Shown: in pieces, positions 1-45,778 of the stretch | Position numbering within the stretch: the first letter of the stretch is position 1 | Layout of the letters: every line of letters starts with the position of its first letter | Source of the DNA: Methylococcales bacterium | Lineage (GTDB): Bacteria; Pseudomonadota; Gammaproteobacteria; Methylococcales; Methylomonadaceae | Direction: 5' to 3' | Length of the DNA: 45,778 nt | Assembly: GCA_003584895.1 (NCBI GenBank) | Contig: QVQF01000118.1 | Location: 1 to 45,778 of the forward strand | Notes under the pieces: model-generated | Told to the model about the DNA's origin: nothing | The model's input: the letters and a program-made list of their open reading frames with translations, nothing else | The model's database searches: none | Made by a program: the position numbers and the translations under genes

Positions 1-1
1 C

Positions 2-577
<576 letters not shown>

Positions 578-580
578 GTT

Positions 581-783
581 TTAAAACAGCTGAAGTAGTT
601 TTACTCCAAGTCTTTAGGAACATCGGTTTGTTACTTGTTCTGGGGTGTAATAGCTTCAGCTATTACTTGTAAAACAGCTAAAGCAGTTTTACTCCAAGTC
701 GTTACGAACAGCCGATTTTCCTAGTGCTGGAGTGTAATAGCTTCAGCTATTACTTATAAAACAGCTGAAGCTGTTTTACTCCA
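581..783. repeat. Tandem array of a two-hairpin palindromic repeat (family A), about 2.5 copies
   Basis: The unit reads TGGAGTG, then a hairpin TAATAGCT-TC-AGCTATTA, a short A/T linker, a second hairpin AAAACAGCT-GA-AGCTGTTTT, then ACTCCA. The outer GGAGT/ACTCC also pair, so each copy can fold as a closed two-arm structure. Complete copies lie at 641-696 and 728-783 and the right half of another at 581-608. Copies end 88 and 87 bp apart and the spacers also match (AAGTC.TTA.GAACA), so the array arose by tandem duplication. A further copy is at 7993-8049. The array fills most of the gap between the sqr fragment and the tolC-like gene; no promoter is evident there. Confidence 0.85.
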
Positions 784-840
784 GACTCACTGAATACCTA
801 ATGACGATGTTGATTCGTGTTAAAGAGGACTAAATCTTAA

Positions 841-2193
841 ATGAGACCATTACCTGATAGGATTCTTTTGATGGCATGCAGCTTATTGTTTGTGTTGAAC
901 AACGCAGCTCATGCTGACACTGAAACACATCCGCCTCTTAACACGCTTGCTCAAACGATTGATACCGCGCTAGCTAATAATCCTGAGCTCAGTATCATGC
1001 AGGCGCGTATAGACCAGGCAGATGCACAATTTGGGCAAGCTTTATCTATTTTTTACCCACAAATTAAAACCAGCTTGTCTTATCAGTACACTAATAATCC
1101 AGCTCAGGCTTTTGCGATGTTGATCGCTCAACGGCGCTTAAATATGGTCGGTACTGATTTCAATCATCCCGGTTTTGTTGAAGATTATCGTCCTCAAGTG
1201 ACGGCTAGTTACTCTTTATTTCGGGGTGGGCAAGATTATTACCAAAGTCAGGCTGCGCAATTAGGTATAGAAACCTCTGAGCTGGAAAAATCTGCGACCC
1301 GTAATCGTTTGCTAAGTAATGTCACTGCCGCTTTTTATGGCGAGCTGGCAGCGATCGATAGCCACAAAATGAGTCTACGCAGCATTGAGGCGGTACAAAG
1401 TGAATTAGAGCAATCTCGAGCGCGTTTTAATGCTGGGGCTTTGCTTAAGTCTGATGTACTGTCTTTAGAAGTGCAATTGGCCGAAGCTCAAGAGGCCGAT
1501 ATACAAGCTGCCAATGCGATAGAAATGGCGCACAATATGCTAAAAACCTTATTGGGCTTGTCGGTTACTGATGCTTTCGCTATCAATGTCACTTTGGAAT
1601 CCCAGTTACCTAAAACTCCAGAAGGCTACAATGAATTATTAGCTAAAGCGCTGAGCAGTCATCCCGAATTAAAGGCTGCTGAAAAAAAGGTGCTGATAGC
1701 AGAAAAACAAGTCGCTGCCGCTAAAGGTGCGCATTTGCCAAAGGCTGATGCCTTTGTTAATTATGGCTCTGATAGTAACAATCTGACTTATAACAGTAAC
1801 CAAGATAATCTCACCGCTGGGGTGATGGTAGAAATGGATATTTTTACAGGCTTTGCTACCCAAGAAAAGATTAAAAAAGCACAGCACGAGCTGACCATAG
1901 CCAATGAAACGGTTAGGCAAACGCGATTGCGTATCGAAAATCAACTTAAAGCAGCTCAACTCAGATTACAAGAAGCGTTAAATCGTGCTCGAGTAAGTGC
2001 CTTGGCAGTGCAAGCTTCCGAAGAAGCATTGCGCTTAGTCATGGAACAGCATCAGGCTGGTGTGGTAACTGTTACTCGTTATATTGATGCAGAAGTCGCT
2101 CGTGATAAAGCACAGACCCGACAAATTAGCAGCCGCTACGATGCCTTGCGTTTTGATGCAGAACTTAAACAAGCCATCGGTTTTTGGCAATAA
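841..2193 (+). CDS. TolC-family outer-membrane efflux protein
   Basis: The 450-residue protein is the outer-membrane channel of a tripartite efflux pump. A signal peptide is visible: basic start, hydrophobic core LLMACSLLFVLNNA, likely cleavage after AHA at residue 25. The mature part shows the two repeated OEP halves with long heptad-rich helices, for example the stretches with SELEQSRARFNAGALLKSDVLSLEVQLAEAQ and, in the second half, EQHQAGVVTVTRYIDAEVARDKAQ. A purine-rich AGAGGA lies about 11 bp before the ATG. It is the first gene of an operon with the adaptor (15 bp gap) and the RND pump. The substrate cannot be read from the sequence; the sulfur neighbourhood is only circumstantial. Confidence 0.9.
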   Translation: MRPLPDRILLMACSLLFVLNNAAHADTETHPPLNTLAQTIDTALANNPELSIMQARIDQADAQFGQALSIFYPQIKTSLSYQYTNNPAQAFAMLIAQRRLNMVGTDFNHPGFVEDYRPQVTASYSLFRGGQDYYQSQAAQLGIETSELEKSATRNRLLSNVTAAFYGELAAIDSHKMSLRSIEAVQSELEQSRARFNAGALLKSDVLSLEVQLAEAQEADIQAANAIEMAHNMLKTLLGLSVTDAFAINVTLESQLPKTPEGYNELLAKALSSHPELKAAEKKVLIAEKQVAAAKGAHLPKADAFVNYGSDSNNLTYNSNQDNLTAGVMVEMDIFTGFATQEKIKKAQHELTIANETVRQTRLRIENQLKAAQLRLQEALNRARVSALAVQASEEALRLVMEQHQAGVVTVTRYIDAEVARDKAQTRQISSRYDALRFDAELKQAIGFWQ

Positions 2194-2208
2194 CAGGATT
2201 TACATATA

Positions 2209-3303
2209 ATGGATAATCATTCAATTTCACGACTACCTAAAGGCTTGATACCGATTGCGGCGATTAGCGCCTTAATACTAGTGATTTTGTTTGCCCTCGG
2301 TGTGCTCGGCGGTGACAAAAAGACAGAAGCCGGCACTACAGATGTTAAAGGCCTAGCTCTACCTAGTAATGCTAAAACGTTAAAAGTCAGTAATCAGATG
2401 CAGGCCAATCTTTTATCTTGGCAAGGTACCGTACGTTCGCGGCTGGCGGTTAAGATTTCGCCCAAATTGAACGCTCGTATCATTGAGATACCAGTTCATC
2501 CGGGTGATCGTTTAAAAAAAGGGGTTGTGATTGCCAAACTGGATGATCGTGAATTAGCAGCGGCTTACAATGCTGCCAATGCAAGCTATCATGCAGCCCA
2601 AGCTCAAGCGTCGCTAGCCAAAACTGAAGAAACTCGGATTATCGAGTTATATAATAAGCAGGCCGTTACTAAACAAAATTATGATGCTGTTCTTGCACAA
2701 GCTCAGTCAGCCCTCGCTTTAGCTAATCAGGCAGCCGAAAACGCAAGGCAAAGTAAAGTACTACAAGGCGAAAATATACTCTATGCACCTTTTGACGGTG
2801 TGGTGGGTGAACGTTTACAAGAGCCTGGTGACATGAGTTTTCCGAATCAGCCTATCATCACGTTTCTTAAGCCGGATGATTTACGTCTGGAAGTGGCTGT
2901 TTCTGATCGTTGTTCAGCTCAGCTTAAAGTGGGAATGAATGTTAAGGTACAGCTTGAGGTTATTGGACAGCTATTAACCGGCGTCGTTGACGAAATTAGT
3001 CCAGAAATTGATGCACAAACTCACAGTCTACTGGTTAAGGTTAGCTTACCGAACGTCGTTGGTTTACAGCAAGGTCAATTTGCTAATCTGCAGCTAGCTT
3101 GTCAAGAATCACAACAGGCTATATTCATTCCAAAATCGGCTGTTGTGCACTACGGTCAGCTCCAAGCTGTAACTATAGTTGATGGCCAGCGCGGACATGT
3201 TCGGCATATACGCACGGGCAAAGAGAATGGCTCGTTAGTACAAGTTTTGTCCGGTCTGCATGATGGCGATATTATTATTATTGAGAGTGGCTTAAATCCA
3301 TGA
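2209..3303 (+). CDS. RND efflux periplasmic adaptor (membrane fusion protein, HlyD/AcrA type)
   Basis: The 364-residue adaptor would bridge the inner-membrane RND pump and the TolC-like channel in the periplasm. There is one N-terminal membrane segment (about residues 13-32, GLIPIAAISALILVILFALG) and no lipobox, so it is anchored by a helix rather than a lipid. The order is typical: half lipoyl domain (VHPGDRLKKGVVIAKLDDRE), an Ala/Gln-rich coiled-coil hairpin, the second lipoyl half (LYAPFDGVVGERLQEPGDM), then a beta-barrel and membrane-proximal domain. Its TGA overlaps the ATG of the RND gene (ATGA), which points to translational coupling. Confidence 0.9.
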   Translation: MDNHSISRLPKGLIPIAAISALILVILFALGVLGGDKKTEAGTTDVKGLALPSNAKTLKVSNQMQANLLSWQGTVRSRLAVKISPKLNARIIEIPVHPGDRLKKGVVIAKLDDRELAAAYNAANASYHAAQAQASLAKTEETRIIELYNKQAVTKQNYDAVLAQAQSALALANQAAENARQSKVLQGENILYAPFDGVVGERLQEPGDMSFPNQPIITFLKPDDLRLEVAVSDRCSAQLKVGMNVKVQLEVIGQLLTGVVDEISPEIDAQTHSLLVKVSLPNVVGLQQGQFANLQLACQESQQAIFIPKSAVVHYGQLQAVTIVDGQRGHVRHIRTGKENGSLVQVLSGLHDGDIIIIESGLNP

Positions 3304-6300
3304 AGCCTACCGAGATCAAAAAAGACAGTTTGACCGTCAGCATTGTTCGCTTATTTACTACCTCACAGCTATCGTTATTATTTTTGCTGATTTCCTTGGT
3401 GGCCGGTGCGGTTGCGCTAGTTTATACGCCACGCGAAGAGGATCCGCAAATCATCGTGCCGGTGATGGACGTGTTTGTGCAAGTGCCAGGGGCTACTAGC
3501 GAGGAAGTTGAAAAACAAGTCACTACGCCCTTGGAAGTGATGCTTAGGCAAATCAAAGGTGTTGAATATGTTTACTCTGTCTCTAGGCCTGGTGAAACTG
3601 TTGTAACGGTTCGATTTTTTGTAGGTGAAAACCTAGAAAGTAGTTTAATTAAAACCCGCGATAAATTACTAGCTAATCAGGATGTTATTTCTCCTAGCGT
3701 AAGTAACTGGCTGGTTAAGCCCGTCGAAATCGATGATGTGCCTATCTTGTTGCTAAGCTTATCGCCACAGAATCCAAGCATGGATGCTATGGACTTGCGG
3801 CGGGTTGCTGACGAGTTAATAGAGCGATTGCGTGCTATCGACAATGTAGGTAAAAGCTGGGTAGAGGGTGGCGCCGTTCGGCGTATTTTGGTGTATCCCG
3901 ATCCAATAAAACTAGACGCAAGTAAGATTAGCTTACTGGAAATTCGTCAGGCGCTTGCGCAAAGTAATGTTAATTTGCAAGTCGGTGATATGACTGCAAG
4001 CGACCGTGAAATCGTATTGGAAGCAGGTCCGCATTATCAAACTGTTGAACAGGTCGGAGCTACTGCGCTAAAAAGTAGCCATGGTAAGTTGTTATATTTG
4101 CGAGATGTCGCCAAGATTATCGACGGCCCAGCTGACACTAATGACTATACGCGTATCGGTTTTGGCCCTGCTGTAGCGCAGATGAAAACGGTAGGCAGCG
4201 CCGAGCAAAAGTTACCTGAAGCTGGTGAAGAAAGGCCAATGGCAACCATAGCGATTGGTAAACGCCGAGGCAGTAATGCTGTAGCGGTTGCAGAGCAGGT
4301 TTTAGCCTTAGCAGAGCAATTAAAAGGCACGCTGATACCTGAGGATGTGCTACTGACCATTACCCGTAATTACGGTGAAACCGCAGACCATAAGGTTAAC
4401 GAACTGGTGATGCATTTATCCATTGCGGTTTTGACCATTATTGTCTTGTTGGCTTTGACCTTGGGCTTTAAGGAATCGTTGATCGTGTCTTTGGCCGTGC
4501 CGATGACCTTTGCGATTACCTTATTATGCGATTTGATATTTGGTTATACGATTAACCGAGTCACGTTGTTTGCTTTGATCTTGTCCTTAGGTTTATTAGT
4601 AGACGATCCTATCGTGGATGTAGAAAACATACATCGACATTACAAAATGCGTAAAGAACCACCGCTACAAGCCTTGCTGACTGCGGTTAATGAAATACGT
4701 CCGCCGACTATTCTTGCAACCTTTGCGGTCATTATGTCGTTTGTGCCTATGTTTTTTATAACAGGCATGATGGGGCCTTACATGGCACCGATGGCATTTA
4801 ATGTGCCCATTGCGATGCTGTTGTCATTGGTTATCGCTTTTACTGTGACGCCTTGGGCCAGTTACCGCTTGTTAAAAGGAGATTATGGCAAGGATCATGG
4901 TGGAGATTTTGAGCTCAAAGAGACTCGTGGCTTTAAGCTTTATCACGCGATACTAGAGCCGCTATTGTCTAGTAAATCTAGAGCTAGATGGTTTTTACTG
5001 GCGGTCTTTATTGCTTTTGTGGCTTCTGCGCTGATGGCCGTGACGCGTATTGTGCCGTTGAAGTTATTGCCGTTCGATAATAAAAACGAATTACAACTGA
5101 TCATTGATATGCCTAAAGGCAGTTCGCTTGAAGCTACCGATCAAGTTGCTAGTGCATTGGGTGATTATCTGGCGACGGTTAATGAAGTCAGTAGTTATCA
5201 AAGCTATGTGGGCATTGCTTCGCCCATGGATTTTAACGGTATGGTACGACATTATTATCTCAGGCAAGGTGCTCATTTAGGTGATATTCGTATCGTACTG
5301 GTTGATAAAACGCATCGCAAACAAGCTTCACATGAGATTGCCTTACGCATGAGGCCAGAAATTGATCGGATTAAAAAAGAATATGCCGCTAATATAAAGA
5401 TAGTCGAAATGCCACCGGGGCCGCCGGTATTATCGACGCTGGTTGCTGAGGTTTATGGGCCACCGGAAGCGGAATATAAGGATATTATTAAAGTGGCGAA
5501 CAGAGTTAGAGCTGATATGGAGCATACCGAAGGCGTGGTTGATATTGATGATTTTGTAGAAGCAGAACACGAGCAACTGCATTTTTTGATCGATCATGAT
5601 AAAGCGGCCTTGCTGGGTATTAGCAGCACACAAGTAGCCAACACCTTGCAATTAGCGGTTGCAGGCAGTAGTGCTGGTTTATTACATACTGACCATGAGA
5701 GGCTGCCACTGAGTATTCAACTGCAATTACCCAGAGCCGCACGATCATCTGAACAAGATTTGCTAGGGCTTTCGGTAAAAACAGGGCAGGGTGATTTAGT
5801 GCGGCTGAGTGAAATTGGTCACTTTAATCATGAGCAAGGCTCACAAGCCATTTACCATAAGAACTTACAACAGGTTATGTATGTTACGGCCGAAATGGCA
5901 GGGCGTAGTCCCGTTGAAGCAGTTTTGGATTTGTTCGGTAGTTTTAAAAAACAACCTCTGCCCGATGGTTACAAAACTGAAATGGCAGGGGAGGGCGAAT
6001 GGAAAATCACAGTCGATGTATTTCGTGATTTAGGCTTGGCGTTTGCCGCAGCAATGGTGATGATTTACATTTTATTAGTCGGACAGACAGGATCATTAGG
6101 TGTGCCGTTGATTATGATGATCGCTATTCCCTTGACAGTCATCGGCATTATGCCGGGTTTTTGGTTAATTAATTTATTTACTACACCGGTTGCAGGTTAC
6201 GCTACACCGATCTACTTTACCGCTACGGCGATGATAGGCATGATTGCGCTGGCCGGTATCGTGGTGCGTAACTCGATTATCCTAATTGATTTTATCGGTA

Positions 6301-6563
6301 ACATTTATCGTAATAATCCTGCTATTACCTTAGCTAATGCCATTATCGAAGCTGGAGCTACACGATTAAACCCTATTTTCTTAACAGCGGCATCGGCGGT
6401 GTTAGGTTCCATGATGATAGTTCTCGATCCAATTTTCTCAGGGTTAGCTTGGAGTTTTATTTTTGGCATTATTGCCTCGACGTTATTCTCACTAGTGGTG
6501 ATACCCGTCGTCTATTTTCTGATTAACCAGAATATGCCCAAAGAGAAGATTATAGAAAAATAA
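3300..6563 (+). CDS. RND-family efflux pump permease (AcrB/HAE-like)
   Basis: The 1087-residue inner-membrane proton/drug antiporter has the family's duplicated layout: TM1, a large periplasmic loop, TM2-TM7, a second loop, TM8-TM12. The proton-relay Asp-Asp pair in TM4 is visible in the motif GLLVDDPIVDVENIHRHY. The first loop begins with the usual PREEDPQIIVPVMDVFVQVPGA. Length is slightly above AcrB (about 1050). It is the last gene of the tolC-adaptor-RND operon and is followed by a run of nine G (6575-6583) with no clear terminator. Heavy-metal (CzcA) versus amphiphile (HAE) specificity cannot be decided by eye. Confidence 0.92.
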   Translation: MKPTEIKKDSLTVSIVRLFTTSQLSLLFLLISLVAGAVALVYTPREEDPQIIVPVMDVFVQVPGATSEEVEKQVTTPLEVMLRQIKGVEYVYSVSRPGETVVTVRFFVGENLESSLIKTRDKLLANQDVISPSVSNWLVKPVEIDDVPILLLSLSPQNPSMDAMDLRRVADELIERLRAIDNVGKSWVEGGAVRRILVYPDPIKLDASKISLLEIRQALAQSNVNLQVGDMTASDREIVLEAGPHYQTVEQVGATALKSSHGKLLYLRDVAKIIDGPADTNDYTRIGFGPAVAQMKTVGSAEQKLPEAGEERPMATIAIGKRRGSNAVAVAEQVLALAEQLKGTLIPEDVLLTITRNYGETADHKVNELVMHLSIAVLTIIVLLALTLGFKESLIVSLAVPMTFAITLLCDLIFGYTINRVTLFALILSLGLLVDDPIVDVENIHRHYKMRKEPPLQALLTAVNEIRPPTILATFAVIMSFVPMFFITGMMGPYMAPMAFNVPIAMLLSLVIAFTVTPWASYRLLKGDYGKDHGGDFELKETRGFKLYHAILEPLLSSKSRARWFLLAVFIAFVASALMAVTRIVPLKLLPFDNKNELQLIIDMPKGSSLEATDQVASALGDYLATVNEVSSYQSYVGIASPMDFNGMVRHYYLRQGAHLGDIRIVLVDKTHRKQASHEIALRMRPEIDRIKKEYAANIKIVEMPPGPPVLSTLVAEVYGPPEAEYKDIIKVANRVRADMEHTEGVVDIDDFVEAEHEQLHFLIDHDKAALLGISSTQVANTLQLAVAGSSAGLLHTDHERLPLSIQLQLPRAARSSEQDLLGLSVKTGQGDLVRLSEIGHFNHEQGSQAIYHKNLQQVMYVTAEMAGRSPVEAVLDLFGSFKKQPLPDGYKTEMAGEGEWKITVDVFRDLGLAFAAAMVMIYILLVGQTGSLGVPLIMMIAIPLTVIGIMPGFWLINLFTTPVAGYATPIYFTATAMIGMIALAGIVVRNSIILIDFIGNIYRNNPAITLANAIIEAGATRLNPIFLTAASAVLGSMMIVLDPIFSGLAWSFIFGIIASTLFSLVVIPVVYFLINQNMPKEKIIEK

Positions 6564-6609
6564 GCTGTTTATTGGGGGGGGGCTTTTGTTGGGTTTGCTT
6601 ATATAAGGT

Positions 6610-6695
6610 AAGGAACAGTATTATTAAATCTGTGCCACTGTTTCATTATTGTTCCTTGAGACGCGGCCACAGTAATATGAAACGTCAATGAAACA
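6610..6695. promoter_or_regulatory. Inverted repeats upstream of a sigma-54 promoter; candidate activator sites
   Basis: Arms AAGGAACAGTA (6610-6620) and TATTGTTCCTT (6647-6657) match at 10 of 11 positions. TGTTTCATT (6639-6647) pairs with AATGAAACA (6687-6695) over 9 bp. They lie roughly 90-175 bp upstream of the predicted start site, the distance at which sigma-54 enhancer-binding proteins usually bind. Function is inferred from position only. Confidence 0.4.
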
Positions 6696-6758
6696 ATATA
6701 AGGTTGTTAATTACTTTTAGAATTCATATAACTCAACAATCCTAAGTAATTATGATTA

Positions 6759-6774
6759 TGGCACAAGCTTTGCT
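6759..6774 (+). promoter_or_regulatory. Sigma-54 (RpoN) -24/-12 promoter of the persulfide dioxygenase gene
   Basis: TGGCACAAGCTTTGCT matches the consensus TGGCAC-N5-TTGCW exactly: GG at 6760-6761, GC at 6772-6773, ten bases between. Transcription would start near 6785, about 30 bp before the ATG at 6814. In other proteobacteria persulfide dioxygenase and SQR genes are switched on by FisR, a sulfane-sulfur-sensing sigma-54 activator, so the site fits the gene. No activator gene is in the window. Confidence 0.7.
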
Positions 6775-6813
6775 TTATATTAACTATAACAAACACACAA
6801 CCAGAGACATACC

Positions 6814-7896
6814 ATGATATTTAAGCAATTATTTGATCAAGAAACTTGGACTTACACTTATTTAATCGCTGATCCTTTTACTAAAGAAGCGGTATTGATT
6901 GATCCTGTCAACACTCATATAGAGGCCTATATTACATTGCTGGCCGCGCATGGTTTGCAGTTGAAATACACCTTAGAAACCCATGTACATGCTGACCACA
7001 TTACCGCCAGCGGTTTGTTACGCCAACGCTTGGGATCACAAACAGGTGTCAGCCAACTTTGTGGGGCAACAACTGCCGATATACAAATTCAAGACGGTGA
7101 TGTATTTGAATTTGCGGCTGGCGAACAGATTAAAGTGATCGCTACACCAGGCCATACCTCAGGCAGTATTTCTTATTTATGGCGTGATCGCCTATTTACG
7201 GGTGATTCGCTCTTAATTGGTGGTTGTGGTCGTACTGATTTTCAAGGTGGTGATGCTGGTGCGCAATATGATTGTATTACCCAACGCTTGTTTACCTTGC
7301 CGGACGAAACCTTAGTTTATCCAGGGCACGATTATCAACAACGTTGGGTGAGTAGTATTATGCAAGAACGTACGACTAATCCACGTCTAGCTGGAAAGTC
7401 GCGTGAGCAGTTTATTGAAATCATGAATAACCTGAACTTACCTAAGCCACGTTTAATTGATGAAGCTGTGCCTGCTAATCGTTATTGCGGCTTAGATGAA
7501 AATGAACGCCAAGACGCAGTTGCTGTAAGAGATGAACGTCCCTTGCGAGTGACCACAAAAACCGAAGATTTAGTGGCAGTTGCTAAGCAACAGGTTACTG
7601 AAGTTGATGTGGCTAAAGCTAAACAACTGTTAGCAGATGGTCATATAGTTCTAGTTGATACTCGTGAAGAAAGTGAATACGCAGCAGGGCATATAGAAGG
7701 TGCATTATTACTACCTAGGGGCGTACTGGAATTTAAAATAGGTGCTACGCCGGAATTAGCCGACATAGGCAAAAGCGTGCTAATTTATTGCCGCACAGGC
7801 GGACGCTCTGCATTAGCGGCACAAACCCTGCAACAACTGGGTTACACTAATGTTCTGTCTATGGCAGGCGGTTTTGAAGCATGGAAAAATACATGA
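6814..7896 (+). CDS. Persulfide dioxygenase-rhodanese fusion (ETHE1-like)
   Basis: The 360-residue protein fuses a metallo-beta-lactamase-fold persulfide dioxygenase (about 1-235) to a rhodanese domain (about 262-360). The dioxygenase part has the ETHE1 iron set: H57 in THVHADH (H57, H59, D61, H62), H114 (TPGHT), D131 (TGDSL) and H172 (YPGHD). The rhodanese part has the active-site loop YCRTGGRS with C326. The expected chemistry is glutathione persulfide plus O2 to sulfite, with the rhodanese domain exchanging sulfane sulfur between persulfide, sulfite and thiosulfate. It is cytoplasmic, with no signal peptide. It lies between two SQR genes that would supply persulfide and has its own sigma-54 promoter. 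Fusions of this kind are known in bacteria. Confidence 0.92.
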   Translation: MIFKQLFDQETWTYTYLIADPFTKEAVLIDPVNTHIEAYITLLAAHGLQLKYTLETHVHADHITASGLLRQRLGSQTGVSQLCGATTADIQIQDGDVFEFAAGEQIKVIATPGHTSGSISYLWRDRLFTGDSLLIGGCGRTDFQGGDAGAQYDCITQRLFTLPDETLVYPGHDYQQRWVSSIMQERTTNPRLAGKSREQFIEIMNNLNLPKPRLIDEAVPANRYCGLDENERQDAVAVRDERPLRVTTKTEDLVAVAKQQVTEVDVAKAKQLLADGHIVLVDTREESEYAAGHIEGALLLPRGVLEFKIGATPELADIGKSVLIYCRTGGRSALAAQTLQQLGYTNVLSMAGGFEAWKNT

Positions 7897-7902
7897 AGTA
7901 GA

Positions 7903-7931
7903 TTGGGTTAACAGATTTATAGTTAACCCAA
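7903..7931. terminator. Perfect 10-bp hairpin after the persulfide dioxygenase gene
   Basis: TTGGGTTAAC (7903-7912) and GTTAACCCAA (7922-7931) form a 10-bp stem with a 9-base loop starting 6 bp after the stop codon. No T-run follows, so it is either a poor intrinsic terminator or an mRNA 3'-end stabiliser. More GGGTT/AACC pieces follow to about 7975, so it may belong to a dispersed hairpin family. Confidence 0.5.
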
Positions 7932-7992
7932 CACATCGCGACTAAGTTGGGTTGTGAAAAGCATGCAGCCTAACCTACAAAACTATAACTCT

Positions 7993-8049
7993 TGGAGTGC
8001 AATAGCTTCAGCTATTGCTTTATAAAACAGCTAAAGCAGTTTTACTCCG
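7993..8049. repeat. Palindromic repeat family A, single copy
   Basis: This copy has the same two-hairpin unit as 641-696 and 728-783, with compensating changes in the first arm (CAATAGCT/AGCTATTG replaces TAATAGCT/AGCTATTA). The pairing is kept although the bases changed, which argues that the structure matters. It lies between the persulfide dioxygenase and SQR genes. Confidence 0.8.
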
Positions 8050-8154
8050 AACATACAAGATGCAGCCATTAATCTAATGGAACTACAAAAAGAACAAATA
8101 GCACCCAATAAAGAGAAGATATGCAAATCTTCCATTACACACTAAGAGGAAATT

Positions 8155-9408
8155 ATGACTACCCAACACCACACTTTACTCATCGTCGGCGGCGGCGCAG
8201 CAGGCGTTTCAGTTGCTAATAATATGCGACGTGTCAACGCAAACATCGATATTGCACTTATCGAGCCTTCAGAAAAGCATTATTACCAACCCGGTTTTAC
8301 TATTATCGGCGGTGGTGCTTATACCATGAAAGAAACTGTCCGTAATGAGGCTGATCTAATTCATTCCAGCGTTACTTGGATTAAAGACTTTGCCGAGACT
8401 TTTCAACCAGAAGCCAATACGATTACCTTGCGTTCTGGTGATACACACAGTTATGACTATCTAGTGGTCTGCCCTGGCTTACAATTAGATTGGGGTAAAA
8501 TTGAAGGTTTAAAAGACACGATAGGTCAAAATAATGTCTGTAGTAATTATTCTCCCGATACCGTGGAATACACTTGGGAATGTATAAGAAATCTGCAGTC
8601 AGGTACAGCCTTATTTACCCAACCGCCTATGCCGATTAAATGTGCCGGCGCACCGCAAAAAATCATGTATTTAGCGGCGGATCGTTTCCGTAAAAAACGT
8701 ATCCTAGATAAAATGAACATTGAGTTTTGCAATGCGGGGCCTGCAATGTTTGGCATCCCGTTTTTTGCTAAAGCCTTAAATAAAGTAGTGATAGGTTATG
8801 GTATTAAAACCAATTTCAACCATAATCTTGTTGCTATAGACGGCCCTGCTAAAACGGCTATTTTTGAAACGACGGATAGCGAAGGCAATAAACAACGGGT
8901 GACTAAAGCCTTTGATATGATCCATGTGACACCCCCACAAAGTGCACCCGATTTTATTAAGAATAGCCCTTTAGCTAATTCGGCAGGCTGGGTAGATGTT
9001 AATGACAAAACTTTGCAACATCATAAATTCAGCAATATTTTTGGATTAGGCGACGCAACATCAACACCCAATGCAAAAACTGCCGCAGCGGTACGTAAAC
9101 AAGTACCGATACTCGTTGATAATATTCTTCATTTGATCAAGAACCAGCCGTTAGCTGAAAAATATGATGGTTATGGTTCATGTCCACTAACCACCTCACT
9201 CAGTACAGTCATGCTGGCCGAGTTTGCTTATGGTGGCAAGATCACACCTTCATTTCCATTACTTGATCCTAGAAAAAATCTGTTCATTTGGTGGATAGGT
9301 AAAAAAATAGGTTTTCCTTGGATGTACTGGCATTTAATGCTTAAAGGATATCGCATAGATATTCCGCATTTAGAAAGCTATGCCAAACGTTTTATAAAAG
9401 AAGATTAA
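8155..9408 (+). CDS. sqr: Sulfide:quinone oxidoreductase, type II-like
   Basis: The 417-residue FAD flavoprotein would oxidise sulfide, pass sulfane sulfur to a thiol acceptor and reduce quinone. It has the N-terminal FAD-binding VGGGAAG (residues 11-17) and both cysteines of the type II (mitochondrial SQOR-like) active site: C163 in PIKCAGAPQK and C343 in GSCPLTTS. A late Rossmann motif (IFGLGDATSTPNAKTAAAVRKQ) is also present. The C-terminal region is rich in W/F (WWIGKKIGFPWMYWHLMLKG) as expected for monotopic membrane attachment. An AGAGGA ribosome site precedes the ATG by about 6 bp. Its product is the natural substrate of the preceding dioxygenase. It differs clearly from the type I-like enzyme at the left edge. 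Confidence 0.92.
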   Translation: MTTQHHTLLIVGGGAAGVSVANNMRRVNANIDIALIEPSEKHYYQPGFTIIGGGAYTMKETVRNEADLIHSSVTWIKDFAETFQPEANTITLRSGDTHSYDYLVVCPGLQLDWGKIEGLKDTIGQNNVCSNYSPDTVEYTWECIRNLQSGTALFTQPPMPIKCAGAPQKIMYLAADRFRKKRILDKMNIEFCNAGPAMFGIPFFAKALNKVVIGYGIKTNFNHNLVAIDGPAKTAIFETTDSEGNKQRVTKAFDMIHVTPPQSAPDFIKNSPLANSAGWVDVNDKTLQHHKFSNIFGLGDATSTPNAKTAAAVRKQVPILVDNILHLIKNQPLAEKYDGYGSCPLTTSLSTVMLAEFAYGGKITPSFPLLDPRKNLFIWWIGKKIGFPWMYWHLMLKGYRIDIPHLESYAKRFIKED

Positions 9409-9419
9409 TTTAAGACGAC

Positions 9420-9460
9420 AGGCGAATGGCTAAGGTTAACAAACCTTACACCGTTCGCCT
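9420..9460. terminator. Two-tier hairpin downstream of sqr
   Basis: The outer stem is AGGCGAA (9420-9426) with TTCGCCT (9454-9460); the inner stem is TAAGGTT (9431-9437) with AACCTTA (9442-9448). A pyrimidine-rich tract follows. It lies 11 bp after the sqr stop, so a transcription terminator separating sqr from the sulP gene is likely. Confidence 0.5.
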
Positions 9461-9493
9461 TTCACCCTTAGCCTTTTGTCCTTCATCTTTTCT

Positions 9494-11248
9494 ATGCCTC
9501 AATTAAAGCCCACTAACTCGCGAATAGCACCATTATTTCCTATTAGCGACTGGTTAAAAACCTATACCCGTGAAGATCTAAGTAATGATCTGTTTGCTGG
9601 TATTATTACGGCTATTCTTTTGGTTCCTCAAGGCATTGCCTATGCGATCTTGGCGGGCTTGCCGCCGCAATTGGGTTTATATGCCAGTATTCTTCCACCA
9701 GTATTTTATGCGTTGTTTGGAACAAGTCGTACTCTATCGGTAGGACCTGTTTCTATAGCTGCGATTATGATTGCCAGCTCTTTAACGTCACCTGAAGTTA
9801 GTGCTTTGGGTCATCCAATACAAAGCGCTTTAATGCTTTCTGCAGAAAGCGGCATCATTATGCTGATCATGGCTTTGTTTCGTATGGGTAGCTTGGTTAA
9901 TTTTATTAGCCATCCGGTATTGGCTGGATTTACCAGTGGCGCAGCGTTGTTGATTATCGGTAATCAACTACCACTATTGGCAGGCTTAAATACACCCTCA
10001 TGTGGTATTAATATCGGTTGTTATAGTCATTATTTCTCTGGCGCAATAACCAACACTACATTGTTAAGTCTCGCCGCCTTAAGTTTATTACTGTTTTTTG
10101 GCAAACCGCTAACAGCCTCTCTTAAAATACTGAAGGTGAATCGGTCGTTGAGTACGGCACTTAGTAAGTGTGGGCCATTATTAACCGTGATACTGGCAAC
10201 AGTAGTAGTCAGTTATTTTAAACTTGCTGATCAGCAAGTTGCCGTTGTCGGTAATGTGCCTTCTGGATTTCCAGACCTTAATATGAGTTTTGTAGGTGAT
10301 ATTTTTTTAGGAAGCGGGTGGGTCAGGGCGAAATTGTTACTGCCTGATGCGGCTTTTATTGCCTTAATTGCTTATGTTGAAAGTGTCGCTATTGCCAAAG
10401 TGACTGCCAATCTCAGAGGTGAAAAAATCATCCCTAATCAGGAGTTGATTGCCTTGGGTGCGGCTAATATTGTCGCGGCAGTTTCTGGAGGTATGCCTGT
10501 TGCAGGTGGCTTTAGCCGAACAATGGTCAATTTTGCGGCCGGTGCACGAACTCAAATGGCTATGCTAATAGCTGCATCGATTCTTAGTCTAGCTGTGATG
10601 TTCTTTAGTCCATGGTTTACTAACATACCAAAGTCCGCTTTGGCGGCTATTATTCTGGTCTCTATCATTCGTTTAGTGAAGATCAAACACATTGTCCATA
10701 CTTGGCGATTTGATCGCGGTGATGGCATCGCTGAACTGGCTACCTTATTAGCCGTATTAATCTTAGGGATTGAGGATGGTATAGTCTTGGGAATTATATT
10801 GACTATTGCTAGTCATATGCACAAAACCAGTCAACCCCATATCGCAGTAGTCGGACGCATACCCAATACTGAACATTTTCGGAATATTAAGCGCCATCAG
10901 GTAGAAACTTGGCGTCATTTATTACTGATCCGAATTGACGAAAGTATAACCTTTGCCAATATTGACTATATTGAAAATTATCTTGGCATTGAATTAAGAC
11001 GTCGACCTGATACTAAACATGTTGTGCTTATTTTTAATTCGGTCAGTGATATTGATGCTACCGCACTAGAGGCCTTGGAACAGTTTAATCATGGCTTACA
11101 AGCCCAAGGTAAAACCTTGAATATAGCAGAAGCGAAAGGACCTGTGATGGACAAACTGGAAAAAACAGATTTCCTGCAACAATTAAAACCCGGCAAAGTG
11201 TTTTTTCGTACTGAAGACGCTGTTAATGAACTGGGGTATATGGCCTGA
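9494..11248 (+). CDS. SulP-family inorganic anion transporter with STAS domain
   Basis: This inner-membrane SulP permease has the family signature near the start (LVPQGIAYAILAGLPPQLGLYAS), then about 10-12 hydrophobic segments, including the conserved ANIVAAVSGGMPVAGGFSRT region. A cytoplasmic STAS domain covers the last ~120 residues (VVLIFNSVSDIDATALEALEQF). The family moves sulfate, bicarbonate and related anions; in this sulfur island export or import of sulfate or sulfite is a reasonable but unproven role. I chose the ATG at 9494 (584 residues). An in-frame TTG at 9476 would add six residues, and neither has a good ribosome site. Confidence 0.87.
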   Translation: MPQLKPTNSRIAPLFPISDWLKTYTREDLSNDLFAGIITAILLVPQGIAYAILAGLPPQLGLYASILPPVFYALFGTSRTLSVGPVSIAAIMIASSLTSPEVSALGHPIQSALMLSAESGIIMLIMALFRMGSLVNFISHPVLAGFTSGAALLIIGNQLPLLAGLNTPSCGINIGCYSHYFSGAITNTTLLSLAALSLLLFFGKPLTASLKILKVNRSLSTALSKCGPLLTVILATVVVSYFKLADQQVAVVGNVPSGFPDLNMSFVGDIFLGSGWVRAKLLLPDAAFIALIAYVESVAIAKVTANLRGEKIIPNQELIALGAANIVAAVSGGMPVAGGFSRTMVNFAAGARTQMAMLIAASILSLAVMFFSPWFTNIPKSALAAIILVSIIRLVKIKHIVHTWRFDRGDGIAELATLLAVLILGIEDGIVLGIILTIASHMHKTSQPHIAVVGRIPNTEHFRNIKRHQVETWRHLLLIRIDESITFANIDYIENYLGIELRRRPDTKHVVLIFNSVSDIDATALEALEQFNHGLQAQGKTLNIAEAKGPVMDKLEKTDFLQQLKPGKVFFRTEDAVNELGYMA

Positions 11249-11287
11249 GAGCCAAACAAATAATGTTTATAATTTATCGGAGGTTTT

Positions 11288-12850
11288 ATGATTGCTGAAA
11301 ACGTGGTTGATCTATCGCGTTGGCAGTTCGCTGCTACATCGTTGTATCATTTTTTGTTTGTACCGTTAACATTAGGTTTGTCGTTTTTATTGGCGATTAT
11401 GGAATCAACCTATGTAATGACCGGTAAAGAAATTTATAAGGATATGACTCAGTTCTGGGGGAAATTATTCGGAATCAATTTCGCGCTAGGTGTCACCACT
11501 GGCTTAACGATGGAATTTGAGTTCGGTATGAACTGGTCTTATTTTTCGCATTATGTAGGTGATGTCTTTGGAGCCCCTTTAGCTATTGAGGGTTTAATGG
11601 CTTTCTTTCTGGAGTCGACCTTTGTAGGCCTATTTTTCTTTGGCTGGGACAAGTTAGGCAAAGGCCAGCATTTATTGATTACTTGGCTAGTTGCCCTAGG
11701 CTCCAATTTATCTGCTTTGTGGATATTGGTAGCCAATGGCTGGATGCAAAATCCAGTCGGTGCAGACTTTAATTACGAAACCATGCGTATGGAAATAACC
11801 AGCTTTTCATCGTTGTTATTTAATCCAGCTGCTCAGGTCAAGTTTGTCCATACCGTTGCCGCAGGTTACACCACAGCATCTGCCTTTGTGTTGGCTATCA
11901 GTGCTTATTACATGTTGAAAGGTCGGGATGCCGCTTTTGCTCAACGATCTTATACGATTGCCGCAGGTTTTGGTCTGGCGGCTATTTTGTCAGTCATTGT
12001 TCTGGGTGATGAAAGTGGTTATACCGATGGCGAGGTACAAAAAGTCAAACTTGCTGCCATTGAAGCTGAATGGCATACCGAAGCTGCGCCGGCCGCTTTT
12101 ACCGCTATCGGCATTCCTGATCAAGATGCCATGGAAACTCGTTATGCCGTTAAAATTCCGTGGGTATTGGGTTTAATTGGGACGCGTTCTGTTGATGAAC
12201 CAATTACCGGCTTAACCGAAATATTAGAAAAAAATCGATTGCGAGTACGTAATGGCATGAAAGCCTATGCGTTGTTACATGAGTTAAGGCAAGGTAAAAG
12301 AGATGACGTAACCTTGACGGAGTTTGACCGCTACAAAACAGATTTAGGTTATGGATTATTGCTTAAACGATATACCGAAGCAGTTGTTGATGCGACTGAT
12401 CAGCAAATAGAGTTGGCTGCTCAATATTCTCTACCTAGAGTCGTGCCGTTATTCTGGACATTTCGAGCCATGGTGGCGTGTGGCTTTATTATGTTGGCGG
12501 TGTTTGTTTTTGCGGTTATTGCCAGCTCCATAAGACGTTGTAGGCAAACGTGGTTGTTAAAACTTAGTCTTTATACGCTGCCTTTGCCTTGGATAGCCTG
12601 CGAAACCGGTTGGTTTGTTGCCGAGTTTGGCCGTCAACCCTGGACTATTGCAGAGATTTTACCAACCTTCCTAAGTGCGTCCTCGTTAACCGAGTTGGAT
12701 TTGTATCTCAGTTTGGCAGGTTATTTGGGTTTATATACGGTCTTTCTGATTATCGAAATGTTCTTGATGCTTAAGTTTATTAAATTAGGGCCCAGCAGCT
12801 TGCACAAAGGCCGCTATCATTTTGAAATTGCCAAAGGAGCTGCATTATGA
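11288..12850 (+). CDS. cydA: Cytochrome bd ubiquinol oxidase subunit I
   Basis: The 520-residue haem-bearing subunit of the bd quinol oxidase reduces O2 to water at the inner membrane. Haem ligands by comparison with E. coli CydA: H21, H188 and M395. The quinol-site residues K254 and E259 sit in [13 protein letters not shown], and the signature GRQPW is at 448-452. The Q-loop is of the long E. coli type. A strong GGAGG lies 4 bp before the ATG, and TATAAT at 11268-11273 may be the -10 box. Its TGA overlaps the cydB ATG. bd oxidases tolerate sulfide better than haem-copper oxidases, which suits the neighbouring sulfide oxidation genes. Confidence 0.97.
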
Positions 12851-13986
12851 TTTTTGATTATGAAACGCTGCGTTTGATTTGGTGGGCCTTGTTAGGGGCA
12901 TTATTAATTGGCTTTGCTATCACTGGTGGTTTTGATTTAGGGGTTGCAATTTTATTACCTTTTTTAGGTAAAAATGATACAGAACGCCGAGTGATTATTA
13001 ATTCCATAGGCGCGACTTGGGAAGGCAATCAGGTTTGGTTTGTAACAGCCGGTGGTGCTTTATTTGCTGCATGGCCTATGGCTTACTCAGTGGCATTCTC
13101 TGGATTTTATTTTGCCTTATTATTAACCTTATTTGCCTTGTTTATGCGGCCGATTGGCTTTGATTATCGCAGTAAATTACCTAGCCAACGCTGGCGTAGT
13201 AACTGGGATATAGCCTTGTTTGTAGGGGGCTTTATCCCAGCTTTAATTTTCGGCGTCGCCTTCGGTAATTTATTAGAAGGCGTGCCTTTTCATTTTGATG
13301 ATGAAATGCGTAGTTTTTATACAGGTTCATTCTGGGCGCTATTAAATCCTTTTGCATTGCTTGCCGGATTAATTAGCGTAAGTATGCTAATTATGCACGG
13401 TGCAGTTTTTTTACAGATAAAGACGGTCGATGCTATTAATCAACGCTGCAAACAAATGGTCACGGTTTTTGCCTTAATTACAATGGCTCTGTTTGCTTTA
13501 GCGGGCATCTGGATTGCCAATATCAATGGCTATCAAATCACTTCTGAAATATTACCTAATGCACCGTCTAATCCCTTAACAAAAATAGTTACTAAAGGCT
13601 TAGGTTTATGGCTAGCTAATTATGCACATTATCCGGTGTTATGGGCAATTCCTGGGTTGGCTTTTATAGCAGGCTCAGCAACCATCATACTTTCAAAAAT
13701 TAAACGTCCAGGACTAGCCTTTATAAGTAGTTCGTTAACATTGACTTCTGTCATTTTAACGGCTGGCGTTTCTATGTTCCCTTTTTTGATGCCCTCAAGC
13801 TCGGTGATGAACAGTTCATTGACGGTTTGGGATGCCAGTTCCAGTCTGACAACTTTAAAAATCATGTTCTGGGTCACCATGGTATTTTTACCCATCATCA
13901 TCATTTACACCAGTTGGGTGTTTCGTGTATTGCGCGGAAAAATTACCCAAGAACACATACACAACAACGATCATAGTGCTTATTAG
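12847..13986 (+). CDS. cydB: Cytochrome bd ubiquinol oxidase subunit II
   Basis: The 379-residue integral membrane partner of CydA starts with the typical [25 protein letters not shown] segment and carries the conserved [35 protein letters not shown] region near residues 30-60. About eight further hydrophobic segments follow. It overlaps cydA by four bases (ATGA) and is followed after 9 bp by the cydX-fusion gene, whose ribosome site AGGAG overlaps the cydB stop codon. Length and sequence are canonical. Confidence 0.97.
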
Positions 13987-13995
13987 GAGACGGTT

Positions 13996-14568
13996 ATGTG
14001 GTATTTCACTTGGATATTAGGCTTATTACTGGCGTGTTCATTAGGTATTATCAATGTGCTGCGCCTAGAAGCTCAAGAAGCTTGGGACAAAGAGCATATC
14101 TCTTTAGACCCCTTGACGCAGTTGATGAATAAAGATTCGATGATAGGGCGCTTAAAAGAAAAAGTGGATAACTCTAGGCTAAATGGCTTTCCCTTTTCTA
14201 TTCTGACTATTAATCTAACGGGCTTTAGTGAACAAAATGAGTTTTTGGATTACGAGGTCGATACAACCTTGCGTAATGTTGCTGACTATCTAAAAGAGGA
14301 GGTTAGGGCTGGTGTTGATATCGTCGCGCGCATGGATAAGCAAACCATTTTAATAGCCATGCCCGGTTTGCCAGTAAAAACAGCTGAACAGACGGCCTCA
14401 CGTTTTAAACAGGATATTTTTAACAAAGTAAAAGCACCCAAAAATCTAGCAGTAGAGGTTGCTGTGTTGGTTGCTCAGTATCCAATTAATGATAGCGCCT
14501 TTACTACGGTATCTAAGGAAGTGGAAAATTTACTTCAAATGGTCTGCAACAAAACACATACGGTGTGA
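13996..14568 (+). CDS. cydX: CydX small subunit fused to a degenerate GGDEF domain
   Basis: Residues 1-30 (MWYFTWILGLLLACSLGIIN, then LEAQEAW) are a full CydX, the single-helix subunit that stabilises cytochrome bd; E. coli CydX is only about 37 residues. Instead of stopping, the frame continues for ~160 residues that align with a GGDEF domain: DPLTQLMNK at 38-46 (usual DxLTGLxNR), FSILTINLTGF at 67-77 (usual DxDxFK region), TTLRNVADYLKEEVRAGVDIVAR at 90-112, then MDKQTILIAMPG where (L)GGDEF is expected. All five GGDEF residues and the metal-binding Asp are replaced, so cyclase activity is very unlikely. There is no internal stop or frameshift sign. Position and ribosome site are those of a normal cydX. 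The role is unknown; sensing or scaffolding is inference. Confidence 0.88.
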   Translation: MWYFTWILGLLLACSLGIINVLRLEAQEAWDKEHISLDPLTQLMNKDSMIGRLKEKVDNSRLNGFPFSILTINLTGFSEQNEFLDYEVDTTLRNVADYLKEEVRAGVDIVARMDKQTILIAMPGLPVKTAEQTASRFKQDIFNKVKAPKNLAVEVAVLVAQYPINDSAFTTVSKEVENLLQMVCNKTHTV

Positions 14569-14990
14569 ATGCTCTCATGATACAGAAAATAGGCAATAAG
14601 TTGATCGATGGTTTTCATTACCTTGCCCTATTTGGCATAGGCTCGACTATCGTTTGGACCGCTGTCCATGATTATATGGCCATGATGAAATCAGGGCATG
14701 CGACACTAGAAGACATACTATTATTGTTTATATATCTCGAACTAGGTGCGATGGTTAGTACTTATTTTAAAACTCATCGCTTACCTGTGCAGTTTGTTAT
14801 TTATATCGCCATCACTGCACTATCTCGTCATTTGGTTATTGATGTTCAAAAAGTAGCAGATAACTTTCATCTATATTTACTGATGACGATAACCTTAGCT
14901 ATTGCCATACTCAGTGTATCTATTTGGTTGCTATCTTATACCGCTAAATCTTTTGGTTGTCCGGATGATTTGGGTACGAAAGATAGTTAA
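14565..14990 (+). CDS. psiE: PsiE-family membrane protein
   Basis: The 141-residue protein has four hydrophobic segments and the family pattern LALFGIGSTIVW, DILLLFIYLELGAMVSTYF and AITALSRHLVIDVQK (phosphate-starvation-inducible PsiE family; molecular function unknown). The frame starts with GTG at 14565 overlapping the TGA of the cydX-GGDEF gene; an ATG at 14577 is an alternative start. The overlap suggests co-translation with the cyd operon. It is about the length of E. coli PsiE (136). No Pho box is visible, so regulation with cydAB rather than by phosphate is likely here. Confidence 0.82.
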   Translation: MNALMIQKIGNKLIDGFHYLALFGIGSTIVWTAVHDYMAMMKSGHATLEDILLLFIYLELGAMVSTYFKTHRLPVQFVIYIAITALSRHLVIDVQKVADNFHLYLLMTITLAIAILSVSIWLLSYTAKSFGCPDDLGTKDS

Positions 14991-15079
14991 TCCGGAGTCG
15001 TGGTTGGTGAGGTACGTTTAAATATACAGAACTTACAGTGAATAATAACTTGCCAACTCAACTTTCTAGGAAATTCTAA

Positions 15080-16162
15080 ATGCACAGTGCTTCCACAGTA
15101 ACTCAAAAATCAGCTTTCTCTTCTGTAACTCAGATTAACAATTGGACGCTCTTAGGACTTTCCATGCTAGGTGTGCGTCTGGTTCAGGGATGGGTTTATT
15201 GGGCAGGTGCTAGTAGACGACTTATTTATAGCGAGGGCAAGCTTGATCCAAGCTCAAGTGAATACATGGCGTATGAAATGAACAAAACGATACCAGGTGC
15301 AATTTTTGGCTCCGGTGATGCGCTTAGTTATTTGATGCACTCTCCTTCATTATTGCACATGGCGATTATTGTATTCACGCTAATCGAATTATTTGTTGGT
15401 GTTGGCTTGATACTCGGTTTATTTACACGCTTTTTTGGATTAATCAGCGTTTGTTTGGCTATCTCTCTTATGTTGATGTACGGTTGGCTCGGTTCTACTT
15501 GCGTTGACGAATGGACCATGGCAGCCAATAGTTTTGCTATGGGCTTGGGTATAATGACCACTGGGAGTGGTCGTTGGTGGTCTATGGATTATTGGTTGTT
15601 GAATAAGTACCAAAAATGCTCGGAATGGTCTATATTTCCATGGTTGTTTAGTGGTCCATTGCCTATCATAACCATAACGCGTTTCGCTAAGATAGGTGGG
15701 GTTATGACCATTTTATTTGCTGCTGGTTTTTATGGATATTTACGTGGCGCTGTTTTTAGTCCGATGATGGCAAAAACTAACCCTAAAAATCATCATATCG
15801 CACTCACTCATTCTGAACTTTCAAGATCAGGTGACTTAATATTTTCTGCCTATGTGGATGCTGGGCCCGACACCCAAGGTGCTTATGTTGTTGGGGTCTC
15901 TATTATTGATGAACAAGGACAAGAGATAGAAGTCTGGGACGGAAAGACTCTCAACGAATTATCAAAAACAAATTTTGAAAACGAATATAAATATTCAACT
16001 TTCGAAACAACACAATATGGTTTCGTAGGTGTAGTTGGTGCACGCGCTAAAATTTTTTTACCTCACCAAAAACAGATAGATCTGGCGCCTGGAACTTATC
16101 AGGTAATACTCTTGAGTATCGATGGAAAACTTTGGAGTACGCATAGCATCATTGACGGGTAA
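15080..16162 (+). CDS. doxDA: Thiosulfate:quinone oxidoreductase, DoxD-DoxA fusion
   Basis: The 360-residue protein has an N-terminal DoxD/DoxX-type membrane domain (about 20-240; LGVRLVQGWVYWAGASRRLIY, a substrate-site-like SGDALSYLMHSP, and helices around FTLIELFVGVGLILGLFTRFFG). A C-terminal soluble DoxA domain follows (about 250-358), beta-rich, with QGAYVVGVSIIDEQGQEIEVWDG. In Acidianus DoxD and DoxA form thiosulfate:quinone oxidoreductase, which makes tetrathionate and reduces quinone. Fused forms occur in bacteria. An AGGA lies 9 bp before the ATG. It follows psiE by 89 bp and may be transcribed with it. It is the last plus-strand gene of the sulfur island. Activity on thiosulfate is by homology. 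Confidence 0.85.
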   Translation: MHSASTVTQKSAFSSVTQINNWTLLGLSMLGVRLVQGWVYWAGASRRLIYSEGKLDPSSSEYMAYEMNKTIPGAIFGSGDALSYLMHSPSLLHMAIIVFTLIELFVGVGLILGLFTRFFGLISVCLAISLMLMYGWLGSTCVDEWTMAANSFAMGLGIMTTGSGRWWSMDYWLLNKYQKCSEWSIFPWLFSGPLPIITITRFAKIGGVMTILFAAGFYGYLRGAVFSPMMAKTNPKNHHIALTHSELSRSGDLIFSAYVDAGPDTQGAYVVGVSIIDEQGQEIEVWDGKTLNELSKTNFENEYKYSTFETTQYGFVGVVGARAKIFLPHQKQIDLAPGTYQVILLSIDGKLWSTHSIIDG

Positions 16163-16183
16163 TAAATTATGTGGACTAGTAGG

Positions 16184-16210
16184 TTGGATTGCGTGCTGTT
16201 CGCAATCCAA
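16184..16210. terminator. Bidirectional hairpin between doxDA and cydC
   Basis: TTGGATTGCG (16184-16193) pairs perfectly with CGCAATCCAA (16201-16210) across a 7-base loop, followed on the plus strand by TGTTATTTTG. It lies midway in the 61-bp gap between two convergent genes, where it could terminate both. Confidence 0.6.
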
Positions 16211-16223
16211 TGTTATTTTGCAT

Positions 16224-17918
16224 TCAATGGATTAGTGATGAAACACGGGGGCTAACTATAATCTTTGTTAAAACACCTAATTCCATTCTGTAAACAGTAT
16301 CAACCAAACTTAAACCCGATTCCCTGTGTGTGACCATAATCAGGGTTTTATTAACAGCAAACTTTGCTAATTCGTTAAATATCTCTATTTCAGTTTCTGA
16401 GTCTAAGCCCTCGGTGGGCTCATCTAAAATCAATACAGGGGCATTTTTAAGATACAGTCGTGCTAGAGCTATGCGCCTTGCTTCACCTCCTGATACTTTT
16501 AAGCCACTTTCTCCTACCCAAGTGTCGATGCCTTCGGGTAAATAGCTGATGAGTTTTTCAAGCCCTGAGGCTTTAATCGCGGCATTGAGTTCAGCCATCG
16601 TTGCCTTCGGTTTAGCGATTAATAGGTTTTCTTTAATGGTTGCAGCGAATAACTGACTGCGTTGCGACAACATACCAAAGTTGAGTAATAAGTCATCGCT
16701 ATCGAAGTGCCTGAAGTTTTGTCCGTTTAAGAAAAGCTCCCCTTGTTGTGGATCGAAATAGCGCATTAATAGCTGTAAAAGACTAGTTTTACCTGAGCCA
16801 CTGGCACCGATAATGGCGATTTTAGTGCCTTGTGGAATACTTAAGTTGATGTTCTTAAGTACCCAGTCATGATTGGCTGAATACCGAAAGCTTACGTCAG
16901 TTAGTTGTAAATCATAGTTGTCGGGTATGACTAATGGCTGTTTCGGATGGATAATAGAAGGTGAAAGTTCTGCAACCTGTCTAATTCGGCTCGCTGCTTT
17001 TTGGGTTTTAGCCAGCATTTGCATGGCTTGCGGCAAGGGCGTTACTAACTCGAATGCCGCCATGACACAAAAAATAATTAGCGCTAATTCTGAGCCTGAT
17101 AATAGCTCGTCTTGAAAGGATATAGCAGCTAGCACTAAGGCGGTTAGTAATGTGATTTGTGATAATAATAAAGTGAGAGCCGAGGACATGGCTGTTAAAC
17201 GATTATTTTGGCGCTGGGTATTAATCATTAAGTTAGATAATTGTTCCAATACCCGACTAAAGCGCCTGAAAGCTTGATTAGCCAGCAAATCTGATAAGCC
17301 CTGTAGTAGGTCAATTTGTCGAATTCTAAAGCTGGCTGCTAGCGCGACTATGGCTTCTGCGCCAGCTAGGCCTAAGCGATTAAATAACCAGGGTGTCGCT
17401 ATGGTGGCTATCAATAACAGTGAGCCAGTAGTTAAGCTGATTAACGGCGAATAAAGATATAAAAAGCCAACTACAGTGGGTACTCCGAGCGCAGCAACCA
17501 GAGCAGGTGCTAATAGACGCAGATACAAGGCATCCAAAGCATCGATATCTGATGTCATGTTGGATAATAAGTCACCACTACGTAATGCTGCTAAACGCCC
17601 GGGAACTAAAGGAATCAGTTGTAGGAAAAACCAACTGCGTATACTTGCTAATACTCGAAAAGTAGCTTCATGGGTCAGTAGTCGCTCACCATAACGGCCT
17701 ACAGTTCGGGTAATGGCTAGTGCGCGAATTTGGGCGGCGGGTAACATAAAGTTAAAGCTAATAGCCGTACCAGCTAGTGCAGAAGAACTGATAAACCAGC
17801 CTGATAGCGTTAATAGGGCGATAGATGCAAAGGCTGTTAGCAGTGATAACAATATGCCAGCCACTAACCACATACGGTGTGGTTTGAACAATGTTAGAAA
17901 AAACCAAAGATCTTTCAT
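16224..17918 (-). CDS. cydC: Heterodimeric ABC exporter subunit CydC
   Basis: The 564-residue half-transporter has six membrane helices in the first ~310 residues, then an ATPase domain. Walker A is GASGSGKTS (about residue 372), the signature is SGGEARRIALARLYL and Walker B is VLILDEPTEGLD. With CydD it exports reduced thiols (cysteine, glutathione) to the periplasm and is required for mature cytochrome bd. Its start overlaps the cydD stop by four bases, so the two are co-translated. In E. coli cydDC lies apart from cydAB; here they are neighbours in convergent orientation. Thiol export may also link to glutathione persulfide handling, which is speculative. Confidence 0.93.
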   Translation of the reverse strand: MKDLWFFLTLFKPHRMWLVAGILLSLLTAFASIALLTLSGWFISSSALAGTAISFNFMLPAAQIRALAITRTVGRYGERLLTHEATFRVLASIRSWFFLQLIPLVPGRLAALRSGDLLSNMTSDIDALDALYLRLLAPALVAALGVPTVVGFLYLYSPLISLTTGSLLLIATIATPWLFNRLGLAGAEAIVALAASFRIRQIDLLQGLSDLLANQAFRRFSRVLEQLSNLMINTQRQNNRLTAMSSALTLLLSQITLLTALVLAAISFQDELLSGSELALIIFCVMAAFELVTPLPQAMQMLAKTQKAASRIRQVAELSPSIIHPKQPLVIPDNYDLQLTDVSFRYSANHDWVLKNINLSIPQGTKIAIIGASGSGKTSLLQLLMRYFDPQQGELFLNGQNFRHFDSDDLLLNFGMLSQRSQLFAATIKENLLIAKPKATMAELNAAIKASGLEKLISYLPEGIDTWVGESGLKVSGGEARRIALARLYLKNAPVLILDEPTEGLDSETEIEIFNELAKFAVNKTLIMVTHRESGLSLVDTVYRMELGVLTKIIVSPRVSSLIH

Positions 17919-19654
17919 GACACTAACCGTCCTTCTTTAATGACGACTTTTCTATCCATGCGCTTGATAACGTCATTATCATGACTGGCAATAATCAGGG
18001 TTTTATCCTTAAATAAGTCATCAATGATATCTAGTAATAGCATTTTATTAGTAGCATCGAGATTAGCGGTGGGTTCATCCAACACTATAATTTCTGCATC
18101 TTTTAAAAAAGCTCTAGCTAAGGCGATACGTTGTATTTGCCCACCGGATAAACCATAACCGCGCTCACCTATCTGGGTGAACAAGCCCTCAACTAAGTGC
18201 GAGCTGAACTCAGTTACTCCGGCAGCTGTTGCAGCGGCAATAATGCTTCGATCAGAGGCTTCTGGATTGGCCAGAGTAATATTGTCTCTGATACTGCCAT
18301 GGAAAATATAAGTCTGTTGACCAACCCACGCGAGGGTTATTGCGGCTTGCTCAGGAGTGACTGATTGTTCTTCAAGTAAAACTAATCCCTCGGTGACAGC
18401 TTCAAAACCTAAGAGTAGATTTAATAGCGTTGTTTTCCCTGCCCCCGATTCACCGACCAGAGCAATCTTTTCGCCCGCGTTAATGTGAAGATTGATATCG
18501 GTTAAAACCTGTCGTTGGCCATATGATTTGCTTGTATGCCTAAACTCGATAATAGAATTAAATGTTTCATTTGCGATTGATGCGCTTCCTACGTCGGCAC
18601 ATCCTATGCCATTAAATACTTCAGTGTCTTGTTCCAGAATATTGAGGATGGCATCAGCCGCACCCAAGGCGGCGGCTTTATCATGATAAAAAATAGCCAA
18701 TTGCCTGAGCGGCATAAAAAACTCAGGCGCTAACAGCAGCACAAACAAAGCCTCGTTTAAGCTGATCTGTTGGGCCGGGCCAAAATGAATCTGTCCCAAT
18801 AAGCCTAAACCTACATAGACAGCCACTAGGGCAACGGCAACGGCACTAAAAAACTCCAAAATAGCCGAGGATAGAAAAGCAATACGCAATACCGCCATAG
18901 TTTTCTCCCGAAAACCATCGGCGATGTGATTGATGTTGGCCAGTTCGTGATAGGCCTGACCAAATAATTTCAGAGTGGCTAGGCCCTGCATGCGGTCCAG
19001 AAAGTAACCGCTCATTCGAGTCATCGCCAAAAACTGATTGCGATTGGCGGAAGCAGCACCCATACCGACTAAAGCCATAAAAACTGGCACTAAAGGTCCT
19101 GTCAGCAAAAATATTAAGCCTACGACCCAATTGATAGGCATGACTACGGCAATCATGATGATGGGTAATACGCCAACTATCGTATGTTGAGCTAGATACC
19201 GAGAGAAATAGTTTTCTAGTGCATCGACTTGCTCTAAGGTAATGGCGACCAGTTCCCCGCTTTGTCGTTGTTTGATAGCAGCAGGGCCTAGGGATGCAAA
19301 CTGATTGATTAACTGCTGTCTTACCGAGGTTCTAACCTTGGCGCTTGCTTCAAAGCCACAAGTTTGATGAAAATAGACGCAGACACTACGCAAGATAAAA
19401 ACACTTGCAAGCCATAAAAAGCTAGGCATTAGTAACAGCCAATGGAGCTTATCAATGATAAGTGCTTGCAGGATGTAAGCCAACAATGCCGATTGGACAA
19501 TGATCGCTAGACCATTAATAATGCCTGCGATAGCAGCTAATAAAACAGGTTTACGAACGGTTTTACTTTGCTTTTTTAACCAACTTGCACATATTTTTTC
19601 CCTTTGCTTATGTTCATCGAAAAAAGATTGATTGTCTGTTTCTGTAAGTTGCAT
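17915..19654 (-). CDS. cydD: Heterodimeric ABC exporter subunit CydD
   Basis: The 579-residue partner of CydC has N-terminal membrane helices to about residue 330, then an ATPase domain with Walker A GESGAGKTT (about residue 400), signature LSGGQIQRIALARAFL and Walker B IIVLDEPTANLD. It is the promoter-proximal gene of cydDC on the minus strand. No purine-rich ribosome site precedes the ATG at 19654, which is unusual among these genes, but no better in-frame start is near. The upstream region has AT-rich -10-like hexamers (TATTAT, TATAAA read on the minus strand) without a convincing -35. Confidence 0.93.
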   Translation of the reverse strand: MQLTETDNQSFFDEHKQREKICASWLKKQSKTVRKPVLLAAIAGIINGLAIIVQSALLAYILQALIIDKLHWLLLMPSFLWLASVFILRSVCVYFHQTCGFEASAKVRTSVRQQLINQFASLGPAAIKQRQSGELVAITLEQVDALENYFSRYLAQHTIVGVLPIIMIAVVMPINWVVGLIFLLTGPLVPVFMALVGMGAASANRNQFLAMTRMSGYFLDRMQGLATLKLFGQAYHELANINHIADGFREKTMAVLRIAFLSSAILEFFSAVAVALVAVYVGLGLLGQIHFGPAQQISLNEALFVLLLAPEFFMPLRQLAIFYHDKAAALGAADAILNILEQDTEVFNGIGCADVGSASIANETFNSIIEFRHTSKSYGQRQVLTDINLHINAGEKIALVGESGAGKTTLLNLLLGFEAVTEGLVLLEEQSVTPEQAAITLAWVGQQTYIFHGSIRDNITLANPEASDRSIIAAATAAGVTEFSSHLVEGLFTQIGERGYGLSGGQIQRIALARAFLKDAEIIVLDEPTANLDATNKMLLLDIIDDLFKDKTLIIASHDNDVIKRMDRKVVIKEGRLVS

Positions 19655-19941
19655 GAGGTGGTAGGCTTTGTCGTGGCAGCTATCAGCTTTATAGCGGTTA
19701 ATAATACGTGTTTTTGAGATGGATTGTGTAACATCAGTTAAATGAAATTACTTAATCATCATGATTTGATCGGTTTCGGTTAGCAATCTTGATAGTTTTT
19801 TATTCAATCCCTATACTGACTAGCATTGTATAGGGAATGCATAGCCATTATTTCCTCCTTATTTACGTCAGAGCTAAGTTTTGTGTTTACAGATCTTTAA
19901 TCCAATCGTGTTAATTATTGTTGTCCGACTTAGGAATAAAA
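19655..19941. other. Intergenic region between divergent cydD and cbtA, with one hairpin
   Basis: About 290 bases precede the small ORF at 19942. The clearest element is a perfect 9-bp stem TCCCTATAC (19808-19816) with GTATAGGGA (19828-19836) and an 11-base loop. Its function is unknown. No FNR half-site pair (TTGAT-N4-ATCAA) and no cobalamin riboswitch core were found. The rest is AT-rich and must hold the cydDC promoter. Confidence 0.5.
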
Positions 19942-20049
19942 ATGTCTACAGATCATTTGTTGATTAAGCATGGTGGTGTTCAACCCCATTTTTTGATAGT
20001 GATACTCTGCCTGATATCTATTGATAGTGCGGGTTTCCTATGCGATTAA
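19942..20049 (+). CDS. Possible 35-residue membrane peptide upstream of cbtA
   Basis: An ATG at 19942 has a good ribosome site (TAGGA, 6 bp spacing) and opens a 35-codon frame. It has three histidines in the first 16 residues (MSTDHLLIKHGGVQPH) and then a short hydrophobic stretch (FLIVILCLISI). Its TAA at 20047-20049 overlaps the cbtA start region, which lacks its own ribosome site, so coupled translation is plausible. CbtB, the usual small histidine-bearing partner, lies beside CbtA in many genomes, but the C-terminal His-rich CbtB motif is absent. It may be a relic, a leader peptide, or chance. Confidence 0.3.
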   Translation: MSTDHLLIKHGGVQPHFLIVILCLISIDSAGFLCD

Positions 20050-20636
20050 TGCCTAATCTATCGATGCTTAAAAGTTTGCTGCTTGCTGCTTTATGGGCAG
20101 GGCTTAGCTCCGGTTTGTTATTGACGGCGATACAAAGCTTTCAGGCTATGCCTAGCCGGCTAGAAATTCTAACTAATATCAGTCTAGCTGTTGCTTTTGC
20201 TTTATTGCTAGGCGTCGCGAGTACTTTGCGCGGTGGCCTTAGTTCTTGGCGTCAAGGCTTGTGCTGGGGCTTGGCCGGTTATAGTATATTTTTTGTAGCG
20301 CCTTCCTTAGGTTTGTCGCCAGTAGTGCCAGCTACCTTGGATACGGATATAGAGGCTAGGCAACTATGGTGGTTAATGACGGTTTTTGATACGGCGCTGG
20401 GACTATGGCTGTTGGTATTTGCTAAAACTAAACTTAATCAACTGTTTGGCCTAGTACTATTAATTTCTCCACATGCGATAGGTGCGCCTCACCCTGAAGT
20501 GACCGGCAGTGTCGCTAATGCTGAAGTAGTGCCTAACTTTATTATCATAACGGCTTTTGCAAATGCATTATTTTGGATGGTCTTAGGTGCGGTAATGGGG
20601 TTTCTGGCTCAGAAAAACAAAATAATTAAAGCTTAA
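20040..20636 (+). CDS. cbtA: CbtA-family cobalt transporter-like membrane protein
   Basis: The 198-residue protein with about five or six membrane segments shows the CbtA pattern: LLLAALWAGLSSGLLLTAIQ near the start, the central WRQGLCWGLAGYSIFFVAPSLGLSP, EARQLWWLMTVFDTALGLWLL, then SPHAIGAPHPE and a last FANALFWMVLGAVMGF. The family is a proposed cobalt uptake system, often under cobalamin riboswitch control, and the assignment rests mainly on bioinformatics in the field. No riboswitch is seen here. ATG at 20040 or 20049 could start it. It stands alone between cydD and dctA. Confidence 0.8.
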   Translation: MRLMPNLSMLKSLLLAALWAGLSSGLLLTAIQSFQAMPSRLEILTNISLAVAFALLLGVASTLRGGLSSWRQGLCWGLAGYSIFFVAPSLGLSPVVPATLDTDIEARQLWWLMTVFDTALGLWLLVFAKTKLNQLFGLVLLISPHAIGAPHPEVTGSVANAEVVPNFIIITAFANALFWMVLGAVMGFLAQKNKIIKA

Positions 20637-20644
20637 TACTCGCT

Positions 20645-20680
20645 GCTCAAGTGCAATAGGCTATGCTTAGGCACTTGAGC
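20645..20680. terminator. Perfect 10-bp hairpin after cbtA
   Basis: GCTCAAGTGC (20645-20654) pairs with GCACTTGAGC (20671-20680) over a 16-base loop, 8 bp after the cbtA stop. No T-run follows, so termination is possible but not certain. Confidence 0.4.
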
Positions 20681-20742
20681 ATCATTCGCGTGCATAGCGC
20701 CGCACCCGAGCATCGTATTGAAATCACCATATATATTCCGCT

Positions 20743-22002
20743 ATGAAAAAACGCTGGCCACATCTCTATGTCCAAGTCCTGATCGCCATCACTATTGGCA
20801 TTCTGTTAGGTCATTTTTATCCTGAAACCGCCACAACCATGAAGCCGTTAGGTGACGGTTTTATTAAACTTATTAAAATGATGATTGCGCCTATCATTTT
20901 CTGCACGGTGGTGACCGGCATTGCTGGGATGCAGGCGATGGACAAAGTGGGGCGCGTCGGTATTAAAGCCTTACTTTATTTTGAAGTGGTTAGTACGCTG
21001 GCGTTGATTATCGGCTTGATCGTCGTGCATCTGATTCAACCGGGTGCAGGTATGAATGTCGATGTTAGCACTCTGGATGCTAAAAGCCTGAGTGCTTATA
21101 CCGATGTAGTAAAAACGCTAGGCATTGTTGATTTTATGCTTAACATCATTCCTGCTAGTGTCGTTGACGCCTTTGCCAAGGGCGATATCTTACAGGTACT
21201 GCTATTTTCATTGCTGTTCGGCTTTTCACTGGTGGCGATGAAAGAAACCGGTACGCAAGTCGTCTATGTTATCGAAAAAGTATCCCATGTATTGTTCGGC
21301 ATAGTCGAAACCATTATGAAACTTGCTCCCATAGGTGCTTTTGGCGCGATGGCATTTACCATTGGCAAATACGGTATTGCCTCGCTTGCTCCGCTGGCAA
21401 AATTGATGGGGAGTTTTTATCTGGCCTGCTTGCTATTTATTTTCATAGTCTTAGGTCTTATCACCCGATTTGCCGGATTTAGCATTATTAAGTTCATTAT
21501 TTACATTAAAGATGAGCTGTTAATTGTGCTCGGCACCTCATCTTCGGAATCGGTACTGCCACGCATGATGATTAAGCTGGAAAAAATGGGCTGCTCTAAG
21601 TCTGTCGTCGGCTTAGTTATTCCTACCGGGTATTCTTTCAATCTGGATGGCACCTCTATCTATCTGACTATGGCTGCTATTTTTGTAGCACAGGCCACTA
21701 ACACGCCGTTAACCCTGGTGCAGGAACTGACTATTCTCGGCGTGTTATTGCTCACCTCAAAAGGTGCTGCGGGTGTTACTGGCAGCGGCTTTATCACCTT
21801 GGCGGCAACACTGTCCGCCGTGCCGACTATCCCCGTTGCGGGGCTTGCACTAATACTCGGCATAGACCGTTTCATGTCAGAAGCACGCGCACTGACCAAT
21901 CTGATTGGTAACGGCGTTGCTACTGTGGTGGCTGCAAAATGGGAAAAAGAGTTGGATGTACAGAAAATGGAAGAGGCGCTAAACTCAAAAGTCAATGCGT
22001 GA
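20743..22002 (+). CDS. dctA: C4-dicarboxylate:cation symporter
   Basis: The 419-residue member of the DAACS (glutamate/dicarboxylate symporter) family begins with the DctA-type [20 protein letters not shown] and [22 protein letters not shown]. It has the serine-rich re-entrant loop [10 protein letters not shown] and the substrate-binding segment [12 protein letters not shown], with the final [29 protein letters not shown]. It would import succinate, fumarate or malate at the inner membrane. It stands alone, with cbtA upstream and an insertion sequence downstream. It is better conserved to E. coli DctA than most neighbours, but codon use looks similar. Confidence 0.92.
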
Positions 22003-22020
22003 CTTATCTTACGGTCTACG

Positions 22021-22070
22021 TGCCTAAAATCACAGTTCATGGGTTGTTGTGGCAATAGTAGGCGTTCCTG
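22021..22070. repeat. Long direct repeat, left copy
   Basis: These 50 bp, starting TGCCTAAAATCACAG and ending TAGGCGTTCCTG, recur at 23623-23671 with a single missing base. The pair brackets the family B palindrome and the IS4-type element. The left copy lies 18 bp after the dctA stop, the right copy just before the dnaE promoter region. Confidence 0.9.
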
Positions 22071-22073
22071 TCG

Positions 22074-22164
22074 ATGCCGGTCGGGGTTTGCAACCCCGAC
22101 CGAAACGTTTGCATGCTTCAATAACTTTCGAAATCTTAAACGTTAAGGACGGGGTTACAAACCC
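22074..22164 (+). repeat. Palindromic repeat family B, copy 1 (split by the IS element)
   Basis: The first hairpin has an 11-bp stem CGGTCGGGGTT (22078-22088) with AACCCCGACCG (22092-22102) and a TGC loop, followed by AAACGTTT and a linker. The second hairpin (ACGGGGTT-ACA-AACCCCGT) is cut by the insertion sequence; its right half resumes at 23589-23612. Other copies are at 29628-29712 and, inverted, 31121-31178. The arrangement is that of paired REP-type elements; no REP-associated transposase is in the window. Confidence 0.85.
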
Positions 22165-23588
22165 ATAAGCGCCAACTTAAGGAATAGCCCCTTTAAAAAT
22201 CAATAAGTAGACGCATATCGGTAATTTTTTAATGAGATATGCTAATTCCACCTAAATCACAAGACATCAGCTTTGAAGAATTTCTGAAAGTGTTGCCCAC
22301 CGATTATCATGAAATGGCTTATGAATTCAAAGCGTTTACGCGAAGCCGTAAAATTAAATCGCCCGCTCAATTATTACAAGTCGTCATGATTTATTGCGGA
22401 TTGGACAATGTTCTTAGAGAAACAGCGGGCGTGTTTACGCTCCAAGAAGAACCGATTACGGACACCGCTGTTCACAAACGCTTAAAAGCGTGTGAGCCAT
22501 GGCTAAAAGCGCTGTTAATGAATCTGCTACCTACTGGAAAAAGCGTACCAACATCGCTTCGGATATTGGTGGTCGATGGCTCATCTTTACAAGGGCCAGG
22601 TACTAAAGGCACCGATTATCGCCTGCATTTAGCGTTGAACTTGGTGAGTATGTCGCTACATGAAATTCAGGTGACGGGTGCCAATCAAGGCGAAAGCCTG
22701 AGCCGCTATAATTTTGCTAAAGGTGATGTGGTAATGACTGATCGTGGTTACAATCATCCTGCGACCCTTCTTGACCTTAATGCCCAAGAGGTGGATGTAT
22801 TATTACGGTTACTACCAACCGCCATGCCATTATATTTTCGTCAGGTAGGCCAATTAGCTTGTGAGCCTCTGCCAGAATTACGGTTAAACATAGCCGACTA
22901 TCTTCGGAAGGCGACTAGCGATTTAGTCAGTATACCGATATGGCTGCACAGTAAAGGACGCAGTTGTTCGGGCATGGTTCATGCGCAACGCTTGCCGCCA
23001 GAAGTAGCAGAAGCAGCGAGGCGCCGTTGTCGGCAGGACGGCAGCCGGAAAGGACGAACCCCAGCACAGGATACTTTATATTTAGCCGGCTGGCTCATGG
23101 TCTTCACTACCGTATCCGAAGAGATTATGGCGGCTTCGACTGTCATCGAATTGTATCGAACTCGTTGGCAAGTCGAACTGGTTTTTAAGCGTTTAAAAAG
23201 CCTGTTGGATCTGGACTTACTGCGCCCCCCAAAAGATAGCTTGTTAGGTAAGGTGTGGATTACTGGGAAATTATTATATGCTACCGTTATTGAGCGCCAT
23301 GTATATAAACGTTTTGGTCATGACTGGAATCAGTTCGATCAAATTCGGATGACAACACCTTGGCGGCTATTAAAAGTAGTGCATTCCTTAATAAACTCGT
23401 GGATTATTGAAACGCATCGTTGGTGTCTAGCTAATCAGTCGGATTGCTTTAAAGTACTTATGGAGCGTCCACGTCGTCGTGCATTGCAGGTACTACCAGC
23501 CGAGGTGGCAAGTTTGCTGAAACTATCAAATAAATTGAATCAATGTTCCAACATAATTTGATGTGTTTAACCTTAAGTTGGCGCTTAT
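22165..23588 (+). mobile_element. IS4-family insertion sequence, complete
   Basis: The element is 1424 bp with perfect 18-bp terminal inverted repeats, ATAAGCGCCAACTTAAGG (22165-22182) and its complement (23571-23588). It is flanked by identical 13-bp direct repeats GGGTTACAAACCC (22152-22164 and 23589-23601). Because the target is itself a palindrome, the boundary can slide: up to 22 bp of inverted repeat with a shorter duplication gives the same sequence. Size, 18-bp ends and 10-13 bp duplications match the IS4 group. Intact ends, duplications and open frame point to recent insertion. It carries only the transposase. Confidence 0.93.
22239..23561 (+). CDS. IS4-family DDE transposase
   Basis: The 440-residue transposase would cut and paste the surrounding element. 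DDE residues are visible: D113 (VVDGSS), D168 (MTDRGY) and E313 inside the IS4 signature Y306-x2-R309-x3-E313-x6-K320 (YRTRWQVELVFKRLK). The frame is uninterrupted and at normal family length. The ATG at 22239 sits 57 bp inside the left inverted repeat and the stop is close to the right one. Confidence 0.95.
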   Translation: MLIPPKSQDISFEEFLKVLPTDYHEMAYEFKAFTRSRKIKSPAQLLQVVMIYCGLDNVLRETAGVFTLQEEPITDTAVHKRLKACEPWLKALLMNLLPTGKSVPTSLRILVVDGSSLQGPGTKGTDYRLHLALNLVSMSLHEIQVTGANQGESLSRYNFAKGDVVMTDRGYNHPATLLDLNAQEVDVLLRLLPTAMPLYFRQVGQLACEPLPELRLNIADYLRKATSDLVSIPIWLHSKGRSCSGMVHAQRLPPEVAEAARRRCRQDGSRKGRTPAQDTLYLAGWLMVFTTVSEEIMAASTVIELYRTRWQVELVFKRLKSLLDLDLLRPPKDSLLGKVWITGKLLYATVIERHVYKRFGHDWNQFDQIRMTTPWRLLKVVHSLINSWIIETHRWCLANQSDCFKVLMERPRRRALQVLPAEVASLLKLSNKLNQCSNII

Positions 23589-23622
23589 GGGTTACAAACC
23601 CCGTCCCGCTTGGAAGTTTTGG

Positions 23623-23671
23623 TGCCAAAATCACAGTTCATGGGTTGTTGTGGCAATAGTAGGCGTTCCTG
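23623..23671. repeat. Long direct repeat, right copy
   Basis: These 49 bp match 22021-22070 apart from one deleted base. Here the last bases run into a palindrome TTCCTGA-GCT-TCAGGAA (23667-23683) that the left copy lacks, because the left copy ends at TTCCTG where the family B repeat begins. The right copy is therefore probably the original and the left one the duplicate. Confidence 0.9.
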
Positions 23672-23686
23672 AGCTTCAGGAAAGGT

Positions 23687-23692
23687 TATAAT
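23687..23692 (+). promoter_or_regulatory. Possible dnaE -10 box
   Basis: A perfect TATAAT lies 39 bp before the dnaE ATG. No good -35 hexamer is found 16-18 bp upstream, where the direct repeat lies, so support is limited to the -10 match. Confidence 0.35.
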
Positions 23693-23731
23693 TAACAAAA
23701 ACTCCCCATTACCTTACGTTTACTATCCTAC

Positions 23732-26700
23732 ATGCAACCGGCTTTTATTCATTTAAGATTACATAGCGAATTTTCCTTGGTCGATGGTACGGTCAAGATT
23801 AAGGCTTTAGCTAAGCGCTTAGTTGAGCTTAATATGCCTGCCATTGCGGTGACTGAACACGCTAATTTATTTTCTTTGGTTAAGTTTTATAAAGCCACAC
23901 GAGGCGTGGGCATTAAGCCCATAGCGGGCGCTGATGTCTTAGTTTATAACCCAGAGGAACCGGCGACTCCTTTTCGACTCACCTTGTTGGTCAATAATAA
24001 TGTCGGTTATGTCACGCTTACCGAGTTAGTCTCAAAAGCCTATCAAGAAGGCCAGCATCTAGGCGTGCCTATGCTGCGCTATGAATGGATCGCTGCTAAT
24101 CATCAAGGCTTAATTGCTATGTCGGGGGCGATGGACGGCGATATAGGTAAGGCTTTAGTCGCTGGTAAAACGGGTGTGGCTCAGCAACTAGCAAAACAAT
24201 GGTCGGAGTTATTTAATGACGCCTTTTATCTGGAATTACAGCGGGTCGGTAAGCCTGATGAAGAGGCTTATATTGAGGCCGCTGTAGAATTAGCAGCAAA
24301 AATGGGCTTGCCTGTGGTGGCGACCAATGATGTGCGCTTTCTTCATAAAAAAGATTTTGCCGCTCATGAAGTACGCGTCTGTATTAATCAAGGTCGGGTC
24401 TTAGATGATGAACGTAGACCCAAAGACTATACCGAGCAACAATATTTACGCAGCTCTGAAGAAATGCAGCAGTTGTTTGCCGATATTCCAGAGGCTTTAG
24501 AAAACAGTGTAGAAATAGCCAAACGTTGCAGCATCAGCCTGACTTTAGGAGAGAACTTCTTACCCGATTTCCCTGTGCCTGCTGGGATGACTTTAAGTGA
24601 GTACATGACCTTAGAGGCTGAAAAGGGTCTCGAAGAACGCTTGGTGCATTATCCCGCAGTAGGCAAGGGTACCGATGAAGAAAATAGACAGGTGTATTAT
24701 CAACGCTTAGATTTTGAGTTGAAGATGATCAGCCAGATGGGCTTTCCTGGTTATTTTATGATTGTGGCTGACTTTATTCAGTGGGCCAAAAACAATCTGA
24801 TTCCCGTGGGCCCTGGTCGTGGTTCGGGTGCGGGGTCCTTAGTGGCCTATGCCCTAAAGATTACTGATTTAGATCCTATTGAATTTGATTTATTGTTCGA
24901 GCGTTTTTTAAATCCAGAGCGGGTCTCTATGCCTGACTTTGATATCGACTTTTGCATGGATAGGCGTGATGAAGTTATTGATTATGTGGCACGTCATTAT
25001 GGTCGCGATCATGTTGCCCAGATTATTACTTATGGGTCTATGGCCGCTAAGGCGGTTATCCGCGATGTAGGGCGGGTCTTAGGTTTTCCTTATGGCTTTG
25101 TCGATCGCTTAGCCAAATTGATTCCTTTTGAAATCGGCATGACGCTGACTAAAGCCTTAACCGATAGTCCTGATCTTAAGCTGCTCTACGATACCGAAGA
25201 AGAAGTAACTGCCTTGATTGATATGGCGCTGTCACTAGAAGGTACGGTCAGAAATGCCGGCAAACATGCCGGAGGGGTGGTGATCTCGCCCACTAAGTTG
25301 ACGGATTTCACGCCTTTATATTGTGAAGAAGATGGCAGCAATCTAGTTACTCAGTTCGATAAAGATGACGTAGAAGCGGTAGGTTTAGTTAAATTCGACT
25401 TTTTAGGACTACGCACGCTGACTATTATTGATTGGGCTTTGCAGACCATCAATGATAAAAAACGTTTGGCGGGTGATGACTTAGTCGACATTACTACCAT
25501 CCCAAGAGATGACCTAGCCTCTTATGTGTTGCTAAAGAATGGTCTGACCACGGCGGTATTCCAGTTAGAATCGCGTGGTATGAAAGAGCTGATTAAAAAG
25601 CTTAAGCCCGATTGTTTTGATGACATTATCGCTTTGGTGGCGTTATTTCGTCCGGGGCCTTTAGAATCGGGCATGGTAGATGATTACATTAATGTAAAGC
25701 ATGGTGCCAAAGCCGAATACGCTCATCCAATCTTAGTACCCATCTTAAAGCCTACCAACGGCGTTATTTTGTATCAAGAACAAGTGATGCAAATCGCTAG
25801 GGAAATGGCACTTTATACCTTGGGCGGTGCCGATATGTTACGTCGAGCCATGGGTAAGAAAAAGCCCGAGGAAATGGCGAAGGAACGAGGTAAGTTCTTA
25901 GAAGGTTCGGTGCAAAACAACGTTGAAGAAGACATTGCCACTTATGTCTTCGATTTAATGGAAAAGTTTGCCGGCTATGGTTTTAATAAGTCACATTCTG
26001 CAGCCTATGCTTTGGTTGCTTATCAAACTGCTTGGCTAAAAGCACATTATCCTTCGGCCTTTATGGCAGCCGTGTTGTCATCGGATATGGATAACACCGA
26101 CAAAGTAGTTATCTTAATAGAAGAATGTCGGCAGATGAAACAAGTCATTCTGCCGCCGGCTATTAATATGTCGATGTATAAATTTACGGTCAATGAAGCT
26201 AGCGACATCATTTATGGTTTGGGTGCCATTAAAGGCGTAGGTCAGGGCGCTATAGAAGATATGATCCTAGAACGCCAAGCAAATGGCCTGTTTTTAGGGC
26301 TTTATGATTTATGTCAACGTGTTGATTTGCGGAAGTTTAATCGTCGTGTGCTAGAAGCTTTAATCCGCGCCGGCGCTTTTGATGAGTTTGATGATAACCG
26401 CGCCAGCCATTTAGCGGAATTACCTACGGCCTTACGTGTTGCAGAACAACATGGCAAAATGGCAAAAACCGGCCAAAACGATATGTTTGCGCTGCCGGGT
26501 TTAGAAAGTGAAGACGATGATGCGGGCAGTTCAGGCGCTTATGAGTTAGCCGTAACGCCATGGACAGACCATGAACGTTTAGCTGCTGAAAAATTAACCT
26601 TAGGTTTGTTTTTAACGGGGCATCCCATAGATTCCTATGAAGACGAATTAAAACATTACACCCACGGAAAAATATCTGCCTTAAAAGTAGGTCGAGGTAG

Positions 26701-27211
26701 CGTGGAAGCGCGTGTTGCCGGTTTAATCGTTGAATTTCGTACCCGTCAAAATAAAAAGGGCAATACCATGGGCTTTGCCACCTTAGATGATAATTCTGGT
26801 CGGCTAGAATGTGCTTTATTTGGTGATGTGTATGAGAAGTATCGTGGTCTTTTGGGAAAAGATTGTGTGTTAATCGCCGAAGGTGGTTTGGCTATAGATA
26901 ATTTTTCAGGTAATTTACGTTTAACGGTGGAAAAGCTCTACGATATCGATCAAGCCAGAGAGCAGTTTGCTAGAGGGCTACAGTTAACCTGGAATAATGC
27001 CTCAACTGTTAATCATATAAGTACTCAATTGACTGAAGTATTAACGCCCTTTAAAAGAGGTGGTTGCCCGGTGAGTATTGCTTATAGCTCCAATGAAGCA
27101 CGAGCTACGGTTCAGTTAGGTGATGAATGGCGCGTGCATCCTACAGATGAGCTCATAGCCCGATTAAAAACACTGCTGGGCGCTGATGCGGTAGAGATTA
27201 GATACCGATAA
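23732..27211 (+). CDS. dnaE: DNA polymerase III alpha subunit
   Basis: The 1159-residue replicative polymerase subunit has an N-terminal PHP domain (HLRLHSEFSLVDG, residues 7-19; VTEHANLFSLVKFYK). The polymerase active site is in PDFDIDF with D402 and D404 (E. coli D401/D403), preceded by GPGRGSGAGSLVAYAL and followed by the fingers region with FDFLGLRTL. Then come the beta-binding and helix-hairpin-helix regions and a C-terminal OB fold (VEARVAGLIVEFRTRQNKKG). It has the normal DnaE1 length (E. coli 1160). The usual neighbour accA is not downstream; instead there is a lipoprotein gene. The IS copy stops about 140 bp upstream, so insertion may have altered its upstream region. Confidence 0.98.
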   Translation: MQPAFIHLRLHSEFSLVDGTVKIKALAKRLVELNMPAIAVTEHANLFSLVKFYKATRGVGIKPIAGADVLVYNPEEPATPFRLTLLVNNNVGYVTLTELVSKAYQEGQHLGVPMLRYEWIAANHQGLIAMSGAMDGDIGKALVAGKTGVAQQLAKQWSELFNDAFYLELQRVGKPDEEAYIEAAVELAAKMGLPVVATNDVRFLHKKDFAAHEVRVCINQGRVLDDERRPKDYTEQQYLRSSEEMQQLFADIPEALENSVEIAKRCSISLTLGENFLPDFPVPAGMTLSEYMTLEAEKGLEERLVHYPAVGKGTDEENRQVYYQRLDFELKMISQMGFPGYFMIVADFIQWAKNNLIPVGPGRGSGAGSLVAYALKITDLDPIEFDLLFERFLNPERVSMPDFDIDFCMDRRDEVIDYVARHYGRDHVAQIITYGSMAAKAVIRDVGRVLGFPYGFVDRLAKLIPFEIGMTLTKALTDSPDLKLLYDTEEEVTALIDMALSLEGTVRNAGKHAGGVVISPTKLTDFTPLYCEEDGSNLVTQFDKDDVEAVGLVKFDFLGLRTLTIIDWALQTINDKKRLAGDDLVDITTIPRDDLASYVLLKNGLTTAVFQLESRGMKELIKKLKPDCFDDIIALVALFRPGPLESGMVDDYINVKHGAKAEYAHPILVPILKPTNGVILYQEQVMQIAREMALYTLGGADMLRRAMGKKKPEEMAKERGKFLEGSVQNNVEEDIATYVFDLMEKFAGYGFNKSHSAAYALVAYQTAWLKAHYPSAFMAAVLSSDMDNTDKVVILIEECRQMKQVILPPAINMSMYKFTVNEASDIIYGLGAIKGVGQGAIEDMILERQANGLFLGLYDLCQRVDLRKFNRRVLEALIRAGAFDEFDDNRASHLAELPTALRVAEQHGKMAKTGQNDMFALPGLESEDDDAGSSGAYELAVTPWTDHERLAAEKLTLGLFLTGHPIDSYEDELKHYTHGKISALKVGRGSVEARVAGLIVEFRTRQNKKGNTMGFATLDDNSGRLECALFGDVYEKYRGLLGKDCVLIAEGGLAIDNFSGNLRLTVEKLYDIDQAREQFARGLQLTWNNASTVNHISTQLTEVLTPFKRGGCPVSIAYSSNEARATVQLGDEWRVHPTDELIARLKTLLGADAVEIRYR

Positions 27212-27305
27212 GGTGTTAATGCTTGGGTAATTCTTTAGTATTATGTTGTTTATTATCAATGAGCTAATAGAATCTAGCTGAGAAATGAAAAATCAGCGAA
27301 TAATG

Positions 27306-27314
27306 TGATACTAT
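27306..27314 (+). promoter_or_regulatory. Possible extended -10 promoter for the small lipoprotein
   Basis: TGATACTAT fits an extended -10 (TG-N-TANNAT-like) 68 bp before the lipoprotein ATG, inside the 170-bp gap after dnaE. No -35 match is visible, so the call is weak. Confidence 0.3.
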
Positions 27315-27381
27315 TTTCATCGTCTTAAATACTTAAGGCAATGTATTTTAATCAAAATTATAATAAAAATAAGGCAACATT

Positions 27382-27597
27382 ATGAAATCGAAACTCATTA
27401 TAGCAACAGGACTCGTATCATTGGCGTTATTAGCTGGTTGTAACAAAACTGAAGAAGCTGCAGAAACAAAAACGGCCACGACTGAATCAGCGCCTGCTGC
27501 TGAAGCTGCACCTGCACCAGTTGCGGCGCCAGTCGCTGAAGCAGTTCCTGCACCAGCACCTGAAGCTGCGCCAGCAGTCGCTCCTGCAAGCAATTAA
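27382..27597 (+). CDS. Small Ala/Pro/Glu-rich lipoprotein
   Basis: The 71-residue protein has a lipoprotein signal: MKSK, a hydrophobic core and the lipobox LLAGC with the modified cysteine at residue 19. The mature part is only ~52 residues, almost entirely Ala, Pro, Glu, Thr and Val, with acidic-Ala blocks (EEAAETKTATTE) followed by repeated APAPVAAPVAE-like units. Such chains are extended and disordered, so a surface spacer or a periplasmic filler is plausible. AAGG precedes the ATG. A repetitive Ala/Pro frame also opens antisense frames here, which are artefacts. No function is recognised. Confidence 0.8.
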   Translation: MKSKLIIATGLVSLALLAGCNKTEEAAETKTATTESAPAAEAAPAPVAAPVAEAVPAPAPEAAPAVAPASN

Positions 27598-27684
27598 GTA
27601 AATATTAAACACTACACGACAGTTTATGCCAAACAAACAGTCATATCAGATGAAGAACACATCTTTTATGACGAGTTAATGTAG

Positions 27685-27711
27685 GTCGGGCAACGTATCT
27701 CGTTGCCCGAC
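27685..27711. terminator. Bidirectional hairpin between the lipoprotein gene and cysZ-like gene
   Basis: GTCGGGCAACG (27685-27695) pairs perfectly with CGTTGCCCGAC (27701-27711) over a 5-base loop, in the gap between two convergent genes. It resembles the GGTTR-type hairpins at 7903, 16184 and 29571, suggesting a dispersed family that may also act as terminators. Confidence 0.6.
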
Positions 27712-27748
27712 ATTTAAATCGGGCATAAACAGCAGTCCCTACTACTTA

Positions 27749-28465
27749 TTACTGACTCATCTCATCAACATAAATCGTCGCTGCAATAACGGCTGCCGGT
27801 GCAATGATGATATTGATGACTGGTATAGATAAGCCTAAAACAGCAATCCCTCCAAAGCTTAAAGCGCCCCAGCGAATGCTTTTAATCAATTGTTTTTGTT
27901 CAATGAATAAAATGCCAGCGTTCTCTAAAGGGTAAGCCATATATTCCAAACTCATGCTCCATGCGCTAAATAAGGCCCATAGCAAGGGTGCGATCAGATT
28001 GATGCCGGGAATGAAAGAGAGTACCAATAATGGAATAGCTAAGCGGAGTATATAAATCAAACGTTTACTTTCTGCCAACATCACCTTAGAAATTGGTTGT
28101 TCACTGACGTCGATAGCTTCAGAGTTTATCAGCGTTAAGGTTTTAGCGGCTAATTTGCCATAAAAAGGTGCGGACACTAGATTAGCTAATGCCGTAAAAC
28201 TAAAAAAGCCGACAATCAAGAAACTGACAAAGAATAAAGGCCATAACAACCAATGTAACCAGTTTAGCCAGCTAGGAATAAAGGCATTAATTAAGCTATC
28301 TATATAGTAATAACCCAAGGTTAAAGCAGCACTGTATAAGATGATATTGATCAAAATCGGGATCAATATAAAGTGGCGCAAGGGAGCGCTGCCTAATAAC
28401 GCGATGCCTTTAAATAAATAACTGGCTGCGAGTATGGGGTTGTTACCTTTGTTAGAGAATTTCAT
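27749..28465 (-). CDS. EI24/CysZ-family membrane protein
   Basis: The 238-residue integral membrane protein of the EI24 domain family includes E. coli CysZ, a sulfate-uptake protein (253 residues). Visible features are the start NPILAASYLFKGIALLG, hydrophobic segments HFILIPILINIILYSAALTLGYYYI and LLWPLFFVSFLIVGFFSFTALANLVSAPFYGKLA, and the C-terminal SFGGIAVLGLSIPVINIIIAPAAVIAATIYV. ATG at 28465 has AAGG about 8 bp upstream; it lies inside the 3' end of mtnA (14-bp overlap), so the pair is co-transcribed. A sulfate transport role is possible but many EI24 proteins are uncharacterised. Confidence 0.8.
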   Translation of the reverse strand: MKFSNKGNNPILAASYLFKGIALLGSAPLRHFILIPILINIILYSAALTLGYYYIDSLINAFIPSWLNWLHWLLWPLFFVSFLIVGFFSFTALANLVSAPFYGKLAAKTLTLINSEAIDVSEQPISKVMLAESKRLIYILRLAIPLLVLSFIPGINLIAPLLWALFSAWSMSLEYMAYPLENAGILFIEQKQLIKSIRWGALSFGGIAVLGLSIPVINIIIAPAAVIAATIYVDEMSQ

Positions 28466-29498
28466 TTTTTATACCTTGTAGGCCTATTAGGGTAGGGTTC
28501 ATTACCACGCCGCGTTCAGTGACGATGGCAGTAATGAGCTCAGCGGGTGTGACATCAAAAACCGGATTCCATGCATTAATTAATGAGCCTTCATGCTGAT
28601 AGTAGTTGGGTAAGAGTTCATGGGCAGGTCGCTGTTCGATAGCGATGTCTTCCCCGTTTTCAATACTCCAGTCTATGGTCGAGGTGGGAGCAACCACCAT
28701 CACTTTAACACCATGTTGTTTGGCCAATACAGCTAAGGAATAGGTGCCTATTTTATTAGCGACATCACCTCTGGCGGTAATTCGATCAGCCCCAACGACT
28801 ATCCAAGCTATAGCGCCCGATTTCATTAACCAAGCTGCGGCTGAATCGGCTATTAAAGTGGCAGGAATGCCTTCTTGCGCAAACTCCCATGCGGTTAACC
28901 TAGCTCCTTGTAACCATGGCCTTGTTTCACCCATATAAATACTGATGGTTTGTCTTTGACAAATACTGCGAATGACACCCAGTGCTGTGCCATAACCACC
29001 CGTGGCTAATGCTCCAGCATTGCAATGGGTCATCAGACCTTTAGCGCCGGTTAGCAAATCTGCGCCTAGTTCACCCATAGTTAGATTAGCGGCTATGTCG
29101 TCGCTATGAATTTTTTCGGCGAGTGTGATGGTTGCCTTAATAGGGTCGTTTAGTGGCTGAGCTAGCAGGGCAGTCATTTGCTCTAAAGCCCAAAACAAAT
29201 TGACAGCGGTGGGTCTAGACCTAGCCAATAAAGCAATATCTTCTTTGACCTTATGTTGCCATTGCTTAGGGTTTTGTTGGTAGTGCAGAATGACGGAGAG
29301 CGCAACGCCATAAGCAGCAGCAATGCCTATAGCTGGAGCGCCACGAACTTGCATAGTGGTGATGGCATCGGTTACACCGATAGCATCATTATAGTTAGTA
29401 TAAATAAGCTGTTCGGGTAAGAGTCGTTGATCGAGTACTGCTAAATGAGTGCCTGTCCATTGCAAGGCATGTACTGTTGTTGATAATGCTGAGGTCAT
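28452..29498 (-). CDS. mtnA: S-methyl-5-thioribose-1-phosphate isomerase
   Basis: This methionine-salvage enzyme converts 5-methylthioribose-1-phosphate to the ribulose form. Diagnostic motifs are the N-terminal ALQWTGTHLAVLDQRLLP, VRGAPAIGIAAAYG, the catalytic-cysteine segment THCNAGALATGGYGTALGVIR, and the catalytic-Asp segment VGADRITARGDVANKIGTY. I start at the ATG 29498 (348 residues, the usual length). A GTG at 29546 would add 16 residues, but a candidate promoter lies inside that extension, which makes it unlikely. It is divergent from mtaD, another methylthioadenosine enzyme, and overlaps the cysZ-like gene. Confidence 0.92.
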   Translation of the reverse strand: MTSALSTTVHALQWTGTHLAVLDQRLLPEQLIYTNYNDAIGVTDAITTMQVRGAPAIGIAAAYGVALSVILHYQQNPKQWQHKVKEDIALLARSRPTAVNLFWALEQMTALLAQPLNDPIKATITLAEKIHSDDIAANLTMGELGADLLTGAKGLMTHCNAGALATGGYGTALGVIRSICQRQTISIYMGETRPWLQGARLTAWEFAQEGIPATLIADSAAAWLMKSGAIAWIVVGADRITARGDVANKIGTYSLAVLAKQHGVKVMVVAPTSTIDWSIENGEDIAIEQRPAHELLPNYYQHEGSLINAWNPVFDVTPAELITAIVTERGVVMNPTLIGLQGIKNEIL

Positions 29499-29523
29499 TT
29501 TTATAATATCTGGTGTTAACGTT

Positions 29524-29553
29524 ATAATAGCAATGTTTTGCGTCACTGCCCAA
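29524..29553 (-). promoter_or_regulatory. Candidate sigma-70 promoter of mtnA
   Basis: Read on the minus strand, TTGGGC (29553-29548) and TATTAT (29529-29524) are separated by 18 bp. Transcription would start near 29517, between the GTG (29546) and ATG (29498) starts, so it favours the ATG. Confidence 0.45.
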
Positions 29554-29627
29554 AGTTAAGGTTTTTTTAGGTCAGGTTAGCGATAGCGTAACCCGACGTG
29601 TTTTATAGCTCCAACTTCATACTTCAA

Positions 29628-29712
29628 TGCCGGTCGGGGTTTGCAACCCCGACCGAAACGTTTAGATTTCGATAACTTCAAAACGTCAGTCACGGGGTTA
29701 TAAACCCCGTCA
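29628..29712 (+). repeat. Palindromic repeat family B, copy 2 (intact)
   Basis: The first hairpin at 29631-29655 has the same 11-bp stem and TGC loop as copy 1; then AAACGTTT and a linker of about 35 bases; then the second hairpin ACGGGGTT (29692-29699), loop ATA, AACCCCGT (29703-29710). This intact copy shows what copy 1 looked like before the IS inserted. It lies between divergent mtnA and mtaD. Confidence 0.87.
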
Positions 29713-29787
29713 CGCCGGATGAAGCGCACCCTATACGGGTATTCTATTTTTTGCGAGTTACCTTAATGGTAGCTTATACAGGATTTT

Positions 29788-31104
29788 ATGATTGTCGATA
29801 CACTGCTACATGCTCGCTGGATTATACCTGTCGAACCCGAATCCGTAACCTATGATTACCATAGCTTAGTGATTGATAAAGGTCTTATTATTGATTTATT
29901 GCCTACAGAGCAGGCTAAACAAAAATACCAAGCAACACATGCCGAATCTTTGCTGGATCATGCTTTATTACCTGGATTAGTAAATTGCCATACTCATGCG
30001 GCCATGTCATTAATGCGCGGTATTGCCGATGATTTGCCACTGATGGAATGGTTGCAGCAACATATCTGGCCCTTAGAAAAGCAATGGATGAATGCCGAGT
30101 TTGTCAAAGATGGTTCTGATTTAGCCATAGCAGAAATGATCTTAGGCGGAACGACTTGTTTTAATGACATGTATTTTTTCCCTGAAGTCACCGCCCAACA
30201 AGCTATTCAAGCAGGGATACGCATTAAGGTGGGCTTAGTAGTTATAGACTTTCCAACCGCGTGGGCGCAAACCGGTGCTGAATATATAGAAAAATGTTTG
30301 GCCTTACATGAAAAGCTAAGGCTTTCAGAGTTGTGTACTACTGCGTTTGCTCCCCATGCGCCTTATTCGGTTTCTGATGCTGCTTTTAAAGAAATAAAGA
30401 AATGGTCAGAGCAATTAGAGCTCCCTATCCATATTCATCTACATGAAACCTTACATGAGGTTGAATCAGCGGTTGCTCATAATGGCATAACACCCTTGCA
30501 ACGCCTGCAAGACATGGGCTTGGTTAATTCCTCATTAATCGCGGTGCACATGACCCAGTTAAGCGATGCAGAAATCGAACAGCTGGCTGGTGCAGGTGCG
30601 CATATCGTGCATTGTCCAGAATCTAATCTAAAATTGGCCAGTGGCTTTAGCCCTGTTGCTAAATGCATAGCAGCAGGTATTAATGTGGCCCTAGGCACAG
30701 ATGGTGCGGCCAGTAATAATGATTTAGATATGTTTGGTGAAATGCGTACGGCAGCTTTATTAGGTAAAGCCGTTTCAGGTGATGCAACGGCGGTTTCAGC
30801 AACTGTCGCCTTACAAATGGCGACAATTAATGGCGCTAAAGCCTTAGGTCTGGATGAAGTCTGTGGTTCGCTACGCATCGGTAAAGCTGCTGATATCATT
30901 GCTATTGATTTATCTTATTTAGAAACTCAGCCCTTGTATTGTCCCGTTTCACAAATTGTCTATGCCGCCAGCCGTCAACAAGTTAGCGATGTTTGGGTTG
31001 CAGGTCAGCGATTATTAAAACAACGGCAACTTATGACTATTGATAAAACTGCATTATTAGTCAGAGTCGCAAAGTGGCAAGAAAGGCTGGCTAGCTTAAA
31101 TTGA
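29788..31104 (+). CDS. mtaD: 5-methylthioadenosine/S-adenosylhomocysteine deaminase
   Basis: The 438-residue amidohydrolase-fold deaminase acts on methylthioadenosine and S-adenosylhomocysteine. Metal-binding and catalytic motifs in order: NCHTHAAMSLMRG (residues ~68-80), HAPYSVSD, HIHLHETLHEV, VHCPESNLKL and GTDGAASNN. An AGGA lies about 6 bp before the ATG. With mtnA it suggests the deaminating route of methylthioadenosine recycling (MTA to methylthioinosine, then phosphorolysis to the mtnA substrate); the phosphorylase is not in this window. The gene sits between inverted family B repeats, and a second copy of its last codons follows the downstream repeat. Confidence 0.9.
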   Translation: MIVDTLLHARWIIPVEPESVTYDYHSLVIDKGLIIDLLPTEQAKQKYQATHAESLLDHALLPGLVNCHTHAAMSLMRGIADDLPLMEWLQQHIWPLEKQWMNAEFVKDGSDLAIAEMILGGTTCFNDMYFFPEVTAQQAIQAGIRIKVGLVVIDFPTAWAQTGAEYIEKCLALHEKLRLSELCTTAFAPHAPYSVSDAAFKEIKKWSEQLELPIHIHLHETLHEVESAVAHNGITPLQRLQDMGLVNSSLIAVHMTQLSDAEIEQLAGAGAHIVHCPESNLKLASGFSPVAKCIAAGINVALGTDGAASNNDLDMFGEMRTAALLGKAVSGDATAVSATVALQMATINGAKALGLDEVCGSLRIGKAADIIAIDLSYLETQPLYCPVSQIVYAASRQQVSDVWVAGQRLLKQRQLMTIDKTALLVRVAKWQERLASLN

Positions 31105-31120
31105 AATATGAACCTACGCG

Positions 31121-31178
31121 AGACAGGGTTTATAACCCCCTCTCAAACGTTTCGGTCGGGGATGCAAGCCCCGACCTG
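31121..31178 (-). repeat. Palindromic repeat family B, copy 3 (inverted, diverged)
   Basis: In reverse order to copies 1 and 2: hairpin GGGTT-TAT-AACCC first, then AAACGTTT, then GGTCGGGG (31154-31161) with CCCCGACC (31169-31176). The linker is nearly absent and the stems are shorter, so this copy is more decayed. It starts about 17 bp after the mtaD stop. Confidence 0.78.
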
Positions 31179-31183
31179 CATTG

Positions 31184-31216
31184 GTCGCTAAATGGCAAGA
31201 AAGACTCGTTGGCTGA
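31184..31216 (+). pseudogene. Second copy of the mtaD 3' end
   Basis: Eleven codons, GTC GCT AAA TGG CAA GAA, then AGA CTC GTT GGC TGA, read VAKWQERLVG-stop. The true mtaD end (31066-31104) reads VAKWQERLASLN-stop. Over the eight shared residues the differences are synonymous (GCA/GCT, AAG/AAA, AGG/AGA, CTG/CTC). A simple repeat would not diverge only at third positions, so this looks like the tail of a related mtaD allele left behind when the present gene, with its repeat, arrived by recombination. Confidence 0.7.
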
Positions 31217-31288
31217 GATGATCAGTTAAATTGTCTATATTAATGCTAAAATTGCCGCATTATTCATCTTAAACAAAACGAGTATTTT

Positions 31289-32182
31289 ATGACCGCTCCA
31301 GACGCTCTTTATGAATCAGCCTTAACGTCTTTAAAACTTCGTGCTCGCGGTAAAGTCCGTGATATTTACGATATCGATGATAAACATATGCTCATTGTGA
31401 CCACAGACAGGCTTTCTGCTTTTGATGTGGTCTTACCTGATCCTATTCCTGGTAAAGGTCGGGTTTTAACGCGTATCTCTAATTTCTGGTTTGATAAATT
31501 AAAGGCGATTATGCCTAATCATTTATCGGATATTACCTTGGAACAGGCAGTGCCTGATGCCGCTGAGCGTTCTCAAATTGAAGGACGCGCTATCGTGGTT
31601 AAGTTATTAAAACCCTTGCCAGTAGAAGCCATTGTGCGTGGTTACTTAATTGGTTCAGGCTGGAAAGATTACCAAAAAACCGGCGAGATCTGCGGTATTA
31701 AACTACCCGCTGGTTTACAGCAAGCTCAACAATTGCCTGAAGCTATCTATACGCCATCAACTAAAGCCGCTGTTGATCAACATGATGAGAACGTAAGTTT
31801 TGAACAAACCGTTACTTTGTTAGGGCAAGATTTAGCGGAGCAAGTGCGTGATGCTAGTTTGAAGTTGTATAAAATAGCGGCTGAATATGCCAAAGAGCGA
31901 GGCATCATTATCGCCGATACTAAGTTTGAATTCGGTATTGATGATAACGGAGTGTTATGCCTGATCGATGAAGCCTTAACGCCCGATTCATCCAGATTTT
32001 GGCCAGCGGATCAGTATCAAGTAGGCATCAGTCCACCTAGTTTCGATAAACAATATATACGTGATTACTTAGAAACCTTAGACTGGAATAAAACTGCACC
32101 AGGTCCTATTTTGCCTTCAGATGTTGCTTTATTCTGTGCTGAAAAATATCGCGAAGCTGAGATTAAATTGACCCAGATTTAA
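31289..32182 (+). CDS. purC: Phosphoribosylaminoimidazole-succinocarboxamide synthase
   Basis: The 297-residue purine biosynthesis enzyme (SAICAR synthase) condenses CAIR with aspartate using ATP. Motifs: [37 protein letters not shown] at 20-56, [26 protein letters not shown], and [30 protein letters not shown]. At about 297 residues it is the longer form, like the yeast enzyme, rather than the ~237-residue E. coli type. It stands alone, preceded by repeat copy 3 and followed by an unusual structured gap. Confidence 0.95.
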
Positions 32183-32197
32183 GTGGCTTAGGTTATC

Positions 32198-32325
32198 CTT
32201 TAAATACACATTAACTAAAGCTGTTACTCGATGACTTGCTACTAATGACCGCGATAAAACAGGATGTGCTGACCAAGGTGGCTCGGACTGGTCCTTGTAT
32301 TTAAAGTGATCATTTTTTAAATGAT
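32198..32325. other. Structured intergenic element between purC and nrdR
   Basis: A perfect 11-bp inverted repeat, CTTTAAATACA (32198-32208) and TGTATTTAAAG (32296-32306), encloses 87 bases that contain a smaller pairing GACCA...TGGTC near its right end. A second hairpin ATCATTT-TTT-AAATGAT follows at about 32309-32325, then a T-rich stretch. It could be the purC terminator region, a small RNA or an uncharacterised mobile or structural element. I recognise no riboswitch class. Confidence 0.4.
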
Positions 32326-32472
32326 TGATACAGTTGTTTTTTATACTAAATGGTTTCTAAAACAGACTGTCTGCCACTAAAAATAAATCCAGTAAGCGAT
32401 GGAAATGTTATAAAATGATCGGTTTTAAATTTAAAGGCCGGTTGCGCTATTTAAATAGAGTGGTTTAGTGTT

Positions 32473-32925
32473 ATGCGATGTCCATTTTGTGCGGCTCAAG
32501 ATACTCGGGTACTTGATTCTAGGTTGATTAGCGATGGCGATCAAGTGCGACGTCGACGTGAGTGTCATTCCTGTAAAGAGCGCTTTAATACCTTTGAAAT
32601 GGCAGAGTTGAACATGCCCCGTATTGTTAAACGTGATGGTACGCGAGTCTCTTTTGATGAAGCAAAATTGCGATCAGGCATGCTTAAAGCCTTAGAGAAA
32701 AGACCGGTTAATAGCGATGCCATTGAGGCAGCGCTTCATAACATAAAAAAATCTTTAATGATAAAGGGCGATCGTGAGATAAGCACGCAGGAGTTAGGTG
32801 AGAACATCATGAAGGAATTAAAGTTATTAGATCATGTCGCTTATGTACGCTTTGCTTCGGTGTACCGCAGTTTTCAGGATGTTAGTGAGTTTACTGACAT
32901 GATTGAAGATTTACAGAAGAAATAA
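32473..32925 (+). CDS. nrdR: Transcriptional repressor of ribonucleotide reductase genes
   Basis: The 150-residue regulator has an N-terminal zinc ribbon (CPFC at 3-6 and CHSC at ~31-34, with the RRRREC stretch between) and an ATP-cone domain ([32 protein letters not shown]). It senses dATP/ATP and represses nrd operons through NrdR boxes. None of those boxes is obvious here. It starts the nrdR-rib-nusB-thiL-pgpA cluster; its TAA overlaps the ribD ATG (TAATG). Confidence 0.97.
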
Positions 32926-34007
32926 TGTTAGAACTAGATGCTTTTTATATGGCTAAAGCCTTGCAGCTGGCTAAGTTGGGGCGTTTTAGTACTGATCCTA
33001 ATCCGCGTGTAGGCTGCGTTTTGGTTAAGGATGGCGTGATTGTCGCTGAAGGTTTTCATGTTAAAGCAGGGCAAGCCCATGCTGAAATTGTTGCCTTGAA
33101 TAATACTGATAATGTACAAGGTGCTACCGCTTATGTGACTTTAGAGCCGTGTAGTCATCAAGGCAAAACACCGCCCTGTTGTGATGCGCTGATTAACGCA
33201 GGTGTTACTCGTGTTGTCGCTGCTATGCAAGATCCGAATCCTTTAGTGTCTGGTCGTGGTTTAGAAAAGCTAAAAGCGGCAGGAATAGAGGTGGTTTGTG
33301 GTGTCTTGGAAGCTGATGCTAGATTATTAAATCGTGGTTTTATTAAGCGCATGACAGAACATCGGCCTTTTGTGCGTAGTAAACTAGCCATGAGTTTAGA
33401 TGGCCGTACGGCTATGGCTTCGGGTGAAAGTAAGTGGATAACCTCTCAAGCTGCCAGAGCCGATGTACATCAAATAAGAGCTGAAAGTTCAGCGATATTA
33501 ACAGGCATCAATACCGTGCTAGCTGATGATCCTGCTTTAACGGCCAGAATAGATGAGGCGGTTGAACAGCCTATCAGAGTAGTACTAGATTCTAAGTTAA
33601 ATATGCCTTTGACGGCACAAATGGCAAAACTAGCGGGACGCACTCTGATTTTGACTTGCTCCTCAGATGAAGCTAAAAGACTCGCTTTGCAAACGGTCGG
33701 TTTTGAAGTGTACACGTTGGCTAATAAAAATGGACAGCTTGATTTACAGGATGTGCTGAGTTTTCTAGCGGAGCAGCAGATTAATGAGCTGTTGGTTGAA
33801 GCGGGATCACTATTAAATGGAGCCTTATTGGCTGAAGATTTAGTCGATGAATGGATCATTTATATGGCACCCTGTGTGTTGGGAGTTCAGGGTCGTGGTT
33901 TATTTACCATGTCTGGCTTACAGAGCATGGCTGATAAAAAGAGTTTATGTTTTCAAGAGGTCAGAGCCGTTGGGCCTGATTTAAAATTTACGCTGACTCG
34001 ACCTTAA
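32925..34007 (+). CDS. ribD: Bifunctional riboflavin deaminase/reductase
   Basis: The 360-residue enzyme carries out two steps of riboflavin synthesis. The N-terminal deaminase has the zinc motif HAEIVAL (residues ~50-56) and PCSHQGKTPPC. The C-terminal reductase shows RPFVRSKLAMSLDGRTAMASGESKWIT and NELLVEAGSLLNGALL. It overlaps nrdR by one base pattern TAATG and is followed 9 bp later by ribE, so the cluster is one operon. No FMN riboswitch is seen upstream. Confidence 0.96.
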   Translation: MLELDAFYMAKALQLAKLGRFSTDPNPRVGCVLVKDGVIVAEGFHVKAGQAHAEIVALNNTDNVQGATAYVTLEPCSHQGKTPPCCDALINAGVTRVVAAMQDPNPLVSGRGLEKLKAAGIEVVCGVLEADARLLNRGFIKRMTEHRPFVRSKLAMSLDGRTAMASGESKWITSQAARADVHQIRAESSAILTGINTVLADDPALTARIDEAVEQPIRVVLDSKLNMPLTAQMAKLAGRTLILTCSSDEAKRLALQTVGFEVYTLANKNGQLDLQDVLSFLAEQQINELLVEAGSLLNGALLAEDLVDEWIIYMAPCVLGVQGRGLFTMSGLQSMADKKSLCFQEVRAVGPDLKFTLTRP

Positions 34008-34016
34008 GGATTATAC

Positions 34017-34673
34017 GTGTTTACAGGCATTATTTTATCGATTGGACAAATTGCTGCCATCGAGCGTAGAGCGGGTGATTGTCGTATTAAAATAAATACG
34101 GGTAAGTTATCAATGGCTGACGTAGCATTAGGTGACAGTATTGCGGTTAATGGTGTTTGTTTAACAGCGGTAGAGTTAGGTGCAGATTATTTTGTTGCGG
34201 ATGTTTCTAATGAAACATTGACTAAGACGCTCATTAATACACTAACTGTCGGTGCGCCGGTTAATTTAGAACTTGCCTTAACCCCGACTACGCGCATGGG
34301 CGGACATATCGTTAGTGGACATGTAGATGGTGTAGGAGAAGTTCTTGAAAAGAAAGCCGATGGCCGTTCTTTTTGTTTTAAAATTAAAGCCCCTAATCAG
34401 TTGGCAAAATATATTGCCCAAAAGGGTTCTATTTGTATTAATGGTATTAGCTTAACAGTCAATGAGGTTAGTGGTGCAACGTTCAGTGTTAATATTGTGC
34501 CTCATACCTTAGCTGAAACAACGTTGGGTACAGCGACAACAGGTACTTTTGTAAACCTAGAAGTAGATATGTTAGCGCGTTATATGGAGCGACTAATGCA
34601 AGGTGAGGCTGCCGCTATTGATCAGGGCGGCGTCACCATCGATTTATTACAAAAAAGTGGATTTTTGGGTTAA
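34017..34673 (+). CDS. ribE: Riboflavin synthase alpha subunit
   Basis: The 218-residue protein has the duplicated lumazine-binding fold. The start MFTGII is encoded with a GTG start at 34017; AAGGA with 6 bp spacing supports it. Each half has the repeat ISVNG.CLT / [13 protein letters not shown], and [12 protein letters not shown] marks the domain junction. It dismutates two lumazine molecules into riboflavin. The stop overlaps the next start (TAATG). Confidence 0.95.
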
Positions 34674-35776
34674 TGAATACAATTGAAGAAATCATAGATG
34701 ATTTGCGCTTAGGCAAAATGGTCATCATTATGGACGATGAAGATCGTGAAAACGAAGGTGATTTGTTAATGGCCGCCGCTTTTACTCGCCCAGAAGATAT
34801 TAACTTTATGGCCCGTTATGGCCGTGGTTTAATTTGTTTAACGTTAACGAGTGAGCGTTGCCAGCAATTACGTCTGCCGTTAATGACCAATGAAAACAAA
34901 ACGGCGCATTCCACTAATTTTACGGTTTCTATTGAAGCCGCTACCGGTGTCACCACGGGCATTTCCGCTGCAGATAGAGCACGTACCGTGCAATGTGCAG
35001 TCGCTGCGAATGCCAAGGCCGATGATTTAGTTCAACCGGGCCATATATTTCCTTTGATGGCTAAGTCGGGTGGTGTCTTAAGTCGGGCAGGACACACTGA
35101 AGCCGGATGTGATCTGGCTAAGTTAGCCGGTGTTGATGCTTCAGCGGTGATAGTAGAAATTCTTAATGAAGATGGCAGCATGGCCAGACGACCTGATTTG
35201 GAAATCTTTGCCAAGCAGCATAATCTTAAAATGGGCACTATTGCTGATTTGATTCATTACCGTATTCAGCATGAGAACACCCTAGAACGTATTAGTGAAT
35301 GTGCCTTTCCTACCGAATTCGGTGATTTTCGTCTATATGCTTATCAAGATAAAAATGACGATAACGTGCATTTAGCCTTAGTTATGGGTCATGTTTCAGG
35401 TGATACGCCGGTTTTAGTTAGAGTTCATGCTAAAAATTTGCTAGAAGATGTGTTTTCATCGAAACGTAATGATTGCAGTATTACCATTCGTTCTGCTATG
35501 GAAAAAATTGCTGAGGCCGGTTGTGGCGTTTTAGTGTTGATTAGGCAGAATGAAGACAATAAATCATTGGTAGAACTAATACATCAATATCAATTAGAAG
35601 ATCATGGTGTGATTAATACTGATCAGGCAAAACTTGCAACGGATTGGCGCACCACTGGTACGGGCGCAAGAATTTTAGCCGATTTAGGTGTGCATAAACT
35701 GAAAGTGCTAGGCACTCAGAAAAAATATGTGGGTTTGTCAGGATTTGATTTAGAAGTTTCAGAGCACGTTGGTTAA
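34673..35776 (+). CDS. ribBA: DHBP synthase with degenerate GTP cyclohydrolase II domain (RibBX-like)
   Basis: The N-terminal ~200 residues are 3,4-dihydroxy-2-butanone-4-phosphate synthase with the active-site run [10 protein letters not shown] (21-30) and the [11 protein letters not shown] segment. The C-terminal domain follows GTP cyclohydrolase II but two of its three zinc cysteines are changed: HAKNL where HSECL is expected (N255) and KRNDCS where RCDCG is expected (N266, with C268 kept). The usual GRNIGL is replaced as well. Activity of that domain is therefore unlikely. Such proteins are known in proteobacteria as the RibBX variant; a separate ribA should exist elsewhere in the genome. 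Confidence 0.92.
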
Positions 35777-35827
35777 TAATAACCAGTGTTTTATTAGTGT
35801 GTTAGTAATTTAAAGTAGAGAAAGTGA

Positions 35828-36304
35828 ATGTCAGCAATAAAAATGTTTGAAGGAAATTTATTAGTACAAGGCGGCAAGTTTTGTATCGTTGCGTCTCGTT
35901 TTAACAGCTTTATCGTTGAACAATTAGAAGGTGGTGCTATTGATGCCCTAGTGCGTCATGGTGCAGATAAGGCTAATATTCATTTAGTTAAAGCCCCTGG
36001 GGCTTTTGAATTACCGATGGTCGTGCAACGCATTGCGGCTACTAAAAAATATGATGCTATTATCGCTTTAGGAGCAGTCATACGGGGAGGCACGCCTCAT
36101 TTTGAATATGTGGCTGGTGAGTGTGTAAAAGGTTTAGCCACTGTTTCATTGCAATATAATGTGCCAGTTAGTTTCGGTGTATTAACCGTTGATAGCATAG
36201 AGCAAGCCATTGAACGAGCAGGTACTAAGGCCGGTAATAAAGGCGCAGAAGCTGCGATGTCGGCCATAGAGATGGTGAGTTTATTTGCTAATTTGGAAGC
36301 CTAA
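35828..36304 (+). CDS. ribH: 6,7-Dimethyl-8-ribityllumazine synthase
   Basis: The 158-residue penultimate enzyme of riboflavin synthesis forms icosahedral capsids or decamers. Motifs: [15 protein letters not shown] near residue 20, [39 protein letters not shown] and [27 protein letters not shown]. There is a 51-bp gap after ribBA with AAAG-type purines before the ATG; the stop overlaps the nusB ATG (TAATG). Confidence 0.96.
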
Positions 36305-36744
36305 TGAGTCAAGCGCGTACTAATGCTCGCAAAGCGGCTGTTCAAGCTTTATATCAATGGCAAATGACTGGACAAAGTCTTGTTGAAATTGAACGTCAGT
36401 TTGTAGAAGAAGAACGTTTAAAAGATGTGCAAAAAAGCTATTTCACCGAGCTTTTTCATGGTGTCCCTAAAAATCTATGCGGCATAGATGAAGCTTTGAA
36501 TGAGTTTGTTGATCGACCCGTGGATATGGTTGATCCTGTTGAACGAGCTATTTTAAGAATAGGTGCTTATGAGTTACTGCATCGCTTAGATATGCCTTAC
36601 CGGGTGATCTTAAATGAAGGGATTAATCTAGCTAAATACTTTGGTGCCGATGGCAGCCATAAATATGTAAACGGTATCTTGGATAAAATAGCACAGAAAA
36701 TTCGCGCCGTAGAAATCAAAGCTAAAGCACAAGCTTCAAAGTGA
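36304..36744 (+). CDS. nusB: Transcription antitermination factor NusB
   Basis: The 146-residue all-helical protein binds boxA RNA with S10 during rRNA transcription. Motifs: ARKAAVQALYQWQMTG at the start and VERAILRIGAYELLHRLDMPYRVILNEGINLAKYFG in the second half, then YVNGILDKIAQKIR. Overlap with ribH and its place before thiL match the common gammaproteobacterial order. Confidence 0.95.
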   Translation: MSQARTNARKAAVQALYQWQMTGQSLVEIERQFVEEERLKDVQKSYFTELFHGVPKNLCGIDEALNEFVDRPVDMVDPVERAILRIGAYELLHRLDMPYRVILNEGINLAKYFGADGSHKYVNGILDKIAQKIRAVEIKAKAQASK

Positions 36745-36775
36745 TAGATATAAGATGTTTCTAGCTTTTTAATAC

Positions 36776-37717
36776 ATGTCTCTTACTGAATTCCCTCTTA
36801 TCCAGCGATTTTTTACCCAGCAGCGGGTAAAAAATCCTTTAACGGCTTTAGGCATAGGTGATGATTGTGCCTTGTTATCGGTGCCAGAAGGTTATCAGTT
36901 AGCTGTAACAACAGATACCATGGTAGAAAACGTACATTTTTTTGCCGGCGCTGATCCTGAACAACTAGGACATAAATTATTAGCGGTTAATTTAAGCGAT
37001 CTGGCTAGTATGGGTGCAAGGCCGCTTTCTGTAACCTTAGCTTTGACCTTGCCAAGCGTTGATGAAGCTTGGTTGTCGGCTTTCTCTAAAGGATTTTTAG
37101 GTTTAGCCGAGCAGCATTCGGTAGATTTAATAGGCGGTGATACAACCTCAGGTCCCTTAACATTAACAGTGCAAGCGTTGGGTTTAGTTCCTAAAGGCAA
37201 GGGCTTAATGCGTTCAACTGCGCAGCCGGGAGATTTTATTTGTCTGACTGGCTGTTTGGGTGATGCAGGATTAGGCTTAAAAATTAAGCAAGGTTATGTC
37301 TGTAATCAGACTCATAGTGAAGCAGCCTTGGCACGATTTAATCATCCTAACCCCCAAGTAGAAGCAGGTTTAGCTTTGCTTGATATTGCCAATGCCTGCA
37401 TTGATATTTCAGATGGTTTACTAGCCGATTTAGGTCATATTTTGGAACAGAGTCAGGTGGGCGCGAGGATTGATTGGGAATTACTGCCCTTATCCGAACC
37501 CGTTAAGGGCTATATTAATGAGACGTGCGATTGGACTATGCCGTTGATTGCTGGTGATGACTATGAGTTATGCTTTACTGTCAGTCCAGAAAAAGCAGTT
37601 TTGCTAAAGATGCCTTTTACAAAAATTGGTGTCATCGAAGCTCTGCCACAGATACGCCTGTATAAGTCAGGCCAATTGCAATCCTTAACAAGTAAAGGTT
37701 ATGAGCATTTTTCTTAA
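36776..37717 (+). CDS. thiL: Thiamine-monophosphate kinase
   Basis: The 313-residue enzyme phosphorylates thiamine monophosphate to the diphosphate. Motifs: GIGDDCALL (~26-34), TDTMVENVHFF, KLLAVNLSDLASMGARP, GGDTTSGPL and DISDGLLADLGHI, with GDDYELCFTV near the end. It starts 32 bp after nusB; no ribosome site better than a T-rich leader is seen. pgpA starts inside its last codons. Confidence 0.95.
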   Translation: MSLTEFPLIQRFFTQQRVKNPLTALGIGDDCALLSVPEGYQLAVTTDTMVENVHFFAGADPEQLGHKLLAVNLSDLASMGARPLSVTLALTLPSVDEAWLSAFSKGFLGLAEQHSVDLIGGDTTSGPLTLTVQALGLVPKGKGLMRSTAQPGDFICLTGCLGDAGLGLKIKQGYVCNQTHSEAALARFNHPNPQVEAGLALLDIANACIDISDGLLADLGHILEQSQVGARIDWELLPLSEPVKGYINETCDWTMPLIAGDDYELCFTVSPEKAVLLKMPFTKIGVIEALPQIRLYKSGQLQSLTSKGYEHFS

Positions 37718-38216
37718 TACTCAGTATGGTAAAAACAAGCTAACACCTAAACAGATTATGACCGATCCGGTGTTGTTTTTAGCTTTCGGTTTTGGTTCTG
37801 GCTTAGCTAAAAAAGCCCCTGGCACTTGTGGCACAGTGGCGGCTATACCCATTTATCTGTTGTTGGTTTTAACTGGGTTACCACTTTATAGTCTGTTAAC
37901 TATCATCATCACTCTAGTTGGCATTTGGATATGTGGGAAAGCGGCAGATAAATTAGGTGAACATGATTTTGGCGGTATTGTTTGGGATGAGGTTGCTGGT
38001 TATTTAATAACCATGTGGTTAGTGCCTTTTAGTTGGCAAACAGTGCTGGCTGGGTTTGTATTGTTTAGACTTTTCGATATAGTCAAACCTTGGCCGATTA
38101 AATGGCTAGATCAACATGTGCAAGGTGGTTTTGGCATTATGATTGATGATGTATTGGCTGGCTTATTTGCAGGCGGAGTTTTATTGTTAGTTGTTAACTG
38201 GGGTTGGTTAGTATAA
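37701..38216 (+). CDS. pgpA: Phosphatidylglycerophosphatase A
   Basis: The 171-residue inner-membrane phosphatase makes phosphatidylglycerol. Motifs: FGFGSGLAKKAPGTCGT, GGIVWDEVAGYLITMW and FRLFDIVKPWPIKWLDQHVQGGFGIMIDDVLAGL. ATG at 37701 (17-bp overlap with thiL) has AAAGG 4 bp upstream, and the N-terminal extension resembles E. coli PgpA; the ATG at 37758 is less likely. It ends the cluster. The following 266 bp hold only weak inverted repeats (AATTAGTA/TACTAATT at 38302-38339). Confidence 0.93.
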   Translation: MSIFLNTQYGKNKLTPKQIMTDPVLFLAFGFGSGLAKKAPGTCGTVAAIPIYLLLVLTGLPLYSLLTIIITLVGIWICGKAADKLGEHDFGGIVWDEVAGYLITMWLVPFSWQTVLAGFVLFRLFDIVKPWPIKWLDQHVQGGFGIMIDDVLAGLFAGGVLLLVVNWGWLV

Positions 38217-38482
38217 AGCAGTGATGTTTGCTTTAAACTTAATACTTTACTAGCACCGCTAGGCGTACCATTCTTTTCTATATCTACATTATTCGTAAAT
38301 TAATTAGTAATCTGTGCGTTATGCGTATTTATACTAATTGTGCGGCCTATAAGTTTTCTATAGTCTATGCTTCTGGTTATTTAAATAAATAAGCAAGAGC
38401 AACACTCAATGCACTTACAATCACTGATCAATGTATAGCTGCACTCAAAAACTTAATGCAATCAGTTGTAGTTTAATCGCCT

Positions 38483-39052
38483 ATGTTCAAGGTTTCACAT
38501 AATACTACAGGCTTTACTTTTATCGAGTTAGTCGCGACTATGGCCATCGCTGGTATATTGGTTGCAATAGCTATACCCAGTTTAAATTCAACCCTCACTA
38601 GTAATCGCATTAGCTGTTATGCCAATGATTTTGTATCAGCTTTAAATTTTGCCCGTAGTGAAGCGGTAAGGCGGGGCATACAAGTAACGGTTAGTCATAA
38701 TGGTGCATTAACACATTGGGAAAGCGGCTGGACTGTGTTTGTAGATATTAATGAAGATGAAGTTTATAACCCAGCAGATACATTATGCAGTACAAGTGCT
38801 ATTGGTGCTCCTACCGAAGACTGCTTATTGAGAATTTATCCTAGCTTAGCCAATGGTTATACCTTAACTACAGGTAATAGTTCTTACAAGAAAGCCGCTG
38901 CTTATAAATCCACTGGTATAAGTTATGTGGTTGTTGGAGATACCTTTAGATTATGTAATGGCACTGATATATCGACTTCTAGAGCAATTGTTATAGATGG
39001 AGTGGGACGTGCCCACATTTCACTACCGGGCACTGCTGCATCTTGTCCCTAA
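38483..39052 (+). CDS. fimT: Type IV minor pilin, FimT/FimU (GspH) type
   Basis: The 189-residue prepilin has a short leader MFKVSHNTTG cleaved before FTFIELVATMAIAGILVAIAIPS, with the usual Glu at position 5 of the mature protein. The C-terminal GspH domain follows (FARSEAVRRGIQVTV..., GWTVFVDINEDEVYNPADT). It would sit in the tip complex that primes pilus assembly. It is the first gene of the minor pilin operon; whether FimT or FimU is the better name cannot be settled by eye. Confidence 0.87.
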   Translation: MFKVSHNTTGFTFIELVATMAIAGILVAIAIPSLNSTLTSNRISCYANDFVSALNFARSEAVRRGIQVTVSHNGALTHWESGWTVFVDINEDEVYNPADTLCSTSAIGAPTEDCLLRIYPSLANGYTLTTGNSSYKKAAAYKSTGISYVVVGDTFRLCNGTDISTSRAIVIDGVGRAHISLPGTAASCP

Positions 39053-39071
39053 TTATGTTCAGAGTAATGAT

Positions 39072-39536
39072 GTGAACAAACACACTGGATTTACTCTAAT
39101 TGAAGTATTAATTGCTATGCTAGTGTTAGCTATTGGATTGTTGGGTTTGGCTGGTTTACAAATTAGTAGCCTTAGAAATACTCAAAGTTCCTATAACCGT
39201 AGTCTAGCGACTGATTTAGCTTATGATTTAGCAGATAGAATGCGTGCCAATATCTTAGGTATAGCGACTTATAGTAATGGCTCAGCCGCACAAATAGCCA
39301 ATTGTGAAAATACAATAGGTTGTACTCCTACACAAATGGCTCAGAATGATTTGTATGAATGGAATTGTTTAGTTGCTGGAGGTTGTGAAAATAATACTCC
39401 GGCTATTGCTGGTGTTTTGCCAAACGGACTTGCTAGTGTATCGGTAACAGTAGGTGTTTATGCCATTATGATATCTTGGGATGATAATCATGATGGTATA
39501 GCAGATCTAAGTTTTATAACCCGATTTAAATTATGA
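39072..39536 (+). CDS. pilV: Type IV pilus minor pilin PilV
   Basis: This is a prepilin of ~154 residues. The likely start is GTG at 39072, giving leader MNKHTG cleaved before FTLIEVLIAMLVLAIGLLGLAGLQ, the PilV-type helix. The body has SYNRSLATDLAYDLADRMRAN, typical of PilV. The open frame extends upstream to 38997, but that would give a 31-residue leader with no prepilin form and overlap fimT. The stop overlaps the pilW ATG. Confidence 0.88.
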   Translation: MNKHTGFTLIEVLIAMLVLAIGLLGLAGLQISSLRNTQSSYNRSLATDLAYDLADRMRANILGIATYSNGSAAQIANCENTIGCTPTQMAQNDLYEWNCLVAGGCENNTPAIAGVLPNGLASVSVTVGVYAIMISWDDNHDGIADLSFITRFKL

Positions 39537-40258
39537 ATAAGCAATCTGGCTTCAGTTTGATAGAAATCATGATTGCCTTATTGATAGGCGTGTTCTTATT
39601 GGGAGGTATGTTACAGATTTTTTCAGTCAGTCAGCAAACTTACCGAATGCAAAGCAACTTAGCAAGATTGCAGGAAAATGGTCGCTTTGCGCTGGATTTT
39701 TTAGCACATGATATTCGTATGGTTGGTTATTGGGGATGTATGACGTCTTCGACTAGTGATATTTCTGGTACAGATGGTACGCATGACAGCATTACCATAC
39801 AGGGATCTTTTGATTTAACCCCCACTGGATTATGTGGTAGCCCTGTTAATTCAGCCAATAGTTGCGGAACAGTAAATTGCTATACAGATCTTAAATCTAC
39901 TATTACTTACAAGATTGCAATACCCGCTGCCACACCGAGCTCACCTAATCCAAATATCACTTTGTATCGAAATACTAATAATGTATCTAATCCTTTAATT
40001 GAAGGTATTCAAGATATGCAAATTTTATATGGTATAGATACTAATGTTGATGAGGTCGCTGATTACTATGTGCCTGCATATTCTAATATGCAACAAGTGG
40101 TTAGTGTTCGTATCAGCTTGTTAGTTGCAACTTTGGATGATCATTTGAGCATTCAACCGATGGCTTACATTTACAATGGAGTCACGACCCTGCCGACAGA
40201 TTACAAAATAAGGCGCATATTTAATACTACCGTTACTTTACGTAATCATTTGTCATGA
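39533..40258 (+). CDS. pilW: Type IV pilus minor pilin PilW
   Basis: The 241-residue prepilin has leader MNKQSG cleaved before FSLIEIMIALLIGVFLLGGMLQIF, followed by PilW-type QTYRMQSNLARLQENGRFALDFLAHDIRMVGYWGC. Six or more cysteines are present in the body (GLCGSP, NSCGTVNC). ATGA overlaps exist at both ends (with pilV and pilX), so the operon is tightly coupled. Confidence 0.9.
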   Translation: MNKQSGFSLIEIMIALLIGVFLLGGMLQIFSVSQQTYRMQSNLARLQENGRFALDFLAHDIRMVGYWGCMTSSTSDISGTDGTHDSITIQGSFDLTPTGLCGSPVNSANSCGTVNCYTDLKSTITYKIAIPAATPSSPNPNITLYRNTNNVSNPLIEGIQDMQILYGIDTNVDEVADYYVPAYSNMQQVVSVRISLLVATLDDHLSIQPMAYIYNGVTTLPTDYKIRRIFNTTVTLRNHLS

Positions 40259-40845
40259 AGGTTATCCATTCTGGCTTTCTAAGCCATCTACAGGAAATAG
40301 TCCCTGACACAAAAAGTCGCCGTCGTTTATTACTATTGTCGAAGAGGGAGTTACAATCAGGTGTCGTGCTGGTTATTAGTTTAATTATCTTATTATTGTT
40401 GACCTTGATTGGTTTGTCAGCGATGCAAACTACGGTATTAGAAGAGAGAATGGCTGGTAATTTACGTGATAAAAGCTTGGCCTTTCAAACGGCTGAATCA
40501 GCACTTAGAATGGCGGAAAGCAGTTTGAAGCCTCCTATGTTATTGCCGACATTTACTAATATGGGAACAGGAGGTTTTTATACGATTACGCCAACCACCT
40601 CATTAGCAGATACTTCTATTTCATGGGATAGTTTTTGGACGATTAATCCGGTAGCGCTTTCATTAATGACAAACTTAGGTAATAACGCGCCCCCCCTCTA
40701 TTTTATACAAAAATTAAATGCGTTTTGCCCAGTACCTTGTGTTCCAGGAAGCACTATGCAACAACCGTATAAGATTACCGTTAGAGCTGTCGGTGGCACA
40801 ACCAACGCTGTTGTTATTTTACAATCCATCATCTATTTATATTAA
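40255..40845 (+). CDS. pilX: Type IV pilus minor pilin PilX
   Basis: The 196-residue protein has the PilX N-terminal pattern QSGVVLVISLIILLLLTLIGLSAMQTTVLEERMAGN, then the AFQTAESALRMAE segment. The leader before QSG is long (~34 residues, basic, KSRRRLLLLSKREL), which is unusual for a prepilin leader; an unannotated later start is possible, but ATG overlap with pilW supports 40255. A helical tip-complex role is known for the family. Confidence 0.87.
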   Translation: MKVIHSGFLSHLQEIVPDTKSRRRLLLLSKRELQSGVVLVISLIILLLLTLIGLSAMQTTVLEERMAGNLRDKSLAFQTAESALRMAESSLKPPMLLPTFTNMGTGGFYTITPTTSLADTSISWDSFWTINPVALSLMTNLGNNAPPLYFIQKLNAFCPVPCVPGSTMQQPYKITVRAVGGTTNAVVILQSIIYLY

Positions 40846-40922
40846 CTTACTGATAAGCGAAGTTATGAGATCACTTGCCTATAATGCAAATTGTTACGCA
40901 TTGTCTTTGTTGGAGATTTATT

Positions 40923-43900
40923 ATGAGTAAGCTTATTTGCCAAGAATTAATGACCAGTGTTTATGGGGTCATTGAAATCAAATTAGGATATTTATGGCAT
41001 AAAGTACGTACTGAGTTTAGTAGTTATATTATGATGCTTTTTTTGAGCCCCTGCGTTTACGCCGACCCCTCTCAAATACCATTATCAATAAACCCTGCTG
41101 GGCAACCCAATATATTGGTTATATTGGACAACTCCAACACTATGGATGAAGACTCTGATGGGGTAGCTCAGGGCAGTAATTGCCCTAGTAGTAAGTCAGA
41201 AATTGCTAGGGCCGTTATTGAAAACATGACTAGCAGCTATGCGGGCGAAATTAATATGGGGTTAATGACCTATCAACTATCGAGTGTATCAAACATGTTT
41301 ATTCATAATTCAGAATATGATGTTAGTTATAACCCAGCTAATTACAGTCCACTAACAACAAATTCAAGAGCCTCACCCTTAAAAAGTTACCGCATACAAA
41401 ATCCAACAGGTTTACTCGGTGTCGACTATATTTATTATAACTTTAACTCGCCTTATTATGATGCTCAGAATCAAGGTGTGGGTTTTTGCTATTCGCCTAC
41501 TGCAAATGCTGCGGCAAGTATAAATTATCCAAATGGGTTTAATAATGGCGAAAATTTACTGACGGGGCCATGGGATAGCTATCGTTGCTTTAAAAAGAAG
41601 ATTGGTAGCTCTGATCAACTCCCTATATGGCAGAATTTGGTTAGTGAAACGACTCAGGGATATTCTTTATTTAATTATCAAAATGGCTTTTTGCCATCAC
41701 CCATTAATATTGCAGATGGCATCGTAGACTTTGGAAAACAACAGAGTTGGCGTTTTGTAGGCTCAGCATATTATGCTTCGACTTCACCAGGTCACGGTTA
41801 TTTACAAACCCCCATGGCAGCATTAACCCTGGCTCAAAGTAATGCTATTGGTAACTTGTTAGCTTGCAATGTACCCCAGACTACGCCTGCTACTTGTATT
41901 CAGAATGCTCAGTGTACCAATATGGGTATTAAAAATGCTGGGAATACTCCTACTCAGGGTACCTTAAAAACTGCCAATGATTATTTTTCAGGTATTTTAA
42001 ATGACCCTTTTCAAGGCTATTTAATGTCCACTTATCCACTGCCTGTTTCTTGTGGCAACAATGTCGTTATTTTGGTGACTGATGGTTTACCCGACACTGA
42101 TATGAATGGCAATATTGTGGTTGATCCAATTGGCGTGCCAACGGGGACCACTGCAACCAATGCTGCTGCAATCTCTGCATCGAATTTATTGAACTCAGGG
42201 GTAAAAACCTATGTAGTCGGTTTTGGTTCAGGCATTAAAGCCCCGCCGTTAAATGCGATTGCAAATGCAGGAGGGACTGTGAGTTCATATTTTGCATCGG
42301 ATTATCCGACCTTAGCTAATGCTTTGGATAGTATCTTTCATGTTATTTTAAGCACGCCTAATTCTGTCACTACCTTGGCTGCATCTGCGTCTAATGAAAC
42401 TCAATTAAATGCAGGCACTTTGTTTTATCAAGCTAAATATAATGCTGTTGATTGGAGCGGGCAACTGTTTGCCTCGAATGTTAATGCCAATACTGGGACG
42501 TTAACAATCCCTTCGTTATGGGAAGCCTCGTCTCTACTTCCAATTATTGGAAGGCACATTTATAGCTATAATCCGAGTATGACCTCGGGAGGCATTTCAT
42601 TTCTTTGGAGTAACCTAACAATTACACAACAGACCTATCTAAATACTTTTGCAGGTTTTAATGATGGTAAGGGGGCTGATAGGTTGGCTTGGTTAAGTGG
42701 TGATCAGAGTCAAGAGCAATTACAGGGTGGCGTGTTTAGAAACAGAACAAATGTGCTGGGTGATATTGTTAATTCCAATTCAGTTTACGTAGGCAGTAAA
42801 GATTATGGTTATGGTGTGTTACTAGGTGCTGAGGGTAGTAGTTACAATACTTATATAAATTCTAGCGCTTATATTAATCGAACAGCCATGCTTTATGTGG
42901 GCGCTAATGACGGAATGCTGCACGGCTTTGATGCTAGCAGCAACAGCACAGGGGGGCAGGAGCTCTTTGCTTATGTTCCTAATGCGCTTTACCCTAAATT
43001 GAGTCATCTTACGTCACCTAATTATGTACATGAATTTTATGTCGATGGTCTATCTGGTGTGGGTGATGTTTATGATGGTTCCGCCTGGCATACTTTACTG
43101 GCAGGCGCTAGCGGTGCAGGTGGTAAAGCACTATTTGCATTGGATGTAACGACGCCTAATAACTTTAGTGCAAGTCAGGTGTTATGGGAATTTACTAGTA
43201 TTGCCCCATCATTGGCGACTGATTGTAGTGCATGGGGAGCGACTAGTGCCAATTACGATATTAATGATTTAGGTTACACCTTAGGGCAACCTTCAGTAGT
43301 AAGGCTGCAAGATGGCCATTGGGTGATACTTGCTGCTAATGGATATAACAGTGCTAATGGTCATGCCGTATTATTTATACTGGATGCTAAAAGTGGTTGT
43401 GTTATTCAAAAATTAGATACCTTTAATGCTGATATTAGTGGATTAGCTACTGTTAATGGCTTGTCATCGCCCATAGCAATTGATACCAATAATGATCTTA
43501 GTGTTGATACTGTTTATGCGGGAGATTTACATGGTAATTTTTGGAAGTTTGATGTGTCGGGTAGCGCTGGTAGTTACCTCATTCCTAATGCGCCTTTTTT
43601 TGTGGCTTGCACGACCTCTGGCAGTTGTGCATCAGCTAACCGGCAAGCTATTACTGCCAAACCTAATGTAGGGCCTGCAGGTGGAGTAGGCACGGATCAA
43701 AACGAAGTGGGGTGGATGATATATTTTGGTACGGGGCAATATTTTGAGCCTAGCGACAATATGATCGGGAGTAACGCACAAGTACAAAGCCTTTATGGTT
43801 TATGGGATCAGGGGACTGTGATTACAGATCGTACTCTGTTGCAAACGCAAACTATTACTTACGAAGGGCTAGGTACACTGGCTTGTTCGTCTTCCAATAC

Positions 43901-44441
43901 TTGTCCAACAGGCACGCCAACTACAACCTCTCAGTCAATTGCCGTGGTTTCTAAGAATGCAGTGTGTTATGCACAAAGTAGTGCCGGTTGTACGGCAACG
44001 AGTCCGTTAAAAAAAGGCTGGGTATTAGATTTGTATTATTCCAGCGCTCAAGGAGAGCGAATCGTTAGTGCACCTTTGGTTAGTAATGGTTTAGTCGTTT
44101 TCTCAACATTAATACCGAGTGCTAATCCATGTGCAGCAGGTGGTACATCTAATTTAATTGAGTTAGGTGCATTCAATGGTGGGCAATCGAGCATCGCACC
44201 TTTCGATATTAATGGTGATGGGGTTGTTAATAGTCAAGATCAAGTGTTGGTTAATGGTGTGTCACAATTTGTATCAGGCATAAATTTAGCGATAGGAATT
44301 ATTAATACGCCAACATTAATGGCATCAACGACCGTTAATTATAACTATATAAGTGGCTCAATGGGTGCAATGGCCATTGTTACAGGTGCGGGTGTTGGTT
44401 CTAGTGGCGCGGCCAAACGTTCTTGGCATCAATTAAAATAA
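40923..44441 (+). CDS. pilY1: PilY1-type pilus tip adhesin
   Basis: The ~1172-residue protein caps type IV pili and acts in adhesion and surface sensing. The ATG at 40923 has GGAG with 7 bp spacing; a TTG at 40875 would only add 16 residues. A signal-like stretch (YIMMLFLSPCVYADP) ends near residue 48. The N-terminal von Willebrand A-like part has NILVILDNSNTM (~63-74) and VILVTDGLPDTD. The C-terminal beta-propeller contains MLYVGANDGMLHGFDA and a calcium loop DTNNDLSVDTVYAGDLHG of the kind needed for retraction control. A second Ca-loop, dockerin-like DINGDGVVNSQDQ, lies near the end. Confidence 0.92.
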   Translation: MSKLICQELMTSVYGVIEIKLGYLWHKVRTEFSSYIMMLFLSPCVYADPSQIPLSINPAGQPNILVILDNSNTMDEDSDGVAQGSNCPSSKSEIARAVIENMTSSYAGEINMGLMTYQLSSVSNMFIHNSEYDVSYNPANYSPLTTNSRASPLKSYRIQNPTGLLGVDYIYYNFNSPYYDAQNQGVGFCYSPTANAAASINYPNGFNNGENLLTGPWDSYRCFKKKIGSSDQLPIWQNLVSETTQGYSLFNYQNGFLPSPINIADGIVDFGKQQSWRFVGSAYYASTSPGHGYLQTPMAALTLAQSNAIGNLLACNVPQTTPATCIQNAQCTNMGIKNAGNTPTQGTLKTANDYFSGILNDPFQGYLMSTYPLPVSCGNNVVILVTDGLPDTDMNGNIVVDPIGVPTGTTATNAAAISASNLLNSGVKTYVVGFGSGIKAPPLNAIANAGGTVSSYFASDYPTLANALDSIFHVILSTPNSVTTLAASASNETQLNAGTLFYQAKYNAVDWSGQLFASNVNANTGTLTIPSLWEASSLLPIIGRHIYSYNPSMTSGGISFLWSNLTITQQTYLNTFAGFNDGKGADRLAWLSGDQSQEQLQGGVFRNRTNVLGDIVNSNSVYVGSKDYGYGVLLGAEGSSYNTYINSSAYINRTAMLYVGANDGMLHGFDASSNSTGGQELFAYVPNALYPKLSHLTSPNYVHEFYVDGLSGVGDVYDGSAWHTLLAGASGAGGKALFALDVTTPNNFSASQVLWEFTSIAPSLATDCSAWGATSANYDINDLGYTLGQPSVVRLQDGHWVILAANGYNSANGHAVLFILDAKSGCVIQKLDTFNADISGLATVNGLSSPIAIDTNNDLSVDTVYAGDLHGNFWKFDVSGSAGSYLIPNAPFFVACTTSGSCASANRQAITAKPNVGPAGGVGTDQNEVGWMIYFGTGQYFEPSDNMIGSNAQVQSLYGLWDQGTVITDRTLLQTQTITYEGLGTLACSSSNTCPTGTPTTTSQSIAVVSKNAVCYAQSSAGCTATSPLKKGWVLDLYYSSAQGERIVSAPLVSNGLVVFSTLIPSANPCAAGGTSNLIELGAFNGGQSSIAPFDINGDGVVNSQDQVLVNGVSQFVSGINLAIGIINTPTLMASTTVNYNYISGSMGAMAIVTGAGVGSSGAAKRSWHQLK

Positions 44442-44460
44442 TGGGAATATTTTTAAGTTT

Positions 44461-44889
44461 ATGACGCTATACAAAAAGAAACCTTTGAGTTTAGGTTTTA
44501 CGTTAATTGAGTTGATGATTACGGTGGCCATCATTGGTATTTTAGTGGGTATTGCCTATCCTAACTTTCAAAGTAGTATTATGAAATCACGACGAGTGGA
44601 TGCTCAGGCTGCATTAATGGGTTTTGCTAATGCGATGGAGCGTTTTAGTACCGTCAATAATGTTTATCCTAGTGCTGGAGTTTCTGGTATTTATGCGGCT
44701 ACCAGTCCAGTCGGCGGAACTATAGTTTATTACCAATTATTGATTTCGACTTCTACTAATGTAAGTTATGAATTGCAAGCAGTCCCAACAGGTGCACAAT
44801 CATCTGATCAATGCGGCACACTAACAATAGATCAAGCAGGTGTAAGAGGTTTTAGTGGGCTAGGTATGACCGTTGCTGATTGTTGGTAA
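44461..44889 (+). CDS. pilE: Type IV pilin PilE-like
   Basis: The 142-residue prepilin has leader MTLYKKKPLSLG cleaved before FTLIELMITVAIIGILVGIAYPNFQ, followed by the PilE-typical SSIMKSRRVDAQAALMGFANAMERF. Two cysteines, in QCG and at the C-terminus (DCW), probably form the D-region disulfide. As the last gene of the minor pilin operon it matches the fimU-pilVWXY1-pilE order of pseudomonads. Confidence 0.92.
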   Translation: MTLYKKKPLSLGFTLIELMITVAIIGILVGIAYPNFQSSIMKSRRVDAQAALMGFANAMERFSTVNNVYPSAGVSGIYAATSPVGGTIVYYQLLISTSTNVSYELQAVPTGAQSSDQCGTLTIDQAGVRGFSGLGMTVADCW

Positions 44890-45007
44890 TGCTGTTTAAA
44901 GTGCTAATTAAACTAAAAACCTCTGATGGTTCACGGACTAATTTCTATAGCAGTAGTGGTCTCGTAATAAAATCCCTTTATATTCATACATTAGAGTTGA
45001 GCTAAGT

Positions 45008-45016
45008 TGTTATAAT
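45008..45016 (+). promoter_or_regulatory. Extended -10 promoter upstream of the adaptor gene
   Basis: TGT followed by TATAAT is a perfect extended -10 element (TGN-TATAAT), 68 bp before the ATG at 45085. No -35 match lies 16-18 bp upstream, which extended -10 promoters tolerate. Confidence 0.5.
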
Positions 45017-45084
45017 GCTAAGGATTAAAGTTATAGTTCTAATGACTTAGCTTCCCCCGTTGTAAGCATCAAGGTATCCAAGGA

Positions 45085-45778
45085 ATGAATAAATACACAC
45101 ATAGGCCAGCAGCAGTTTCTCATAGAAATCAAGGGCTGTTCTTCTTTTTTACGTTAATTTTGATGGGCTGTGGCAGCAAGGACGACACAACTGTCAATAA
45201 AGTTCAGATGCCAGTCCCTAACGTTAAAATAGCTCAACCTTTAACGCAAGACGTTACTGAGTGGGATGATTATACCGGTCGCATAGAAGCGGTCAGCTCA
45301 GTCGATATACGTGCACGGGTTAGCGGTTATTTAGAAACGGTTAACTTTAAAGCAGGAGAGCAGGTGAAAAAAGGAGATCTTTTATTTCAGATTGACCCTA
45401 AACCTTTTGCTGCTCAGCTTGATTTTGCCGCAGCAGAGTTGGCGCGAGCCAAAGCTAAACATGACTTAGCTAAAAATGATTTGGGACGGGCTGAGCGTTT
45501 ATTTAGCGGTAAAGCCATTTCAGAAGAAGAACATGATGCTAGGACTAAAGGCTCACAAGAAACCCTAGCTGCAGTGCAATCAGCAACAGCCAATGTCGCT
45601 ACGGCTAAATTAAATCTGGAATTCACTAAAATACGTGCTCCGATAGATGGACGTATAGGTCGTGAACTGATTACCGAAGGTAATTTGGTCGGCGGCGGCG
45701 GTGGCGGTGGCGGTGATGCCACGCTATTAACGTTTATCGTTTCAGTCGATCCTATTTATGTTTATGTGGATGTCGATG
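45085..45778 (+). CDS. RND efflux adaptor lipoprotein, MexA/AcrA type (3'-truncated by window edge)
   Basis: The open frame runs off the window's right edge, 231 codons visible. A lipoprotein signal (GLFFFFTLILMGC, cysteine at residue 32) is followed by the adaptor layout: TGRIEAVSSVDIRARVSGYLETVNF, lipoyl half GEQVKKGDLLFQIDP, an Ala-rich coiled coil (FAAAEL...KLNLEF) and the second half RAPIDGRIGRELITEGNLV. Then eight glycines in a row precede DATLLTFIVSVDPIYVYVDVD; homologues usually have only about two. The RND pump gene should follow. This adaptor is lipid-anchored, unlike the helix-anchored one at 2209. Confidence 0.9.
   Translation, partial: MNKYTHRPAAVSHRNQGLFFFFTLILMGCGSKDDTTVNKVQMPVPNVKIAQPLTQDVTEWDDYTGRIEAVSSVDIRARVSGYLETVNFKAGEQVKKGDLLFQIDPKPFAAQLDFAAAELARAKAKHDLAKNDLGRAERLFSGKAISEEEHDARTKGSQETLAAVQSATANVATAKLNLEFTKIRAPIDGRIGRELITEGNLVGGGGGGGGDATLLTFIVSVDPIYVYVDVD

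Follow-up and report, generated by a model that had tools for sequence, protein, structure and literature searches.

What does a GGDEF-type domain do on the smallest subunit of a terminal oxidase? Cytochrome bd, an oxidase of high affinity, enables bacteria to respire at very low oxygen, and methanotrophs with cytochrome bd limit methane release. The question is raised by a contig of a Methylococcales bacterium (QVQF01000118.1; the window, by which we mean the whole stretch of 45,778 nucleotides analysed here), where the gene behind cydB codes in a single frame for CydX and a degenerate GGDEF domain. We suggest that the domain has no catalytic role and serves cytochrome bd as a regulatory or docking module, a reading to which we assign a probability of roughly 0.55. 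Its ligand, its partner and its effect on respiration have not been shown.

The fusion gene and its operon

The features of the operon are collected in Table 1. The fusion ORF starts 9 bp past the stop codon of cydB and is preceded by AGGAG. With hmmscan its N-terminal part scores 54.1 bits against the CydX family PF08173 (cut-off 26.2) and the later part 50 bits against the GGDEF family PF00990 (cut-off 23.8); the E-values of 1.6e-14 and 3.7e-13 are far beyond chance. The NCBIfam models agree (TIGR02106 for CydX, 50.4 bits at a cut-off of 31.6; TIGR00254 for GGDEF, 48.3 bits at a cut-off of 37.4). When the PDB sequences were searched, residues 1-29 matched E. coli CydX (6rko_X, E = 4.8e-7), residues 38-164 a diguanylate cyclase (5m3c_A, E = 1.5e-7) and residues 37-141 PleD. 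The initial annotation had described a complete CydX helix that continues into a domain alignable to GGDEF proteins and had proposed the two Pfam searches as a check. Both profiles match the ORF above their curated cut-offs and the description holds.

Table 1. The cyd operon of the window and the parts of the fusion protein
Feature	Position	Strand	Evidence
cydA, cytochrome bd subunit I	11288..12850	+	PF01654, E 6.7e-166; sole PF01654 match of its genome
cydB, cytochrome bd subunit II	12847..13986	+	PF02322, E 1.4e-100; TIGR00203 above cut-off
cydX-GGDEF fusion gene, 190 aa, single frame	13996..14568	+	ORF plus profile matches
CydX part, residues 1-27 (predicted helix runs on to residue 33)	13996..14076	+	PF08173; structure model
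Degenerate GGDEF domain, profile match over residues 37-161 (structural match reaches the C-terminus)	14104..14478	+	PF00990; fold matches
R104-A-G-V-D108, R and D aligned to the PleD I-site RxxD, one residue inserted	14305..14319	+	R and D in 63/63 fusions
D114-K115-Q116-T117-I118, replacing the GG(D/E)EF signature	14335..14349	+	Alignment to PleD
Gene of a PsiE-family membrane protein, 4-bp overlap with the fusion	14565..14990	+	PF06146, E 3.2e-22

CydA of the window has 520 aa, and its best NCBIfam match (NF011677) stays under the cut-off of that model. In profile searches of the genome the CydX models matched nothing but the fusion, and CydA likewise has a single match. Since the sole CydX match thus accompanies the sole CydA match, the oxidase, if functional, most likely carries the GGDEF domain, as far as gene content can tell.

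A same-strand PsiE gene lies within 900 bp in 22 of the 58 fusion loci with enough downstream sequence, and PsiE is also found behind a bd operon with separate CydX (L113). Farther away in the window, genes at 6814-9408 and 15080-19654 appear by eye to be related to sulfide or persulfide; they look like genes for a beta-lactamase-rhodanese, an SQR-like flavoprotein, a SulP and a DoxD-like protein. On the opposite strand, 16224-19654 presumably carries CydCD-like ABC exporter genes, again judged by eye. The frame at 22239-23561 resembles a transposase, by eye of the IS4 kind.

Predicted structure and geometry

The AlphaFold2 model of the fusion, made from 26 homologues, is of moderate confidence (pLDDT 76, about 58 for residues 31-40; pTM 0.62). 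It predicts a helix from residue 2 to 33 followed by a helix/strand domain. Foldseek matched the model to 5llx_A (E = 1.6e-10) and VIA to PleD (2v0n_A, Z 19.6, 181 residues, rmsd 4.6 Å), to 3ign (Z 19.5, 149 residues, rmsd 2.2 Å) and to FimX (3hva_A, Z 18.5, 148 residues, rmsd 2.2). The best 50 matches of each structure search are all, by title or known identity, GGDEF or diguanylate cyclase proteins. A structure comparison had been proposed as a further check of the GGDEF likeness, and the predicted fold does match GGDEF structures.

The DxLT start of the domain (D38) is found at the identical residue in all 63 complete fusions described below, so that the spacing from helix to domain is invariant. 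The CydX residues are nearly invariant in the homologue alignments, and Glu25 is fully so in one of them (A2). The C-terminal part of E. coli CydX is reported to be cytoplasmic (PMC6853902). By analogy, the GGDEF part should be cytosolic, as a non-catalytic module on the oxidase. The fixed position of D38 together with the geometry of CydX implies that it should lie close under the membrane at a constant distance, where it would adjoin the cytoplasmic end of CydA. That the domain is physically part of the oxidase, as had been proposed, therefore stands as an inference only, which is supported by the single CydX match beside the single CydA match and by the nearly invariant CydX residues.

Distribution of the fusion

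In a sample of 301 Methylococcales genomes, at least 64 genomes from at least 14 of the 50 genera carry the full-length fusion (E = 8.5e-69 or better). Apart from these, the matches listed include a second copy in G016 (7.2e-73), clipped by the contig end, as well as a broken one in G226 (from 1.7e-35) and a partial match in G257 (6.9e-35); ordinary GGDEF proteins begin at 1.7e-23, again among the matches listed. A CydX match was obtained in 185 of the 301 genomes. The 64 fused genomes have one CydX match each, with the exception of G018, which has two, both fused. The initial annotation had called for a genome survey of the domain pair next to cydB: this is where the fusion resides, as 62 of the 64 distinct fusion genes sit 8-15 bp behind cydB. 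At many loci identity to the window's copy is about 75-85% for CydB and about 53-62% for the fusion. The two full fusions of G018, a single-contig genome, are located at 1818148-1818708 and 3143763-3144323 of contig C1, each behind its own cydB (L124, L134).

By record name the fusions belong to Methylobacter, Methylomonas and other Methylococcaceae or Methylococcales, except for two MAGs named "Gammaproteobacteria bacterium" (L065) and "uncultured Epsilonproteobacteria bacterium" (L044). Named strains with the fusion include Methylobacter tundripaludum SV96 (L064) and OWC-G53F (L047). The nearest matches suggest that the window itself comes from a Methylobacter-like genus. In the class sample no fusion and no match at E = 1e-23 was found in 368 other genomes (three of those listed are of the same order), and in the phylum sample no fusion was found in 397 other genomes; these two samples overlap in part. 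One genome of the phylum sample, G787, matched the GGDEF part only (residues 35-185, E = 4.8e-24).

Could the fusion be a sequencing or assembly error, or the relic of a decaying gene? The broken copy of G226 (L073) and the partial match in G257 are of the kind that such an explanation would predict. Against it stand 64 distinct fused sequences, 63 of them complete, from many assemblies and in part from named strains, which rule out a missed stop codon or a MAG error, as well as an omega of at most 0.37 in each of 187 pairs (see below). We regard this explanation as refuted. Homologues with a separate CydX had been named beforehand as evidence that would speak for such an error. In the genus of the window, a CydX match is present in 28 of 35 genomes, and 24 of these 28 are fused (one, G033, is clipped by the contig end). 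The remaining four (G001, G003, G010, G026) do have a separate CydX of 32 aa, but it lies beside another cytochrome bd, with a CydB of no more than 50-52% identity. Of the 15 listed non-fused CydX matches in frames of 85-189 aa, the 14 that were fetched (all except G148) proved to be CydX of 46-52 aa with a frame that is open upstream.

In the broken fusion of G226 (L073, 5142-6118; L189 is on the same contig), an internal deletion and a frame change have left a CydX frame of 75 aa, with two copies of the C-terminal half of the GGDEF part close by. This lineage, a near relative of the window, retains cydA and cydB. The GGDEF domain may be dispensable there.

Selection on the domain

We estimated omega by the Nei-Gojobori method for window residues 31-190 and, in a wider test of 59 fusions, for the 187 pairs whose dS was usable; the pairs are not independent. 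After residue 30 of the fusion omega ranges from 0.03 to 0.37 with a median of 0.18, and for CydB of the same pairs from 0.03 to 0.15 with a median of 0.095. The value of the domain is below that of CydB in just nine of the 187 pairs. Purifying selection clearly acts on the GGDEF part, if in general less strongly than on CydB.

Compared with L032, L033, L034 and L035, the domain of the window has omega values of 0.041, 0.032, 0.034 and 0.061, and CydB of 0.072, 0.081 and 0.072 (L032, L033 and L035). In these comparisons dS is near saturation for L035, and undefined values were left out; the omega of 0.18 between L033 and L034 rests on three synonymous and two other changes after residue 30, which is too few. 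The idea of a stricter constraint on the domain than on CydB had to be rejected, since it held only among the closest relatives and is contradicted by the medians of the 187 pairs. Such strictness is special to the close relatives of the window and a few other close pairs. The GGDEF part has evolved unusually slowly in L032-L034 (omega 0.03-0.04) when set against the family median.

A loosely constrained accessory role of the domain would fit these values too. One could also imagine that the domain merely caps CydA and CydB on their cytoplasmic face, aiding assembly or stability without receiving a signal. The membrane-to-domain spacing fixed in 63 of 63 fusions and the purifying selection are in line with a cap, as is the need of the E. 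coli oxidase for CydX in assembly or stability, reported in PMC6853902 and PMC8585947. Other bd oxidases, however, manage without the domain with a separate CydX of 32-53 aa. We consider a mere cap rather unlikely and prefer a regulatory or docking module.

Active site and I-site

Residues were counted in an alignment of the 63 complete distinct fusions and 14 ordinary GGDEF sequences. The PleD residue numbers used are consistent with the PleD sequence. The metal Asp (D327) corresponds to N73 of the window protein; the column has Ser in 51 and Asn in 12 fusions. In the stretch aligned to the GGEEF motif of PleD, the second Gly (G369) is Gly in none of the 63, and the column of E370 contains Gln in 34, Asp in 10 and Glu in 8. 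The motif GG(D/E)EF is absent from all 63 complete fusions. The C-terminal Lys/Arg columns for the triphosphate are gaps in the window protein and mostly gaps in the family (Lys in two fusions, Arg in none). The match above the GGDEF family cut-off might still be taken to mean that an active diguanylate cyclase is tethered to the oxidase. With metal Asp and second motif Gly missing in 63 of 63 and the signature in none, this can practically be dismissed: judged by its residues, the fusion domain is no diguanylate cyclase. The loss of the signature residues and of the metal Asp, which the initial annotation had claimed for the window protein, is confirmed by the alignment to PleD and extends to the 63 homologues. 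Its view of the domain as a non-catalytic GGDEF relative is likewise borne out by the profiles, the predicted fold and the purifying selection on these homologues.

Might the domain bind c-di-GMP instead of making it? R104 and D108, which align to R359 and D362 of PleD, are invariant (63/63), although the catalytic residues are lost. The RxxD criterion of the I-site is, however, not met, as the spacing is R-x-x-x-D in all 63 fusions, one residue too many; only L027 (RREID) also fits RxxD when counted from its second Arg. The secondary I-site positions of PleD are R313 and R390. The former aligns to N59 (Asn in 60/63) and the latter to residue 136 (Arg in 22/63). Moreover, the aligned Arg and Asp are common in the ordinary GGDEF sequences (12 and 13 of 14), so that their conservation may be structural. 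Of the base-contact positions N335 and D344, the columns are partly retained (Asn in 40/63 and Asp in 50/63). The evidence on nucleotide binding is thus mixed: the catalytic pocket appears destroyed, and the I-site Arg and Asp are invariant yet too far apart. In view of the spacing and the secondary positions, and without binding data, binding of c-di-GMP by the fusion domain is possible but cannot be predicted with confidence.

Several residues are conserved in the fusions and untypical of the 14 ordinary sequences, namely K56 (61/63), N59 (60/63), E87 (62/63) and G106 (60/63), and P66-F67-S68 is retained in 62-63 of 63. The alignment suggests that these residues form a specific surface.

By gene content the genome of the window makes and breaks c-di-GMP, as it has six other GGDEF matches and five EAL matches (one of these at a contig start). 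It has no PilZ match at E = 0.001, and five of 14 control genomes had one. Judged by these matches, the organism probably produces c-di-GMP without having evident receptors for it, which is suggestive only. A receptor in which c-di-GMP at the altered I-site changes the activity or assembly of the oxidase would fill this place and would profit from the invariant R104 and D108. Given the spacing and the absence of binding data we hold it to be possible but doubtful. Just as tentative is the idea that c-di-GMP or another cytosolic nucleotide at the remodelled I-site gates cytochrome bd directly via a rigid helix. If this were true, a nucleotide-gated CydX domain would wire second-messenger signalling into the oxygen respiration of methanotrophs.

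Origin of the fusion

The first CydB tree was built from 102 of 119 rows, thinned at 93% identity; the tree test used a hand-picked subset, with 30 of the 48 fused rows and 24 of the 54 separate ones. The row of the window (L182, clipped inside the fusion) and the broken L189 were counted as fused. The fused operons form one branch together with L111, a MAG with a separate CydX of 37 aa (support 100/97). The free tree nests L111 with the deepest pair of fused rows (94/77); of 200 bootstrap trees, just 5% unite the fused rows without any other. A tree with a single fused clade is no more than 0.87 log units worse than the free one and is not rejected (p-AU 0.477). One origin of the fusion is therefore likely but not shown; one gain with a later loss, or two gains, are compatible with the free tree, and this remains open. 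For L111, the row with separate CydX nearest to the fused operons, inspection by eye revealed no GGDEF gene directly downstream among frames of at least 100 aa. The five fusions with Trp at residue 23, as in ordinary CydX, include the deepest ones L027, L071 and L072.

Proposed role

We propose the following arrangement. The fusion would function as CydX, with a helix that packs on CydA in the usual way and emerges on the cytoplasmic side into the dead GGDEF domain. The domain, held at a constant distance from the membrane, could then serve as a built-in regulatory or docking module for this cytochrome bd. Most likely it would bind a protein partner, which may be another GGDEF-containing protein, a second oxidase or the cytosolic face of CydA or CydB. 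A guanine nucleotide in the altered I-site might control partner binding, through which the oxidase would be tuned or placed. The homologies, the predicted fold, the loss of catalytic residues, the conservation, the purifying selection and the operon position have been demonstrated for the fusion; its regulatory or docking role, its incorporation into the complex and its cytosolic location are inferred, and there are no data on expression, binding or activity.

A signalling-type domain on the smallest oxidase subunit, retained in at least 14 genera, is a sign that the terminal oxidase is controlled or placed directly. One group of methanotrophs would then have a means of controlling or placing a respiratory enzyme that has not been described.

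Comparison with known systems

We found no description of a CydX-GGDEF fusion in the literature on CydX, cytochrome bd, GGDEF proteins and methanotrophs, most subscription papers being outside the scope of the search; the initial annotation knew of no described case either. The 2014 survey of CydX reports a variable C-terminal region of up to 44 aa, and the words "fusion", "fused" and "GGDEF" are absent from its main text (PMC4325964). A genome study of Methylobacter states that most of the genomes studied carry cytochrome bd and names CydAB(X); its main text does not contain "GGDEF" (PMC12810054). GGDEF proteins are counted in one section of the Methylospira genome paper and bd oxidases in another (PMC6956133).

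With CydX (YbgT, of bd-I) and AppX (of bd-II) of E. coli the fusion has the N-terminal helix and the family models in common. Its position is also the same, as E. coli cydX sits after cydB in the operon. The E. coli proteins have only 37 and 30 aa, according to PMC6853902 and PMC8585947, compared with 190 aa for the fusion. Trp23, a dimer contact of AppX (PMC8585947), is Arg in 58 of the 63 fusions and Trp in five. The fusion shows that a soluble module can be anchored by CydX, a protein that has been examined as a helix alone.

FimX of Pseudomonas aeruginosa, a structural match to our model, has a degenerate GGDEF domain as well, which a review lists as GTP-sensing (PMC8846402). In FimX this domain is a sensory part and FimX controls a phosphodiesterase, whereas the partner of the fusion domain would be a terminal oxidase, and there are no nucleotide-binding data. 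PopA and CdgG are degenerate GGDEF receptors of c-di-GMP. Receptors of this kind resemble the fusion in their dead active site and retained I-site residues, but they have RxxD in place of the R-x-x-x-D found in all 63 fusions, for which binding data are lacking. Membrane-anchored diguanylate cyclases, finally, consist of a transmembrane helix, a short signalling helix and a GGDEF domain. The fusion shares this order of parts and the helix running to DxLT; in contrast, its transmembrane helix is an oxidase subunit and its enzyme part is dead. The fusion is thus made of known parts in an undescribed, conserved joint.
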